Shown one piece after another: positions 1 through 58,829 of a DNA stretch of 58,829 nucleotides (the first letter of the stretch is position 1; each line of letters opens with the position of its first letter). Origin of the DNA: Anaerolineae bacterium (lineage in GTDB: Bacteria; Chloroflexota; Anaerolineae; 4572-78; J111); NCBI GenBank assembly GCA_016931895.1, contig JAFGDY010000162.1, positions 1-58,829 of the forward strand, written 5' to 3'. The position numbers and the translations under genes were made by a program. Under the pieces are notes generated by a model. It had not been told where the DNA came from and made no database searches. It was given only the letters and a program-made list of their open reading frames with translations.

Positions 1-1
1 A

Positions 2-100
2 ATGGTGCGGCAAATTGTGCCTCGTTTTGGAGTATTTGTCATATTGGCCTTGACCTTGTTGCTTTACATAAATTCGCCAACAGTATCTATAATTATTTAA
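2..100 (+). CDS. C-terminal fragment or small membrane peptide (uncertain)
   Basis: An open frame of 32 codons runs from the window edge to a TAA stop and encodes one hydrophobic segment (VFVILALTLLLYI) after a short basic start. It could be the last residues of a gene that begins outside the window, or a tiny membrane peptide. The terminator 80 bases downstream supports a real transcript ending here. No family is recognised. Confidence 0.25.
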   Translation: MVRQIVPRFGVFVILALTLLLYINSPTVSIII

Positions 101-182
101 TCTTCATTGAGACCTTTAGGGTCTTCATACAATGACCCTGGTTGTGTAATTAGTAGACCGTAGGCCGAGAAATCCCTATCCT

Positions 183-216
183 GAGACCCCGCTGAAAGGC
201 GGGGTCTCTTATTTTT
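183..216 (+). terminator. Rho-independent terminator
   Basis: A perfect 10-bp stem (GAGACCCCGC / GCGGGGTCTC) with a 6-base loop is followed by TTATTTTT. It ends the transcript coming from the left edge and insulates the histidine kinase. Confidence 0.85.
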
Positions 217-298
217 AGAGGAGTGTTGTGTGGGTAAGCTTCGTTAATAATCCGGCATCTGTTTCTATTAGGTCGTGTCATTAGGACTTTTTCGCCCG

Positions 299-326
299 TT
301 GTCATCGCCCCAAAAACTGCTATAAT
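299..326 (+). promoter_or_regulatory. Sigma70-type promoter for the histidine kinase
   Basis: TTGTCA, 16 bases, then a perfect TATAAT. The -10 lies about 58 bases before the kinase start codon. Confidence 0.65.
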
Positions 327-383
327 TGACGGCAGAAGGATTTAGCGATTGTTTGTTTTTTCTAACCGGGCCAGAGAAAGCCT

Positions 384-1361
384 ATGAATGAAACTGAGTT
401 CAAACAACAACTGGAGCAGGAACGGCAGGCCCGCCAACAAGCGGAACATCTGGCCGAACAACACTCGCTGGCACTCCAGCAGGCCCACCAAAAAATCCAC
501 CAATTGACCAAGCGCCTGGAAGAAGTGGCCATGGCCCATACCACCGAACTTATGAAAGCGCAGGAAAGGGCGCTCGAGGCCAGCACAGCCACCAGCACTT
601 TTTTGGCCAATATGAGTCACGAGTTGCGCACCCCCCTCAATACCATCATTGGCTATAGTGAAATATTGTTGGAAGAAGCGCAGAATTTGGGCCAGGATGA
701 CTTTGTGCTCGACCTCCAGATGATTGAGTCGGCCGGTAAACAATTGTTGGCCCTTATTAGCGATGTTTTTGACCTTTCCAAAATTGAAGCGGGCCGGATG
801 GACCTGGACCTGGAAACCTTTGAGATTGCCAAAATGATTGAGGACGTGGTGGTCGCGGCCCAATTGCTGGTGACAAAAAATAACAATACCCTGGAAGTTG
901 ACTTTGATGACCATGTTGGCGTGATGCGGGCCGACTTGACCAAAGTGCGCCAAATCCTCTTCAACCTCCTCAGCAACGCCGCCAAATTTACCGAGCAGGG
1001 CACCATCAAACTGATCATTGAGCGTCGGCCAGCGGCCGCGGGCAATCCTTCACCTGGAGCAATGAACCATGCCTGCCAATCGCCGGACGAAATCATCTTC
1101 CGGGTGATTGACACCGGCATTGGTATCACGCCCGACCAGATGGAATGTATCTTTGAGCCATTCACCCAGGTTGACGGTTCAACCACGCGCAAGTATGGGG
1201 GCACGGGTTTGGGGTTGACCATCTGCCAGCATTTTTGCCAGATGATGGGGGGTAGAATTTCGGTGGAAAGCGAATTTGGCCGGGGTTCCACTTTTACCGT
1301 TTATCTACCGGCGGAGATCGTCGTCGCCGAGCCTACGCTAAAGATAGAACAAACAGAATAG
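384..1361 (+). CDS. Soluble sensor histidine kinase
   Basis: This is a cytoplasmic histidine kinase without a membrane segment or recognised sensor domain. Residues 1-65 are rich in Gln, Glu and Ala and look like a coiled coil. The HisKA dimerisation domain follows, with the H box SHELRTPLNTIIGY (phosphoacceptor His79). The HATPase domain shows the N box (LFNLLSNAAKF, about 192-202), the G1 box DTGIGI (243-248) and the G2 box GGTGLGL (272-278). It has no receiver domain, and no response regulator lies next to it, so this is an orphan kinase whose partner is elsewhere. The coiled coil probably relays a signal from another protein. A sigma70-like promoter lies just upstream and the gene appears monocistronic. 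Confidence 0.93.
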   Translation: MNETEFKQQLEQERQARQQAEHLAEQHSLALQQAHQKIHQLTKRLEEVAMAHTTELMKAQERALEASTATSTFLANMSHELRTPLNTIIGYSEILLEEAQNLGQDDFVLDLQMIESAGKQLLALISDVFDLSKIEAGRMDLDLETFEIAKMIEDVVVAAQLLVTKNNNTLEVDFDDHVGVMRADLTKVRQILFNLLSNAAKFTEQGTIKLIIERRPAAAGNPSPGAMNHACQSPDEIIFRVIDTGIGITPDQMECIFEPFTQVDGSTTRKYGGTGLGLTICQHFCQMMGGRISVESEFGRGSTFTVYLPAEIVVAEPTLKIEQTE

Positions 1362-1365
1362 CCTT

Positions 1366-2184
1366 CTAATTTCCAATTTCTAAATATTCCATTTCCAGCC
1401 ACTGCTCCCCCGGCCCATCGAGCAAACCATACTTAAAACGGCCCCACGGCGTGGCCACCATATATTGATTGTCCAGCCACATCACAAACCCCAACGGGCC
1501 GCGCGGCGCAGTCCGGCAGTCCAACACAAGGTCACCGTCCACGCTAAAGCGGGCGGTCTTTTTTTGCCAGTCAAGCCCATAGGTATGCCACCCGGTCATA
1601 TCAACCGGCGCCAACGCCTCGCTGACGTTGATGGCGTGTTGGCCAATGGGCCAACACGTGCGGTAGAGAAAATCAATATTCAGCAAGGGGATGGCCAGGG
1701 GGGCGGTGGGCAGTAGGGCAAAAAACGGCCAGCGCATGGCGTCCAGCGTGGCCGCTTTCCAGCCGGGACCGGGGGTGTGCCGGTCAAGTTTCATATTGGA
1801 GGGGGACGAGCTGTAAAAAAACCAGATGGCGCGCGGCAGGGCCGGCCAGCGTAGACCGGTCATCATAAAGGGGTCATTCCAAAAGCCAAAACCGGCGGTG
1901 CCGCTCAATTCGCCCGCCGGATGGGAGAAACGAGCGCGGACCGTCATTTGAAGTGGAGGCCGCCACAAAAAATCACGACGTTTCAGGTTCTGGTAATCGT
2001 CAATTTGGGCATCTGTGTAGCGTGTGGCACTGGTGTTGGTGTTGAAAAAACGTAAGGCGTCGCCTCTGAAATCCAGCGCCCCGTCGCCGGTGACAAAGAT
2101 TTTCCAGGGATGGGGGAGGGAGGTATTGGGTGGAAAATCTTCCAGAATTACCCTACGAATCGGTCTCTCATATTTTTTATTCAT
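1366..2184 (-). CDS. Concanavalin-like/GH16-like protein of unknown role
   Basis: The 272-aa product resembles the laminarinase/lectin jelly-roll fold. Its C-terminal part reads WHTYGLDWQKKTARFSVDGD, a typical closing strand pattern of GH16-like and LamG-like domains, followed by the partner strand LGFVMWLDNQY. I do not see the catalytic ExDxE motif of active GH16 glucanases, so carbohydrate binding or a degenerate enzyme is more likely. There is no signal peptide, so it is probably cytoplasmic. I chose the ATG at 2184 over the upstream start because it overlaps the stop codon of the pentapeptide gene by 8 bases, the usual arrangement for translational coupling. The role is unknown. Confidence 0.7.
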   Translation of the reverse strand: MNKKYERPIRRVILEDFPPNTSLPHPWKIFVTGDGALDFRGDALRFFNTNTSATRYTDAQIDDYQNLKRRDFLWRPPLQMTVRARFSHPAGELSGTAGFGFWNDPFMMTGLRWPALPRAIWFFYSSSPSNMKLDRHTPGPGWKAATLDAMRWPFFALLPTAPLAIPLLNIDFLYRTCWPIGQHAINVSEALAPVDMTGWHTYGLDWQKKTARFSVDGDLVLDCRTAPRGPLGFVMWLDNQYMVATPWGRFKYGLLDGPGEQWLEMEYLEIGN

Positions 2185-3004
2185 GCATTGTGCCGTCGGG
2201 CAAAGTAGCGCCAGCCAGACTCCTGGCAGCACTCAATTGTTCGTTGCTAACTTTGGCCTCCAGGAGAATCGTATTCTCCATGTTAGCCCCGGTCAGGGTA
2301 GCTTGCTCTAAATTGGCCCGGCTCAAGTCGGCGTTGTTGAGTTTGGCCCCCGTCAGATTGGCCTGGCGCAAGTCGGCCCGGCGGAGGTTGGCTCCGCTCA
2401 AATCGGCCTCGTTCAGGTTCCGGTCTGCGGCTCTTTGATTGGCAATCTCCCACACCAGCCGCCACTTGTCATCAAGTTGGGTGGTCTGGTCAATCTTGGC
2501 CTCCCGCAGACTGGCCCCACCCAGTTCTGCTCCCCGCAAATCTGCCTGGGTGAAATTGGCCCAATGCAAAGTGGTGGCGCGCAGGTCTGAGCGGCTGAGA
2601 TTGGCCCCGCTGAAATTTGCGCCGCCCAGGTTGGCCCCCTCAAAATTGGCCTGGTTGAGGTCTGCCGCCGTAAAATTGGCCGCATTAAGACTGGCTTCAC
2701 TGAGATTGGCCCGGCTAAGTTTAGCCCGTTTGAACTTGGCCCCGGTGGCCAGGGCCTCACTCAAATCTGCCCCGCTGAGGTCGGCCTCGCTAAAATTGGC
2801 CCCAATGAGGTTGGCGTTGCTAAAGAGTGTTCGGCGCAGGTCCGCCTGGCTAATATCCACCCCGCCAAGATCCGCCATGCTCAGATTCAGGCCGCTAAGG
2901 TCCATGCCGTTGAGGTTTATCTCTTTCAAACTTGGCCTTTCGCCCTTTTGCCAGGCAGATTTAACCCTTTCTTCAATTTGTTCCCGGGTCAATTTGATGC
3001 CCAT
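2177..3004 (-). CDS. Pentapeptide-repeat protein
   Basis: A 275-aa protein made almost entirely of A(D/N)Lxx repeats (ADLSG, ANLIG, ANFSE and so on) after a short charged N-terminus (MGIKLTREQIEERV). Such repeats fold into a right-handed quadrilateral beta-helix. A break near residue 195 (EAKIDQTTQLDDKWRLVWEIAN) interrupts the helix with a non-repeat loop before a second repeat block. The start at 3004 is supported by AGGAGGG a few bases upstream; the longer open frame would add an unlikely 59 residues. No signal peptide is seen. Family members range from gyrase inhibitors to proteins of unknown function, and nothing here singles out a target. It is followed by the coupled GH16-like gene. Confidence 0.85.
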   Translation of the reverse strand: MGIKLTREQIEERVKSAWQKGERPSLKEINLNGMDLSGLNLSMADLGGVDISQADLRRTLFSNANLIGANFSEADLSGADLSEALATGAKFKRAKLSRANLSEASLNAANFTAADLNQANFEGANLGGANFSGANLSRSDLRATTLHWANFTQADLRGAELGGASLREAKIDQTTQLDDKWRLVWEIANQRAADRNLNEADLSGANLRRADLRQANLTGAKLNNADLSRANLEQATLTGANMENTILLEAKVSNEQLSAARSLAGATLPDGTMHE

Positions 3005-3101
3005 TTGATTTTGCCCTCCTGGTTTGCTTGATTTGGGGGTGAGTTGAGGCATGAAAATGAAGAAGATGCTGCATGCCTTAACCCAAATAATGCGTACCCA
3101 A

Positions 3102-3129
3102 ATTATACACAATGTGCCTTTGGAAGCAA
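3102..3129 (-). promoter_or_regulatory. Sigma70-type promoter for the pentapeptide/GH16-like pair
   Basis: On the minus strand TTGCTT is followed by 16 bases and a perfect TATAAT, about 100 bases before the ATG at 3004. Confidence 0.55.
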
Positions 3130-3312
3130 TGACAATACTCCTTAAAGAACAGGCAAAATTGTGCGGTTTGGCACAAAGCATTGTCGGCGGTAAGGCAGGT
3201 ATGGTATAATCTAAGCCAGGTTAAAAGCTTCCTGTACGATTCAGCCGGAGGTTGTGGGCGAATGTTTGCGACAACACAGTTTCCGGGTCCAGACTGAAAC
3301 TGTAGGCGGGCG

Positions 3313-3474
3313 GTCGTTATTGCTTCGTCCGACCTTTCTCACTATCCTCAACAGGCCGATGCCCGGCGCGTTGATAGCGCCACGCTGTCTGCTATTGAAA
3401 TGGGCGGTCCGGCTATTGTCCGCCAGATGATTGCGGCCTCAATTACGGCCGTTGTATTTGGAGAAGAAAAATGA
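3313..3474 (+). pseudogene. Truncated Memo-family (AmmeMemoRadiSam protein B) remnant
   Basis: An open stretch of about 53 codons encodes VVIASSDLSHYPQQADARRV followed by DSATLSAIE, matching the conserved SSDLSHY...A..VD...L.AI segment of Memo/AMMECR1-associated proteins. A stop codon lies in frame about 15 bases upstream and no start codon or N-terminal domain is present; only about 130 bases separate it from the promoter region of the pentapeptide gene. The tail after AIE does not look like Memo. Its TGA overlaps the ATG of the next gene (ATGA), suggesting that an intact gene was once coupled to it. The assignment rests on one short motif. Confidence 0.5.
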
Positions 3475-4310
3475 AGCAAAAGAAAACCTGTTGCCCGCCG
3501 ATTTATGTTGTTTCCGGGGGAATGGGCGTTAGCGGCGAGCAGTTAGTCCGTACGGCGCTGGCTCAATTTGAGGGCGCCAAGGTGGAGGTGAGCATTGTGC
3601 CCCACGTGCGGCAGATGGAACAAATTGAAACGGTGGTGGAACAAGCGGCCAGCAACAATGGCCTCATCATCCACACCCTGGTTGACGTAGACTTACGCCA
3701 GGCGATGATGCGTTTGGCGCGCGACCGGAATGTGGTGGCCATTGATCCCATGGGCCGGTTGCTGTCTCACCTGGCCCATGTGTTAGGCCAGGAGCCGGTG
3801 GGCCAACCCGGCTTATACCGCCAGTTACGACAGGACTATTTTGAGCGGGTTGAGGCGATTGAGTTCACCATGCAACATGACGATGGTCTGAAACCCGACG
3901 GCTGGTTGCAGGCCGAGATTGTGTTGTTGGGCGTGTCGCGCACGGGCAAGACTCCTTTGAGTATGTACCTGGCGGTGCGAGGCTGGAAGGTAGCCAACGT
4001 CCCTCTGGTTAAGGAGATACCGCCGCCCCCCCAACTATTCCTGGTAGACTGCCGGCGAGTGGTGGGTCTGACCATTGATCCGGGCCAACTCATCTCCCAT
4101 CGCCAGCAGCGCCAGCGGCGGCTGGGCGTGCAAGGCGAATCGGCCTATACTGATCCGGCCGAATTGTACGAGGAAGTCAAAGCCGCCCGCCAACTTTTTT
4201 GCCAGAACGGATTCGCTATTGTGGATGTCACCGACAAACCCATCGAGGAATGTGCCGATGAAGTGATTGCTTTGATGAACCGGCGGCTGAAGGTAAAAAC
4301 GCTTGATTAA
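3471..4310 (+). CDS. ppsR: PEP synthetase / PPDK regulatory kinase-phosphorylase
   Basis: The 279-aa protein belongs to the kinase-PPPase family (formerly DUF299), which uses ADP to phosphorylate and Pi to dephosphorylate a Thr near the catalytic His of phosphoenolpyruvate synthetase or pyruvate phosphate dikinase, switching it off and on. The N-terminus (IYVVSGGMGVSGE) aligns with the family start, and the P-loop GVSRTGKT lies at residues 154-161, followed by the typical TPLSMYLA...KVANVPLV. Length is close to the family norm. GGAG lies 7 bases before the ATG. No PEP synthase or PPDK gene is nearby. The start codon overlaps the end of the truncated Memo remnant. Confidence 0.9.
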   Translation: MKQKKTCCPPIYVVSGGMGVSGEQLVRTALAQFEGAKVEVSIVPHVRQMEQIETVVEQAASNNGLIIHTLVDVDLRQAMMRLARDRNVVAIDPMGRLLSHLAHVLGQEPVGQPGLYRQLRQDYFERVEAIEFTMQHDDGLKPDGWLQAEIVLLGVSRTGKTPLSMYLAVRGWKVANVPLVKEIPPPPQLFLVDCRRVVGLTIDPGQLISHRQQRQRRLGVQGESAYTDPAELYEEVKAARQLFCQNGFAIVDVTDKPIEECADEVIALMNRRLKVKTLD

Positions 4311-4354
4311 GCAAAGGTGTTTTCATTAACTGCGTTCACCATCAAAGGTGAAAA

Positions 4355-4389
4355 TTTGTAGGGACAGAATAATATTCTGTCCCTACAAA
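4355..4389. repeat. Perfect palindrome, GTAGGGACAG repeat family
   Basis: Two 17-base arms (TTTGTAGGGACAGAATA and its complement) surround one base. The core GTAGGGACAG...CTGTCCCTAC recurs near 15.5 kb and at the right end of the window. It lies between ppsR and the ferredoxin gene and could also form a transcript hairpin. Confidence 0.85.
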
Positions 4390-4414
4390 GGCTATTTACA
4401 TAAGGAGAACAGCA

Positions 4415-5494
4415 ATGTCTGAAGATGTCTATCGTAAATTGGCGCAACGGTTGGATACTATCCCCAATGGCTTTTCGCCCACCGAGAGCGGGGTGGAACT
4501 GCGCCTGCTGGCCAAGATATTTTCACCGGCTGAAGCGGCCCTGGCCTGCGTGCTGCGCCTCACGTTGGAGCCGGCGGCTGATATTGCCGCGCGGACCGGT
4601 GAGGACCCCGCCCAAACCTATCAAACCCTCAAAAAAATGTCTCGCCAGGGACAGATCCGGGCGAATAGGCAAGCGGGCCAGCTTGTTTTTGGACTGATGC
4701 CCTTTGCGGTGGGCATCTACGAAGAGCAGTTGTCTCGCCTGGATGCGGAGCTGGCCGCCCTGTTTGAACAATACTACCAGGAGACTCAGGGCGGTAGTCT
4801 GACCCACGATCTTCCGGCTATTCACCGGGTCATCCCGGTGGAGGAATCAATCCCGGTTGACATAGAAATTTTTCCCTACGAACGAGCCTCGGAACTGTTA
4901 GCCGGGGCCAAATCCTGGGCGGTGCGCGACTGCATTTGCCGCGTCCAGCAGCAGCTTGTGGGCAAAGGTTGCGACCGCCCGGTTGAAAATTGCCTGATCT
5001 TTGCCCCGGTGGAGAACGCTTTTGCCAGCAGTGGGGTGAATCGGGCCATCACCAAAGAAGAAGCCTTTCGCATTCTGCGCGAGGCTGAAGCGGCCGGGCT
5101 GGTCCACTCCGCCGGCAATTATCGCCATGAGCATTTTTACATTTGCAACTGTTGTCCCTGCTGCTGCGGAATCATGCGCGGCGTGGCCGAGTTTGGCCTG
5201 GCTACGGCCGTGGCTCATTCCGATTTTTTGGCCGTGGTAGAGCCTGAAATATGCGCCGGTTGCGGCGATTGCCTGGAACGCTGTCATTTTGGGGCGCTCG
5301 CCATCCCCGCGGAGGTGTGTTTGGTTGACCCTACGCGTTGCGTAGGCTGCGGGTTATGCGCCACAGTTTGTTCCACAGGCGCCTTGCACCTGGAGCGCCG
5401 GACTGAAGGTGATGTCCCCCCTCCACCGGCCGATCTCACCGCGTGGATGGTCCAACGCGCCGAGGAGCGCCACATTTCAATGGCCGACATTTAA
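4415..5494 (+). CDS. Winged-helix/2[4Fe-4S] ferredoxin fusion protein
   Basis: The 359-aa protein carries two ferredoxin clusters near its C-terminus: C280xxC283xxC286xxxC290 and C309xxC312xxC315xxxC319. Residues 35-100 (EAALACVLRL...IAARTGEDPAQTYQTLKKM) look like a winged-helix fold used here as a structural or sensing module. A middle section has C173xC175, C186, C193 and an unusual Cys-rich CNCCPCCCG at 244-252, which probably binds a further metal centre. It is likely cytoplasmic and moves electrons or senses redox state. A good Shine-Dalgarno (AAGGAG) precedes the ATG. It sits directly before the MvhD-MetV-MetF-GltS operon, so a role as its electron donor or acceptor is plausible but inferred. 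Confidence 0.8.
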   Translation: MSEDVYRKLAQRLDTIPNGFSPTESGVELRLLAKIFSPAEAALACVLRLTLEPAADIAARTGEDPAQTYQTLKKMSRQGQIRANRQAGQLVFGLMPFAVGIYEEQLSRLDAELAALFEQYYQETQGGSLTHDLPAIHRVIPVEESIPVDIEIFPYERASELLAGAKSWAVRDCICRVQQQLVGKGCDRPVENCLIFAPVENAFASSGVNRAITKEEAFRILREAEAAGLVHSAGNYRHEHFYICNCCPCCCGIMRGVAEFGLATAVAHSDFLAVVEPEICAGCGDCLERCHFGALAIPAEVCLVDPTRCVGCGLCATVCSTGALHLERRTEGDVPPPPADLTAWMVQRAEERHISMADI

Positions 5495-5552
5495 CTTGCG
5501 CCGGCGCTCCTCATTATTTTCCAACCGCAGGTTTTCTTCATAACATACTATT

Positions 5553-5580
5553 TTGGCAAAAATCTTAATGTGCGTATCAT
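5553..5580 (+). promoter_or_regulatory. Sigma70-type promoter of the mvhD-metVF-glt operon
   Basis: TTGGCA, 16 bases, TATCAT. Transcription would start close to 5587, which favours the ATG at 5610 rather than 5589 for the first gene. Confidence 0.5.
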
Positions 5581-5609
5581 GAGCCATCATGTTCAAAGTG
5601 GTAGGGTTA

Positions 5610-6041
5610 ATGATGACGAAACACAATCCTGTAGCTGAAGCCTGGCCGGAAATTGTGGTGCTGTATTGCCAGCATTGTCTTTCCAACGGCGCCAAGATTG
5701 CTCTGGCGGCCGAAAAAGTGAACGGCCTTCATCTGAAAACTGTGATGATGCCGTGCAGTAGTAAAGTTCAGGTGGCGGAGTTGTTCAAGATTCTGGATAA
5801 CGGGGCCGACGGCGTTGAGGTGGTGGCCTGTCCTGAACACACCTGCCAATTTCTGGTGGGCAGCCGCCGGGCGGAAAAGAGAATCGCCTACGCCCAGGGG
5901 CTTCTGCAGCAAGCCGGGATTAGCCGCGAGCGATTGGGCCTCAGCCGAGGCGCCGAACTTTCGGCTGAACAATTGATCGAAAGAGCCGTGGCCCGGGCCG
6001 AGGCGGTGCGGACGCCTGGGAAAAAAGGAGATGCCCCGTGA
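5610..6041 (+). CDS. mvhD: MvhD-like hydrogenase/heterodisulfide reductase iron-sulfur subunit
   Basis: This 143-aa protein resembles MvhD/FlpD, the small [2Fe-2S] protein that passes electrons between a hydrogenase or dehydrogenase and HdrA in methanogens and acetogens. Conserved cysteines are in LYCQHC, MPCSSK and ACPEHTCQF, the last being the family signature. The upstream ATG at 5589 lies too close to the predicted promoter, so I use 5610 (or 5613), preceded by GGTAGGG. The stop overlaps the GTG of metV (GTGA). No HdrA, HdrB or HdrC gene is nearby, so its electron partner here must differ, perhaps the large GltS-like flavoprotein of the same operon. The symbol is by similarity. Confidence 0.82.
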   Translation: MMTKHNPVAEAWPEIVVLYCQHCLSNGAKIALAAEKVNGLHLKTVMMPCSSKVQVAELFKILDNGADGVEVVACPEHTCQFLVGSRRAEKRIAYAQGLLQQAGISRERLGLSRGAELSAEQLIERAVARAEAVRTPGKKGDAP

Positions 6042-6709
6042 TTTTTGCAGAATGGAAACCCATTGATGAGATAATGAACCTGCTCAACGGTTACCACAAG
6101 GTGCTGCTGGTGGGCTGCGCCACGTGTGTGGCGGAATGTGCCGCGGGCGGGGAAAAAGAAGTCGAGACGCTGGCCCCGCTGCTCAGTCTCTCCTACAAAG
6201 AAAAGGGCCAGGCCGTAGAGATATTGGCCTGCACCCTTGAAAAGCAGTGCGAGTGGGAGTTTGTGGAGGATTTAGCCGAAAAGGCCGGGCAGGTTGACGC
6301 TATCCTCAGTTTGGCCTGTGGCATCGGGGTTCAGGCCCTGGCTGAACGTTTTGCGGATAAGCCGGTTTTTCCGGGAGTCAATACGGCCGCCCTGGCCATC
6401 CGGGAGAAGCCGGGGGCCTGGGCGGCTCGCTGCGCCGCTTGCGGCGACTGCGTTCTCGGCGACACGTTTGGTTATTGCCCCATCACGCGCTGCGCCAAAA
6501 GCCTGTTGAATGGACCGTGCGGGGGCACGCGGCCAAACGGAAAATGCGAAATTGACGAAGAGACTGACTGCGTTTGGAACCTCATTGTGGAACGCGCGGC
6601 CGAACGGGGCCAACTCGACTCTCTGGCCAGGATACGAAAGGCCAAAAATTGGTCGAACTCCCGGCATGGCGGACCCAAGCAGGTGATTCGGGAGGATATG
6701 AGACAATGA
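6038..6709 (+). CDS. metV: MetV-type methylene-THF reductase partner protein
   Basis: The 223-aa protein matches the methylenetetrahydrofolate reductase C-terminal domain family, named MetV in acetogens, which forms a complex with MetF and carries zinc and iron-sulfur sites. The N-terminal part has VGCATCVAEC (Cys27, 30, 34). The C-terminal part has CAACGDCVLG, then GYCPITRCAKSLLNGPCGG and GKCE, the family's hallmark. The start is GTG, overlapping the stop of the MvhD gene, with AAAAAAGGAG just upstream. Its TGA overlaps the ATG of metF. The order mvhD-metV-metF resembles the Moorella-type MetVF/Hdr-MvhD complex, but hdrABC is absent. Confidence 0.88.
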   Translation: MIFAEWKPIDEIMNLLNGYHKVLLVGCATCVAECAAGGEKEVETLAPLLSLSYKEKGQAVEILACTLEKQCEWEFVEDLAEKAGQVDAILSLACGIGVQALAERFADKPVFPGVNTAALAIREKPGAWAARCAACGDCVLGDTFGYCPITRCAKSLLNGPCGGTRPNGKCEIDEETDCVWNLIVERAAERGQLDSLARIRKAKNWSNSRHGGPKQVIREDMRQ

Positions 6710-7638
6710 CGTTAAAATCCGGCAGCAATTTGGAACGGGTGCTGGTCGCAGGACATTTTGCGGTAACGGTTGAAGTGGGTCCGCCCAGGGGGCCTGATTC
6801 CGCAGCGTTCAGGAAAAAGGCAGAGGTAGTCCAGGGGATGGCTGACGCATACAACGTGACCGATAACCAGACCGCCGTGGTCAGGATGTCGAGCATCGCG
6901 GCCTCCAAAATCTTGATGGAGCAAGGTTTGGAACCGGTCATGCAGATGGTCTGCCGCGACAGGAACCGGATTGCCATCCAGTCCGACCTGCTCGGCGCGT
7001 GGGTTTTGGGCATACGGAACTGTCTCTGCCTCTCGGGCGACCACCAGAGCGCCGGGGCCGGGGGCAAGCTCAAGGGACATCCGGGGGCCAAAAATGTTTA
7101 CGATATTGACTCGATCCAACTGCTATCGGTTTTGCAGGGCCTCGGGAGTGGTGTCCAGGAAGGTGGCGACTCTCTCGAGTCGCCGGCCTCTTTTTTTATC
7201 GGCGCGGCGTGGACACCGCTGGCTCCCCCGGAGAAATTCAGGACGATCCGGCTGGCCAAAAAGGTTGAGGCCGGGGCAGACTTCATCCAGACCCAGGCCG
7301 TGTACGACCTGGGCCGTTTTAAGCAGGCCATGCGCCGGGCAAATGAAGCCGGACTGACGGACAGGGTGGCCATTTTGCCGGGCATCATTTTCCCCAAGAG
7401 CGCGGGCATGCTGAAGTATATGCAGGCTAACGTGCCCGGGGTGGAAGTGCCCGAGGAAATGATCGCGCGGTTGCAATCCGCGGCCAGGCCCAGGGAAGAA
7501 GGTCTCCAGATAGCCCTCGAATTGATCAACGGTGTGAAAGAAATTCCCGGCGTTAAGGGAGTGCACCTACAGGCTATCGAGGCCGAACACCTACTGCCGG
7601 AATTGATAGAACAAGCGGGATTGTTGCCGAGGCCCTAA
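6706..7638 (+). CDS. metF: 5,10-methylenetetrahydrofolate reductase
   Basis: The 310-aa flavoprotein reduces methylene-THF to methyl-THF in the methyl branch of the Wood-Ljungdahl pathway or for methionine synthesis. Family features are FAVTVEVGPPRG near the start, DAYNVTDNQ, the LCLSGDHQ segment near residue 108, ADFIQTQAVYD near 190 and the closing GVKGVHLQ. The true start is the ATG at 6706, which overlaps the metV stop and follows GGAGG. The C-terminus is short, as in MetV-dependent MetF proteins that lack an NADH-binding extension, so electrons should come through MetV and the neighbouring iron-sulfur proteins. Only two bases separate it from the next gene. Confidence 0.92.
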   Translation: MTLKSGSNLERVLVAGHFAVTVEVGPPRGPDSAAFRKKAEVVQGMADAYNVTDNQTAVVRMSSIAASKILMEQGLEPVMQMVCRDRNRIAIQSDLLGAWVLGIRNCLCLSGDHQSAGAGGKLKGHPGAKNVYDIDSIQLLSVLQGLGSGVQEGGDSLESPASFFIGAAWTPLAPPEKFRTIRLAKKVEAGADFIQTQAVYDLGRFKQAMRRANEAGLTDRVAILPGIIFPKSAGMLKYMQANVPGVEVPEEMIARLQSAARPREEGLQIALELINGVKEIPGVKGVHLQAIEAEHLLPELIEQAGLLPRP

Positions 7639-7640
7639 TC

Positions 7641-10634
7641 ATGTCAATCAAGTATCAAGTTCACGTAGCAGAAACTCCGCCAAGATTCGTGCCCATTGCC
7701 AAACTCAACGCCATGGAAACGGAAGGTTGTTTGGGCTGCCGGATATGCGTGAAGCGGAGCGCGTGTGTTTACGACGTCTACCGGAAAAAGGAATTCAACC
7801 CGTCTCAGGTGGTGGATACCACGGATGTTTTGTGTATCAATTGTATGCGCTGCGTGCAAGAATGTAAAAAGAACATCCTGGCCCGGACTCGTAACCCCCA
7901 ATACGAGCGAATGGGTGATAGCTACTGGCGTCCGGGCCTGATTGCCAGTATCTGGCAACAAGCGCAAAACGGCAAGATACCGGTTTCCGGGGCCGGGTAT
8001 CGCGGCCCTTTCTGCGGGCCGGGTTTTGACTCTATGTGGACAGACATGTCTGAAATTGTCCGCCCGACCCGGGACGGCATCCACGGCCGCGAGTATATCA
8101 GCACCGTGATTGAACTGGGCCGCAAGCCCGGCTATCTCAAGTTCAATGCAGATGGCAGTCTGGCGACAGATGGACCGCTTTTTGTTGAAATTCCCATCCC
8201 CGTCGTGCTTCGCTTGCCGAGGGTTGGGTTTGTCAAACAAGGCGCGAAAGAGTCGATTGCCAGCGCGGCGGGAAAACTGGGTACGTTTGCCAGCATGCCG
8301 TTTACTGATGCGGTCAATGGCCTCAAGGGGCACAGAGACCACCTCATGGTTCACTTTGATCCGGCCCGCGACGATGCCCACCAATTGCCGGGATTCAGGA
8401 TGGTTGAGATTCCATATCTGGATAGTTTGAAAGAAGTAATTGCCACAATTAAGGCTGTTGACAGCAATATCATCATTTCGGTGAAAATTCCGTTGGATGA
8501 AAATGCCGGTGAGCGGGCCGTCGTCTTGGCTGAAGATGGGGTCGAAATGCTGCACCTTGAAGCCGACCGTAACGGTCACGGCCTGGGTCAGAAGCGGGAC
8601 CGGTTCATGATCGAGCTGGTTCAGGCAGTCCACTTCGCCCTGCTCGAAAAATCGCTTCGAGATGAAATTACGGTTCTTGTTTCCGGCGGGATGGCTATGG
8701 CGGAGCATGTCGCCAAGATCATCGCCTGTGGCGCGGACGGCGCGATCCTCGACACAGTCCTCCTGGTCGCCCTGGAATGTAGACTGTGCGGTGACTGTGC
8801 AGATAGGGTCAGGTGCCCCGTAGACATTGACGATGTGCCGGTTGAGTTTGGAACCCAGCGCATTGTTAATTTGCTGGGGGCCTGGCATGCCCAACTCATC
8901 GAGGTCATGGGCGCTATGGGCCTGCGGGAAGTGCGGCGGCTGCGGGGGGAATTGGGGCGGGTGATGTTCTTTGAGGACCTGGAAAAGGACAATTTTGGGC
9001 CGGTATTTGGGGAACGAAAACGTTCGCTTGATGAGACCCTTCAGGACGCTTTCGAGCAGGCAGCGCCGTCTGCCGGGCAGGATATAGGCCGGCCGGAGCA
9101 CCAATTCGCGCTTACGAGCGGGCAAGTAAAAGCGTGTCCGACCCGTTTCAGGAACAGCCTGGGCATCTATAAGGTGGTCAGGACCTCTGATTGTATTGCT
9201 TGTGGTAAGTGTGCGGAGGTTTGTCCTTATGGGGTGCATGTCAAGGCGGGGCAGAAGATGCTGGCTCCCCGTTCTCATCTCTGTCGCGGCTTTGATGTGT
9301 GCCGGGGGACGGAACATTTTTGCCTGAATCATTGCCCGACGAACGCCATCAGGATTGGGCTTGATCCTATGTGGAATGCGTTCGGCGACCCTCGCTGGAC
9401 CGCGGCCCTGCTCATAGCCACCTGGAAGCAAGCGGAAACAGGCTATCCGCCCGAGGAAAAGATCGAATACAAGGTCGGTAGTTCAGGCGGCGGGTTTGAC
9501 AGAATCTGCCTCAAGTTTCCAGATGGAGAAGGGCCAACTGAATTTGGCCCTGCGGACGTTGACCTCAGCGTGCCGCTCAACCGGCGCACCGGCGATGATC
9601 GGCCGGACGTTACCATCGGGATACCCATGTACGGCGGCGGGATGAGTTTTGGCTCTATCAGCCTTGATACGATCCTGGCCAGAGCCAGGGCCTTTGCCAC
9701 GTTTGATTCATTCACCTGCACCGGTGAGGGCGGCTACCCGGACGCGCTTGAGCCGTACAAGGATCATGTTATCACCCAGGTGGCCACCGGGCTTTTCGGG
9801 GTCAGGGAAGAGACTATTCAGCGCACCCGGATCGTTGAGTTCAAATATGCCCAGGGCGCTAAGCCGGGCCTGGGCGGCCATCTGTTGGGCGATAAAAATA
9901 CGCCGGCGGTGGCCAAAATGCGGGAAGCCGTCCAGGGTTTTCCGCTGTTCTCGCCGTTCCCTTTCCATTCAGTCTACTCTGTGGAAGACCACAAAAAGCA
10001 CGTGGACTGGGCCAAGGAGATAAACCCCCGCGCGCTGATCTCGGTGAAGGTCTCCGGCGCGAGTGACGTGGACATGGTGGCGGTGGGCAGTTATTACGCG
10101 GGCGCGCATATTGTTCATCTTGACGGCAGTTATGGCGGCACCGGCGCAGCGCCCGACATCGCCAAAAAGAATATTGCCATGCCCATTGAATACGCGGTGC
10201 CCAAAGTGCACCAGTTTCTCATCGAAGAGGGGGTTCGAGAGGAAATTACCCTGGCCGCCTCGGGCGGCATTCGGACGGCTTGGGACCTGGTAAAAATCAT
10301 CGCCCTTGGGGCGGACGTCGTTGTCATCGGCACTGTGGAGTTGGTGGCTTTGGAGTGTATCCGCTGCGGCGCGTGCGAGAGTGGCCGCGGCTGTCCCCGC
10401 GGGATAGCCACAACGGACCCGGAACTGGCGGCGATGTATTCTCAGGACTGGGCCGCGCAGAGGTTGGTCAATCTTTTTCACGCCTGGTCCATTCAGATTC
10501 AGCATATCCTGTGGCGGCTGGGGATGAGGAGTATCCGGGAGTTGGTCGGTCGTTTTGATTTGCTTGAGCACCTGGATTATTTGACGGCAGGCGCTCTACA
10601 CGGGTCGGGCAGTCTGAAGGGTAATCGTGGATGA
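7641..10634 (+). CDS. Tandem ferredoxin/glutamate-synthase-like flavoprotein
   Basis: The 997-aa protein holds two copies of a ferredoxin plus glutamate synthase (FMN) module. Copy 1: C30xxC33xxC36/C42 and C65xxC68xxC71xxxC75, then a GltS-like barrel (about 118-450) ending in ECRLCGDC...CP (380-393). Copy 2: C518xxC521xxC524xxxC528 with C548, C554, C561 and C565, then a complete GltS barrel (about 610-985) with IPMYGGGMSFGSIS, KPGLGGHLLG, HLDGSYGGTGAAP and ECIRCGACESGRGCP. Copy 1 lacks KPGLGGHL and replaces the HLDGSYGG loop with HLEADRNGHG, so it is probably not a normal catalytic site. With the next gene it makes up a split glutamate synthase; no NAD(P)H subunit is encoded. Electrons probably come from ferredoxin or from the MvhD/MetVF proteins (inference). 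Confidence 0.85.
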   Translation: MSIKYQVHVAETPPRFVPIAKLNAMETEGCLGCRICVKRSACVYDVYRKKEFNPSQVVDTTDVLCINCMRCVQECKKNILARTRNPQYERMGDSYWRPGLIASIWQQAQNGKIPVSGAGYRGPFCGPGFDSMWTDMSEIVRPTRDGIHGREYISTVIELGRKPGYLKFNADGSLATDGPLFVEIPIPVVLRLPRVGFVKQGAKESIASAAGKLGTFASMPFTDAVNGLKGHRDHLMVHFDPARDDAHQLPGFRMVEIPYLDSLKEVIATIKAVDSNIIISVKIPLDENAGERAVVLAEDGVEMLHLEADRNGHGLGQKRDRFMIELVQAVHFALLEKSLRDEITVLVSGGMAMAEHVAKIIACGADGAILDTVLLVALECRLCGDCADRVRCPVDIDDVPVEFGTQRIVNLLGAWHAQLIEVMGAMGLREVRRLRGELGRVMFFEDLEKDNFGPVFGERKRSLDETLQDAFEQAAPSAGQDIGRPEHQFALTSGQVKACPTRFRNSLGIYKVVRTSDCIACGKCAEVCPYGVHVKAGQKMLAPRSHLCRGFDVCRGTEHFCLNHCPTNAIRIGLDPMWNAFGDPRWTAALLIATWKQAETGYPPEEKIEYKVGSSGGGFDRICLKFPDGEGPTEFGPADVDLSVPLNRRTGDDRPDVTIGIPMYGGGMSFGSISLDTILARARAFATFDSFTCTGEGGYPDALEPYKDHVITQVATGLFGVREETIQRTRIVEFKYAQGAKPGLGGHLLGDKNTPAVAKMREAVQGFPLFSPFPFHSVYSVEDHKKHVDWAKEINPRALISVKVSGASDVDMVAVGSYYAGAHIVHLDGSYGGTGAAPDIAKKNIAMPIEYAVPKVHQFLIEEGVREEITLAASGGIRTAWDLVKIIALGADVVVIGTVELVALECIRCGACESGRGCPRGIATTDPELAAMYSQDWAAQRLVNLFHAWSIQIQHILWRLGMRSIRELVGRFDLLEHLDYLTAGALHGSGSLKGNRG

Positions 10635-13189
10635 AACACTTCACCAAACAACTCATTGCTTCTAAACGCAAACTTGTAGCCGATGCGTCGCGTTTGGGTG
10701 GTAATCCCGAGGCCGAAGGCGGCTGCGGGGTAGTGGGTTTTGCGGCCAGTGTGCCAGTAGGCGGTAGAAATATCTTTGAAGCTTCCATCCAGATGCACAA
10801 TCGGGGCAACGGAAAAGGCGGCGGCATTGCGGCGGCGGGGCTGGTATTTGAGCAGGTCGGGGTGGACGCTGACACCTTGCAGAACGATTACATCCTGCAA
10901 ATAGCCCTGCTCAAGCCGGAGGTGGAACAGGCGGTTGAGGACGGGTTTATTTCCCCCGACCTGCGCATAGACTACCGGGGGAAGATCAAGACCCTGGCTG
11001 ATTATCGGGCTATTGGCCTTGAGGTGAGACCGCCGGACGTGATGCGCTATTTTGTCAGGGTCAAGGAAGCTGCCCTGGCCCGTTTTGCAGAAGAGAATGG
11101 TCTGACGGACGCCCCCCCGCGTTTGGTTGAGGACGAATTTATCTACCAAAACAGTTTTAAGCTGAACCAGCGCTTCTACGCTTCTTTGGGTGAAAAGCAA
11201 GCGTTTGTGATGTCCCACGCCCGCAACCTGGTGATCTTCAAAATCGTCGGGTACGCCGAACAGGTGATGCAGTATTACGGGTTGGCAGATATGCAGGCTT
11301 ACGTGTGGATCGGTCACCAACGCTATCCAACCAAAGGGCGGGTCTGGCATCCGGCCGGCGCGCACCCCTTCATCGGGCTTAACGAAGCCCTGGTGCACAA
11401 CGGCGACTTTGCCAATTATTTCAGCATTGTGGAATACTTGCGGCAGCATAACGTGGTCTCCCAGTTTTTGACGGATACCGAAGTGTCGGTGTTGACCTTT
11501 GATCTGCTCAACCGCACGTTCGGTTATCCCCTGGAATACGTGATCGAAGCGCTGGCCCCAACCACGGAGCTTGACTTTGACCGTTTGCCAGATGAGAAGA
11601 AGAAAATTTACCGGGCCGTTCAGTCCAGTCATATCCACGGGTCTCCTGACGGCCCCTGGTTCTTTATTATTGCCCGCAGTAACCCTGACCAGGACACCTA
11701 TCAACTCATCGGCATTACCGATACCGCCATGTTAAGGCCGCAGGTGTTTGCGCTCCAGGCAGGCGACGTATCTATTGGCCTGATCGCCTCGGAAAAGCAG
11801 GCCATTGATGCCACGTTGCAAACCCTGGCCCGGGAGGATTCTCGGTTCTGGCCGATTGCTGATAGATACTGGAATGCTCGCGGCGGCAGTCATACGGATG
11901 GCGGCGCGTTTGCCTTCACCGTGAGCGGATCAAAACTATCCTGCGCAGACAAGTTTGGCCAGGCCATTACCTGCCCGCCGGGAGACTGGAGATTCGACCG
12001 GAGTGTTGAACCTGAAGCGCCGGAAGGCTACCCTGAAATTGTTGCGAAAATCGAGGCGGCGGCGGACGGAACTGTCTCTGAAGTCTTTAACCTGATCGTG
12101 AGCCGGATCACCGGCTGGGAGTTTAGCCATCTACGCTGGCTGACCGGCAAGCTGGTTGATCTTGCTGGCCGTGACGCTGCCAGTTTTGCCTGGGTTATGG
12201 CGCTGCTCTGTCTCCTTAACGACAGGCGGTATGACTGCGGACGTATGCGCAGAAGCATGGTGGTGCAGTTGGTCAGGGAAGCCATTGAGGCGATCCTGAA
12301 TGCAGTGCCGCTGATTTGCGAAAACGGTCGCAGTCATGTGCGCCGGGTAGATTGGCAAACTCGCGCTGCGCTTCGCGCGCCAAAAGTCAATGAGACGACC
12401 CTCGTTATTTACGCCCATGACTTTCCGCCGGAGGGCGACGAGTGCGACGCGCGTCTATTGGTGTCCGCGCGTGAACTTGGCTGGAAAAAGTTTATCGTGT
12501 ACGGTCTCAAAGGGCAGAGATTCACCGGCTGCGGTTTTGGCCCTGGGTCGGACGAGGTCCGGCTGGACATCTTTGGCAGTTCGGGCGACTATCTGGCCTC
12601 CGGTATTGACGGTATGGAAATCCAGGTGCATGGCAACGGCCAGGACCAACTGGGCCAGATCATGAAGCGCGGCAAGCTGGTGGTTTATGGAGACGTAGGT
12701 CAAGCCTTTATGTACGGGGCTAAGGGGGGAGAGGTGTATGTTCTGGGTAACGCGGCCGGCCGGCCGCTGATCAACGCTGTGGGCAAACCGAGGGTCGTGA
12801 TCAACGGCACGTGCCTTGATTTCCTGGCCGAGTCCTTTATGGCCGGCGATCCGCTGAATGGCGGTGGCTTTGTGGTTTTGAACGGGGTCCGGTTTGACGA
12901 CAGGGGAAATGTTGAGGCGCTTGAAAATCCGTATCCCGGCGCCAACCTGTTTTCTCTGGCCTCAGGTGGGGCAATTTACGTGCGAGACCCTGATCACAAA
13001 CTCGTGCCAGACCAGCTCAATGGCGGCGAATTTGCCGAGCTAACGGATGATGATTGGCATCTGATTCTCCCCTATCTTGAGGCCAACGAGAAATATTTTG
13101 GCATCTCCATCGAGCACGACCTGTTGACCGTCGCTGGGGTCAGAAAATCGCCTCAAACAGTTTACCGGAAAATTCAGCCTCGCCGGTGA
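10631..13189 (+). CDS. Class II glutamine amidotransferase plus GXGXG domain (glutamate synthase subunit)
   Basis: The 852-aa protein has the two outer domains of the glutamate synthase large subunit. An N-terminal amidotransferase starts at Cys32 (GGCGVVGFAA) after a 31-residue propeptide that must be removed to free the catalytic Cys. Typical partners are MHNRGNGKGGG, HPFIGLNEALVHNGDFAN (oxyanion Asn-Gly) and TDTEVSVL. A GXGXG beta-helix lies at about 640-780 (GSSGDYLASGIDG, HGNGQDQLGQ, YGDVGQAFMYGAKGGEVYVLGNA). The central FMN barrel is absent and is supplied by the preceding gene, with which the ATG overlaps by 4 bases. Expected role: release ammonia from glutamine and channel it to the flavoprotein. 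Whether 2-oxoglutarate is the acceptor is not shown. Confidence 0.85.
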   Translation: MKHFTKQLIASKRKLVADASRLGGNPEAEGGCGVVGFAASVPVGGRNIFEASIQMHNRGNGKGGGIAAAGLVFEQVGVDADTLQNDYILQIALLKPEVEQAVEDGFISPDLRIDYRGKIKTLADYRAIGLEVRPPDVMRYFVRVKEAALARFAEENGLTDAPPRLVEDEFIYQNSFKLNQRFYASLGEKQAFVMSHARNLVIFKIVGYAEQVMQYYGLADMQAYVWIGHQRYPTKGRVWHPAGAHPFIGLNEALVHNGDFANYFSIVEYLRQHNVVSQFLTDTEVSVLTFDLLNRTFGYPLEYVIEALAPTTELDFDRLPDEKKKIYRAVQSSHIHGSPDGPWFFIIARSNPDQDTYQLIGITDTAMLRPQVFALQAGDVSIGLIASEKQAIDATLQTLAREDSRFWPIADRYWNARGGSHTDGGAFAFTVSGSKLSCADKFGQAITCPPGDWRFDRSVEPEAPEGYPEIVAKIEAAADGTVSEVFNLIVSRITGWEFSHLRWLTGKLVDLAGRDAASFAWVMALLCLLNDRRYDCGRMRRSMVVQLVREAIEAILNAVPLICENGRSHVRRVDWQTRAALRAPKVNETTLVIYAHDFPPEGDECDARLLVSARELGWKKFIVYGLKGQRFTGCGFGPGSDEVRLDIFGSSGDYLASGIDGMEIQVHGNGQDQLGQIMKRGKLVVYGDVGQAFMYGAKGGEVYVLGNAAGRPLINAVGKPRVVINGTCLDFLAESFMAGDPLNGGGFVVLNGVRFDDRGNVEALENPYPGANLFSLASGGAIYVRDPDHKLVPDQLNGGEFAELTDDDWHLILPYLEANEKYFGISIEHDLLTVAGVRKSPQTVYRKIQPRR

Positions 13190-13577
13190 GTCGAGATCGC
13201 TATGAAAATTGCTCTGAGTTGCTCTTTGGCCTGGTACTGATGGCCTGGCTGGCCTGGGTAGCGATAGGATCGTGGGGACTGGCCAGGCTGGCGGTGCGTC
13301 CTTGGTTAGGGCAGGGTACGTTTGCGCTGGGCCTGGTGCTGGCCGGGTTATTACTACGCAAATCACGCTTGTGCGTTATGCGCGGACGTTGTTGGGCGTT
13401 ACCCCGGGCGCCTTTGTCAAGTTCATCCCCATGGTCGGGGCTATTGTGCTTATCTTGGCCCCGTTGTGTGTGCTGGCCGGTTTTTTGTTTACCCTGGGCG
13501 CTCGTTTTATGGTGGGAGAGGGCAAGAATCCTGGTGTAATTGACGACGGACGACGAAGTACGAACGACCAACGATAG
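13186..13577 (+). pseudogene. Small membrane protein broken by a frameshift
   Basis: A GTG overlaps the stop of the amidotransferase gene (GTGA) and opens a frame with two hydrophobic stretches (LLFGLVLMAWLAWVAIGSW, TFALGLVLAGLLL). After about 13345 that frame turns into implausible sequence rich in Ser, Pro, Cys and Trp, while the +2 frame continues as a believable membrane protein (LVRYARTLLGVTPGAFVKF, MVGAIVLILAPLCVLAGFLF) to a stop at 13577. The simplest reading is one protein of about 130 aa with a one-base loss or two-base gain near the GGG at 13345-13347, either real or a sequencing error. The family is unknown; the tail runs into an inverted repeat. Confidence 0.55.
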
Positions 13578-13602
13578 AGCTTATTGGTCGTTGGTCGTTC
13601 GT
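13560..13602. repeat. 15-bp inverted repeat between convergent operons
   Basis: ACGAACGACCAACGA and its exact complement are separated by 13 bases, within a run of GTCGTTGGTCGTT-like sequence. It lies between the end of the glt operon and the end of the ABC transporter gene and may serve as a bidirectional terminator, although there is no T-run, or be a REP-type element. Confidence 0.7.
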
Positions 13603-13629
13603 CGTTGGTCTATCTGGTCTCCGGCTGTG

Positions 13630-15450
13630 CTACGCGCTCGCCATTGCTTGTTCAAAGAGCTGCTCGTAACTGGCCCCGGCCTGGCGGTGAAACTGCTTGG
13701 TGTAGAGAGAATGGTAATGTCCCCCGGCCTGGATCAGTTCGGCGTGCGTGCCCATCTCGGTGATACGGCCCGCTTCGATGACCAGGATGCGGTCGGCCTT
13801 TTTGATAGTGGACAGCCGGTGGGCAATGATAAAGCTGGTGCGGCCCGCCATGAGCGTTTCCATGCCCTGCTGAATCAGGGCTTCGGTCAGCGTGTCCACG
13901 GAACTGGTGGCCTCGTCCATAATGAAGATTTCCGGCTGGGCCAGCACGGCCCGGGCCAGGCTGATGAGTTGTTTTTGGCCCGTTGAAAGCAGGCCGCCGC
14001 CTTCACCTACTTCTTCATCATAACCCTTTTCCATACCTACGATGAACTCGTGGGCATGGGCCAGTTTGGCCGCGGTTTCAATCTCTTCGTCTGTAGCATC
14101 CAACCGTCCATAGCGAATGTTATCTCGAATGGTGCCCGAGAACAGGTGCGGCGTTTGCAACACCACGCCAATGCGCGACTGGATGGATTCCAGCGTGAAC
14201 GAGGTGTAGTCTGTGCCGCCAATCCGAATCAAACCCCGTTTGGGTTCATAGAAGCGGCAGATCAGGTTGACGATGGTTGATTTGCCGCCGCCGGTTGGCC
14301 CTACCAGGGCAATGGTTTCGCCCTGTTTGACTTTCAGGCTGAAATTACTCAGCACCGGCTTGTCTGTTTCATAATAGAAGTCAACATGGTCAAACTCGAT
14401 ATCGCCCCGGATAGTACCCGGATTAACGGCATCGGGCCGATCCACAATCTCCGGCTCGGCATCAATCAGGGAGAAAACCCGCTCGGCCGAGGCCACCGAG
14501 TTTTGCATTTCGGCGTAGACCCGGGCCAATTCCAGGATAGGAAAGAGCATAAAGGTGAGGTACGAGATGAAGGCTTGCAAGCTGCCCACACTCATCTGGC
14601 CCAGTTGGATTTGCCAGCCGCCGTACCACACAATCGCGCCCAAACCAACGGCGCCGGTAATTTGCACCGTGGGCAGAAACAGGGCCGACAGCCAGGCTGC
14701 GCGATAAGCGGCTCGGTAAAGGGCGCTGGCCTGGTCGTCAAATTCGGCCAGGTTTTTCTCTTCGCGGGTCAGGGCCTTGACTACCCGCACGCCGGTGATG
14801 TTCTCGTTGTAAACGCCGGTCAGCTTGGAGTTCATCTTGCGGGCGCGGCGATACTCTACCAGAATCCTCTTTTTGAACACGGTGGCAATGACGATCAGGA
14901 TCGGGATAATCAGGAGCATAATCATGCCCAGGCGCCAGTTGATAATGAACATGAAGATCAAGGACGTGGTGATGTTCAGTGTGGACCAGGTGATGTCAAT
15001 CAGGCCCCAGGTAATCAACTCGGAAATGCGGGTCGCGTCGGAGGTAACGCGAGACATGATCCACCCCACCGGGGTTTTGCTGTAGTATGACAGCGATAGA
15101 TTTTGCAGGTGTTTGAACATCATGCCTCGCATATCATACTGGATGCGCTGTCCCAGGATACCGGCCAGGTAGATAAAACCGAACACTGCCATTGCTTGCA
15201 CCACCATCAGCCCGGCGTAGATGGTGAAAAGCTGGGTGAGCCGTTCCAGGTTGCCGGGAATGATCCCCTGATCAATAACGAACTTGTTAATATAGGTAAA
15301 AATGGAGTCGTTTGTTGAGACTATGCCAATCAGCAGCACAAAACCCACCACTCGCCGCCAGTAGGGCCGGGCCTGTTGAGCTATTCGTTTGATGGTTTTG
15401 CCGTTGAATTCAGTGGTGAATTCTTCTTCTTCAAAGTAATAATCCGACAT
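13630..15450 (-). CDS. ABC exporter half-transporter, catalytic NBD with LSTGQ signature
   Basis: The 606-aa protein has an acidic N-terminus (MSDYYFEEEEF), six membrane helices and a nucleotide-binding domain with Walker A GPTGGGKST, Walker B IFIMDEATSSVD with the catalytic Glu, and the switch His in IIAHRLST. The signature reads LSTGQ in place of LSGGQ. In heterodimeric exporters such as TM287/288 the non-canonical signature of one subunit pairs with a Walker B lacking Glu in the other; the partner is encoded just upstream and has that change. The start at 15450 follows GGGAG; the longer frame to 15498 is unlikely. Substrate unknown: lipids, drugs or peptides are all possible. Confidence 0.93.
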   Translation of the reverse strand: MSDYYFEEEEFTTEFNGKTIKRIAQQARPYWRRVVGFVLLIGIVSTNDSIFTYINKFVIDQGIIPGNLERLTQLFTIYAGLMVVQAMAVFGFIYLAGILGQRIQYDMRGMMFKHLQNLSLSYYSKTPVGWIMSRVTSDATRISELITWGLIDITWSTLNITTSLIFMFIINWRLGMIMLLIIPILIVIATVFKKRILVEYRRARKMNSKLTGVYNENITGVRVVKALTREEKNLAEFDDQASALYRAAYRAAWLSALFLPTVQITGAVGLGAIVWYGGWQIQLGQMSVGSLQAFISYLTFMLFPILELARVYAEMQNSVASAERVFSLIDAEPEIVDRPDAVNPGTIRGDIEFDHVDFYYETDKPVLSNFSLKVKQGETIALVGPTGGGKSTIVNLICRFYEPKRGLIRIGGTDYTSFTLESIQSRIGVVLQTPHLFSGTIRDNIRYGRLDATDEEIETAAKLAHAHEFIVGMEKGYDEEVGEGGGLLSTGQKQLISLARAVLAQPEIFIMDEATSSVDTLTEALIQQGMETLMAGRTSFIIAHRLSTIKKADRILVIEAGRITEMGTHAELIQAGGHYHSLYTKQFHRQAGASYEQLFEQAMASA

Positions 15451-15508
15451 GATGGTTCTCCCGAAGATCAGGCCGGTTGGGGCTGGGGTGCATCCCAAGA
15501 TTTTGGCA

Positions 15509-15537
15509 GTAGGGACAGGACATTACCCTGTCCCTAC
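15509..15537. repeat. GTAGGGACAG-family inverted repeat
   Basis: GTAGGGACAGG and its exact complement flank a 7-base loop, between the two ABC transporter genes. It is the same family as the palindrome at 4355. Confidence 0.8.
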
Positions 15538-15616
15538 CCTATGGCCTAAAAATTGGGGCAGACCCTTGGGGCTGCGGCGCAGCCACCCGCCGGCCAGGTA
15601 TGAATAACTGATCAAT

Positions 15617-15660
15617 TAAGTCAGCGCACCAACTCCTTTAAGTCAGCGCACCAACTCCTT
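15617..15660. repeat. 22-bp tandem duplication spanning a stop codon
   Basis: Two exact head-to-tail copies of TAAGTCAGCGCACCAACTCCTT cover the last codons and stop of the upstream ABC transporter gene and repeat them just beyond it. The duplicated copy is outside the reading frame and carries a second stop, so the protein is unchanged. Confidence 0.85.
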
Positions 15661-17493
15661 CACCCGCCCATTGCCCGGTTTACCGTTTGGCTGGCCCGCC
15701 GGTTTGGTTACTTCCTGTTCCACCCGGGCCTGCAATTGATAGATTTTGCGATAAATTCCCTCCTGGGTCATAAGGTCCTGGTGATTGCCTTGTTGAATCA
15801 CCCGGCCTTTGTCCAGCACCAGAATTTTGTCGGCCTGCATCACGGTTTGGATGCGGTGGGCGATGATGAAGGTGGTGCGTTCCTTTTGCAGCCGTTCCAG
15901 GGCGGCGTGAATGTGCGCCTCGGTTTCAGTGTCTACCGAGGAAACCGCATCGTCAAAGATCAGGATGCGTGGGTCCTTCAGCAAGGTGCGGGCAATGGTC
16001 ACCCGCTGCTTTTGGCCGCCGGACAGGGTAACGCCTTTTTCCCCAACCAGGGTGTTGTACCCTTCAGGGAAGGTCATGATCACATCGTGAATAGCCGCCG
16101 CCCTGGCCGCTGCTTCCACTTCCTCATCCGTCACCTGACGATTGACGCCGTAGGCGATGTTCTCACGGATGGTGCGGGAGAAGAGGAAAGGCTCTTGCTC
16201 CACAATGCCAATTTGTTGCCGCAGTTCGTGTTTGGCGTAGTCGCGCAATTCAATCTGGTCCAGCAGAATGTGGCCCTCGTAGTCGTAAAAACGAGGCAGC
16301 AGATTGACCAGGCTGCTCTTGCCGGACCCGGTTGCGCCCAATAGGGCAATGGTTTGCCCCGGTTCAGCCTGAAAGGAGACGTTGTGCAGGACCGTGGCGC
16401 TGCCGTCGTACTCAAAAGAGACATCCCGGAATTCGATGGCGCCTCGCAAGGGTTTAGTCGGCTTGAGCGTACTCTGGCCCAATTGTTCTTGCTCTTTAGT
16501 AAGAATTTCGCTGATGCGATTGTAAGAAACCAAGCCCATTGAGGTTTGGATAATCAAACGCCCCATGTTTTGCATCGGCCAGATAATCCAGATGACCAAG
16601 CCGGCTGCCGCCATGTATGTGCCAATGGTGATTTCACCGTTGATGGCCATGATCGCGCCCAACACAAAGATGAACACCATTTGCGTGCCGGAGATGATCT
16701 CAGAAATGGGCCAGAAAAAAGCATGTAGCATCAACAACTGCCGCCCGCGTTGAAATTGTCCCTGGTTGACCTCGTCGAATTTATTGATCTCATATTTCTG
16801 GCGAGCAAAGGCTTTGACCACCCGCACCCCGCTCAGATTTTCTTGCAGGGTGGTGGAGAGCAGTCCTTCTTGTTCCTGGTGCAATTCGTAAGCGGTGTGA
16901 ATTTTTCTAAAAAACAGGATCGAGATGGTCAGGACAATGGGCATGGACATAATTGAGAACAGGCCCAGCTTCACGTTCAGGCTCAACAGGGTTGCCCAAT
17001 TGATGATAAAAAGTAAGGCAATGCGGCCCACGCCAATCATCTGTTCCGCAAAAAGACGGCGAATAGTATCCACGTCGGAACTGCAACGCTGCACCAGATC
17101 CCCGGTTTGGGCGTGGTCGTGATAACTAAAGCTCAGGCGTTGGAGGTGGTCAAACAGGTAATTGCGCAGCCGCAAAATTGCCCCTTCGGCCGAGCGAGCA
17201 GCCATTTTGCCGCTGATAAAGGTGAAACCGCCCTGAAAAACCGACAGCCCCACAAAGCCCAGGGCAATGAGGTAAAAGGGCATGGTGACGGTTTTCTGGA
17301 TGAGCATATCGTCAACAAAGTATTGCAGCAGCAGGTACATCCCGCTTCTGGCCGCCGTGGCCAGGGCCAAACTAAGTATTGCGCCCAGGTAAAGCCAGTG
17401 AAAACCGGCCAGTAAGCGCCACATCCCCACCAGGCGTTTGGACGATAACGTCTGCTTTAAATCTAGCGGTGGATAAATAGGATGTTGCTTCAT
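15643..17493 (-). CDS. ABC exporter half-transporter with degenerate ATP site
   Basis: The 616-aa protein has six membrane helices and an NBD with Walker A GATGSGKSS, a canonical LSGGQKQRV signature and a Walker B reading ILIFDDAVSSVD, where the catalytic Glu is Asp. The switch His is present (IIAHRIQT). This marks it as the degenerate subunit of a heterodimeric exporter, paired with the gene that follows. The start is the ATG at 17493, preceded by GGGAG; the open frame continues 88 codons further but overlaps the small gene upstream. The C-terminus is a short Gly/Pro/Asn tail (QPNGKPGNGRVKELVR). The substrate is not evident. The two small paralogous genes upstream may belong to the same transcript. 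Confidence 0.92.
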   Translation of the reverse strand: MKQHPIYPPLDLKQTLSSKRLVGMWRLLAGFHWLYLGAILSLALATAARSGMYLLLQYFVDDMLIQKTVTMPFYLIALGFVGLSVFQGGFTFISGKMAARSAEGAILRLRNYLFDHLQRLSFSYHDHAQTGDLVQRCSSDVDTIRRLFAEQMIGVGRIALLFIINWATLLSLNVKLGLFSIMSMPIVLTISILFFRKIHTAYELHQEQEGLLSTTLQENLSGVRVVKAFARQKYEINKFDEVNQGQFQRGRQLLMLHAFFWPISEIISGTQMVFIFVLGAIMAINGEITIGTYMAAAGLVIWIIWPMQNMGRLIIQTSMGLVSYNRISEILTKEQEQLGQSTLKPTKPLRGAIEFRDVSFEYDGSATVLHNVSFQAEPGQTIALLGATGSGKSSLVNLLPRFYDYEGHILLDQIELRDYAKHELRQQIGIVEQEPFLFSRTIRENIAYGVNRQVTDEEVEAAARAAAIHDVIMTFPEGYNTLVGEKGVTLSGGQKQRVTIARTLLKDPRILIFDDAVSSVDTETEAHIHAALERLQKERTTFIIAHRIQTVMQADKILVLDKGRVIQQGNHQDLMTQEGIYRKIYQLQARVEQEVTKPAGQPNGKPGNGRVKELVR

Positions 17494-17576
17494 CAGACAT
17501 CTCCCAACATTGAATAGGGTAAGACAAATTGGCGCAGAAGCAAAGGCTTTATTGTTTGCCTCTGCGCCCCATCTCT

Positions 17577-17807
17577 TTACCGATTGACGGTGACATGCTC
17601 TGCCGGCGAAGCCGTGGCCAGATTCTGCAAAGTTAAGCCACCCTTTACCAACTGCATGCCCAACCAATTGACCGCCCGGCGATACAGCTTTAAGCTGACC
17701 CCATTGTCTCGCCCGGCGTTTCCCAACAGTTGCCGATATTGTTTTTCCCGCAACCAATCCTTTACTTGTTCTTGATAGACGAGGTGATGCGTTTCTAACG
17801 TAAGCAT
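17577..17807 (-). CDS. Small protein, copy 1 of a paralogous pair
   Basis: The 76-aa protein is clearly related to the next upstream gene: both share LVYQE..K..LRE, a variable basic stretch (QYRQLLGNA in this copy), then LKLYR.AVNWLG.QLVK.G. The central part can form amphipathic helices and the NWLGxQLVKxG segment could lie on a membrane surface; there is no signal peptide or true membrane span. GGAGAG precedes the ATG. No named family is recognised, though small Chloroflexota proteins with a similar ending are familiar to me. It lies about 80 bases before the ABC exporter pair, which suggests co-transcription. It could be an exported peptide, an accessory factor or unrelated. Confidence 0.7.
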   Translation of the reverse strand: MLTLETHHLVYQEQVKDWLREKQYRQLLGNAGRDNGVSLKLYRRAVNWLGMQLVKGGLTLQNLATASPAEHVTVNR

Positions 17808-17825
17808 GGTTAAACTCTCCTAACT

Positions 17826-17931
17826 ATAAGAGGCAAAAACCGCCGGGTTTGTGACGGTTGGCTCCGTCTCATTCATCAGTTCCCATGAGTTTCCCTGGGA
17901 GACCGGGACCTCTGGGGGGCTTTTGCCTTAT
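17826..17931 (-). repeat. Long imperfect hairpin between the paralogous small genes
   Basis: Arms ATAAGaGGCAAAAACC (17826-17841) and GGCTTTTGCCTTAT (17918-17931) pair over about 14 bp with one bulge and one G-U. Smaller stems lie inside, for example ACGG/CCGT and GTCTC/GAGAC on the minus strand. It starts at the stop codon of the upstream gene and ends before the ribosome-binding site of the next. It may be a processing or attenuation structure or a small inverted-repeat element; it matches no riboswitch consensus that I can recall. Confidence 0.5.
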
Positions 17932-18179
17932 GAGTATCTTAACCGATGGTTCTTGACATCCTGTGTCAGTATTTCTGGGGTCGTTGAACCATAGGTTTCC
18001 AGTTTGGTACCCCATTTCACCAACTGTATTCCCAGCCAATTGACCGCCTGCCGGTACAACTTTAAGGTAAGGCCTTGTTCTGATTTGACCCTTTGCAGTA
18101 AGTGCCGACGGTTGATTTCCCGTAAGCGGTTTTTAGATTCTTCCTGGTACACCAAATAAGATAGTTCTGTATTAAACAT
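17928..18179 (-). CDS. Small protein, copy 2 of a paralogous pair
   Basis: The 83-aa protein starting MFNTELSYLVYQEESK aligns over its whole length with the downstream 76-aa protein, so the ATG at 18179 gives matching N-termini. A longer form of 112 aa, starting at 18266 behind a strong AAGGAGGGG, is possible and would add a hydrophobic leader-like stretch (LVNLYILLNLKLIIE). The shared core is YQEExKxxLRE, then GLTLKLYRQAVNWLGIQLVKWG. No family is recognised. The start choice matters: the longer form would put a possible membrane anchor on one paralog only. Confidence 0.62.
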   Translation of the reverse strand: MFNTELSYLVYQEESKNRLREINRRHLLQRVKSEQGLTLKLYRQAVNWLGIQLVKWGTKLETYGSTTPEILTQDVKNHRLRYS

Positions 18180-18324
18180 GTTAGGACCTGCTAAATCTTT
18201 CTGTTCAATTATAAGTTTTAAGTTTAAAAGAATGTACAAATTTACTAAATATGGATTTTCCATCATAATAATAATAGCCCCTCCTTTTTAATTTTACGTT
18301 CTCTTTGATAAAAAGTTTTCACCA

Positions 18325-18359
18325 CAAAAACAAAAAGCCGCAGTGGGGTGCTCTGCGGC
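18325..18359 (-). terminator. Second of two tandem terminators
   Basis: GCCGCAG / CTGCGGC with a 9-base loop is followed on the minus strand by TTTTTGTTTTTG. It uses nearly the same stem as the terminator 50 bases upstream. Confidence 0.75.
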
Positions 18360-18383
18360 CTGGGTGCTGGGATTGAACCCAAA

Positions 18384-18417
18384 CAAAAAGCCGCAGACGG
18401 TAGTGCTGTCTGCGGCT
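18384..18417 (-). terminator. First of two tandem terminators behind the 34-codon gene
   Basis: A perfect 10-bp stem AGCCGCAGAC / GTCTGCGGCT with a 9-base loop, followed by TTTTTG on the minus strand. It lies 25 bases after the stop of the small gene. Confidence 0.85.
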
Positions 18418-18441
18418 CTGTGGTTTCTGGCTTAAATCAGC

Positions 18442-18546
18442 TCAACCTCCGGAGTCAGCAGACACACTACGACAAGGCGCAACAGAATCACCGTTGGGCA
18501 CGGCAAAAACAAGAGCAGTGGCCTTATCATCATCAAACATATTCAT
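18442..18546 (-). CDS. 34-residue peptide with its own promoter and terminators
   Basis: This gene is too short for usual gene finders. It reads MNMFDDDKATALVFAVPNGD and then SVAPCRSVSADSGG, with a single Cys at position 25 and an acidic start. A full expression unit surrounds it: a TTGACG-N17-TATGCT promoter, a leader of about 40 bases, GAAAGGAG 11 bases before the ATG, and two strong terminators. It is therefore probably an abundant short transcript. There is no obvious membrane span or double-Gly leader, though it ends in GG. It lies upstream of two small paralogous genes and a heterodimeric ABC exporter, so a modified or exported peptide is possible, but that is inference. The transcript could instead act as a small RNA. 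Confidence 0.6.
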   Translation of the reverse strand: MNMFDDDKATALVFAVPNGDSVAPCRSVSADSGG

Positions 18547-18593
18547 CTGTGTCTGCACTCCTTTCGTTAAGGTTAAATTAAAACGCAAAGGAT

Positions 18594-18622
18594 AGCATAT
18601 CACAAGTTTTGAGGGCCGTCAA
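18594..18622 (-). promoter_or_regulatory. Strong sigma70-type promoter of the 34-codon gene
   Basis: On the minus strand TTGACG, exactly 17 bases, TATGCT. Transcription would start near 18587. It is divergent to the promoter of the winged-helix regulator, about 60 bases away. Confidence 0.75.
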
Positions 18623-18682
18623 CCCCCCCGCCAACTTTTTTAAGGTTGACTTATCAAACCCGGCAGTGGGACTTTGGTCATC

Positions 18683-18711
18683 TTGGTTATTTTCTATCAA
18701 CTGTATATAAT
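18683..18711 (+). promoter_or_regulatory. Sigma70-type promoter of the polysaccharide-locus regulator
   Basis: TTGGTT, 17 bases, perfect TATAAT. The predicted start site lies inside the palindromes described at 18711-18740. Confidence 0.6.
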
Positions 18712-18740
18712 TCAATTATTGAAATTCAAATTTTGAATTT
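18711..18740. promoter_or_regulatory. Overlapping operator palindromes
   Basis: TTCAAT-T-ATTGAA (18711-18723) overlaps the -10 and start site; AAATTCAAA-T-TTTGAATTT (18722-18740) follows directly. They share the TTGAA/TTCAA half-site and lie just before the regulator's start codon, so autoregulation by the encoded winged-helix protein is likely. Confidence 0.6.
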
Positions 18741-18763
18741 TGAAGAAGCCTCTGTTTGCCGGT

Positions 18764-19279
18764 ATGATGAAGTCGTCAGAAAATTATGATTTACAAATTC
18801 TCAATCATATTGAGAAAAATCCTGATACCACCCAGGCGGATCTGGCCACACAATTGGATGTGGCGGTGGGCAGTGTCAATTGGTATATCAAGCGGTTAAT
18901 CAACAAAGGTTGCATTAAAGTAACCCAGATGGAGCGCCGCCGGCTGCGCTATTTGCTAACCCCAAAAGGGATGGCCGAAAAGACCCGTTTGACCAAAGAG
19001 TTTATGCAAATGTCGCTGCACTGGTACCGGGTGACGCGCAGGGATTCGCGGCGGCTTCTGGACGAGATCAAAAAGGCGGGGTACGATACTGTGTGCCTCA
19101 AAGGAGATGGCGACCTGGCCGAGATTGTTTATTTGAGTTGCCTGGAAGCAAAGATAAGGGTTAAGCAGGAGATTGACCCTGCCTATCCGGCGTTCAGGAT
19201 AGAGGACTTTAAGACAGTGGTGGATTGGCCGGGGGAGATGTTAAGGTCAAATGATAGGAAACGAAGCGAACAAGCGTAA
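18764..19279 (+). CDS. Winged-helix transcriptional regulator of the polysaccharide locus
   Basis: The 171-aa protein starts with a MarR/EPS-associated type winged helix: NYDLQILNHIEKNPDTTQAD, a recognition helix in VAVGSVNWYIKRLINKG and the wing around VTQMERRRLRYLLTPKG. A C-terminal domain (RRDSRRLLDEIKKAGYDTVC...GDLAEIVYLSCLEAKI) may bind a ligand; it resembles a Rossmann-like half-domain. The TTG at 18740 would give 179 aa but lies inside the operator and near the start of transcription, so the ATG at 18764 is preferred. It is the first gene of the polysaccharide cluster, 18 bases before the first sugar enzyme, and probably controls it and itself. Confidence 0.82.
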   Translation: MMKSSENYDLQILNHIEKNPDTTQADLATQLDVAVGSVNWYIKRLINKGCIKVTQMERRRLRYLLTPKGMAEKTRLTKEFMQMSLHWYRVTRRDSRRLLDEIKKAGYDTVCLKGDGDLAEIVYLSCLEAKIRVKQEIDPAYPAFRIEDFKTVVDWPGEMLRSNDRKRSEQA

Positions 19280-19297
19280 TGAGAATTGGAGAGAAAA

Positions 19298-20266
19298 GTG
19301 ATCCAGGGCAAACGGATTTTGATCACAGGCGGGGGCGGTTTTGTTGGTTCGCATTTGGGTGAGCGGTTGGCTGCGCACAACCAACTTGTCATTTATGATA
19401 ATGGCCATCGAGACGCCGTTCAATATACTGACTTGCTTGATGCGCCCAACGTTACCTTTATTAAAGGGGATGTTTTAGATACCGCCCAATTGTGTCGGGC
19501 GATGCAAGATTGCCAGATGGTGGTTCATCTGGCGGCCATTGCTGGCATTGATTCGGTGATCAAAAAACCTATCATCACCATGCAGGTCAATTTGCTGGGC
19601 ACCAAAAATGCTTTGGATGCGGCGATTCAGGCAAGCGGAGTAACCCGCTTTGTAGATTTTTCAACCAGTGAAGTGTATGGCCCTTACGTTTATCGGGCCG
19701 ACGAGAACGGCTTGACTACCCAGGGGCCGGTTGGCGAGATGCGTTGGAGTTATGCCGTGAGCAAATTGGCGGCTGAACATTTGACGCATTGTTATTATGA
19801 AGAATACAAACTGCCGGTGGTGACCATTCGCCCGTTCAATGTTTATGGCCCCCGGCAGGTTGGCGAAGGAGCGGTCCATCGTTTCATTATGGCTGCTCTA
19901 CGTCGGGAGACGTTGACCATTTATGGGGATGGTAATCAAATCCGGGCCTGGTGTTATGTTGATGACTTTGTGAATGGCGTGCTGCTGGCCCTGGAAAAAG
20001 AAGAAGCCGTGGGCCAGGTATTTAACCTGGGCGATCCAAAACAGACCGTCTCGATTTTGGGACTGGCCGAACACATTGTCAGGTTGACAGGCAGCCAGGC
20101 TAAAATTCAGTTTCAAGAAGCAACTATGCCTGATGTGCAAGTGCGGGTGCCTTCTATTCACAAAGCCAGGCAAGTATTGGGTTACGAACCGGCTACCGGC
20201 TTGGAAGAGGGGTTGAGCCAGACGATTAGGTGGTATCAGGAGCGTTCAAAATGGGCACACGTTTAA
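19298..20266 (+). CDS. NAD-dependent nucleotide-sugar epimerase/dehydratase (extended SDR)
   Basis: The 322-aa enzyme has the Rossmann motif ITGGGGFVGSHL at the N-terminus, a Thr/Ser-containing FSTSEVYGPYV strand, the catalytic pair in SYAVSKLAAEH (YxxxK) and the typical VYGPRQVGEGAV and GDGNQIRAWCYVDDF segments of UDP-glucose 4-epimerase and UDP-glucuronate decarboxylase relatives. It probably epimerises or decarboxylates a UDP-sugar for the polysaccharide; the exact substrate cannot be read. GTG at 19298 with GGAGAG just upstream is the best start; a TTG at 19286 is the alternative. The next SDR gene overlaps its end. Confidence 0.88.
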   Translation: MIQGKRILITGGGGFVGSHLGERLAAHNQLVIYDNGHRDAVQYTDLLDAPNVTFIKGDVLDTAQLCRAMQDCQMVVHLAAIAGIDSVIKKPIITMQVNLLGTKNALDAAIQASGVTRFVDFSTSEVYGPYVYRADENGLTTQGPVGEMRWSYAVSKLAAEHLTHCYYEEYKLPVVTIRPFNVYGPRQVGEGAVHRFIMAALRRETLTIYGDGNQIRAWCYVDDFVNGVLLALEKEEAVGQVFNLGDPKQTVSILGLAEHIVRLTGSQAKIQFQEATMPDVQVRVPSIHKARQVLGYEPATGLEEGLSQTIRWYQERSKWAHV

Positions 20267-21198
20267 TTGTACCCGGCGCCTCCGGATTCATTGGACGTAA
20301 CTTGATTCAAGCTGTGCCTGCCGATTGGGAGGTGATTGCTTGTTATCACCACAGTCACGATTTTCCGGCGTGGGTTGAGCAATTGGCCTTGTCTCAGGTG
20401 AGCGCGGTGCAATGCGATTTGACCGACCAGGCGGCGGTCGGCAGGCTGGCCGATCAGGTTGGCTCTGATTTTGACGCCTGTGTTTTTTTAGCCGCAAATG
20501 GCGACCCGGCTTATTCTGTTGACCATCCGGTTGAGGATTTACAGGCCAACGTTATAACCGTATTGAATTTTTTGAGCCATTTCCGGGTGGGAAAATTTAT
20601 TTACTTTTCATCGGGGGCCGTTTATGATGGTTGGCAGGGGCCTATCTCTCCTGGGGCCACTGTTTCGCCGCGTTTACCTTACGCCATTTCCAATTGGGCC
20701 AGCGAACATTACGTGCGGGCCTTCACTCATCAAGGCCGGATTGGGCAGTACGTGAACCTGCGTTTTTTTGGCGCTTACGGCCCTTATGAACCGGGCCGTA
20801 AAATTTACACCAAACTGGTGCGCCGTTTTGCCTTTGATCGCCAGCCTCAATTCACCATTCGCGGCGATGGCCGAAACTATATTGACGCCATGTACGTGGC
20901 CGATACAATTGCGGGTATCTATACTATTTTGGCAGGCGATAAAGCCAATCTGACCCTTGATTTTTGTAGCGGTACACCCTTGACCATCAATGAATTGGTC
21001 TGCACCGCCGCGCGAGCGTTTGACCTTGACCCGGTGAAAATTGAGCACATAGGGCACGTGCCGGAATACATCAATTTTTACGCTTCCGCCGAACCAATGG
21101 CGCGTTTGTTTGATTTTAAGCCAACCATCTCCCTGCCGGATGGCCTGGAGCGGCTAGCCGATTTTTTGAAGCAAAGTGAGCAAAGTGACTATGCCTGA
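20251..21198 (+). CDS. Extended SDR protein with altered catalytic motif
   Basis: The 315-aa protein is an NAD-binding SDR: IVPGASGFIGRNL near the N-terminus, then VFLAANGDPAYSVDHP, FIYFSSGAVYDGW and RFFGAYGPYEPGRKIY. The expected YxxxK reads YAISN, with Asn instead of Lys (PYAISNWASEHYV), so normal SDR catalysis should be weakened or changed. It may be a dTDP-4-dehydrorhamnose reductase-like or epimerase-like enzyme that uses another residue, or a binding protein. The start at 20251 follows AGGAGC and overlaps the end of the previous gene by 16 bases; the next gene also overlaps, so these are translated together. Confidence 0.82.
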   Translation: MGTRLIVPGASGFIGRNLIQAVPADWEVIACYHHSHDFPAWVEQLALSQVSAVQCDLTDQAAVGRLADQVGSDFDACVFLAANGDPAYSVDHPVEDLQANVITVLNFLSHFRVGKFIYFSSGAVYDGWQGPISPGATVSPRLPYAISNWASEHYVRAFTHQGRIGQYVNLRFFGAYGPYEPGRKIYTKLVRRFAFDRQPQFTIRGDGRNYIDAMYVADTIAGIYTILAGDKANLTLDFCSGTPLTINELVCTAARAFDLDPVKIEHIGHVPEYINFYASAEPMARLFDFKPTISLPDGLERLADFLKQSEQSDYA

Positions 21199-22618
21199 CC
21201 CGGTGGTGGTGATTGGGGCCGGGCCGGCGGGGATGTCGGCGGCCTGGCAATTGGCCCGGCGAGGCGCGCCGGTGGTGGTGCTTGAGCGTGATAGCGTGGT
21301 GGGTGGCCTGGCTAAAACCGTTTCTCATTGGGAGGGATTTTGTTACGATTATGGCCCCCATACGTTTCACATCCGCGAAACAGAAACAAGCCGGTGGATT
21401 GTGACTGAGATAAAAAGCTTACTTGGCCGTCAGTACACGGTGCTGGGCCGTGGCACGCGGCTTTTTTTGCAGGGTAAGTATTTAGCCTATCCGCCCAAAT
21501 TCCAGGAGGTATTACGTAAGGTCAGAGTGGGGTTGGGGTTTCGGATTGTATGGGACTACTTGTATGCCTCGATTCGATACGCCCTACATCCTCCGCAACA
21601 AGAGGACTCGTTTGAGGATTGGGGGGTGCGAAACCTGGGCCGCACCCTTTATGATACCTTTTTTGGCATTTACTCCGAGAAAGTTTGGGGCATCCCGATG
21701 TCCCAGGTTTCTTCACGCCAGGCTCAGCGCGTGGCCAAGTTGAATCTGAAGAACATCATCCTGCGCATGTTCAAAGTCAAGGCCGACCCGGATACCTATT
21801 TTGTGGAGTATCTTTATCCGCATGGGGGCATTGGCACCTTGTACCGGCGGATGGCCGAGGAAACAAAGGCGCGTGGCGGCGTTATTCATTTAAAGGCCAC
21901 GGCCACGCGCATTGAGACTGATGAGCAACGGATAAGGGCAGTGGTTTATGAACAAGACGGCCAGAAACATACCGTGTTTTGTAACCATCTGGTTTCAACC
22001 TTGCCCCTCACCGAGTTAACGGCAATGATGACGCCCGCCTTGCCGCCAACAATCTTGGCCGGAGCGTCTGGCTTACACTATCGTAGTCTCATCCTGATTT
22101 TTTTGAGGGTTAACCGTTCCTGGCTCACCGATTATCACTGGTGTTATTTGATTGAGCCGCAGTTTGCCTGCAATCGTTTTTCGGAGCAGAAGAACGTTAG
22201 CCCGGATCTGTTGCCGGAACAATGGACAGTTTTGTGTGTTGAGGCCGGTTGTGAATATGGGGATGATCGCTGGCAAATGGCCGACGAGTCCCTGGCCGGC
22301 TTGGCGATCCAAGATATGGTAGCAATGGGTATCCTTAAGGCCGGGGAAGTGGAGGGACATGCCGTTGTGCGAATCCGGCATGCCTATCCAATTTATAAAT
22401 TAGGCTTTGAGCAAAAACTACACGATTTGTTGGAACATCTACATCAATTTGATAATTTTTACACAATTGGCCGGCATGGGTTGTATATGAATAACAGCAT
22501 GGACGAGAATGTGGAGATGGGCATGCGGGTGGCTGAACATATTGCCCAGGCTGAATCAAGAGGGGTTTGGTGGCAAAATGTGTTAAAGTGGACCCAGTTA
22601 GAGGATTATGGAAGATAG
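21191..22618 (+). CDS. FAD-dependent amine oxidase-type oxidoreductase
   Basis: The 475-aa protein begins with PVVVIGAGPAGMSAAWQLARRG and VVVLERDSVVGGLAKT, the dinucleotide-binding motif of the protoporphyrinogen oxidase / UDP-galactopyranose mutase / amine oxidase group. YGPHTFHIRE and YLYPHGGIGTLYRRMAEE are typical of the relatives found in polysaccharide clusters that are annotated as NAD(P)/FAD-dependent proteins. It probably acts on a sugar nucleotide or lipid-linked sugar in the cytoplasm. ATG at 21191 is used; GTG codons at 21176 and 21185 are alternatives. It overlaps both neighbours. Confidence 0.85.
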   Translation: MPDPVVVIGAGPAGMSAAWQLARRGAPVVVLERDSVVGGLAKTVSHWEGFCYDYGPHTFHIRETETSRWIVTEIKSLLGRQYTVLGRGTRLFLQGKYLAYPPKFQEVLRKVRVGLGFRIVWDYLYASIRYALHPPQQEDSFEDWGVRNLGRTLYDTFFGIYSEKVWGIPMSQVSSRQAQRVAKLNLKNIILRMFKVKADPDTYFVEYLYPHGGIGTLYRRMAEETKARGGVIHLKATATRIETDEQRIRAVVYEQDGQKHTVFCNHLVSTLPLTELTAMMTPALPPTILAGASGLHYRSLILIFLRVNRSWLTDYHWCYLIEPQFACNRFSEQKNVSPDLLPEQWTVLCVEAGCEYGDDRWQMADESLAGLAIQDMVAMGILKAGEVEGHAVVRIRHAYPIYKLGFEQKLHDLLEHLHQFDNFYTIGRHGLYMNNSMDENVEMGMRVAEHIAQAESRGVWWQNVLKWTQLEDYGR

Positions 22619-22619
22619 G

Positions 22620-23240
22620 ATGAACAGTGAACGTGACCTGCACGAACGGGTGGCTCAAACAGAAAGCCACGAGGCGCAACTTCAGGGAATTGTTGGTTGG
22701 TTTTACAATTTCTACCGCCAGGCTACCTTTGAATTCCTGGCCCGCTTACCCCAGGCTCGGGCGCTTGAGATAGGCTGCGGCGAAGGCACTTTACTGCGCG
22801 GGTTGGATATTGAAGTTATCCAACTGGATATCTCGGTACATCGTTTAAATAAGGCGCGTAATGAAAATGCTCGTTTGCTTTGCGCCGATGGGCTGGAATT
22901 GCCGTTTGTTGAGGCCAGCTTTGAGGGGGTTTTATTGATTGCGGTGCTCGAACACGTTAGCCAACCGGAGCGGATGGTGTCCGAAGTGAGTCGTATCCTC
23001 AAACCCGGCGGTGAGGTGGCCATCTTGGTGCCCAATGATGTGTGGATGAGTTTGGGGCGCTTAATTCTATTCAAGTGGCCGCCGCGTTATCCAGATCACC
23101 TTTCTTGGATTTCGCCCCGACGTATCCGGCGCATGGCCGGAAAGGATTTTAAGGTATCTGCCGCGTATGCGCTGCCATTGAGGCAATTGCCGTTTGCCTT
23201 GAATATGTATTACTGGGTTACTTTGAAAAAATATGAATAA
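22620..23240 (+). CDS. Class I SAM-dependent methyltransferase
   Basis: The 206-aa enzyme shows motif I ALEIGCGEGTLLRG, the acidic loop QLDISVHRL, ADGLELPFVEASFEGVLLIAVLEHV (motif II) and ILKPGGEVAILVPN (motif III). Within this cluster it probably methylates a sugar or a lipid-linked intermediate. GGAAG precedes the ATG at 22620; the ATG at 22608 overlaps the previous gene and is possible. The end overlaps the start of the next gene. Confidence 0.87.
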   Translation: MNSERDLHERVAQTESHEAQLQGIVGWFYNFYRQATFEFLARLPQARALEIGCGEGTLLRGLDIEVIQLDISVHRLNKARNENARLLCADGLELPFVEASFEGVLLIAVLEHVSQPERMVSEVSRILKPGGEVAILVPNDVWMSLGRLILFKWPPRYPDHLSWISPRRIRRMAGKDFKVSAAYALPLRQLPFALNMYYWVTLKKYE

Positions 23241-24876
23241 AAAGTATTTAGCCTGGGTTAAAACGGAATATATTGTTCTTTTTGGGCTGATAACGGCTTC
23301 GTTAGTTTTGAATATAACGGGCATTCGGTGGGGCTTACCCAATGAGAATCATTTTGTTTCTTATCAGGGGGATGAACAGGCCTTTCTTAACATGCTGCGG
23401 GGAATGAATCCGGCCCAATTGGATTTTCATCCAGGTAATTTTCGTTTAGGCGGCGGCGTGCCCTACACTCTGGCCGCAGGCATTATGTTGGCCAAAATAG
23501 GGGGATGGATAGAGGTTACCTCGTCTAGCGAGTATTATTATGACCATATTGAAGAATGGGCCAGGTTTTATTTGATTGGCCGGTTCATTTCGGTGGCGGC
23601 GGTTGCTTTAAGCGTAGGAGTCATGTATCTCATTTTACGGGAGTTATATTCTCAAAAACCAATCTGGCTGGCCCTGTTTGGCGCGGCCCTGGTAGCCGTG
23701 ATGCCGGGGATGGTCATTAATGCCCATTTCCTATCATATAATGCCCCCGTTGTTTTTTGGATAGGGTTGTCATTTTACTTTTTGCTGCGAGTATTGAGAA
23801 CCGGACAATGGCGTGATTACGTTTTGGCCGGATTAGCCATTGGTATTGGCATAGCCTTTCGTTACACCGCCGGCCTTTTAATACCCTATCTTTTTTTGGC
23901 TCACGTGCTCAAAAGCAGCCGCGCGAGATGGGGTCGTGCTCAATTGTTGCAGTTGGGAGCAGGATATGGGGCTATGGCCGTCGGTTTTTCCCTCTTGATG
24001 CCGTATGCCTTGCTGGATTTTTTCGCCTTTATCCAGGAAGCATGGTGGGCGATGCGTTATGCCTCTCCTTTGGGCAAACCGTTAGCGGAGCGAATGTATA
24101 ATTTGTGGTTGGGAGGTTTTATGCCCCTGGCTCTGAGCTGGAGCACGTACCTGCTGGCTATGATTGGCCTTGGCTGGATGTTGTTCAAGCGGGGCAAAGG
24201 TAAAGGTGAGATATTGATTCTCGCCTGGCTGATTCCCTCGCTGTTGGTGGCGATGAATGCCAATACCCCGGTGGTGGGACGTATTTTGCCGATTGTTTAT
24301 ATGTTGGTGGTGCCGGCGGTGGGAGTCGTGGGTATGTTCTGGGTTCAACATGGTCAGATACCCCTGCTGAAAAAAGTAGGGATAGGTTTGTTAACGTTAG
24401 TTTTACTGGTTTCTTTAGGGAGTAGCGTTAAAGCCGATGCCTTTTTTCTGACCGATACGGTTCGCGCTGATGCGTCCGCGTGGATTTTAGAAAATATTCC
24501 CAGGGAATCAACCATTGGCTTGATCTACGATCAACCTTACTGGGATAGCCCCGATATTTTGAACCAGCTTTACCATCATCCTGAAAGAACAGAAAAATTA
24601 TATACCTTAAGGGTCTATGAGGAAGAAGGGGATAACTTTTACCAAAATCCGTCTGAGTATTTGGTCGTCAGCCAGCGGCAGTATCGGGCGCAGCCTAATG
24701 CCAGAGATTTGTTGGCGCAGTATGAAGTAGTGGCCGAGTTCATGCCTGTGGTTGATGTAGGGCGAACATCGTTGTGGTATTTTGTTCAGACTGCTGTGGA
24801 GATACGTATTTTTAAATGGGCAGGTTCGGCGGGCAGGGACGTGCTCTTAGAGGAGATGACCAAGGGCTGGTACTAA
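23233..24876 (+). CDS. GT-C family membrane glycosyltransferase (ArnT/GT39-like)
   Basis: The 547-aa polytopic protein has about 11-12 membrane helices. After the first helix an outside loop carries SYQGDEQAFLNMLRG, with the acidic residues expected for a GT-C catalytic site, followed by helices such as ARFYLIGRFISVAAVALSVG and VLAGLAIGIGIAFRY. The C-terminal 120 residues (ADASAWILENIPRESTIGLI...) form a soluble outer domain. Such enzymes use polyprenyl-phosphate sugars on the outer face of the membrane. The start overlaps the methyltransferase by 8 bases. Acceptor and sugar are unknown. Confidence 0.8.
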   Translation: MNKKYLAWVKTEYIVLFGLITASLVLNITGIRWGLPNENHFVSYQGDEQAFLNMLRGMNPAQLDFHPGNFRLGGGVPYTLAAGIMLAKIGGWIEVTSSSEYYYDHIEEWARFYLIGRFISVAAVALSVGVMYLILRELYSQKPIWLALFGAALVAVMPGMVINAHFLSYNAPVVFWIGLSFYFLLRVLRTGQWRDYVLAGLAIGIGIAFRYTAGLLIPYLFLAHVLKSSRARWGRAQLLQLGAGYGAMAVGFSLLMPYALLDFFAFIQEAWWAMRYASPLGKPLAERMYNLWLGGFMPLALSWSTYLLAMIGLGWMLFKRGKGKGEILILAWLIPSLLVAMNANTPVVGRILPIVYMLVVPAVGVVGMFWVQHGQIPLLKKVGIGLLTLVLLVSLGSSVKADAFFLTDTVRADASAWILENIPRESTIGLIYDQPYWDSPDILNQLYHHPERTEKLYTLRVYEEEGDNFYQNPSEYLVVSQRQYRAQPNARDLLAQYEVVAEFMPVVDVGRTSLWYFVQTAVEIRIFKWAGSAGRDVLLEEMTKGWY

Positions 24877-24880
24877 CTCT

Positions 24881-26062
24881 ATGCGCATTTTGATGTTTAC
24901 CCAGTCGTTCCCCAATCGCCGTTACCCCATTGATAGCGAATTTTTGGTCCCGGTAGCGGCTGCGTGGGCGGAGATGGGCCACCAGGTCCGGGTTTTAACC
25001 GTGCGGTATGGTGAACAGGATCCCTTATTTGAGGAACGGGATGGATTCCAGATAAGCAGGTTTCCTTTCTCTTGTCCGCGTTACGAAGAACAGGGTGGTA
25101 AACTGGACGCCGTTTGGTATATGGTTGAATTTTTAATCAAGGGAGGGATGAATTTGTATCGCCAGGTTCAAACATTTCAGCCCGACGTTATTGACTTTGA
25201 GTTTGTGGTGCCCGGCGCTTTGCTTTCTGTTCCTTTGCGAGGTTTGCTGCGTCGCCGCCGTATCCGCAAGTTAATTCGGATATGCGGCAGCGACTATCGC
25301 GTGCCGCGTTCAGTTCCATTTTTAGGTAAATTGCTTCTTCGGTTTGCATTGCGTGATTTTGAAACCATCCACTTTGGCACCCCCGACTTGATTGAGTTGG
25401 CCCAAACGGATGGCCTTTTGCATCATAATCTACTTTTGAATTTCCAGGGTGTGCCCATTGACCTATATAAACCGGACCCGGTGTTGCGTGATTCCAGGCG
25501 CGCCGAAATGGGCCTGGCGGATAAATTTGTGTTGTTGAATGTGGGGCGATGTATTGCGCTCAAAGAACAACACTTGATTATTCGCGCTTTACCCCTCTTG
25601 CAGCAGCATATTCCAAATATTCACTTTGTTTTGGCCGGGGACGGCCCTGAATGGCCTCACCTGCATCGCCTGGCCGCTGAAGTAGGAGTAAGCAACCGGG
25701 TTACTTTGTTGGGGGCGGTTGAACATAGCCGGCTAAACGAAATTCTTAACGTGGCCGACGTGTTTGTATCGCCTCATTATGGGGAGTGGTTTCCTTCTTT
25801 GACCATATTTGAGGCCGCGGCATGCGGGTTGCCGGTAATAGCCAATTTTAAACCTCAATATCTTACTCCTTACGGTTTGGTGGAGAAAGAGCATCTCCTT
25901 CGTTTTGGCGCGGAGGATGTATCGAATTTGGCCCGGCAAGTATTATTTGTTTTTCGGCATCCTGAACAGGCAGAGCGGATGGCTGAAGCGTTCAAAATTC
26001 TCGTCCGGCAACGTTTTAGTGTTTTACAAATGGCCCGGGCTTATCTTGGCGCGGCCAAATAA
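24881..26062 (+). CDS. GT4-type glycosyltransferase
   Basis: The 393-aa protein has two Rossmann domains. The acceptor side begins RILMFTQSFPNRRYPIDSEF; the donor side has LLNVGRCIALKEQHLIIRAL and VLAGDGPEWPHL and the EX7E-like motif in GEWFPSLTIFEAAACGLPVIA. It transfers a nucleotide-activated sugar with retention of configuration, in the cytoplasm at the inner membrane. Length is normal. It lies 4 bases after the GT-C gene, and its stop overlaps the next ATG (TAATG). Confidence 0.9.
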   Translation: MRILMFTQSFPNRRYPIDSEFLVPVAAAWAEMGHQVRVLTVRYGEQDPLFEERDGFQISRFPFSCPRYEEQGGKLDAVWYMVEFLIKGGMNLYRQVQTFQPDVIDFEFVVPGALLSVPLRGLLRRRRIRKLIRICGSDYRVPRSVPFLGKLLLRFALRDFETIHFGTPDLIELAQTDGLLHHNLLLNFQGVPIDLYKPDPVLRDSRRAEMGLADKFVLLNVGRCIALKEQHLIIRALPLLQQHIPNIHFVLAGDGPEWPHLHRLAAEVGVSNRVTLLGAVEHSRLNEILNVADVFVSPHYGEWFPSLTIFEAAACGLPVIANFKPQYLTPYGLVEKEHLLRFGAEDVSNLARQVLFVFRHPEQAERMAEAFKILVRQRFSVLQMARAYLGAAK

Positions 26063-27000
26063 TGGGACCAAAAAAACTTACTATGTGGTTAAGGTTTAGT
26101 TGGCAAAAGGGATTACAGGTGGGGCTAGGCCTGGCTCTGGCCTTGTTTTTTCTTAAGTGGATAAATATTGGGGAAAGTTGGCGTTATTTGGCAGAAATTC
26201 GGCCGTGGCCTTTTGTGGCCACTTGTCTTTTGGGAATTTTAGGCACAACCATCCGTAGTTTTCGTTTTTATGCATTGGTCCGCGCGGTGAGATCGCCGAT
26301 GACGTTGACCCAGAGTATATTTTCTAATTACATTGCCTCATTTTTGGCCATTGTAACGCCTGCGCGGGCCGGGGAAGGGGGCAAAATTTTGTTTTTTGAT
26401 AATAAAAAAAATCTGGCGGCCTGTTTTATCTTTGAAAAGCTGGCTGATTTTGGTTTGTTGGTGCTGGCCGGGGTCTATGGGATGTTGATGTTTCAGAGAT
26501 ACATGGGAGGCTTTGCGATTTTGCTAATAATTATTGTGCTTGGGGTAATGGCCCTGTTCAATGCGGAACGTATTTTGAATTTTGTGTTACGCCGGAATAT
26601 TTTCAAAGAGCGTTGGCTTTGGCCGATCGCGCAACAGATTTCAACAGGGTCCTGGTTTATTTTTTTGGCCCATACTATAGGCATCTGGTTCATAGGTATT
26701 TTGGCTCAAGTGGTGGGCGCCACGGCCCTAAATTTAACCATACCCATTCCCCTAATAATCCAGGTATCTGCCTTAACAACACTCGCCGGCGTTTTATCCG
26801 GCATACCCGGCGGCATTGGCCCCAGTCAGTTTGTGTTTACCACCCTCTTGGCCGAGAATATGCCGGTTGATCATCAACGCCTTGGTATCTTGTCCATTAT
26901 CATTCTCCTGGCTGCGTATATCACAGCCCTGGCCCAAGGCGGCATCGGCTTGCTCATGTATCGCCTGCGGGCCAAAGATACAATCAGGGCCAAGGTATAA
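26062..27000 (+). CDS. UPF0104/LPG synthase transmembrane-region protein
   Basis: The 312-aa protein has about 8 membrane helices and ends with SGIPGGIGPSQFVFTTLLAE, the PGG-G motif of the lysylphosphatidylglycerol synthase transmembrane (flippase-like) family. No soluble aminoacyl-transferase domain is attached. In polysaccharide loci such proteins are thought to move lipid-linked intermediates or help glycosyltransfer, though the role is poorly known. ATG overlaps the previous stop by one base. Confidence 0.85.
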   Translation: MGPKKLTMWLRFSWQKGLQVGLGLALALFFLKWINIGESWRYLAEIRPWPFVATCLLGILGTTIRSFRFYALVRAVRSPMTLTQSIFSNYIASFLAIVTPARAGEGGKILFFDNKKNLAACFIFEKLADFGLLVLAGVYGMLMFQRYMGGFAILLIIIVLGVMALFNAERILNFVLRRNIFKERWLWPIAQQISTGSWFIFLAHTIGIWFIGILAQVVGATALNLTIPIPLIIQVSALTTLAGVLSGIPGGIGPSQFVFTTLLAENMPVDHQRLGILSIIILLAAYITALAQGGIGLLMYRLRAKDTIRAKV

Positions 27001-27033
27001 CCGGGGAGTAATTGACGGGGAGAAAATATTCTT

Positions 27034-27837
27034 GTGAGAATTCGTCGAGTTTGGGCCAAAACTGTCTCGATCTTGCGACAGCCAATTTTTAGATTTCCGC
27101 TGAATGAACCGATAAATGTTGTACCCCACGGTTTGTTTTTAAAAGTATGGCTGGCTCCCTTGGCTATGATAGCCTGGGGTACGTATCTCATTCCCTCCTA
27201 CTTGCGGCGAAATATTTCAATTCAGGTGAATGAGCGGATTGTTGAAGTGCCGCTCCTGTTCCACCTGGTCACTATTAAACCCGGCATGCAAGTTCTTGAG
27301 TTTGGCTGCAATGAATCCAAAGTTTCCATCCAACTGGCTTCTTTAGGGTGTCAGGTTGTTGGCGTTGACCTGGAAGAATATCTGCTCCAGCATCCTAATT
27401 TCTCTTTTGTCAGGGGGGATTTTCTTAATATGGATTTTCCGGTTAATTCATTTGACCTCATTACGGCTGTGTCTGCCCTGGAGCATACCGGCTTAGATTA
27501 TTACTCGGGCCAGGTTTATGACCGGGCTGACTACTTGATCGTTGGTAAAATTTTTGAGTTGTTGAAGAAGGGGGGGCAATTTTTTCTTACGGTTCCATTT
27601 GGCGTGGAACAGATTTTTCCTCCCTATTACCGGGTATATGGGGAAGACATTTATGATTTGTTGAGCAGATTTGAGATGAAACAAGAACACTTTTTTTCAA
27701 ACATAAACGGTAGGGACTGGCTTAGGATTGATAAAAAAACAGCCTTAACCCTCCAGAATTCAGCGGGTGCGGTTAAATGTGTGGGCGTCTTCTTGTGTTC
27801 TAAAGCCGTAGGAGGTCATCTGGCAAAAGATGGGTAG
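27034..27837 (+). CDS. SAM-dependent methyltransferase-like protein
   Basis: The 267-aa protein has motif I VLEFGCNESKVSIQLASLGC and the acidic loop VVGVDLEEYLL, then RGDFLNMDFPVNSFDLITAV and a motif III LLKKGGQFFLTVPFG. The N-terminal 65 residues, including LAPLAMIAWGTYLIPSYL, look like a membrane-associated helix before the fold. It starts with GTG; GGGGAG lies 11 bases upstream. It overlaps the next gene by 8 bases. Its substrate is probably a glycan or lipid-linked glycan. Confidence 0.8.
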   Translation: MRIRRVWAKTVSILRQPIFRFPLNEPINVVPHGLFLKVWLAPLAMIAWGTYLIPSYLRRNISIQVNERIVEVPLLFHLVTIKPGMQVLEFGCNESKVSIQLASLGCQVVGVDLEEYLLQHPNFSFVRGDFLNMDFPVNSFDLITAVSALEHTGLDYYSGQVYDRADYLIVGKIFELLKKGGQFFLTVPFGVEQIFPPYYRVYGEDIYDLLSRFEMKQEHFFSNINGRDWLRIDKKTALTLQNSAGAVKCVGVFLCSKAVGGHLAKDG

Positions 27838-28996
27838 ACCAACAGTTAATTTACCCGACTGGAGGGCCGGGGGGCGTCGAATAATAACCCTGTACCGAGC
27901 CATAGCCGTTCTTATTTTAAATACCTTAGTTTTACTTGTTTGTTTAGAGCTGGGAGCCAGGCTGGGGTTGAGGGTTTGGAATTCTTTTTCAAATTCCAAA
28001 GTTAATACAACCAAACCGGAATATTACGTTTCTCAGGATTGGGCCATAAAATATTGGGAGGAAGATGCACAATCGCATGAGATAGCCTATCGCCCCTGGA
28101 TTCTCTGGCGAAGGGCGCCGTTTGCCGGAACAATGATCAATGTTGATCAGAACGGTATCAGAGAGACACCCGGAGCGGACTGCGGCGAATCTTCTTATAA
28201 GGTATTCACTTTTGGCGGTTCCACCATGTGGGGCAGCGGGTCTCCCGGTTGGGCCACTATTCCCGGGTATTTACAAACCAACCTGGCCGCCTTAAAAGCT
28301 GAGCCGGTTTGTGTGATAAATTTTGGCGAGGCCGGTTATGTTTCAACCCAAAGCCTCATTCAGTTGCAGTTACAATTGCAATCCGGCAACGTTCCTGATT
28401 TAGTGATATTCTACGACGGTATCAACGACGTTTTCAATGCGTATCGTTCGGGGCTGCCGGGAGCGCACGCCCATTTCCAGGAAATCACGACCAAACTGGA
28501 GGGAGGATTACTATCTCACGTTGTTGAAGTAATAAAAGCATCTTCTGCGTTTTATCAATTAATTGATAGGCTCAAACCCAAAGAAACTGAATTTGCAACC
28601 TATCAGCGTGGGGGCTTTGATGCTCCTGGTTTTGCAGACGCAATTATACAAATTTATCTTGGCAATTATAAGATTGTGGAGGCATTGGCCCGGCAGTATG
28701 ATTTTAAATACTACTTCTTCTGGCAGCCTGTTCTTGTTGTTGGCAAAAAGCCTTTAACGGTTGAAGAAGAGTTTATTGTCGCCGGCATAGACCCTAATCT
28801 GATTGAACTTCATTACCTTGTTTATGAGAGAGTACAACTGATCACCGGGTACGATAATCTTTATTATCTGGCTGATGTTTTTGACGATCAGGCGTCTCAG
28901 ATTTATTACGACTATTCTCACGTAACACCTGTTGGCAATGAATTGGTAGTGCAAAGAATGTTGGAGTTAATTGAGAACCGGTTAAATCGAGATTGA
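27830..28996 (+). CDS. Membrane-anchored SGNH hydrolase-like protein
   Basis: The 388-aa protein has one N-terminal membrane helix (AIAVLILNTLVLLVCLELGA) with the rest outside. SGNH/GDSL-like motifs are present: block I FTFGGSTMWGSG with the Ser nucleophile, IFYDGINDVFNAY (block III, GxND) and YYDYSHVTPVGN with the DxxH-type His. It probably removes or adds acyl groups on the exported polysaccharide, as related enzymes do for alginate and O-antigens. The overlap with the previous gene points to one operon. Confidence 0.82.
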   Translation: MGRPTVNLPDWRAGGRRIITLYRAIAVLILNTLVLLVCLELGARLGLRVWNSFSNSKVNTTKPEYYVSQDWAIKYWEEDAQSHEIAYRPWILWRRAPFAGTMINVDQNGIRETPGADCGESSYKVFTFGGSTMWGSGSPGWATIPGYLQTNLAALKAEPVCVINFGEAGYVSTQSLIQLQLQLQSGNVPDLVIFYDGINDVFNAYRSGLPGAHAHFQEITTKLEGGLLSHVVEVIKASSAFYQLIDRLKPKETEFATYQRGGFDAPGFADAIIQIYLGNYKIVEALARQYDFKYYFFWQPVLVVGKKPLTVEEEFIVAGIDPNLIELHYLVYERVQLITGYDNLYYLADVFDDQASQIYYDYSHVTPVGNELVVQRMLELIENRLNRD

Positions 28997-29011
28997 ACTA
29001 ACGGGAGAAGC

Positions 29012-30139
29012 ATGAACATAACTGTGATTGGGCCAGGTTTTACGCGGGCCGGTTATTTGGGCAACCATGTCCGGGCCTTCCCCGAGTGGGACATAGCGTG
29101 TAAGTTGGCTGTGCCCGGCAGTAATTACCAGGCTCAACAGCCGGCCCTTACAGCGCCGGGTTTAGAAGGCTATCAGTTCAAAACAATCAAGGGAATACCC
29201 ATCTGGCCCGGTGATTGGCGGTTACTGTACAGATTGGTGAATTGGGCGGAGTTGGTGCATGTGTACCATACCGCGTTTCCTATCTGTACCCTGGCCGCGG
29301 TGGTGGCTAAAATGCGGCGCAAACCGTTGGTGGTAACAACGGCTGATCATATTGTGCGGAAAGCCGCGCTGTGGCGGTTAAATTCCCACCTGGCCTGGTT
29401 GCTGGCAGATACTGTGGTGGCTTATACCAAAGAGGAAAAGCAGTGGCTGGTCAGCATTGGGGTGAATGAAAAAAAAATTATCAAAGTGCCCTTGGGCATT
29501 GATGTATCGCGGTTACGCTCTCACTATGATGAGAAGAAAAAAAACGGTTATGTTGAAGAGCAAGCGTTAAAGATTCTGTTTGTGGGGCGTAAACATCCTG
29601 ATAAAAATTTAGAAACCCTGATTCGTTGTATGCGGGCGGTTGGTAATAGCGCCGGCCGGCCGGTCAAGTGTATGCTGGTGGGGAGGCGTCACCGTGAAGG
29701 ATATGCCCAAAAATTGGAACAACTGATTGACAAATTGAATCTGAATAATGTTATTGACTTTATTGGCGAAGTGCCCGATGGCGTGAACTTTTTGGATTAC
29801 TATGCTAATGCCGATATTTTTATAGACATTGCCACATTTGGCGCTTTTGAGGTAGTTGTTTTGGAGGCGATGGCCTTTAGTTTACCCATTATCGTTTCCC
29901 GGCGAGTGGGCGTGGCCGAGATTGTGCAAAAGGAAAAGTGTGGTTATATTGTTGATCCCCTGGATGAAGCTCAAATTATACAAACCTTGTTGGCCTTACT
30001 TAAAAACAAAGAAAAACGGCTCCAACTGGGCCAGGCCGGATATTGTGCTGTTCAAGAACGTTACACTTACCGGCAGATGACCAAAAGCCTGGCCGATCTG
30101 TATCGAGCTATGAAAAAAGACAATGCAGTTTGGGGTTAA
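29012..30139 (+). CDS. GT4-type glycosyltransferase
   Basis: A 375-aa two-Rossmann glycosyltransferase: LVHVYHTAFPICTLAAVVAK in the acceptor domain, ILFVGRKHPDKNLETLI and IDFIGEVPDGVNFLDYYANA in the donor domain, and the EX7E motif in GAFEVVVLEAMAFSLPIIVS. A Shine-Dalgarno GGGAG precedes the ATG. It adds one sugar of the repeat unit in the cytoplasm; the sugar cannot be told from sequence. Confidence 0.9.
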   Translation: MNITVIGPGFTRAGYLGNHVRAFPEWDIACKLAVPGSNYQAQQPALTAPGLEGYQFKTIKGIPIWPGDWRLLYRLVNWAELVHVYHTAFPICTLAAVVAKMRRKPLVVTTADHIVRKAALWRLNSHLAWLLADTVVAYTKEEKQWLVSIGVNEKKIIKVPLGIDVSRLRSHYDEKKKNGYVEEQALKILFVGRKHPDKNLETLIRCMRAVGNSAGRPVKCMLVGRRHREGYAQKLEQLIDKLNLNNVIDFIGEVPDGVNFLDYYANADIFIDIATFGAFEVVVLEAMAFSLPIIVSRRVGVAEIVQKEKCGYIVDPLDEAQIIQTLLALLKNKEKRLQLGQAGYCAVQERYTYRQMTKSLADLYRAMKKDNAVWG

Positions 30140-30184
30140 TGAGCGGATAACGTCTTCATCCCTACCCTCAGCAAAGGTTCAACT

Positions 30185-31960
30185 TTGACCGAATATCTAT
30201 TACTGCTCCTCAATACTTTATTAGGCCTGATCTGGCTTCTTGCCCTGCCCCTCTTATTCCATGGGATCGCATTTGGCTATAGCCGCCGTTTTCAACATGT
30301 GCTCGTTTCAGTTCTGGTGGCCAATACTATCCTGCTCACCGTGATGATCGGATTGGGGCTGGCCGGTTGGTTTTATCTATGGAGCGTTGGCGGAACGGCC
30401 CTGGTGTTGGTGGCGGCCCTGGCCTGCTGCCGGCGTTTTTTCCTCTCTCCTACATTTAACGGTGGGCCGGAAATAAATTATCATCATATCTTGGTCTTGA
30501 CCTTGTTTTTATTATTTTGCCTGGGAGCGTTGTTTATTCGTCATTATCCCTATCATAGCGATACCTGGAGCAAGTATCTGGGCGCCGGCGCCGAGGTGGC
30601 CTATACCGGCCGGATTCCCACTTTGGATTTAACCCGCCTGGAATTGGGTTACAGCAATGCCCCCCTGATGATGCTTTACAATGCCTGGGAATTTTCTCTG
30701 TGGGGGCGTAACGATGAGTTCTCTCGCGGTATTCCTGTTTTCTTTTCCACCTTAACCCTACTGTTATTAATAGGCTGGGGGGCTGAGCATACTTCAGCTA
30801 AAGCAGCGCCTTATTTACTGGCCGGGGTGCTTATTATCAGCCAGGCTTTTTTTCGTTCTTTCATTGGCATTATCCAGGAACCGCCGTTGCTTTTTTCTGT
30901 GACCGCAATGTTCTATTGGCTGGAGCGTTACTTTAACGGTAAATCTTTGGTAAGCTACGCCATGTTGGCGATGGCGGCCGGCCTGGCGGTGCTGTCTAAG
31001 TTTTCAGCGCCTATTCCGGTAGCTTTAGTACTTGTGATCGCTTTGGCGGTTCAGCCGCGCCGTTTGCCGGTGAAATTGCTTTTAGGCGTGATAGCGACCC
31101 TACCGGCCTTGCTTTGGTTGGGCCGAAATGCGCTTGTTTGGGGCAATCCCCTCTATCCGTTTATGGTTAGTTTGTTCCCCACCCATGAACCGATCCGTAC
31201 ATTAAGTTTGCTTGGCGCGGCAATGACCGGCGATATTCTGCAAATAGCCTGGGTCTCGCCCCTGGCCTTCATCAAGGATATGGCTCTCAGTTTTACCCTG
31301 GCCCCATTGGCGGTGGTGATAATGATCCGCTGTCGCAAACAACCGCTGCCCTGGATAGTGGCGCTGGCTGTGTTGTTGACGTTTCTTTTTTTGGTGGTTA
31401 CCGGCGCGCGCTGGTTAGAACGATATTTTTACCCCTATGTGGCTGTTTATGCCCTCTATGGCGGCCTGGCCGTGATAGCCATTGTTGTTTGGGCGCAAAA
31501 ACGGATTGCCCGTTGTTTATCTTGGCCGTGGTTTGCTCTTGGTTTAGCCCTGCTGATGGCTTTTGAATTAGGCGTTCTTTACCTTAAACACCCCGTCCCC
31601 TACTATGCCGAGCCGCACCACCTGGCCGTTCAGGAATATTTTCAAACACACGCGCCCGAGGGCAATACCGTGAACGTGTTGGTCTACCATAGTTTTGTTC
31701 ATTGGTATGATCAAAAACGAGCATATCGTTTGACCCGGTTTTGGGACCCGGATTTTATCTTTCTTACCAACCGGGAGTTTGATGTTTCAGGTGATGGAGA
31801 ATATCTTTATCAGAAACTTAAACAAGCGCGGGTAGACTATATCTACTTTGCGCCCGTGCCTAATCCATACCCTCAGTTCTGGGACACAATTGCGCGTGAC
31901 GATCAACATTTTGAATTGGTGTTGGATAAGTTTGGGGCAAGAATATGGAAATTGAAATGA
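30185..31960 (+). CDS. Polytopic GT-C-like membrane protein
   Basis: The 591-aa protein has about 12-13 membrane helices and a C-terminal outer domain (HHLAVQEYFQTHAPEGNTVN...). The loop HYPYHSDTWSKYLGAGAEV after the third or fourth helix has the acidic and aromatic pattern of GT39/GT83-like catalytic loops, so it may transfer a sugar from a polyprenyl donor on the outer face. Start is a TTG with a weak AAAGG upstream; no ATG fits. It overlaps the next gene. Confidence 0.72.
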   Translation: MTEYLLLLLNTLLGLIWLLALPLLFHGIAFGYSRRFQHVLVSVLVANTILLTVMIGLGLAGWFYLWSVGGTALVLVAALACCRRFFLSPTFNGGPEINYHHILVLTLFLLFCLGALFIRHYPYHSDTWSKYLGAGAEVAYTGRIPTLDLTRLELGYSNAPLMMLYNAWEFSLWGRNDEFSRGIPVFFSTLTLLLLIGWGAEHTSAKAAPYLLAGVLIISQAFFRSFIGIIQEPPLLFSVTAMFYWLERYFNGKSLVSYAMLAMAAGLAVLSKFSAPIPVALVLVIALAVQPRRLPVKLLLGVIATLPALLWLGRNALVWGNPLYPFMVSLFPTHEPIRTLSLLGAAMTGDILQIAWVSPLAFIKDMALSFTLAPLAVVIMIRCRKQPLPWIVALAVLLTFLFLVVTGARWLERYFYPYVAVYALYGGLAVIAIVVWAQKRIARCLSWPWFALGLALLMAFELGVLYLKHPVPYYAEPHHLAVQEYFQTHAPEGNTVNVLVYHSFVHWYDQKRAYRLTRFWDPDFIFLTNREFDVSGDGEYLYQKLKQARVDYIYFAPVPNPYPQFWDTIARDDQHFELVLDKFGARIWKLK

Positions 31961-32823
31961 CCGGCCCAACAGTTAGTGTGGTCATCCCCGCCTATAACGA
32001 GGAAGTCGCCATTGGCCCTGTACTGAAGCAGGTAGTTGAAATCTTAAACGGCGCAACGCCCCGGTATGAGATCATTGTTGTGGACGACGGCTCCGGTGAT
32101 AATACGGCCCAAGTGGCGCAAACCTGCCCCCAGGTCAAGGTTTTGCGCCTTCCCTCTAATCGGGGTTATGGCGCGGCCTTAAAGGCCGGTATTCGCCATG
32201 CCGCCGGCCAGATCATTGTTATCACCGACGCCGACGGCACTTATCCCAACAACCGTATCCCTGACCTGTTGACCCAAATGGCCCAGGCGGATATGGTGGT
32301 GGGGGCGCGCACCCACCCCAACGTCCGGATCCCGGTTTTACGCCGCCCGGCGAAATGGTTTTTACGAAAGCTGGCCGAATACGTGGCCGAGGCCCAAATT
32401 CCCGATCTTAACTCCGGCTTGCGCGCTTTTTATCGCGCCGATGCCTTGCGCTACTTGCCGCTTTTGCCCAACAAGTTTTCTTTTACCACCACCATCACTT
32501 TGTTGACCCTGGCCGACGGCGGGATTATTGAGTACCTGCCCATTGCCTATCACCGGCGGGTGGGAAAATCCAAAATCAAACCGGCGGATGCGTTTTACTT
32601 TTTTGCCCTCACTGTCCGCACCGCCTTGCTCTTTAACCCCCTCAAAGTATTTTTGCCGCCGGGAGCAGCGTTAGTGCTGTTAGGATTAGGCATGGGATTG
32701 TATCAGCTTATGCTCACGTTTGGAATTGCCCAGGCCCCTATCTTTCTTTTTTTATCCGGATTACAGATTATTGCCATGGGCTTGCTGGCCGATTTAATTG
32801 TAAGTTTGCGGCATCGAAGTTGA
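31945..32823 (+). CDS. GT2 glycosyltransferase (polyprenyl-phosphate sugar synthase-like)
   Basis: The 292-aa protein has SVVIPAYNEEVAIGPVL, EIIVVDDGSGDNTAQVA and the metal-binding DxD in ITDADGTYPNNRIPDLL, all typical of dolichol-phosphate mannose synthase-like GT2 enzymes. Two C-terminal membrane helices follow (PPGAALVLLGLGMGLYQLML, LFLSGLQIIAMGLLADLIV). It probably makes the polyprenyl-phosphate sugar donor used by the GT-C proteins of this locus. ATG at 31957 (ATGA overlap with the previous stop) is an alternative start. Confidence 0.9.
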   Translation: MEIEMTGPTVSVVIPAYNEEVAIGPVLKQVVEILNGATPRYEIIVVDDGSGDNTAQVAQTCPQVKVLRLPSNRGYGAALKAGIRHAAGQIIVITDADGTYPNNRIPDLLTQMAQADMVVGARTHPNVRIPVLRRPAKWFLRKLAEYVAEAQIPDLNSGLRAFYRADALRYLPLLPNKFSFTTTITLLTLADGGIIEYLPIAYHRRVGKSKIKPADAFYFFALTVRTALLFNPLKVFLPPGAALVLLGLGMGLYQLMLTFGIAQAPIFLFLSGLQIIAMGLLADLIVSLRHRS

Positions 32824-32847
32824 GGTAGGCGTAAGATTGAGGTTCAA

Positions 32848-34440
32848 GTGGCAGGTGAAACGGCTCAAAATGAGGCTAAAATAGGGATGCCCCTTTCTGA
32901 TGAAAAGGCCTTGCCCGCCAGCCGGGTGGTGAAACCTGTGGCCCTGTTGATGCTGGCTCAAGTGCTGGCCAAAGCCTTCCTCCTGGCCCGAGAAATGTTG
33001 GTGGGCGCTCTTTTTGGGGCCAGCGCCTTAACCGATGCCTTTAACGTGGGTTTGTATATCTCCGGTTTTTCGCCCATTGTCGCCCGCCCTTTGGTTGAAG
33101 ACACCTTTATCCCGGTGTATGTTGAGCAGTTGGCCCGCAACCGCGAAAAAGCGCAAGTGGTATATGAAACGGTGGGGGTGCTGGTGTTCGTGGTCGCCGG
33201 CAGCCTGGCGGTGGGGATGTATCTATTCTCTCCCCAATTAGTTTCATTGGTTGCCCCCGGTTTCCCCCCGGAAACATTTGGGGTGGCTACCCACATTGTG
33301 CGCGTGATGGCGCTGCTGGCCCTGTTTTTGCCGCTGGCTAACTTTCTTCTGTCTACCTTAACCGCCCATCGAGCCTATCTTCTGGTTGGCCTTTCCCCGC
33401 TCAGCGTCAGCCTGGTGACCATTGGGGCGATGTGGCTGTTTTCCGGCGGCCTTGGCATCCAGAGCCTCACCTGGGGCCTGGTGATGGGCACGGTAGTGCA
33501 GGCGGGTATTCTGGTGAGGGGGCTGGTTCGGCGGGGCTTGATGCGGGTGAGGTTTCGTTTGAATTTCCGCATGGTCTTTGAAACATTGGGCGCGTTTACC
33601 TTATTGATGTTTTGGGTCCGTCTGGTGGGGATCGGCGTTGGTTGGGTGGACCGCAGTCTCAGCTCGCATTTACCGGCAGGCAGTATTGCGGCCTTGGGCT
33701 TTGCCCTAAATATTTACCAATTGCCGTTCCAGGTGTGCGTATTGGCCGTAACCACCGTAGTGATCACCCAATTTTCCTGGCATGTGGCCCAAAAGGATGA
33801 GCCGGCGCTCAAACGGGATTTTTCCCTGGCCGTGCGAATTGCCGCATTCTTTTTAATTCCGGCCACCGTGGCTTTGATGGTGCTCAGCCAACCCATCGTT
33901 CAACTGCTCTACGAGCGTGGCGCGTTTGTCGCCCAAGATACAACTATGACCGCCTCGGCCCTGGGCTTTTATGCCTTGGGCCTGGTCCCTCAAGCCATCG
34001 TCTTTATTGCTGTTCGGCTGTTTTTGGCCCGTAAAGAGTCGTATTTGATTCTTTTTACGGTTGTTACCGGAGCGGTTATCCATGTTTTGTTCAGCGCCAC
34101 CCTGATCAAATTCATGAACCATCTGGCCGTTGCCCTGGCCACCTCTATGGACGCTTTTGTGATGGCCTTGGTGAGCCTGTGGTTTTTAAATCGTAAACTT
34201 GGTTCATTAAGAGAACGTATTTTATGGATCGCCCTGGCCAAGATTAGCCTGGCTGCTTTAAGTATGGGGCTTGGTTTGTATCTGACGCTGATCCTATTAT
34301 CCTCATTGCCGTTAATATTATTGGTGGCAATATCTGTGTTCATCGGTACTATTAGTTATTTGTTGGTTGCATCCGTGCTGAAACTGGCAGAGTTAAAAGT
34401 TTTGACGACAATTTTATCCAGGTATTTTGGGTCTGGCTGA
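32848..34440 (+). CDS. murJ: MurJ-type lipid flippase
   Basis: The 530-aa MOP-superfamily protein has about 14 membrane helices. MurJ features are REMLVGALFGASALTDAFNV in the first helices, ARPLVEDTFIPVYVE, SLVAPGF and LLYERGAFVAQDTTMTASAL. It could be the cell's lipid II flippase, but its place in the middle of a glycan locus suggests it moves the lipid-linked repeat unit of this polysaccharide, filling the role of Wzx. GTG start behind a weak AGG. The symbol is by family resemblance. Confidence 0.85.
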   Translation: MAGETAQNEAKIGMPLSDEKALPASRVVKPVALLMLAQVLAKAFLLAREMLVGALFGASALTDAFNVGLYISGFSPIVARPLVEDTFIPVYVEQLARNREKAQVVYETVGVLVFVVAGSLAVGMYLFSPQLVSLVAPGFPPETFGVATHIVRVMALLALFLPLANFLLSTLTAHRAYLLVGLSPLSVSLVTIGAMWLFSGGLGIQSLTWGLVMGTVVQAGILVRGLVRRGLMRVRFRLNFRMVFETLGAFTLLMFWVRLVGIGVGWVDRSLSSHLPAGSIAALGFALNIYQLPFQVCVLAVTTVVITQFSWHVAQKDEPALKRDFSLAVRIAAFFLIPATVALMVLSQPIVQLLYERGAFVAQDTTMTASALGFYALGLVPQAIVFIAVRLFLARKESYLILFTVVTGAVIHVLFSATLIKFMNHLAVALATSMDAFVMALVSLWFLNRKLGSLRERILWIALAKISLAALSMGLGLYLTLILLSSLPLILLVAISVFIGTISYLLVASVLKLAELKVLTTILSRYFGSG

Positions 34441-34462
34441 CGGGCTATTGTGAGGTAGGTCA

Positions 34463-35272
34463 GTGGATATTAAAGAAAAACAGCGTGAACATTACGATAG
34501 GTTTTTTCGAGAGTATGAAGATAAATCTGAGCGAAGCGCCTACATGAATTTAATGCGCTCAAAATATACTTTTAAGCGTTGGGGTGACCGTTTAGCGCAT
34601 AAGCGAGTGTTGGACTTGGGGTGTGGCCATGGCCATACGGCGTTTCGTTTGGCCGCCGTGGAAAGTTTAGTCATCGGCGTTGATATTTCGGCGCAGTTTG
34701 TTCACCGGGCCAGAGAACGTATTTTTACCTATGCCAGGGCAGGCTGGATTCAAAGCGATGCGGAAAAGTTACCCCTGGTTAGCGAGACATTTGATGCAGT
34801 GGTTAGCCTGGGCACGCTCCACCATCTTCCCCATCCAGAGTTGGCCATTCTTGAAATTTCTCGTTTGCTTAAACCGGGAGGGTGGTTATTGGCCCTGGAG
34901 CCAAACGGCGATACTTACCTCAATTCCCTGGATTTTTATAAAGCTTTGATACCACCCGGTTTATATTACAGACTACGTCAATGGCAGGTTAAGCGGCCAG
35001 TGTCTAGGTCTGAAGTTGAGAAAGACGAACTGCATGTGGGCGTTTGTACGCCTGCGCAATATTGTCACTTCTTCAACCAGGCCGGCATGAAGGTTAATAT
35101 CAGCACCTTAATTCTGCCAATTTTCCCGCTTACCTTTTTAGGTTTGCATAGATATGTTGCAATTTGGCAGATTGTTGTCTGGATATCTAAAGTATTGGCT
35201 GTATTGTTGCCGTTTTTACGTAAACGGGGGCAGGTTCAAATAATTGAAGCGCAAAGGATTGAGTTTGGCTAA
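34463..35272 (+). CDS. Class I SAM-dependent methyltransferase
   Basis: The 269-aa enzyme has motif I RVLDLGCGHGHTAFRLA, VIGVDISAQFVHRA, AEKLPLVSETFDAVVSLGTL with HHLPHPE, and LLKPGGWLLALEPNG, the UbiE/COQ5-type pattern. The C-terminal part contains a hydrophobic segment (AIWQIVVWISKVLAVLLPFL) that may touch the membrane. GTG start preceded by GAGGTAGG. It is the last gene before the operator array at 35.4 kb, so it may end the first transcription unit of the locus. Confidence 0.87.
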   Translation: MDIKEKQREHYDRFFREYEDKSERSAYMNLMRSKYTFKRWGDRLAHKRVLDLGCGHGHTAFRLAAVESLVIGVDISAQFVHRARERIFTYARAGWIQSDAEKLPLVSETFDAVVSLGTLHHLPHPELAILEISRLLKPGGWLLALEPNGDTYLNSLDFYKALIPPGLYYRLRQWQVKRPVSRSEVEKDELHVGVCTPAQYCHFFNQAGMKVNISTLILPIFPLTFLGLHRYVAIWQIVVWISKVLAVLLPFLRKRGQVQIIEAQRIEFG

Positions 35273-35362
35273 CCCTTCCCCACCTGGATAAGAAAAAGAG
35301 CGCCTTGATCACCTGCCGGGTGAGAGTCAATTAGGTTTCATCCGCAAATCTACTCAAGATGA

Positions 35363-35445
35363 TTTTGAACGGTGTTCAAATCATGTTTGAACACTGTTAT
35401 AATTTTTTTGAACAGTGTTCAATTTTTTTGGAACACTGTTATAAT
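35363..35445 (+). promoter_or_regulatory. Duplicated promoter with four phased GAAC-N3-GTT operators
   Basis: Four GAAC-N3-GTT sites are centred at 35372, 35394, 35415 and 35436, that is 21-22 bases apart, or two helix turns. Sites 1 and 3 are palindromes (TTGAACGGTGTTCAA, TTGAACAGTGTTCAA); sites 2 and 4 both read GAACACTGTTATAAT and contain TATAAT (35398-35403 and 35440-35445). The block is a tandem duplication of about 42 bp, with a possible -35 in each palindrome and a -10 in each imperfect site. Confidence 0.75.
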
Positions 35446-35635
35446 GGAGCTATCCCGGTGAGATGATAGGGGCGAGGCAGAAAGCAACGTATCTTTCCAA
35501 AAGTACCTCCATTCCGAGTTGCCTCGCCTTTACTTGGCAGGAGTCAGATTTGTTTTAGCGGTGCAGTGGTAAAATTCCCTCAAGCCGGGGGTCAACGTTT
35601 GAGTATTTTAAGCCGGAAATAACTCAAAGAGTAAA
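35446..35635 (+). other. Long leader with a hairpin before the second glycan transcription unit
   Basis: About 190 bases separate the second TATAAT from the next start codon. A 9-bp stem GGCGAGGCA (35471-35479) / TGCCTCGCC (35520-35528) closes a 40-base loop. A 31-codon open frame from 35463 has poor codon character and I do not call it. The leader may be regulatory or give a short RNA. Confidence 0.4.
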
Positions 35636-36769
35636 ATGAAAAAATTACGTGTTGTAATGGTCATCTCCAGTTTTTTCCCCATTATTGGCGGAACGGAAAA
35701 ACAGGCCCAGGCCTTGAGCATGCACCTGCTCAAGCGGGGAGTTGAGGTTTGTATCCTCACCCGGCAATACCCTGGCCTTTCAAAATACCAGGTTCTGGAT
35801 GGTCTTCCCATTTATCGTTTGCTGGTGTGGGGGTGCAATAACAACTATATTTCCACCCTCATGTTTACGGGCGGGGTGATTGTATGGTTAATTTGGCATG
35901 CTCGTTTATATGATGTTGTGCATGCCCATCAAACTCTGTCCCCGGCCATGGCCGCTCTGATTGCTAAACTTTGCACCAGGAAACCTGTTTTGATTAAGGT
36001 GGCCGGCAGTGGCGCTTATGGGGAAATAAGGGAAATTCGCCGCCGGCCATGCTTAACCCTGCGCCGGCGCCTGCTGCGTCAGGCTGATAGGTTTTTGGTT
36101 CTGAATGAGGAAAGTATCCAAGAGCTTGGCCAATTGGGTATTGCTCGTCACCAGATTGTGCGGGGAGTAAATGGCGTTGATACCCAACGTTTTGCCTTTG
36201 TTAAACGAAAAATGGAATCTCGTTCTTTGACCGTTGTGTCGGTGGGTCGGCTGTCTTATGAAAAGGGGCTTGATCTCTTATTGCTGGCCTGGAAAGAGGT
36301 CTTGCAACTTAAAATCCCGGGGGAGTTTACTCTGTTGATTGTTGGAGATGGGCCGGAACGGGTTGACCTGGAAGCTTTACGGGAGCAACTGGCTTTAGGC
36401 GAGCGGGTTGTTTTTACGGGCGCTACCACCGGTATTGACCGGTATCTGCAACAAGCGGATATTTTTGTCTTGCCTTCCCGTTCCGAAGGAATGCCCAATG
36501 CCGTGTTAGAAGCCATGGCCTCTGGCCTGGCGATTGCGGCCACCCGGGTGGGCGGTATCCCCTACCTCATTACCCCAGACCAAACCGGGCTATTGGTGCC
36601 CCCGGAGGATGTTGCCGCCCTCACTCAAGCCCTGGTTCAGTTACTCACCCGGCCCAATCTGCGCCGCCGCTTGGGCCGGACCGCCCGCCAACACGTAGAG
36701 CATAATTATTCAATGAAGATTGTGACCGAACATTACCTGCAACTTTATCGCGAACTTTCGCCCAACTGA
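35636..36769 (+). CDS. GT4-type glycosyltransferase
   Basis: The 377-aa protein has a clear GT4 layout: MVISSFFPIIGGTEKQAQAL at the acceptor side, VVSVGRLSYEKGLDLLLLAW and LLIVGDGPERVDLEAL at the donor side, and SRSEGMPNAVLEAMASGLAI with the EX7E pair. It is the first gene behind the operator array, so its expression is probably regulated separately from the preceding genes. The ribosome-binding site is weak (AAAGAG). Confidence 0.9.
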   Translation: MKKLRVVMVISSFFPIIGGTEKQAQALSMHLLKRGVEVCILTRQYPGLSKYQVLDGLPIYRLLVWGCNNNYISTLMFTGGVIVWLIWHARLYDVVHAHQTLSPAMAALIAKLCTRKPVLIKVAGSGAYGEIREIRRRPCLTLRRRLLRQADRFLVLNEESIQELGQLGIARHQIVRGVNGVDTQRFAFVKRKMESRSLTVVSVGRLSYEKGLDLLLLAWKEVLQLKIPGEFTLLIVGDGPERVDLEALREQLALGERVVFTGATTGIDRYLQQADIFVLPSRSEGMPNAVLEAMASGLAIAATRVGGIPYLITPDQTGLLVPPEDVAALTQALVQLLTRPNLRRRLGRTARQHVEHNYSMKIVTEHYLQLYRELSPN

Positions 36770-36811
36770 ATGGTGAAATCGTGGTTGTTGAGCAGAAAGT
36801 AAGGAGCATCC

Positions 36812-37600
36812 ATGACGCAGCCGGTAACCTTTTCCTTTGGCGAAAATTGGCTCAACTATATTCAAACTTTGGATGAAGAGAAGTTGAGGGAGGCCGAGCA
36901 GTCTCTGGCCGGCTTGTTGGGTTTGGCCGGTTTGGCCGGCAAAACCTTTATAGACATTGGGGCCGGAAGCGGCATTTTCTCCCTGGCCGCAGTGAACATG
37001 GGCGCGCAAACGGTTGTCAGCCTGGATGCCGACCCCCAAAGCATCCGGGCTTGCCAAAAGATCAAACAGCAGGCCGACGCGGCCCATTGGACCATTCTGG
37101 AAGGCTCAATCCTTGATCAAGAGCTGCTCAACCGTTTGCCCCGGGCGGATATTGTTTACGCCTGGGGCGCGCTTCACCATACCGGGGCTATGTGGCAGGC
37201 TATAGACCATGCGACTACGTTGGTCAATGAGCGCGGCTTGTTGGTTATTTCCATTTATAACCGGCATTGGTCGTCGGGCTTGTGGTTAAAGTTTAAACAG
37301 ATTTATAATCGTTCCGGGAATTGGGGCAAAAAGTTGCTGGTCTGGTTATTGGTCATCCCCCGGGTGGGAGTGAGGTGGTTAAAGGGCAGGCCTCCCCTAC
37401 GAGATAACCGGGGCATGTCGGTTTATTACGACGCCATAGATTGGGCCGGCGGATTGCCCTACGAATATGCTTCTTTGGCGGAAGTGGCCCGTTTTTGCCG
37501 GCAAAGGGGATTTGTTCTGCAAAATTCAGTGCCAACAAAGACCATCGGGTGCAATCAGTTTGTCTTCATCCGCAAAGATACCAAATATTTAGACAAATGA
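36812..37600 (+). CDS. Class I SAM-dependent methyltransferase
   Basis: The 262-aa protein has motif I TFIDIGAGSGIFSLAAVNMG, VVSLDADPQSIRACQ and ADIVYAWGALHHTGAMWQAI, then LLVISIYNRHWSSGLW. Such proteins are common next to glycosyltransferases and methylate sugars or unknown acceptors. AAGGAGC lies 7 bases before the ATG. It precedes a secreted protein gene. Confidence 0.87.
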   Translation: MTQPVTFSFGENWLNYIQTLDEEKLREAEQSLAGLLGLAGLAGKTFIDIGAGSGIFSLAAVNMGAQTVVSLDADPQSIRACQKIKQQADAAHWTILEGSILDQELLNRLPRADIVYAWGALHHTGAMWQAIDHATTLVNERGLLVISIYNRHWSSGLWLKFKQIYNRSGNWGKKLLVWLLVIPRVGVRWLKGRPPLRDNRGMSVYYDAIDWAGGLPYEYASLAEVARFCRQRGFVLQNSVPTKTIGCNQFVFIRKDTKYLDK

Positions 37601-37663
37601 ATTAAACCGAATATAATCCTGCCATCCAACTGCAATCAATACTTTAGATCTCTGGAGGGAGTA

Positions 37664-39256
37664 ATGAAAAGAGTCATTTTAAGCTGTTTGTTGTCCGGCA
37701 TTCTGTTTTTGGTATTATTGTATCCTGTTTTGGCCCAAGCCATAGATGAGTTCACCGAGGCACAGAACATTCCCACCAATGGGGCCATGGACTGGGAGTT
37801 CTTCACCATTGACGGTAATTATTATTTGGCGGTGGCCAATGTTTCAAATGGAACCACGCATTTTGTGGATTCAAAGATCTACCAGTGGAATGGCGCCAGT
37901 TTTGTCGAATTTCAATCCATCCCTACAGTTGGCGCTCAAGATTGGGAGTTCTTCACCATTGATAATAACCACTACCTGGTAGTGGCCAATTCGGCTGACG
38001 GTGTTAGTTGGAATCTTGACTCAAAAATCTACCGATGGAATGGCACCAGTTTTGCTGAATTTCAGTCCATTGCCACCAATGGAGCGAAGAACTGGGAGTT
38101 TTTTACTATTGGCAGCAACCACTACCTGGTGGTGGCCAATTATCATAATGGTTCCAGTTTCAACATTGATTCAAAAGTCTATCGCTGGAATGGTGCTGAT
38201 TTTGAGGTATTTCAATTAATTTCTACCAGTGGCGCTGAAGATTGGGAGTTTTTTACCATTGGCAGTGACTACTACCTGGCGGTAACCAATTTATACAACG
38301 GTTCCTCCTACAATAGAGATTCAAAGATCTACCGGTGGGATGGCGCTGACTTTGAACAAATCCCAATTCAACAAATCCCCACGAATGGCGCTACAGCCTG
38401 GAAGTATTTCACCATTGGCAGCAACCACTATCTGGCAGTGGCCAACCACTACAATGGCTCCACCTACAACATCAACTCAAAAATCTACCAATGGAACGGC
38501 AGCAGCTTTGTGGAATGTCAATCTATTGCCACCAACGGGGCCTATGATTGGGAGTATTTCACCATTGGCGGGAGTGACCATTACCTGGCGGTGGCGAATT
38601 ATTATAACGGCGCCACCAGAAGCATCAATTCCAGACTATACCGCTGGAATGGCGCCAGCTTTGTTGAACACCAGGTTATTTCCACCACCGGGGCGGCTGA
38701 TTGGCGCTATTTTACCTTCAACAACGACTCCTACCTGGCCGTAGCCAATAATAATAACGATTCCACTCACAACATCAACTCAAAGATCTACAAGGCTTCA
38801 CTCAATCCGCCGGATCTATCGCTACACAAATCGGTTGCGCCAATCACGCCGGTAATGCCGGGCCAGACCATCACCTATACCCTGGCTTTTTCCAACCTCA
38901 ACGACACGCCAGCTCTTGCGGTCGTTCTCACCGATTACGTGCCGTTGCCTACCTTCACCGTGCAGAGTGTCAGCAGCAGCGGGGTGGCCCTGACCCGCAC
39001 CACCACGGCCACGGCGGAGGTATTTGCGGTAGCCGGATTGAACAAGGGAGAGGGCGGGGTGATCACCATCAGTGGAGTGATTGATCCTGGTTTGCCGCGG
39101 AGTGCCACCTTGATCAACACGGCCGTGATTACCGGCACGCGGGTGGAGACGGTCACCCTCAACAATACTGCCAGGGCCGGCATTACGGCCCTGCGGATTT
39201 ATTACATCTATATCCCTTTCATCATTAAAAAGGCGCGGTTGGTTTATTTTCCCTGA
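37664..39256 (+). CDS. Secreted seven-repeat propeller (EPTP-like) protein with DUF11 domain
   Basis: The 530-aa protein has a signal peptide (SCLLSGILFLVLLYPVLAQA). Seven repeats of about 48 aa follow, each of the form Q.I.T.GA.DWEFFTI...YL.VAN..NGS..N.DSKIY.WNG..F, matching EPTP-type repeats and enough for one seven-bladed beta-propeller. A DUF11-like domain comes next (DLSLHKSVAPITPVMPGQTI...ALAVVLTDYVP), an immunoglobulin-like module found in bacterial surface proteins. The end, IYYIYIPFIIKKARLVYF, resembles the YLPLVMK-type tails of Chloroflexota secreted proteins and may help surface retention. GGAGGGAG precedes the ATG. It may bind the polysaccharide or support adhesion. Confidence 0.85.
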   Translation: MKRVILSCLLSGILFLVLLYPVLAQAIDEFTEAQNIPTNGAMDWEFFTIDGNYYLAVANVSNGTTHFVDSKIYQWNGASFVEFQSIPTVGAQDWEFFTIDNNHYLVVANSADGVSWNLDSKIYRWNGTSFAEFQSIATNGAKNWEFFTIGSNHYLVVANYHNGSSFNIDSKVYRWNGADFEVFQLISTSGAEDWEFFTIGSDYYLAVTNLYNGSSYNRDSKIYRWDGADFEQIPIQQIPTNGATAWKYFTIGSNHYLAVANHYNGSTYNINSKIYQWNGSSFVECQSIATNGAYDWEYFTIGGSDHYLAVANYYNGATRSINSRLYRWNGASFVEHQVISTTGAADWRYFTFNNDSYLAVANNNNDSTHNINSKIYKASLNPPDLSLHKSVAPITPVMPGQTITYTLAFSNLNDTPALAVVLTDYVPLPTFTVQSVSSSGVALTRTTTATAEVFAVAGLNKGEGGVITISGVIDPGLPRSATLINTAVITGTRVETVTLNNTARAGITALRIYYIYIPFIIKKARLVYFP

Positions 39257-39312
39257 GTTGCAAAATAGCTGCGTTTCCAGGTGAAAATCACAAAGGGTAT
39301 TATCGGGGGGGT

Positions 39313-39331
39313 AAAGAATCTTTTATTCTTT
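39313..39331. repeat. Short hairpin before the asparagine synthase gene
   Basis: AAAGAAT and its complement ATTCTTT surround CTTTT, within GGGGGGTAAAG...CTTTGCGCCC. It may end the propeller gene transcript or be a relative of the short palindromic repeats seen elsewhere in the window. Confidence 0.45.
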
Positions 39332-39357
39332 GCGCCCTGATCATCAAACAATTTATT

Positions 39358-41286
39358 GTGTGTGGCATTACCGGCAAACTACATTTTGACCCCCATCAAA
39401 GCGTGGATGAAAACCTCATCCATCGCATGAATACCCTGCTGATCCATCGCGGTCCAGATGATGACGGCGTTTGGAGTAACGGCCCCATTGGCCTGGGCCA
39501 GCGCCGCCTGGCCATTATTGACCTCTCCCCCACCGGCCGCCAACCCATGCGCAATGAGGACGGCGCAATTTGGCTCACCTTTAACGGCGAAATCTACAAC
39601 CACCTGGAATTGCGGGCCAACCTGGAAAAGCGCGGCCATCATTACCGGGGCGTAGCCGACACCGAAACCATTTTGCACCTCTACGAAGAATATGGCCGCG
39701 ACTGCGTGCGGCATCTGCGGGGCATGTTCGCCTTTGCCCTCTGGGATGAGCGCCGGCACAGCCTGCTGCTGGCCCGCGACCGTTTTGGCCAAAAACCCCT
39801 GCTCTACGCCCAAACGGCTGACGGCCTGACCTTTGCTTCCGAGATCAAGGCGCTACTCCAGGACCCCGCTGTCTCCCGCAACGTAGATGAAACAGCCCTG
39901 CATCATTACCTCACCTACGGCTACATCCCCACCCCGCTCACCGCTTTTAGTCAGATTCGTAAACTCCCGCCGGCCAGCACGCTCTTTTGGGAAAATGGTC
40001 ACATTTCTATTGAACGCTACTGGCGTTTGCGCTATACTCCCAAATTGAAGCTGACCGAGGCGGAAGCGGCTGAACGCCTGCTGGAACTGCTGCGTCAGGC
40101 CACGCGGTTGCGCTTAATGAGCGATGTGCCCCTGGGCGCTTTTCTCAGTGGAGGCATTGACTCCGGCGCGGTGGTGGCGCTGATGGCTCAAGCCACGCCG
40201 GAGCCGGTCAAAACTTTTTCTATTGGTTTTGCCGAACAATCGTTTGATGAACTGCCCTACGCCCGCCAGGTGGCGGAATGGTACGCCACCGACCACCACG
40301 AGTTCATTGTTAGGCCCGATGCCCTGGCCGTGCTGCCGGAGTTGGTTTGGGCCTATGGCGAGCCTTACGCCGACTCCTCGGCGTTGCCCACCTATTACGT
40401 GGCCCGCGAAACCCGTCGCCACGTAATTGTGGCCCTCAACGGCGATGGCGGCGATGAGGCCTTTGCCGGTTATGATCGTTACCTGGCCCTGCGTCTGGCC
40501 GGCCGTTATGAGCGGGCGCCGCGTTGGCTGCGCCGGGGCGTCATCAATCCCCTGGCGCAGCGACTGCCGGAAACCACCGGGCGCAAGGATTTCTGGCGTC
40601 GTTTGAAGCGGTTTGTGCTGGCTGCCGATGCCGCCCCGTCTCAACGTTACGCCCGGTGGACCGTCCTGCTGTCTAACCCGGATAAGGCGCGGCTCTACAC
40701 GCCGGATTTCCAGGCCCGGCTGGCGGCGGTTGACTCGCTGGACCTGATTGAGCAACTTTACGCTGCGGCTGATACTAACGATGCGGTTGAGCAGGCCCAG
40801 TTTGTAGACGCCCATCTCTACTTGCCCGACGATTTATTGGTTAAAGTAGACATTGCCACCATGGTCCATTCGTTAGAGGCGCGCTCCCCTTTTTTGGACC
40901 ATCAATTGGCCGAGTTTGCGGCCCAACTGCCGGTTGACTATAAACTGCGGGGGCGGGTGTCAAAATATATTCTCAAACATGCCCTCCGGCGTCACCTGCC
41001 GGAAGCCGTTCTGCGGCGCGACAAGCAGGGGTTTGCTTTGCCCCTTGGCCGCTGGTTCCGGCACCAACTGCGCCCGGTGGCCGAAACGGTGTTACTTGAT
41101 CCCGCCACGCTGCACCGGGGCTTGTTTGCCCGGGCCGGGGTCACAACAATGCTTAACGAGCACGTTAGCGGCCGGGCCAATCACTGGCAGCGGATTTGGC
41201 AATTATTGATGCTTGAACTTTGGTTTCGTACTTATGTTGACCGCCCCCGGTCAGCCCTATTCGGCTCGGCCGAAGGGATTCTTTGA
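39358..41286 (+). CDS. asnB: Asparagine synthase (glutamine-hydrolysing)
   Basis: The 642-aa enzyme starts MCGITGKLHFDP with the N-terminal Cys nucleophile of class II amidotransferases (the initiator, a GTG codon, is removed). The amidotransferase half shows HRGPDDDGVW, RLAIIDLSPTGRQPM and FNGEIYNH; the synthetase half has DVPLGAFLSGGIDSGAVVAL with the SGGxDS ATP-pyrophosphatase loop, and ALNGDGGDEAFAGYDRY. Homologues inside polysaccharide loci often amidate sugar acids or peptide parts rather than make free asparagine, so its substrate is open. The stop overlaps the next ATG by one base. Confidence 0.93.
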   Translation: MCGITGKLHFDPHQSVDENLIHRMNTLLIHRGPDDDGVWSNGPIGLGQRRLAIIDLSPTGRQPMRNEDGAIWLTFNGEIYNHLELRANLEKRGHHYRGVADTETILHLYEEYGRDCVRHLRGMFAFALWDERRHSLLLARDRFGQKPLLYAQTADGLTFASEIKALLQDPAVSRNVDETALHHYLTYGYIPTPLTAFSQIRKLPPASTLFWENGHISIERYWRLRYTPKLKLTEAEAAERLLELLRQATRLRLMSDVPLGAFLSGGIDSGAVVALMAQATPEPVKTFSIGFAEQSFDELPYARQVAEWYATDHHEFIVRPDALAVLPELVWAYGEPYADSSALPTYYVARETRRHVIVALNGDGGDEAFAGYDRYLALRLAGRYERAPRWLRRGVINPLAQRLPETTGRKDFWRRLKRFVLAADAAPSQRYARWTVLLSNPDKARLYTPDFQARLAAVDSLDLIEQLYAAADTNDAVEQAQFVDAHLYLPDDLLVKVDIATMVHSLEARSPFLDHQLAEFAAQLPVDYKLRGRVSKYILKHALRRHLPEAVLRRDKQGFALPLGRWFRHQLRPVAETVLLDPATLHRGLFARAGVTTMLNEHVSGRANHWQRIWQLLMLELWFRTYVDRPRSALFGSAEGIL

Positions 41287-42389
41287 TGCCCGTCAAACTC
41301 TTCCACCTGATCACCGAACTCTCCGTTGGCGGCGCGCAAAAAGCTCTATTTCGCCTGTTGAAATACCTGGACCGGGACCGGTTTGCGCCGGTGGTGGCTT
41401 GCCTGTACAATGGAGAGGGGACGGTAGCCACCGAAATTCGCAACCTGGATATCCCCGTTTTTGATTTAGGAATGACGGCCAAGTGGCGCGGGGATGCCTT
41501 GGGACGACTTTATCGCTTGCTGCGCCGTGAGCAGCCGGACATTTTGCACACTTGGCTGTTCCACGCCAACCTGCCTGGCCGGGTGCTGGGGCGGCTGGCC
41601 GGCGTGCCGGTTATCATCTGCGCCGAACGCACGATGGTGATGGAAAGCGAGTGGCGCTACCGGCTCAATCGTTCAACCATCAAATTGGTTGATCGGGTGA
41701 TTGCCAATTCAGCCAACGTGCGGGAGTTCTGCCTTTCCCATATTGGCCTGCCCGCGGAAAAAGTGGTGGTCATCCCCAACGGCATAGAGTTAAACCCGGC
41801 GCCGCCTCCGGCTCGTGCTGCGGCCCGGCAGTCCCTGGGGCTGCCGCTTGAGAGCCTGGTTGTGGGCGCGGTCAGCCGGTTTGCGCCGGTCAAAGGGCTG
41901 GATGTTTTGCTCCGGGCGTTGGTTCAGGTGCCGCATGCCCGCCTGGTGGTTGTCGGCGATGGCCCTGAACGAGCCAACCTGACCCAACTGGCCGGCGACC
42001 TGGGGATAACCCAGCAGGTTCATTGGGCCGGTTATCGCGCCGATGTTCCCCACCTGCTGCCCGCCTTTGATCTCTTTGTCCAGCCCTCCTGGCACGAGGG
42101 CCTGCCAAATACAATCCTGGAGGCAATGGCCGCCGGACTGCCGGTGGTGGCTACGGCCGTGGGCGGCACGCCGGAAGTGGTGGTAGATGGCGTCACCGGC
42201 CTTATCGTGCCTCCGGGAGATCCTATGGCTTTGGCCGGGGCGATACATCACCTGCTGGTTGATACCAATTTGCGGGGTCAAATGGGTCGGGCCGGACAGT
42301 CGCGGGTACAGCAGCATTTTGATATTCAACAGAATGTTGAGCGGACCGAATCCTTGTACAAAGAATTGCTTATAAAAGTAGAGGATTGA
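41286..42389 (+). CDS. GT4-type glycosyltransferase
   Basis: The 367-aa protein has KLFHLITELSVGGAQKALFR at the N-terminus, VVGAVSRFAPVKGLDVLLRA and LVVVGDGPERANLTQL in the donor domain, and the EX7E pair in WHEGLPNTILEAMAAGLPVV. Translation begins at the ATG overlapping the asnB stop, and its own stop overlaps the ATG of the next gene. It is closely related to that next gene, suggesting an old duplication. Confidence 0.92.
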   Translation: MPVKLFHLITELSVGGAQKALFRLLKYLDRDRFAPVVACLYNGEGTVATEIRNLDIPVFDLGMTAKWRGDALGRLYRLLRREQPDILHTWLFHANLPGRVLGRLAGVPVIICAERTMVMESEWRYRLNRSTIKLVDRVIANSANVREFCLSHIGLPAEKVVVIPNGIELNPAPPPARAAARQSLGLPLESLVVGAVSRFAPVKGLDVLLRALVQVPHARLVVVGDGPERANLTQLAGDLGITQQVHWAGYRADVPHLLPAFDLFVQPSWHEGLPNTILEAMAAGLPVVATAVGGTPEVVVDGVTGLIVPPGDPMALAGAIHHLLVDTNLRGQMGRAGQSRVQQHFDIQQNVERTESLYKELLIKVED

Positions 42390-43579
42390 TGAGCGTCTCC
42401 CAAACTTCCAGAGTAAAAGTGCTCCAGGTGATCACCCGGCTCATTATCGGCGGGGCGCAGGAAACCGTAATGCTCGTGGCCGATATGCTGGACCCGGACC
42501 GTTTTGAGGTGGACGTGTTCAGCGGCCCGCAAACCGGCCCGGAGGGCAGTTTGATTGATAGTATCCGCCAGCGGGGCATCTCCCTCACTATTGAACCAAC
42601 TCTTGTCCGCGAGATCAATCCGCTAAAAGATTTGCGGGCGTTTTTTCGGCTGGTCCGCTTTATCAAACGGAATCGCTACACCATTGTCCATACCAACAGC
42701 TCCAAAGCCGGTATCCTGGGGCGTTGGGCCGCCTGGCTGGCCGGCGCGCCCGTTATTGTGCATACCGTGCACGGATGGGGGCATCATGAATACCAACACC
42801 CTTTGGTGCGCCGGTTGTATATCATCCTGGAAAAATTGAGTTTGTTTATTACCAAACAATTGGTGGTGGTTTCGCCGCTGAACATTAAAAAGGGCCTGGC
42901 CGATGGCATTGGTCGGCCCGAAGATTACGTGGTGATTCGCAGCGGCATTGAACTGGACCGTTTTGGACACCCCGGGGTTGCCCCGGCCCAAACCCGTGCT
43001 GCGTTGAACATTGCTGTAGACGCGCCGGTGGTGGGCACGGTCACCCGGCTGTCGCCGCAAAAAGCGCCGCTTGATTTTGTGCAGGCAGCGGGTATAATTG
43101 CCTCCAGCGCGCCCGAAGCCCGGTTTGTGCTGGTCGGCGGCGGCCCGTTACGCGCCCAGGTTGAAGCCGAAATTGCCCGGTTGGGCCTGGCTGAACGGTT
43201 TGTTTTGACCGGCTTGCGCCGGGACATCCCGGAACTGATGGCCGCCTTTGATATCTTTGTCCTTTCGTCGTTATGGGAGGGGTTGCCGCGCGTGCTCCCG
43301 CAGGCCATGGCCACGGGCTTGCCCATTGTGGCCACCGCCATTGACGGCAACGCCGAAGCGATAACTGATGGTGTCAATGGCCGGTTGGTTCCGCCCGGCG
43401 ATGTTGCGGCCCTGGCCCAAGCCGTGCTTGATCTGCTGCAAAACCCGCAGGTGGCCGCGGCCATGGGCGCGGCCGGCCGGCAACGCGCCGCCGAATTTGG
43501 CGCGCAAAAAATGGCAAACGAGATCGCTGAGTTGTATATTCAACTATTGACCCAACGTGATCACCCAAAATATGGGTAG
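42389..43579 (+). CDS. GT4-type glycosyltransferase with altered EX7E motif
   Basis: The 396-aa protein begins with VKVLQVITRLIIGGAQETVM, has HTNSSKAGILGRWAAWLAGA and a donor domain with VGTVTRLSPQKAPLDFVQAA and FVLVGGGPLRAQVEAEI. The expected EX7E reads WEGLPRVLPQAMATG, so the second Glu, which normally contacts the donor ribose, is Gln. Several active GT4 enzymes tolerate this, but it may shift donor choice. It overlaps the preceding glycosyltransferase by one base. Confidence 0.9.
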   Translation: MSVSQTSRVKVLQVITRLIIGGAQETVMLVADMLDPDRFEVDVFSGPQTGPEGSLIDSIRQRGISLTIEPTLVREINPLKDLRAFFRLVRFIKRNRYTIVHTNSSKAGILGRWAAWLAGAPVIVHTVHGWGHHEYQHPLVRRLYIILEKLSLFITKQLVVVSPLNIKKGLADGIGRPEDYVVIRSGIELDRFGHPGVAPAQTRAALNIAVDAPVVGTVTRLSPQKAPLDFVQAAGIIASSAPEARFVLVGGGPLRAQVEAEIARLGLAERFVLTGLRRDIPELMAAFDIFVLSSLWEGLPRVLPQAMATGLPIVATAIDGNAEAITDGVNGRLVPPGDVAALAQAVLDLLQNPQVAAAMGAAGRQRAAEFGAQKMANEIAELYIQLLTQRDHPKYG

Positions 43580-43606
43580 TGGTTATATATTAACTAATGG
43601 TGACTG

Positions 43607-43638
43607 ATGGAGTCGCAAAGTTAGCTTTGTGACTCCAT
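43607..43638 (+). terminator. Hairpin between glycosyltransferase and methyltransferase genes
   Basis: A 14-bp stem with one mismatch (ATGGAGTCgCAAAG / CTTTGtGACTCCAT) and a 4-base loop is followed only by TT. It is a weak terminator or a repeat element, just before the next ribosome-binding site. Confidence 0.5.
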
Positions 43639-43647
43639 TTAAGGAAC

Positions 43648-44610
43648 ATGGTGTATTCCAATCCAATTGCCATAGCCAGGGGATTGGCTACTTACATACC
43701 CGGTTTGTCTCAGCTAGAGCTGGCCTTGCGGAACAGAAAGTTCGGCACGGTTTCGGCCCGGTATTGTTATGCCGTGTGGTTAAGACATCTAACGCTGGCG
43801 GGCGAAAACGGTTTATCCACCCATCCCCAAGTGGTGGCCGAGTTAGGCCCCGGCGCGTCGTTGGGCATTGGCCTGGCGGCGTTGCTCTCCGGCGCCGGCC
43901 GGTACTACGCTTTTGACGTGGTCAAGTATGTTCGGCAAACCCGTAACCTGGAGATTTTGGATGAGCTGGTTGCTCTGTTTCAAAAGCGCGAGCCAATCCC
44001 GGGCGAGAGCGAGTTCCCTTACCTCAAGCCCGGTTTGCCGGCCTATCACTTTCCGGCCCACATTTTAACGGAAACCCGGCTGGGAGAAGCCCTGAATCCG
44101 TCCCGGCTGGCGGCTATCAGAGAGGCGGTGCGTTATATCGGCCACAAGCAGCCGCACAATATTCAAATATCCTATTTTGCCCCCTGGTTTGATCCGCAGG
44201 TTTTGCAAGAGCAGTCGGTTGACATGATCTATTCGCAGGCGGTATTGGAACACGTAGACGATCTGGCTTATACTTACGAGATGATGTATCGTTGGCTCAA
44301 ACCCGGCGGTTTTATGTCGCATCAGATTGATTTTAAGAGTCATAACACCGCCCGCGCCTGGAACGGGCACTGGGCGTATTCCGATTTTATGTGGAAATTG
44401 ATCAGGGGGAAGCGAGCCTATCTCTTGAACCGGCAGTCTTACGGCGCGCATCTTGAACTCTGCCAAAGGTTTGATTTTGAAGTTATGTGTGATCTCAAAA
44501 TCAAAAACGCCTCACCCGTGCCAAGGAAAGCGCTGGCCCCAAGATTCAAGAATATGTCTGACAATGACTTGACCACGAGCGGAACTTTTATTCAGGCCCG
44601 TAAAAGGTAG
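43648..44610 (+). CDS. SAM-dependent methyltransferase-like protein
   Basis: The 320-aa protein contains VVAELGPGASLGIGLAALLS (motif I) and YYAFDVVKYV, VDMIYSQAVLEHVDDLAYTY and YRWLKPGGFMSHQIDFKSHN. About 50 residues precede the fold, including ATYIPGLSQLELALRNRKFG. AAGGAAC lies 4 bases before the ATG. It sits between the last glycosyltransferase and the ligase gene and probably modifies the glycan or its lipid carrier. Confidence 0.82.
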   Translation: MVYSNPIAIARGLATYIPGLSQLELALRNRKFGTVSARYCYAVWLRHLTLAGENGLSTHPQVVAELGPGASLGIGLAALLSGAGRYYAFDVVKYVRQTRNLEILDELVALFQKREPIPGESEFPYLKPGLPAYHFPAHILTETRLGEALNPSRLAAIREAVRYIGHKQPHNIQISYFAPWFDPQVLQEQSVDMIYSQAVLEHVDDLAYTYEMMYRWLKPGGFMSHQIDFKSHNTARAWNGHWAYSDFMWKLIRGKRAYLLNRQSYGAHLELCQRFDFEVMCDLKIKNASPVPRKALAPRFKNMSDNDLTTSGTFIQARKR

Positions 44611-44661
44611 TTTGCCGGGTAATCAAACCGGAATGAAGCATAATTTCAACCCGAGGTTCTT

Positions 44662-47600
44662 ATGAGAACAAAACTCTCCATTTTTTGTGACCGCGTTATT
44701 GAAGCTGGCTGGCTGGCTGCCGCCGTAGCGGTCCCGTTATTTTTTAACATCTACACCGCGCGCACCTTTGAGCCGGATAAAATTACCTTGCTGCGCTCAA
44801 TTGTTGGGGTGATGATTTTGGCCTGGATTATATCGGTGGTTGAGCGGGGCGTGAGTGAGGCTGATGGTTCAAGCTTTGTGCTGTCGGAACATTTTCGCCG
44901 GTGGCTCAAAACCCCCTTATTTTTGCCAACGGCGTTGTTGGTTCTGGTTTATATCATTAGCACTATCTTTTCTATCTCGCCCAGGGTGAGCTTATGGGGC
45001 TCCTACCAGCGCATGCAGGGCACTTATTCCTACCTGTCTTACGTGGTAGTTTTTGCTTTGATGGCCGGTAATTTGCGCACCCGCGAGCAGGTAGATAGAT
45101 TGGTGACCATTATTATTTTGGCCAGCATTCCGGTGGGTTTGTACGGCATTGTGCAGCATTATGGCCTTGATCCCCTGCCCTGGGCCGGAGATGTTACTTA
45201 CCGGGTAGCTTCTAACATGGGCAACCCTATTTTTGTGGCCTCATACCTGATTATGATTGTGCCGCTTACTTTGAGCCGCCTGATTGAAGCCATGTCCGCA
45301 ATTATCAAAGAGGAAAAGGCTTCTTGGGGTTACACCATCCTGGCTGCGGTTTACATTTTTACCCTGGCCATTCAAGTGATCACCATCTTGTTTAGCCGGA
45401 GTCGCGGCCCTTTACTGGGTATTTTGGGGGCCAGTTTTATCATGGGCTTGCTCATTCTCTTGGTGCTGCGCCGCTTGCACCCCAATCCTGTATCCCTTTC
45501 TTTCAAAGAAATAGGCATGGGCTTTGGATTTATGGCCCTATTGGGCGTAGCCGGCGGGCTGGGCGGCGGGCTGGGCTATTTGTTGGGGTGGGGCCTGGAT
45601 AACTTGCTGCTGGCCTTAAATTATTCAATTGGAGGCGTCTCTTTAATGGGAGCGGCCCTGGGCGGGTTACTGGGCTTTTTGGGCTTATACACGTATATGG
45701 CCGCGACTGAGAAGGGATGGCGTTGGCTCTGGCTAAGTTGGTTTGGTTTGGCCGTGCTGGGCGTTATTTTTGTGTTAGCCCTGAATATTCGGGGAATAGG
45801 GCTGGACCCCTATCTTGACCCTATCCGCCGATTGCCCTATCTCGAGCGTTTGGCTAACATCACCGAAACCCAGGCCACCGGCCGGGTGCGCGTGCTCATC
45901 TGGGATTCGGCTATGAGATTGGTCGCTCCGCACGAACCGTTGGGCATTCCGGGCGATGAAGTTTCCCCTCCAGATAAGTTCAACCTGCTCAGGCCGTTGC
46001 TTGGCTACGGCCCGGATTCAATGTTCAATGCCTTTGCTTTTGTTTACCCCCCCAACCTGGTTGAGGTAGAGAACCGGGGCAGTTCCGCCGACCGCTCTCA
46101 TAACGAAACCATGGATAGTTTGGTGATCACCGGGGTTTTGGGGTTTCTGGCCTTTTACTTTTTAATGACCAGCCTTTTTTATTACGCCCTGCTCTGGTTA
46201 GGCTGGGTCCCGGATAAGCCGGCCAGGTGGCGGCTCATCATTTTGCTGCTGGCGGGCAGCGTTGCCGGCCTGGTAGCGCCGTATCTGCTGGACGCTGAAG
46301 ACAGCCCCTTTACCTTTATGCCGCTGGGTTTGCCGCTGGGTTTGATTGCGGGCGTGGTCATTCACCTGGTTTGGCAGGCCATTGTTACCCAAAAAGAAAA
46401 TAAGGACCGGGTTGAGTTTTCGGCCCATCCCCTGCTCTTGATTGGTTTGTTGGGAGCGCTCATCGGCCACTTCATCGAGGTTCACTTTGTCTTCTCTATT
46501 GCCGCCACTTACACCTATTTTTGGATCTACGCCGGTTTAATGGTGGCCCTTTCCAGGATCAACCAGATTCAGAACCAGGCCGAGGAAACAACTACTAAAA
46601 CAGAAGCGGAATTGGGCCTGGAAACAGGCACAATGGCCACCCTGGCGGTTGAACCGGAAGAACCTGCCTTTCTTGATTACGAAAACAAAGTCCGCCGGCC
46701 TAAAAAAAGGCGAACTCGGCGCCGAACCGGCGCAAAAACACCCGGAGCGAATGCATGTCAAACAAAAACGCGTGAAGCGCCGGCTCAAGCGCTGCAAGGC
46801 GAGAGCTGGGCTGTATGGGTGGGCAGCCAGGGCCTGGCTATGGCCATTATTTTAATTATTTTAACCTTTGATTTCATCACTCCCCATTTTGTTTTCAGCC
46901 TTGGCGATAAAGATAGCCTGAGTTTATTGTGGATGTACGTTATTACCTGGTATGTGGGCCTGGCTATTGCCCTCTCGGATACCGTGATCCGCTGGCAGGA
47001 GTATTGGGATGACCGGGCCACCTGGCTCCAAATTCTGCGCCGTATTGCCGGTTTCTTTTTATGGCCGGTTGCGTTTTTGCTCTTTGTTTTCAATATTGAC
47101 AAAAAATATACGCGTTTGATTACCCTTTACGCTTTTGCGTCCCTGAGTTATTTCTTTATCCACTACCTCACCCACACCTTCCTGCTTGGCGTGCAGGTGA
47201 TGGTAACCCGCATCAGCGACGTGATAACGGCGGCCAATGTATTGGTTTGGGGTTTGTTGTCGTTTTATGGTTTTTTATTTGTTCTGTTTTTGATTCTGGC
47301 GCTCGTTCTGGCCTGGCGGCAAATGCGGGGCCAGCCATTTTTACGCGCCGAAAACTGGTGGCTTTATCCTCCTTTGATCCTGGCTATCTTTGGCCTGATC
47401 TGGTTCAAAAACATCAACGTGGTGCGGGCGGATTTATACTTAAAGGACGGTGAACGCTATCGAAACCAGGGCCAGTGGGACCAGGCCATTGCCCTGCATG
47501 AAAGAGGCAAATCAATAGACAGCGACGAGGATTTTTACTACCTGATGTTGGCCCTGGATTATCAATTAATGGCCCAAGACGGCAATGTTGATGCGGCCCG

Positions 47601-48645
47601 GCGCCAGCAGGGCTGGCAAAAAGGCGAGGAAATTGCCCTGGAAGCCAGGAGGATCAATCCCTACAATCCCGACAACACGGGCAATATGGGCCGGTACTAC
47701 TTCACCCTGGGGCAAGTATTTGACCCTGGCCGGTTTTCGGATGCGCTGGAGTTTTTTGAAAAAGCCACCATCCTGGCACCTTCAAACGTGATTTACCATA
47801 ACTTGTGGGCGCAAACCCACTACATCCGGCAAAATTACGACGCGGCCATTGATCGGCTGAAAAAATCCATTGCCATTGACTCCCGCTATCCCCCCACCTG
47901 GCTGCTGCTGGGCGATACCTACGCTGCTCTAGGCAACGTTGACGAGGCGCTCAAGGCCCACCGTGAAGCTATGAAATTGCCGCCCAGGTATTCGGATCCT
48001 GATGGCTTCTCTTTCTTTGCCGATCAGTTTCTTGACCAACGTCTCAATTTCTACGTGTCTGCCGGACGGTTAGACGATATTGTGGCCGCGATGCAGCAAG
48101 TGGCTCTGGATAGAGAAGAGAAACTGGCTTTGGCTGCAGACGACGAGACCAGAAAACGGGCGCAACAACGCGCCGCCCAGGTGCAATGCACCATTGGTCG
48201 CGCCTATCTTCTGGCCGGCCAGTATGATCAGGCAACCCTTCATTTAGAACAATGCCGGGCATTGGGCGATAATTCGGATAGAACTATCCGGGACCTGGCT
48301 AACATCTACCTGAATTCAGAAGCATTTGACCAGGCATTGCCGCTTTACCTGATGCTGGTCCAAAACAATTCTAACGACGTGGAAGCCCACAGCGCATTGG
48401 CCTTTATTCACGCCCGCCAAGGCCGCCTCCAAGAAGCGATCCAGGAAAATCAATTGGTTTTGCAGCAACTGCCCAACGATTACGACAGTTTAAAGAACTT
48501 AGCCGTTCTTTACCAACAACTGGGCCAGTGGCCGGAAGCCCTGCGCTTTGCCCAACAGGCCCAAACCGTGGCCCCAGAGTCTGACCAGCCAAGTTGGCAG
48601 CAATTTATTGCCGATATCGAGAGCCAAATGCCGGCCTCAGAATGA
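44662..48645 (+). CDS. O-antigen ligase/polymerase (Wzy_C-like) fused to TPR domain
   Basis: The 1327-aa protein has three parts. Residues 1-650 form a Wzy_C/WaaL-type membrane block with many helices; its large outside loop has ATGRVRVLIWDSAMRLV near 410 and SHNETMDSLVITGVLG near 475, the pattern of ligases and polymerases. A strongly basic linker (RRPKKRRTRRRTGAK, about 678-692) separates it from a second block of about five helices (720-915). Residues 925-1320 are TPR repeats (for example YRNQGQWDQAIALHERGKSI, YDAAIDRLKKSIAIDSRYPP, LAVLYQQLGQWPEALRF). It probably polymerises the glycan or transfers it to its carrier on the outer face. It is about three times longer than a plain ligase. It closes the glycan locus. 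Confidence 0.88.
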   Translation: MRTKLSIFCDRVIEAGWLAAAVAVPLFFNIYTARTFEPDKITLLRSIVGVMILAWIISVVERGVSEADGSSFVLSEHFRRWLKTPLFLPTALLVLVYIISTIFSISPRVSLWGSYQRMQGTYSYLSYVVVFALMAGNLRTREQVDRLVTIIILASIPVGLYGIVQHYGLDPLPWAGDVTYRVASNMGNPIFVASYLIMIVPLTLSRLIEAMSAIIKEEKASWGYTILAAVYIFTLAIQVITILFSRSRGPLLGILGASFIMGLLILLVLRRLHPNPVSLSFKEIGMGFGFMALLGVAGGLGGGLGYLLGWGLDNLLLALNYSIGGVSLMGAALGGLLGFLGLYTYMAATEKGWRWLWLSWFGLAVLGVIFVLALNIRGIGLDPYLDPIRRLPYLERLANITETQATGRVRVLIWDSAMRLVAPHEPLGIPGDEVSPPDKFNLLRPLLGYGPDSMFNAFAFVYPPNLVEVENRGSSADRSHNETMDSLVITGVLGFLAFYFLMTSLFYYALLWLGWVPDKPARWRLIILLLAGSVAGLVAPYLLDAEDSPFTFMPLGLPLGLIAGVVIHLVWQAIVTQKENKDRVEFSAHPLLLIGLLGALIGHFIEVHFVFSIAATYTYFWIYAGLMVALSRINQIQNQAEETTTKTEAELGLETGTMATLAVEPEEPAFLDYENKVRRPKKRRTRRRTGAKTPGANACQTKTREAPAQALQGESWAVWVGSQGLAMAIILIILTFDFITPHFVFSLGDKDSLSLLWMYVITWYVGLAIALSDTVIRWQEYWDDRATWLQILRRIAGFFLWPVAFLLFVFNIDKKYTRLITLYAFASLSYFFIHYLTHTFLLGVQVMVTRISDVITAANVLVWGLLSFYGFLFVLFLILALVLAWRQMRGQPFLRAENWWLYPPLILAIFGLIWFKNINVVRADLYLKDGERYRNQGQWDQAIALHERGKSIDSDEDFYYLMLALDYQLMAQDGNVDAARRQQGWQKGEEIALEARRINPYNPDNTGNMGRYYFTLGQVFDPGRFSDALEFFEKATILAPSNVIYHNLWAQTHYIRQNYDAAIDRLKKSIAIDSRYPPTWLLLGDTYAALGNVDEALKAHREAMKLPPRYSDPDGFSFFADQFLDQRLNFYVSAGRLDDIVAAMQQVALDREEKLALAADDETRKRAQQRAAQVQCTIGRAYLLAGQYDQATLHLEQCRALGDNSDRTIRDLANIYLNSEAFDQALPLYLMLVQNNSNDVEAHSALAFIHARQGRLQEAIQENQLVLQQLPNDYDSLKNLAVLYQQLGQWPEALRFAQQAQTVAPESDQPSWQQFIADIESQMPASE

Positions 48646-48683
48646 AATTGATAGGGTAAAAAATTTAAATTAAGGAGAAAACT

Positions 48684-49169
48684 GTGCCTAAACAATATAG
48701 TAGTTATCCAGAAATGGTCATTGATTCCACCAAAAGGTATCAAGCCACGCTGAAAACCGTCAAAGGAGATATTGAGCTTGATCTATTTGCGGCTGATACG
48801 CCCAAAACCGTGAACAATTTTGTTTTTCTGGCCCGTGATAAATTCTACGATGGTTTAACGTTCCACCGGGTGATTCCCGGTTTTATGGCCCAGGGCGGCT
48901 GTCCCAACGGAGATGGCCGGGGGGGACCAGGTTACAGCTTTGAGGATGAGACGCGCGGTAATTCTAAGCAAAAGCATGAAACGGGCAGTTTGAGCATGGC
49001 CAATGCCGGCCCCAATACCAACGGCTCCCAGTTCTTCATCTGTCACGGACCGCAGCCTCATTTGGATGGCAAACATACCGTTTTTGGTAAGGTCACCAGC
49101 GGGCAGAACGTGGTCACATCGCTACAAAATGGCGATGTGATCAATCAGGTCATTATCACCGAGAGTTAG
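48684..49169 (+). CDS. Cyclophilin-type peptidyl-prolyl isomerase, cytoplasmic
   Basis: The 161-aa protein is a single cyclophilin domain: [38 protein letters not shown] with the catalytic Arg, [19 protein letters not shown] and [11 protein letters not shown]. No signal peptide, so cytoplasmic. GTG start with AAGGAG 6 bases upstream. The product speeds cis/trans isomerisation at proline during folding. The second cyclophilin gene follows almost directly. Confidence 0.93.
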
Positions 49170-49178
49170 GTGAAAGTC

Positions 49179-49820
49179 ATGAAAATCCCAATCGGCAGAT
49201 TTATTCTGGTATGTTGGGTTGTTGTGTTGCTGATGTTTATGGTAAGCTGCGGCAGTACCCCCACCCCGGAACCTCCGCCGCCGGAGGATACGCCGCAGAG
49301 CGAAGGGGTAGCTGCTTTACCGGCAGCACAACGGGCCGATTATTATTCGGCCAGGCCCCAACTCACCATTGACCTCCAAAAAACCTATCGGGCTATTATC
49401 CAGACCAATAAAGGTGAAATTGTGGTTTCGTTGAACGCTCAAGCCGCGCCGGAGCACGTGAATAACTTTGTCTTTTTGAGCAAAGAAGGTTTTTACCATG
49501 GCTTGACGTTCCATCGGGTTGAACCTGATTTTGTGATTCAGGGAGGCGATCCCCTGGGGGTGGGTAAAGGCGGCCCCGGCTATACCGTTCCCGGCGAGTT
49601 CAATTTAACCCACGGCGAAGGAGCGCTGGCTATGGCCCGTTTGCCGGATCAGGTCAATCCCCAGCGCGAGTCGAGCGGCAGCCAGTTTTACATTACCCTG
49701 GCCCCTACCCCGTTTCTTGACGGCCAATACAGCGTATTTGGCCAAGTGGAGGCCGGCATGGACGTGGTTCGCTCAATTGAGGTTGGCGATACCATTGACC
49801 GGATTGTGATTGAAGAGTAG
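49179..49820 (+). CDS. Cyclophilin-type peptidyl-prolyl isomerase, lipoprotein
   Basis: The 213-aa protein has a lipoprotein signal (FILVCWVVVLLMFMVSC) with the lipobox Cys followed by a Pro/Glu-rich spacer and then a cyclophilin domain: IQTNKGEIVVSLNAQAAPEH, YHGLTFHRVEPDFVIQGGDP, LAMARLPDQV and SGSQFYITLAPTPFLDGQYS. It should act outside, anchored to the membrane. The ATG at 49179 is preferred over GTG 49170. It follows the cytoplasmic paralog by 9 bases, so the pair probably arose by duplication, one copy gaining an export signal. Confidence 0.92.
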   Translation: MKIPIGRFILVCWVVVLLMFMVSCGSTPTPEPPPPEDTPQSEGVAALPAAQRADYYSARPQLTIDLQKTYRAIIQTNKGEIVVSLNAQAAPEHVNNFVFLSKEGFYHGLTFHRVEPDFVIQGGDPLGVGKGGPGYTVPGEFNLTHGEGALAMARLPDQVNPQRESSGSQFYITLAPTPFLDGQYSVFGQVEAGMDVVRSIEVGDTIDRIVIEE

Positions 49821-49847
49821 GCTGGCCGGCCCGGCCGTAAAAAATAC

Positions 49848-49879
49848 AAAAACCCCTGGCTGATTTCCAGGGGTTTTTT
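49848..49879. terminator. Bidirectional terminator
   Basis: A 12-bp perfect stem AAAAACCCCTGG / CCAGGGGTTTTT with a 7-base loop lies between the convergent cyclophilin and pgl genes and has T-runs on both strands. Confidence 0.9.
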
Positions 49880-49893
49880 ATTATGGGGCCGGA

Positions 49894-50640
49894 TCATCTG
49901 GGCAAGTCGGCTGCTGCCGCTTCATCCACAAACCAGTGAGCTTCACCATTGATTGGCTGCGCCAGTTGGGCAGGGAGTTTATGGGTCAAGGTCGAATCAA
50001 ATACTTGGGCCAGAGCCTCAGCTTTGCCTGGCCCGGCGGTTATAAAAACAACCTGGCGGGCGTGGTTGATGACGGGCAAGGTCAGGGTGATGCGTTCCGG
50101 TGGCGGCTTAGGTGAGTCAAAAATGGCCGCCACCCAGCGTTCTGTTTCGTTGAGTAAGGCGTGTTGGGGAAACAGCGAGGCGGTGTGGCCGTCTTCGCCC
50201 AAACCCAACAGGATCAGGTCAAAACAAGGCCAACGTCCCGCGCCGGGACTAAAAACTTGGGCCAACGTATTTTGATAAGCCTCAGCCGCCGCCTGCGGGT
50301 CAAGCGAATCGTCCAGGGGATAAATTTGGGCCGGGGGCAGGTTTACGTAGGCCAGGAGATATTTTTGGGCCAGGTAATAATTGCTCTCCGGGTTGGTCAG
50401 GGGCACGCAGCGTTCATCGGCCCAAAACACATGCCATTTTGACCAATCCACCCGGTCGCGCCACGGCTCGGCCACTATCGCCGGGCCTAATAGTTTGATC
50501 AGAGACCCGCCGGACAGGGCTACCGTGAAGCGGCCCCGGGCCGCCACCGCCTGCGCCGAAAGACGAGCCACGTGCTTGGCGGCGGCCAGGCTCAATTGCT
50601 CAGGCGTGGAGAATGAGTGAAAATGAATTTTAGCTTGCAT
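49894..50640 (-). CDS. pgl: 6-phosphogluconolactonase
   Basis: The 248-aa enzyme hydrolyses 6-phosphogluconolactone, step two of the oxidative pentose phosphate pathway. Features: RFTVALSGGSLIKLL near the N-terminus, WHVFWADERCVPLTNPESNY and FDLILLGLGEDGHTASLFPQ, the NagB/RpiA-like signature, and a closing hexose-6-P isomerase-like fold. It begins directly after the zwf stop, so the two genes form an operon. Confidence 0.93.
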   Translation of the reverse strand: MQAKIHFHSFSTPEQLSLAAAKHVARLSAQAVAARGRFTVALSGGSLIKLLGPAIVAEPWRDRVDWSKWHVFWADERCVPLTNPESNYYLAQKYLLAYVNLPPAQIYPLDDSLDPQAAAEAYQNTLAQVFSPGAGRWPCFDLILLGLGEDGHTASLFPQHALLNETERWVAAIFDSPKPPPERITLTLPVINHARQVVFITAGPGKAEALAQVFDSTLTHKLPAQLAQPINGEAHWFVDEAAAADLPR

Positions 50641-52191
50641 TTAGCCACATCCGCTAGATGTTTTTTCGCTGCACCCGTACAGCCATTGGCGCCCATCGGC
50701 TCGAATGAACTCCTCGGCGTCGCCGGGGCCCCAGGTGCCGGATTCGTAAAAAGCCAGGGCGGGCGCGTCTTTTTTTGACCAGCCTTGCAGAATGGGGTCA
50801 ACCAGACTCCAGGCCAGTTCAATCTCGTCGCTGCGGGTAAAGAGCGAGGCGTCGCCGTGCAGAGCGTCCAGAATGAGCCGCTCGTAAGCGTCGGGCAGGA
50901 TGCCTTTGCCAAAATCTTGCTCGTAGAGAAAGGTCATATCCACCGGATGGGTGCGCATGCCGGCGCCGGGTATTTTGGTTTCAAAGCGCAGGTTCATGCC
51001 TTCGTTGGGTTGGATGCACAGCCCTAAAACGTTGGGGGGCAGTTGCTGGTCCGGGGCCAGCGGAAACATCAGGTGAGGCACATGGCGAAACTGCACCGAA
51101 ATTTCGGTGACTTTATTGGCCAGAGCCTTACCGGAACGCAGGTAAAAAGGAACATTCCGCCAGCGCCAGTTGTCTACAAATAATTTGAGCACGGCAAAAG
51201 TGGGGGTTTCGGTGCCGGGCGCGACCCCCTGCTCATCCCGGTAGGTGCGATATTGCGCGCGGACCGTATATGAGCCGACTTCTTCCGGTTTGATGCAACG
51301 GACGGCTTTAAGTACTTTCACCTTTTCATCGCGCAGAGACGTAGCGTTGAATTCGGCTGGCGGCTCCATAGCAGTCAGGGTAAGCAGTTGGAGCAGGTGA
51401 TTTTGGAACATATCCCGCATCACGCCTGCCGTATCGTAATAGCCGGCCCGGCTGCCCAGGCCGACCTCCTCCGCTACCGTAATTTGCACGTGGTCAATAT
51501 AGTTCCGGTTCCATAGCGGTTCAAAAATGGCATTGGCAAACCGAAAAACCAGCAGATTTTGCACCGTTTCTTTGCCCAGGTAATGGTCAATCCGGTATAC
51601 CTGGCTTTCGTCAAAAACTTGATGAACTTGTTTATTCAACTCCACCGCCGAGGCCAGATCATGGCCAAATGGTTTTTCGATGATGATGCGCCGCCAGCTA
51701 TCCCTGGTTGGTTGGGCCAGGCCGGCTTGGCCGAGTTGTTTGACAATGACGGGGTACAAGGTGGGCGGTGTGGCCAGGTAAAAGAGATAATTGCAGCTAA
51801 TATTTCGTTCTTTATTGATTTTTTTGAGCTGTTCGATCAAACCCTGGTAGCCGGCCGGGTCGTTGTAATCAGCCTGGTGATAGAACAAATTGTTGCTAAA
51901 ATGAGGCCATTTCTCACAGAGATGGTCCGGTTTGATGCGCGAGTAAGCCTCGATGCCTTCCAGCGTTCTGGACCGTAAAGTATCATTGGTTAGATTGCTG
52001 CGGGCCACGCCCACCACGGCAAAATTATCCGGCGCTAGTCCTTCGCAGGCCAGGCTGAACAGGGCCGACATCAATTTCCGCCGGGTTAAATCCCCCGAAG
52101 CGCCAAAAATAATAACCACGCAAGGGGCGGGCACTTTGCGTAAAGTATCTTTGACCGCTTCAGGGGCGATGGAGAGGTCTACCTTATCCAT
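50641..52191 (-). CDS. zwf: Glucose-6-phosphate 1-dehydrogenase
   Basis: The 516-aa enzyme oxidises glucose 6-phosphate with NADP+ and opens the pentose phosphate pathway. Seen: nucleotide-binding IFGASGDLTRRKLMSAL at 28-44, the active-site RIDHYLGKETVQNL, EPLWNRNYIDHVQITVAE and the closing LGLCIQPNEGMNLRFETKIP. The ATG at 52191 follows AAGGAAG. Length is typical. It is cotranscribed with pgl; NADPH from it would serve biosynthesis. Confidence 0.96.
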   Translation of the reverse strand: MDKVDLSIAPEAVKDTLRKVPAPCVVIIFGASGDLTRRKLMSALFSLACEGLAPDNFAVVGVARSNLTNDTLRSRTLEGIEAYSRIKPDHLCEKWPHFSNNLFYHQADYNDPAGYQGLIEQLKKINKERNISCNYLFYLATPPTLYPVIVKQLGQAGLAQPTRDSWRRIIIEKPFGHDLASAVELNKQVHQVFDESQVYRIDHYLGKETVQNLLVFRFANAIFEPLWNRNYIDHVQITVAEEVGLGSRAGYYDTAGVMRDMFQNHLLQLLTLTAMEPPAEFNATSLRDEKVKVLKAVRCIKPEEVGSYTVRAQYRTYRDEQGVAPGTETPTFAVLKLFVDNWRWRNVPFYLRSGKALANKVTEISVQFRHVPHLMFPLAPDQQLPPNVLGLCIQPNEGMNLRFETKIPGAGMRTHPVDMTFLYEQDFGKGILPDAYERLILDALHGDASLFTRSDEIELAWSLVDPILQGWSKKDAPALAFYESGTWGPGDAEEFIRADGRQWLYGCSEKTSSGCG

Positions 52192-52269
52192 TTACGTCTT
52201 CCTTAAATAATTGGGAATGAATTTGGAACGGCAAGTAGGTATTCTAGCATAGAAGAAAGAAAAGAAAAA

Positions 52270-52298
52270 TTCAGAAATTTGGCCGGTTCGGGTATAAT
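52270..52298 (+). promoter_or_regulatory. Sigma70-type promoter for the 73-aa gene
   Basis: TTCAGA, 17 bases, perfect TATAAT, placed between the zwf start (divergent) and the small membrane protein gene. Confidence 0.5.
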
Positions 52299-52332
52299 CA
52301 AGCGTAAAATTATCCAACAGAGGTCAGGCGGC

Positions 52333-52554
52333 GTGTCAAACCCATCAAGAGAAAGTCAGGCTCTATTGCCTAAATTTTTGGATACTTTTTTCCATCTGCC
52401 CACGTTAATCACCATTGCCCTGCTCAGTGTGGTTATGCTTTGGAGAATTTGCGACGCCGGTGTACACATTGGCCAAAACTTTATCCGGCTGCATACCAAT
52501 CAGGGCAATCTCACCCTGGAATGGCGAGATGGCTGCTGCCACGTGGATTGGTAA
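52333..52554 (+). CDS. Small single-span membrane protein
   Basis: The 73-aa protein has one membrane helix (LPTLITIALLSVVMLWRICD) and a short tail ending WRDGCCHVDW. A GTG at 52333 behind AGAGGTCAGG is the best start; the TTG at 52279 lies inside the promoter. No family is recognised. It is expressed from its own promoter, divergent to zwf-pgl, and ends near the terminator shared with the 6S RNA gene. Confidence 0.6.
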   Translation: MSNPSRESQALLPKFLDTFFHLPTLITIALLSVVMLWRICDAGVHIGQNFIRLHTNQGNLTLEWRDGCCHVDW

Positions 52555-52555
52555 T

Positions 52556-52587
52556 AAAAAAAGCACGATTCTTTAGAATCGCGCTTT
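52556..52587. terminator. Terminator of the 6S RNA gene, bidirectional
   Basis: AAAGCaCGATTC / GAATCGcGCTTT with a 4-base loop. On the minus strand it is followed by TTTTTTTATT, a strong terminator for the 6S RNA; on the plus strand it ends the small membrane protein gene. Confidence 0.85.
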
Positions 52588-52771
52588 AAAGTCCCCCCGC
52601 TGGACCGTGTGCCATCCATTTGTCTTTGAACCTGCTTTAAGCAGGGGGGGGCGTGGATAGAAGGTGTTGCCTTGCCTTGCCGCAGGCTACCGCATCCCCT
52701 CTAAAACAGCAGCCCCCATTCTATGAAATGTTGGCTCAAGACGCACGGAGCATCACGCGAACAGCAGGGTT
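52588..52771 (-). ncRNA. ssrS: 6S RNA
   Basis: The minus strand encodes an RNA of about 180 nt with 6S features. GAGCCAACATTTCATA closely matches E. coli GAGCCGATATTTCATA, and GTAGCCTGCGGC matches its CAGCCTGCGGC. The ends pair: CCCTGCTG near the 5' end with CAGCGGGG near the 3' end (8 bp). A promoter (TTGTCA-N17-TAAACT) and a strong terminator frame it. 6S RNA mimics open promoter DNA and holds the housekeeping RNA polymerase in stationary phase. The exact ends are estimates. Confidence 0.78.
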
Positions 52772-52777
52772 AATCAC

Positions 52778-52806
52778 AGTTTAGCACAAACAGCCTGGAT
52801 TGACAA
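52778..52806 (-). promoter_or_regulatory. Sigma70-type promoter of the 6S RNA gene
   Basis: On the minus strand TTGTCA, exactly 17 bases, TAAACT; transcription would start near 52771. The 190 bases between this and the tig promoter hold nothing else I can identify. Confidence 0.7.
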
Positions 52807-52996
52807 GTTTGCCGGAATTCTGTTATTAAGGCGCTTTATTGACCAGATTGGGGGTCAATATTGGCGGGCGTGACTTGACATAAACTACTAATGCCGGTAT
52901 CATTGGATTCAAGCTTAAGCTCCTTAAAATTGAGCAGCCGGCCGGTTGCTCATCATCTTTCCTCATTGTTTCATTGTGACCGAATTTTACAACAAT

Positions 52997-53025
52997 TTGC
53001 TTGGGGTTCTCCTTTATGCTATGAT
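52997..53025 (+). promoter_or_regulatory. Sigma70-type promoter of tig-clpP-clpX
   Basis: TTGCTT, 17 bases, TATGAT, about 40 bases before the trigger factor start codon. Confidence 0.65.
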
Positions 53026-53067
53026 AAATTCACTTTCTTAAATTAATTAGAGACGAGGTTTACCCCG

Positions 53068-54537
53068 GTGAAGGTTACAACTGAAGAACTAGAACGATGT
53101 GAAATTTTAATGACCATTCAGGCCGACCCGGCCCAGGAACAGGATTTGCTCAAAAAGGCCGCGCGGCGAATTTCTCGCCAGGTCCAGATCCCTGGTTTCC
53201 GGCCCGGTAAGGCCCCTTATCATACCATTGTCCGCCGTTTTGGCCTGGAAACCATTCAGCAAGAAGTGCTGGAACATTCGGGCGAAAAAATAGTAACGGA
53301 TGCCCTGGATGAAGCCGGTTTGGATCCCCAGGCGCCGCTCAAGTTTGACGAGATTACCTGGGAACCGTTAACCATCAAGGCCAGAGTGCCCGGCCCGCCG
53401 GTGGTTGAATTGGGCGATTACCGCGCCGTTCGCCTTGAGGCCAAAACAGTAGAAATTAGCGATGAGGAGGTGGCCGAGGCGCTGCAAACGCTGCAAGAGC
53501 AAAACGCCACCTGGACCCCGGTTGAACGCCCGGCGCAAATGGGCGACCTGCTCACTATGTCGGTGGTTGAAAAACACGGCGATGAAGTGCTGTCCGAAAA
53601 CGACGCGGTGGAATTTGAGTTGACGCCACCTGATGAAGAGAACGAGGATGATGACGAACCAGACGCGGCTCAGGTGGATTTTATTACGCCCCTGCTTGGC
53701 TTGAGCGCCGGTGAGAGCAAAACGTTTACCATCAATTATCCCGCAGATTGGTCGGCGGAACGGCACGCGGGCAAAGAGATAAACTTTACGGTTGAAGTTG
53801 GCAGTGTTAAAGAAAAGGAGCTTGACCCCCTGGATGACGACTTTGCCCAAACAGTGGGCGATGTTGAGACCCTTGATGAATTGAAGACGCAGATCCGAGA
53901 AACTCTTGCCCGGCGGCGACAATTTCAATATGATCATGAATTAGGCCACGAAGCCCTGGACGAAATCTTGGCCGGAGTGGAAAAATTGGAATGGCCGGAA
54001 GCCCTGGAAGAACACCGGATTGACCAGGAATTGGAACGTTTTGAAGAGCGCTTAAAACAAGCCAGTTTAACCCTGGATGGTTTCCTGAACATGCAGCACA
54101 AAAACAAAGAGCAACTGCGTGAGGAGATCCGAGAGAGTGTTATTGAAACTTTGCGCAACAGCTTGGTGTTGAGCAAAGTGGCCGAATTGGAGGGCCTGGA
54201 GATCAGCAACATGGAAATTCTGGAGCGGGCTAGGGCCATTGCCGATTTGTCGGGGGCAGGCGAGCAGTTTTGGCAGAGGGTGTTGTCCTCGCCGGCCCAC
54301 CAGGCTTCCATTGCCAATGATGTGTTAACCGACAAGATTTTTGAACGATTGGCCGCCATTGCTAAAGGCGAAGCGCCCGAACCTGGCGCCAAAGCGGAAG
54401 CGGAAGAAATGGCCGAGGATGATGAGCCACCGGCCGCTGTGGCTAAAGGAACCGAGGCTAAAACTGCCGAGACCTTGCCTGCGGAAACCACCTCTGAAGA
54501 AACGGTGGCCGAAACAGATGTTGAGCAGACAGTATAA
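53068..54537 (+). CDS. tig: Trigger factor
   Basis: The 489-aa ribosome-associated chaperone binds nascent chains at the exit tunnel. The signature GFRPGKAP lies at residues 43-50 in the ribosome-binding domain. The PPIase domain (about 150-245) carries an acidic insertion (DEENEDDDEPDAAQ). The C-terminal helical arms follow (EALEEHRIDQELERFEERLK...). The last 60 residues are a Glu/Ala/Thr-rich tail (EAEEMAEDDEPPAAVAKGTE) not needed by the family. GTG start behind GAGG. It is 30 bases before clpP, the common tig-clpP-clpX order. Confidence 0.96.
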   Translation: MKVTTEELERCEILMTIQADPAQEQDLLKKAARRISRQVQIPGFRPGKAPYHTIVRRFGLETIQQEVLEHSGEKIVTDALDEAGLDPQAPLKFDEITWEPLTIKARVPGPPVVELGDYRAVRLEAKTVEISDEEVAEALQTLQEQNATWTPVERPAQMGDLLTMSVVEKHGDEVLSENDAVEFELTPPDEENEDDDEPDAAQVDFITPLLGLSAGESKTFTINYPADWSAERHAGKEINFTVEVGSVKEKELDPLDDDFAQTVGDVETLDELKTQIRETLARRRQFQYDHELGHEALDEILAGVEKLEWPEALEEHRIDQELERFEERLKQASLTLDGFLNMQHKNKEQLREEIRESVIETLRNSLVLSKVAELEGLEISNMEILERARAIADLSGAGEQFWQRVLSSPAHQASIANDVLTDKIFERLAAIAKGEAPEPGAKAEAEEMAEDDEPPAAVAKGTEAKTAETLPAETTSEETVAETDVEQTV

Positions 54538-54567
54538 GCGTTAAAACTGAAAGGAGTTGCTGTTAAA

Positions 54568-55221
54568 ATGTCAGTTTATTTACCCCAAGCCGTAGTGCCC
54601 ATGGTCATCGAAACTACCGGGCGCAGCGAGCGGGCCTATGACATTTATTCCCTATTGTTAAAAGAACGAATTATCTTTTTGGGTACCCCCATTAACGACC
54701 AGGTGGCCAATTTGATCGTTGCCCAACTGCTTTTCTTGAGCCGAGAAGACCCTGAACGTGAAATTCAAATGTATATTAACTCACCCGGAGGGGCAATTTA
54801 CCCCGGCCTGGCTATTTACGACACCATGCAGCAAGTTCCGGCGCCCATCAGCACGTTTGCCGTAGGCTGGACCGCCAGTATGGGCACCGTTTTGCTGGCT
54901 GCCGGTTCAGAGGGCCGGCGCTATGCTTTGCCCCACGCTACCATTCACATGCATCCCGCCGGCGGTGGTGCCCAGGGATATGCCCCGGACGTTGAGATTC
55001 AATACAAAGAGTTGAAGCGGATGCAAGATTTGCTGCACGGTATTCTGAGCCGGCACACCGGCCAACCTGTTGAACGTATTGCCGAGGATTTTGAGCGAGA
55101 CCGGTTTATGGATGCGCATGGGGCCAAAGATTATGGCCTGGTTGACGACATCCTGGGCGAGTCGGCCATTGAGCCGATGGAAAGTAACGCTGAAGAATCT
55201 AACACTAACAAGAAAGAATAG
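54568..55221 (+). CDS. clpP: ATP-dependent Clp protease proteolytic subunit
   Basis: The 217-aa serine peptidase forms the 14-mer chamber that works with ClpX. Seen: [20 protein letters not shown], catalytic Ser104 in [11 protein letters not shown], His129 in [11 protein letters not shown], and the Asp in [18 protein letters not shown]. The Ser motif is TASMG rather than the common AASMG/CASMG, and the His region reads HMHPAGG rather than IHQPLGG; both keep the catalytic residues. AAGGAG precedes the ATG. Six bases separate it from clpX. Confidence 0.96.
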
Positions 55222-55226
55222 CGTCA

Positions 55227-56633
55227 ATGGCCCACAGATTTGGTTCTGACCTACAAGTTTGTTCATTCTGTAAGCGGACGCAAGAAGAGGTAAACCGGCT
55301 CATCGCCGGACCGGATCAGGTATTTATCTGCGATGAGTGTGTTGATCTGTGTCAAGACATTCTGGCAGAAGATACGCCTGCTACGGCGGCCACTGATTTT
55401 CAGCAAAAGCGTATCCCTTCGCCCAAAGAGATTTATGAGCAATTGAACGAGTGGGTTGTGGGTCAGGACCGGGCCAAAAAAGTTCTTTCGGTGGCCGTTT
55501 ATAATCATTACAAACGCATTAATCGCCCCCAGGCCGGCGAAGACGATGTTGAATTGCAAAAAAGCAATATTTTGTTGATTGGGCCAACGGGTTGTGGCAA
55601 AACCCTGTTGGCCCAAACGTTGGCCCGCATTTTAGACGTGCCGTTTTGCATTACCGATGCTACGGCCCTTACCGAGGCCGGTTACGTAGGCGAGGATGTG
55701 GAAAATATTTTGCTGCGCCTGATTCAAACGGCCGATTACGATGTGCAGAAAGCCCAGCAGGGCATTATCTACATTGATGAAATTGACAAAGTAGCCCGCA
55801 AATCGGGCGATAGCCCCTCGATTACGCGCGACGTTTCGGGCGAGGGCGTGCAGCAGGCCCTGCTAAAAATTATTGAAGGCGTGCAGGCCAATGTGCCGCC
55901 GCAAGGGGGACGCAAACACCCCCACCAGGATTTTATTCAAATTGATACCTCAAACATCCTCTTTATTTGCGGCGGAGCTTTTGATAACCTGGATAAGATG
56001 ATTGAAGAACGGCTGGGCATCAAGGGCCGGATGGGTTTTGTTAAAGGGCAGGGCAAAACGTTTGGCAAAACGGACGAAGGAAAAACAACGGCTGCCCCGA
56101 GCCGGGGCGGTCATCTGCAAGAGGTCACGGCTTTGTCCAAAGAAGAACAGCGGCGGTTGAAGGAACAAGAGGATATTGTTTATTCCGCTCAATTGTTGAG
56201 CCAGGTAACGCCGGATGATCTACTGGCTTATGGCCTGATCCCCGAATTTGCCGGACGCCTGCCGGTGGTGGTTACTGTTGAACCCTTAGATCACGCTGCC
56301 TTTATGAGCATTCTTACCGATCCCCGCAATGCTATTGTTAAACAATTTCAGCGCCTCCTGGCTATGGTGGATGACGTGGAACTTGTTTTCACGCAAGAAG
56401 CCATTTCCCTAGCGGCCGACATGGCCCTCAGATATAAAACCGGCGCTCGCGGCTTGCGGGCTATTGTGGAAGAGGCGTTGTTGGAGGTCATGTACGAGAT
56501 CCCCTCGCGCAAAGAAATAAAAAAATGCGTAGTTACGGCCGACGTGATCAGGGGAAAAACCAGGCCGGAGTTGTATGATGAATACGGGCGTCCGGTGGGA
56601 ATGGCCCTGGATGATATGGATAAGGCGGCTTAA
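55227..56633 (+). CDS. clpX: ATP-dependent Clp protease ATP-binding subunit ClpX
   Basis: The 468-aa AAA+ unfoldase feeds substrates to ClpP. The zinc-binding domain has C12xxC15 and C35xxC38. The AAA+ module has Walker A GPTGCGKT (119-126), Walker [11 protein letters not shown], a pore-loop region near YVGEDVEN and sensor motifs up to [14 protein letters not shown] stretch after [20 protein letters not shown] is a variable insertion seen in many ClpX proteins. It is the last gene of tig-clpP-clpX and is followed by hairpins. Confidence 0.97.
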
Positions 56634-56695
56634 GGGGCCGGAAAATTAAAAAAGCAGTCCCGGAGTTTGACCTTTGCTCCAGGGCATTGAAAAAA

Positions 56696-56746
56696 AGAAG
56701 CCTCTCGGGTAAAGTTGGGTTGAGTGACCCAACCCAGGAGGCTTCT
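56696..56746 (-). terminator. Two-part hairpin with T-run on the minus strand
   Basis: AGAAGCCTC / GAGGCTTCT encloses an inner stem GTTGGGT / ACCCAAC. The minus strand continues TTTTTTT, so it best ends a minus-strand transcript, perhaps read-through from the pilin gene. It also lies behind clpX. Confidence 0.6.
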
Positions 56747-56789
56747 GTCATGAAAGACAGCGAACGCTGCGGCCGCTTGCGCCTTAAAA

Positions 56790-56825
56790 ACAAAAAGGGC
56801 GCTGCTGACACCCTTTTTGTCATAC
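56790..56825. terminator. Terminator-like hairpin behind clpX
   Basis: ACAAAAAGGG / CCCTTTTTGT with an 11-base loop; A and T runs within the stem make it a possible bidirectional terminator between clpX and the convergent pilin gene. Confidence 0.6.
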
Positions 56826-56832
56826 TTTTTCC

Positions 56833-56876
56833 CTCCTGACTTTACTTAAATAAAGTCCAGGGAGTTTTAGTTTTTT
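56833..56876 (+). terminator. Rho-independent terminator, plus strand
   Basis: GACTTTA / TAAAGTC with a 6-base loop and an outer CTCC / GGAG, followed by TTTTAGTTTTTT. It probably ends the tig-clpP-clpX transcript. The remainder of 56634-56971 shows no gene I can support. Confidence 0.7.
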
Positions 56877-56971
56877 GGTGAACCCACCTAATTTATAAAA
56901 AATTGCTTAACAAATAATAAGATAAATGGTATCCCATTGGGATTTTGTGAGTTCAACAATCCGGGCCACCG

Positions 56972-57133
56972 TTAACAATCATTCCAGAAAGAATTGCAAA
57001 CGATGTTGCTGAACACATTACCAACAGCCGGGCCAAGTATTAGCAGGATAGCGATAACGACAATAGCCATTAAAACTAGGATCAACGCATACTCGACCAA
57101 GCCCTGACCTTCTTCTTGGGGCAAGAACAACAT
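56972..57133 (-). CDS. Flp-family type IVb pilin
   Basis: The 53-aa pre-pilin reads MLFLPQEEGQGLVEYALILV and then a hydrophobic helix (LMAIVVIAILLILGPAVGNV). Prepilin peptidase should cut after the Gly of EEG, leaving Glu at +5, as in Flp pilins. The C-terminus ends NIVCNSFWNDC with two cysteines that could form a disulfide. The ATG at 57133 follows AGGAGG by 12 bases; the longer frame would add an unlikely 23 residues before the processing site. The assembly (Tad) genes are not in the window. Confidence 0.88.
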   Translation of the reverse strand: MLFLPQEEGQGLVEYALILVLMAIVVIAILLILGPAVGNVFSNIVCNSFWNDC

Positions 57134-57383
57134 TGAGGCAATTAACCTCCTTTCTATTGAATTTTGATTTGAACAAGTGACTCTCTTCTGGTGAAAAGTC
57201 AAACTACCATAAAAATCCTACTTTCTATTTTAACTTGATAACCACCAGATTGAGATTAGGATAAAGGTACTGATGACCCTCAAATCAATAATAATATTAT
57301 ATCTCAAATTCCTGATAAATAAAAGGGGATAGTGGAGGCGGAGGAGATTTTTAAGTTTTGCTAATGTAGGTGGTTCTCAATAC

Positions 57384-58121
57384 TCATTTGACCACGCTAA
57401 TGGTATCAGCTATCAAGACCCTATTATTGGCCCTTAACAAACCTATTATTTCTACGGTATCCCCTTCATGAATGTTTTTCTCAATTTCAATATCAGGCGG
57501 CAGGAAAATGGTGTGACCGGCCACAACCCACAAGTTATCGCCTTTTGTTTCCAGGATTCCCCTGAACTGAACTACCGCTGCTCGATTTTGCTCTATCAGT
57601 TGCTCTATTTCTTGCAAGCGACGTTGGTTGAACTTTTCCCGCAATTCGGTCTGGCGTCCCTCATTAGGGGCAAAAGAAAGTTGTACGGTTTCAGAAAAAC
57701 GTTTTGCGCCATAGAGAAAGTCGCCGGGGATGGCGTCTGTAGCCAGATAGTTTACAATCAAGGCGGCCATCACCAGAGTCAAAAGAACGGTGATAATAAT
57801 TGTCGCCAGGTCATTGAGAACAGCCGTGGGGGTCAGTCGCCTTTGCATAATCCTGAATATTGCCTGTGTTTTTTCCCAAAAGGTGGGCGCAGACAAACTG
57901 GGCAGGGTGGCTATCTGCTGCATATACATAGCGCGTAAGGCCGACTTTCTTTCCTCGGGTACCAATTTGGGGTTAGGATCGGCCAAAACGGTGGCTGCAT
58001 AAAGCAGGGGGCGCAATTCGTCTGCATAATCAGGCACCTCCGCCAAAATATCTTCAATAGATACGCCTGCTTGCAGGGCAGAAATACATTCATCGAGGAT
58101 GGACTCAAATCTATCCGTCAT
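57384..58121 (-). CDS. DUF5667-type membrane protein, putative sigma-factor partner
   Basis: The 245-aa protein starts with a cytoplasmic helical section (FESILDECISALQAGVSIED, DYADELRPLLYAA) resembling the anti-sigma-like part found beside ECF sigma factors in Chloroflexota. One membrane helix follows (LATIIITVLLTLVMAALIVN). The outside part has the DUF5667-type ATDAIPGDFLYGAKRFSETV and a helical stretch RQTELREKFNQRRLQEIEQL, then a small beta domain ending GDTVEIIGLLRANNRVLIAD. Its start overlaps the sigma factor gene by 11 bases. It is probably a membrane regulator that holds or senses for the sigma factor; this role is inferred. Confidence 0.8.
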   Translation of the reverse strand: MTDRFESILDECISALQAGVSIEDILAEVPDYADELRPLLYAATVLADPNPKLVPEERKSALRAMYMQQIATLPSLSAPTFWEKTQAIFRIMQRRLTPTAVLNDLATIIITVLLTLVMAALIVNYLATDAIPGDFLYGAKRFSETVQLSFAPNEGRQTELREKFNQRRLQEIEQLIEQNRAAVVQFRGILETKGDNLWVVAGHTIFLPPDIEIEKNIHEGDTVEIIGLLRANNRVLIADTISVVK

Positions 58122-58740
58122 TTTCCACCCCCTCCGGGATAAAACGGGCCAACGAGGCCAGCGCCCGGTGCTGTAAACCTTTGATGGCTCCGATGGATTT
58201 ATCTAATAGGTGAGCGGTTTCAGCCAGGCTCAACCCCTGTCCAAATCTGAGTGTAATCACGTGTTGTTGTTCTTCGGTGAGTTGGAGAATAGCTTCTCGC
58301 AACATGGGACCCAGTTGCGACAAATGCACCTGGTCTGTTAGCGAAAGTTCATCCGCCGCCAGGTCCTCTATCAAAGCAACGGTGCGAGTTTTTGTTTTAA
58401 TGTAATCTGCCGCCAAATTGCGGGCCACCGCGTATAACCAGCCTGATAAGGAGGTGCGGGGAGGTTTGCCCGCTTTGAGCGCATTGACCAGGGCCAAAAA
58501 AACATCCCCGGTCAAATCGGCGGCTACCTCCGGTTCACTCAAACGATAGTTGAGGTAACGATAAATTTGATCAAAGTACTGATCGTAAACTTCAACCAGG
58601 GCTTTTTGGTCGTGTCGTTGTATCCGCACCAGCAGGGAACGGTCGTCTTCCACAGCCGGAAAATTCTCCTTTCGTGGTGTGCAGCCAGCGCCCTTATCGT
58701 AAAGTCTTTTTTGGGCTAAAAAAGATTCGGGCCGGCTCAT
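58111..58740 (-). CDS. ECF-type RNA polymerase sigma factor
   Basis: The protein (209 aa with this start) has region 2 (ALVEVYDQYFDQIYRYLNYR, LTGDVFLALVNALKAG, SLSGWLYAVARNLAADYIKT) and region 4 (LREAILQLTEEQQHVITLRF, SLAETAHLLDKSIGAIKGLQ with the helix-turn-helix). The start is uncertain: ATG at 58740 has no clear Shine-Dalgarno, while GTG at 58653, behind AAAGGAG at a long 12-base spacing, would give 180 aa and fits the usual length. It is coupled to the membrane protein that follows, which probably controls it. Confidence 0.88.
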   Translation of the reverse strand: MSRPESFLAQKRLYDKGAGCTPRKENFPAVEDDRSLLVRIQRHDQKALVEVYDQYFDQIYRYLNYRLSEPEVAADLTGDVFLALVNALKAGKPPRTSLSGWLYAVARNLAADYIKTKTRTVALIEDLAADELSLTDQVHLSQLGPMLREAILQLTEEQQHVITLRFGQGLSLAETAHLLDKSIGAIKGLQHRALASLARFIPEGVENDG

Positions 58741-58770
58741 TAATGAATTTTTAGAAATTAATCCGGTAAT

Positions 58771-58826
58771 GTAGGGGCGTACCCTTGTGGTCGCTCCAGA
58801 GGACAGGCACAAGGCGCTGTCCCTAC
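58771..58826. repeat. GTAGGGGCG...CTGTCCCTAC repeat
   Basis: GTAGGGGCG at the left and CGCTGTCCCTAC at the right end form an imperfect inverted repeat; inside are GGACAG/CTGTCC and GGGGCG/CGCTCC pairs. It belongs to the same short palindromic family as 4355 and 15509 and lies upstream of the sigma factor, so it can mislead start prediction there. Confidence 0.7.
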
Positions 58827-58829
58827 GAT

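Follow-up and report, generated by a model that had tools for sequence, protein, structure and literature searches.

We found that, in an Anaerolineae bacterium, the genes for MvhD and a MetVF-type methylene-THF reductase stand ahead of a re-split glutamate synthase, and comparison with related loci gives good support for a conserved tie of MetVF-MvhD to this glutamate-synthase-like flavoprotein. Genomic linkage in many unrelated anaerobes suggests that one-carbon electrons are passed directly into glutamate making. That the glutamate synthase (GOGAT) is electronically wired to the reductase, with electrons of CH3-THF feeding glutamate synthesis, is a proposal to which we give an even chance. 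The host cluster lies in a stretch of 58,829 nucleotides (the window), has the order mvhD-metV-metF-gltS-GATase/GXGXG and spans 5589-13189 on the plus strand, with the following features.

5553..5580, +: promoter-like TTGGCA-16-TATCAT upstream of mvhD, not above chance
5589..6041, +: mvhD (FlpD family, 150 aa; PF02662, E 3e-20), probable [2Fe-2S] electron adaptor
6038..6709, +: metV (223 aa; PF12225, E 1.8e-32), Cys-rich MetF partner subunit
6706..7638, +: metF (310 aa, ATG at 6706; PF02219, E 5.7e-34), MetVF-type methylene-THF reductase
7641-10634, +: 997-aa Glu_synthase protein with two Glu_synthase stretches and two ferredoxin-type regions
7641..8990, +: GltS_N, its first half (Fer4_9), a 2x[4Fe-4S] ferredoxin-type region (about 7716-7892) and a degenerate GltS barrel
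9153..10574, +: GltS_C, its second half (PF01645, E 2.4e-103), a ferredoxin-type region (about 9153-9365) and an FMN glutamate synthase domain with 3Fe-4S cysteines
10631..13189, +: GATase-GXGXG fusion (852 aa), class II glutamine amidotransferase at about 10724-11965 (weak GATase_6 match; glmS/purF-like GATase matches also found) and GXGXG at about 12428-13180 (PF01493, E 1.9e-14)
13186..13539, +: small overlapping ORF (117 aa)

The initial annotation had described six tightly coupled genes behind one promoter, without hdrABC or gltD. All of its junctions are present, namely a GTGA overlap (6038-6041), an ATGA overlap (6706-6709), a 2-base gap (7639-7640), a 4-base overlap (10631-10634) and a second GTGA (13186-13189), and five of the genes stand by family, junction and recurring order. 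The sixth does not: the ORF at 13186 gave no Pfam or NCBIfam match and has a homolog in none of the 80 related loci, and is therefore probably outside the system; the other-frame ORF at 13272-13577 gave no Pfam match either. Neither this small ORF nor the upstream 4Fe-4S protein (4415-5494) is supported by the 80 loci as a conserved part. The promoter-like site exists where it had been placed, but the four such sites found compare with 3.6 expected in shuffles. The absence of hdrABC and gltD holds for the host cluster, which, having no GltD-type FAD/NADPH subunit, does not encode an NADPH-GOGAT (GltBD).

For the comparison we took the best 80 of at least 560 public matches to the host amidotransferase, which are therefore a selected set and not a random sample; upstream sequence was readable in 47 of them. 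The matches include a MAG named Desulforapulum autotrophicum (L122) and Desulfonema limicola (L105). Among these 47, mvhD precedes gltS in 44, and metF and/or metV also lie within the cluster in about 37. The linked gene order occurs in at least seven phyla among the 80 most similar loci, and chance is ruled out by the recurrence across phyla of the same five-gene order, mvhD-metV-metF-gltS-GAT. Loss of this order in relatives had been named beforehand as the observation that would speak against the proposal, and it does not hold, since the order is conserved across phyla, though the cluster is missing from close relatives of the host. MvhD accompanies gltS more constantly than any other partner. 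Seven loci carry mvhD without metVF, so that MetVF is not obligatory; in these, MvhD must draw electrons from something else, possibly HdrA, which is encoded near the module in five loci (L091, L092, L100, L113 and L121).

The 997-aa protein had been read as a doubled GltS. It is indeed a two-part chain, but two active synthases are ruled out by the motifs missing from the first half. GltS_C, which aligns to residues 857-1171 of 1ea0/2vdc, alone contains GEGG, QGAKPGxGG, SPxPxHxxYSxED, GGTGAxP and three 3Fe-4S cysteines, that is, all motifs tested, and its catalytic motifs are invariant in homologs. GltS_N has no GEGG, QVATGLFGV, QGAKPGLGG, SPFPFHSVYSVED or GGTGAAP, while its eight ferredoxin cysteines are invariant among 34 split homologs. 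Judged from its sequence, GltS_N is a degenerate paralog that has lost substrate and flavin motifs and kept its ferredoxin-type clusters, and it is probably an electron relay or electron-entry part. In an AF2 model of this protein, the fold of which matches 1ea0/1ofe, superposition pairs residues 93-980 in sequence order with GltB 451-1181, which covers the central and FMN domains, and GltS_N would, as modelled, occupy the central-domain position of canonical GltB. True orthology to the canonical central domain is unsupported, since profile alignment of GltS_N gives 98.9% for the FMN domain and 21.9% for the central-domain region, favouring the former.

In the amidotransferase, C32 and its context (EGG|C32) are invariant in eight homologs, and an N-terminal Cys after a predicted propeptide marks it as a putative class II enzyme. 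Frequent neighbours among 95 module loci are glnA (13), amt (8), PII (7), carA (10), carB (7) and purF (7), as in the ANME-1 order amt-PII-glnA-GlcD-gltS. Because of these neighbours the module is predicted to be a glutamate synthase serving nitrogen assimilation, and the recurrence of glnA, PII, amt and carAB makes the earlier suggestion of a new ammonia-linked enzyme the less likely of the two.

The proteins on the reductase side are likewise conserved. MvhD keeps C27, C56, C81 and C86 in all 49 GltS-linked homologs (C30 in 18%), MetV has 13 cysteines invariant among 36 linked homologs, and MetF shows the conserved motifs TDNQTA, RDRNRxAxQSD, LSGDHQ and KKxxAGADFIQTQ. In an 83-row MetF tree the linked MetFs form several separate clades, one of them (starred) made up of 13 linked MetFs; unlinked MetFs from the genomes concerned fall outside them, and 21 rows of unlinked paralogs make up a clade of their own. 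On a quick tree, 6 label changes were counted, where shuffling gave a mean of 28. Moreover, GltS_C distances correlate with those of linked MetF, MetV and MvhD (Pearson 0.85-0.93), as compared with 0.54 for unlinked MetF paralogs. Since linked MetFs fall in separate clades, apart from the unlinked ones, with distances tracking GltS, MetF was probably joined to the glutamate synthase module repeatedly. At other loci the slot before GltS_N holds a GlcD-type FAD/Fe-S oxidoreductase, which in one locus (L034) is fused with GltS_N into a single chain; these modules look like electron-donating substrate dehydrogenases. Donor-slot modules are exchangeable.

The cluster resembles the MetVF-MvhD-HdrABC complex of Moorella thermoacetica in that MetF, MetV and MvhD are encoded as neighbours, and differs from it in having a glutamate synthase in place of HdrABC and no NAD(P)H-binding subunit. 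That GltS takes the place of HdrABC, as initially annotated, is correct within the cluster but not genome-wide, since a separate HdrA-MvhD-MetV-MetF-HdrCB cluster adjoins fhs on contig 72. With canonical NADPH GltBD and ferredoxin-dependent glutamate synthase it has in common the GATase, the FMN synthase and the GXGXG domain, whose motifs are conserved; in contrast to these, its domains are re-split as [Fd-GltS_N-Fd-GltS_C] plus [GATase-GXGXG], an Fe-S-bearing degenerate GltS paralog stands at the central-domain position, and GltD is missing from the cluster. The archaeal-type split synthase, with separate GATase, Fd-FMN and GXGXG genes (L043, L044), also has an Fd-FMN synthase protein and a separate GATase (identity to the host 36% for GltS_C and 27-28% for GATase), whereas in the host GXGXG is fused to GATase and the degenerate Fd-GltS paralog is extra. 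A putative F420-dependent glutamate synthase has been reported in FrhB10 clusters of ANME archaea (PMC9012536); there, too, glutamate synthase subunits cluster with a redox module replacing GltD, but the redox gene is GlcD-type in the ANME-1 relatives of our module and MvhD-MetVF in the host cluster. We found no description of MetVF/MvhD with a glutamate synthase in the literature searched, in which subscription journals are sparsely covered.

How might such a module work? The GATase would free ammonia from glutamine, and GltS_C (FMN, 3Fe-4S) would add it to 2-oxoglutarate and reduce the imine. GltS_N is assumed to do the electron-entry job that elsewhere is GltD's, and MvhD would be the adaptor docking the donor enzyme, MetVF in this case. 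In net terms, electrons would then most likely run from CH3-THF to MetF (FAD), the Fe-S clusters of MetV/MvhD, those of GltS_N, GltS_C and finally glutamate. Methyl-THF, at about -200 mV, lacks the reducing power needed for NAD+ or ferredoxin; here it would pay for ammonia assimilation. This wiring is supported by the linkage, the repeated MetF association, the correlated divergence and the intact catalytic and Fe-S motifs, and further by the degenerate GltS_N, the nitrogen-assimilation neighbours and the exchangeable donor-slot modules. Against it we counted that the host already has a second MetVF set and a canonical GltBD (GltB and GltD on contig 64), that seven loci have mvhD without metVF, and that modules in the host's class occur without MvhD and MetVF. 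Of the electron flow between MetVF and the GltS-like flavoprotein that the initial annotation had suggested, the conserved gene tie stands, and one physical complex, the electron path and its direction are what we infer. More tentatively, and with slightly less than even confidence, we propose a single complex that oxidises methyl-tetrahydrofolate and delivers the electrons directly into glutamate, its core taking exchangeable donors (MetVF-MvhD, GlcD-type, possibly F420- or Hdr-linked) through the degenerate GltS paralog.

A standing question in anaerobe energetics is with which partner MetVF-type methylene-THF reductases exchange electrons in the cell, and glutamate synthase, to which they are tied by a conserved association that arose repeatedly, is a concrete and testable candidate. 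Should CH3-THF indeed drive glutamate synthesis, a weak reductant unable to reduce NAD+ would, in place of NADPH or ferredoxin, pay for the nitrogen assimilation of many uncultured sulfate reducers, planctomycetes and chloroflexi, and it would be wrong to take the 997-aa protein for an ordinary or a doubled GltS.

Alternatively, MetVF and the synthase may be two reductases that draw on a single input. Either reduced ferredoxin or an HdrA encoded elsewhere would load MvhD/GltS_N and so serve both MetVF (CH2-THF to CH3-THF) and GltS_C (2-oxoglutarate to glutamate), with a shared entry and no mutual feeding; a flavin-based bifurcating version is possible. In acetogens, ferredoxin or HdrABC/MvhD is regarded as the reductant of MetVF (PMC8760232, PMC8515935, PMC9430772), HdrA genes are within reach in the five loci named, both halves of the 997-aa protein have ferredoxin-type domains, and AcsB occurs in 46 of 50 other module-bearing genomes, so that a reductive Wood-Ljungdahl pathway could operate in many of them. 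We nevertheless consider this rather unlikely, as modules in the same slot elsewhere resemble electron-donating dehydrogenases (GlcD type; FrhB/F420 type as reported for ANME, PMC9012536) and neither an NAD(P)H-binding subunit nor HdrA is encoded in the host cluster.

Mere co-regulation is improbable; in this reading MetVF-MvhD would make up one complex and the glutamate synthase another, and a joint need for one-carbon units and nitrogen would keep their genes in one operon. Gene clustering by itself is no proof of contact, MetVF is missing from some loci, and in L101, L102, L110 and L119 it is found downstream of GAT; however, the linkage recurs, there are MetF clades dedicated to it, the distances are correlated, the donor-slot protein is fused directly to GltS_N in L034, and the most constant gltS partner, MvhD, is an electron adaptor with no known stand-alone function. 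A non-glutamate product of the FMN/GATase part, for instance by an N-methylglutamate synthase-like or other folate-linked amidotransfer enzyme, is very improbable: N-methylglutamate synthase also uses split GATase, GXGXG and Fe-S/FMN proteins and the host already has its canonical GltBD, but the synthase motifs of GltS_C are intact and the nitrogen-assimilation neighbours recur.

Family searches of the 97%-complete host genome gave no match to AcsB (PF03598) or the CODH catalytic subunit (PF03063), although Fhs is present, so that an acetogenic host is unsupported and the acetogen frame of the initial annotation does not fit; lacking CODH/ACS and having separate GltBD and HdrA-MvhD-MetVF, the host is no ordinary acetogen. 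The cluster is absent from the close relatives examined and was apparently acquired horizontally. Contamination of the MAG (4.7%) as its source is ruled out by the ABC transporter gene 3' of the cluster, which is 84% identical to its same-genus ortholog and 75-78% identical to its closest counterparts in five further genomes of the family, and by the ABC pair that stands without the cluster in genomes G256, G254 and G255. Fused versions of the module in the host's own class have no ferredoxin cysteines.

The cluster in the window comprises the following:
5589-13189, forward strand: five consecutive genes, for MvhD, MetV, MetF, the 997-aa Glu_synthase protein (halves GltS_N and GltS_C) and the 852-aa GATase-GXGXG protein (GAT)
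All of the overlaps and the 2-base gap claimed in the initial annotation were found exactly in this five-gene run. The sixth gene counted there, an ORF at 13186-13539, has neither a family match nor a homolog in related loci and is probably no cluster member, and the promoter-like site at 5553-5580 is of a kind no more frequent than chance. At 13186-13577 two small ORFs with hydrophobic stretches overlap in different frames; a disrupted gene for a membrane protein may have left them behind. Upstream of mvhD, 4415-5494 encodes a 359-aa protein with a ferredoxin-type domain at its C-terminus, a distant relative of which lies near the cluster in one locus only (L104), and a long gene run, mostly on the forward strand, occupies 19286-58829.

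Scanning the genome_contigs collection (84,980 species, one genome each) with a GATase-GXGXG alignment, we found at least 560 relatives and retained the best 80, a sample biased to the window's closest kin; 17 of their contigs stop before gltS_N and 16 are too short upstream, leaving 47 readable loci. We observed mvhD-metV directly before gltS in 32/47, with metF in nearly all of these; mvhD precedes gltS with metVF or metV after it in 3/47, mvhD-metF in 2/47 and mvhD alone in 7/47. The remaining three were scored as lacking mvhD, and one of them (L069), which has an overlapping mvhD ORF, was left out of the mvhD-positive loci. The gene order, whose conservation had been proposed as a check on the operon, is thus conserved across genomes, with mvhD in 44 of the 47 readable loci and in several phyla; the full order occurs in Planctomycetota, Fibrobacterota, Thermodesulfobacteriota, Chloroflexota, Actinomycetota, Poribacteria and Abyssobacteria, among others (phylum names as in the records or from the tree tool). 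The linkage of MetVF-MvhD with glutamate synthase is real and widespread, was apparently formed more than once, and has no description in the literature searched; the module (gltS_N and gltS_C, split into separate genes or fused in one chain, with GAT) is a glutamate synthase variant, new in its electron supply. One cluster, L100:1404-12592, holds two MvhDs, with HdrA, an Fe-S protein, MvhD, MetV and MetF followed by MvhD-GltS_N-GltS_C-GAT. Another genome (G216; L069, L235, L237) has two module versions, one fused, with MvhD, the other split between two contigs: MvhD-MetV and GltS_N lie at the end of one, and GltS_C-GAT shares the second with CODH/ACS genes.

In the 997-aa protein, GltS_C has all tested canonical motifs intact, plus three 3Fe-4S cysteines; GltS_N lacks GEGG, QVATGLFGV, QGAKPGLGG, SPFPFHSVYSVED and GGTGAAP, partly through loop deletion, and all eight of its ferredoxin cysteines are invariant in 34 split homologs. 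By profile alignment, GltS_N is nearer to GltB's FMN domain than to its central domain. Residues 93-980 of the AlphaFold model (pLDDT 73.6, pTM 0.73; first ferredoxin part of low confidence) superpose in order on the central and FMN domains of A. brasilense GltB (451-1181; Z 29.1, 617 residues, 3.4 A). Several relatives from the host's class that lack MvhD and MetVF have lost the ferredoxin cysteines from the fused protein, as expected if these cysteines serve the donor module.

Nearly all module genomes encode several MetFs, and in fused-type genomes the closest match to the window MetF sits in the gltS cluster. In an 83-row maximum-likelihood tree, the window and linked MetFs formed a 13-row clade (100/99), Desulfobacterales and Dehalococcoidia a 16-row clade with 15 rows linked (100/99), and MetFs encoded with MetV downstream of GAT a three-row clade, beside further small linked groups; 21 unlinked paralogs from the same genomes formed their own clade. 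On a FastTree tree, linked and unlinked labels changed 6 times, where shuffled labels averaged 28 changes; after removal of long branches the two figures were 5 and 26. Across 25 genomes, pairwise GltS_C distances correlated with linked MetF (Pearson 0.85), MetV (0.93) and MvhD (0.86) distances, and the correlation was weaker for the unlinked MetF paralog (0.54). This pattern supports linkage rather than contact, because shared transfer as a unit would give the same result.

The position before gltS_N looks like a slot for an exchangeable electron donor. Without mvhD-metVF, it holds a FAD_binding_4/FAD-oxidase_C/Fer4_8 protein in L115, L125, L206, L207, L233 and L234; at L034:3071-6730 (reverse strand) a GlcD-type FAD/Fe-S oxidoreductase and GltS_N form one 1219-aa fusion, followed by GltS_C and glnA, and five loci have HdrA close by. 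For ANME, F420-dependent glutamate synthases have been proposed from FrhB10 clusters that include glutamate synthase subunits (PMC9012536). Mainly because the slot has this appearance, we infer that the window system would oxidize CH3-THF rather than reduce CH2-THF. GOGAT driven by CH3-THF would be downhill, because CH2-THF/CH3-THF (about -200 mV) is more negative than 2-oxoglutarate + ammonia/glutamate (about -120 mV). The four invariant cysteines of MvhD fit the role of a [2Fe-2S] adaptor like that of Mvh/Hdr. Among 95 module loci, glutamine synthetase lies nearby in 13, PII in 7, an ammonium transporter in 8, carA in 10, carB in 7 and purF in 7, and the ANME-1 order is amt-PII-glnA-GlcD-gltS_N-gltS_C-GAT, then carB-carA; these neighbours point to a glutamate synthase of ammonia assimilation.

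The GATase-GXGXG gene was found in 10/400 genomes of the phylum and 1/25 of the host's order, the host itself, and is absent from a same-genus genome. An ABC-transporter gene adjoining the cluster is 84% identical to its same-genus ortholog, the ABC pair occurs without the cluster in three relatives, and the window MetF clusters in the tree with Fibrobacterota and Planctomycetota; acquisition of the cluster by transfer is the simplest reading.

Wood-Ljungdahl hosts dominate among module genomes, AcsB being present in 46/50 others versus a background of 89/199 in the window's class. The host MAG (6.06 Mb, 97.4% complete; the window is contig 162) has formate-THF ligase, and neither AcsB nor a CODH catalytic subunit was found in it, so its CH3-THF must come another way. 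On contig 72, close to fhs, it also carries an HdrA-MvhD-MetV-MetF-HdrCB cluster, in which HdrA has 1523 aa and MvhD is a weak match within a 77-aa ORF, while contig 64 encodes canonical GltB together with GltD (HdrCB and GltD assigned from sequence, not family scan); because of these separate systems, the window system is an addition, not a replacement. The 1523-aa HdrA-like protein of contig 72 (L046:2359-6930) carries a Pyr_redox/GltD-like insertion.
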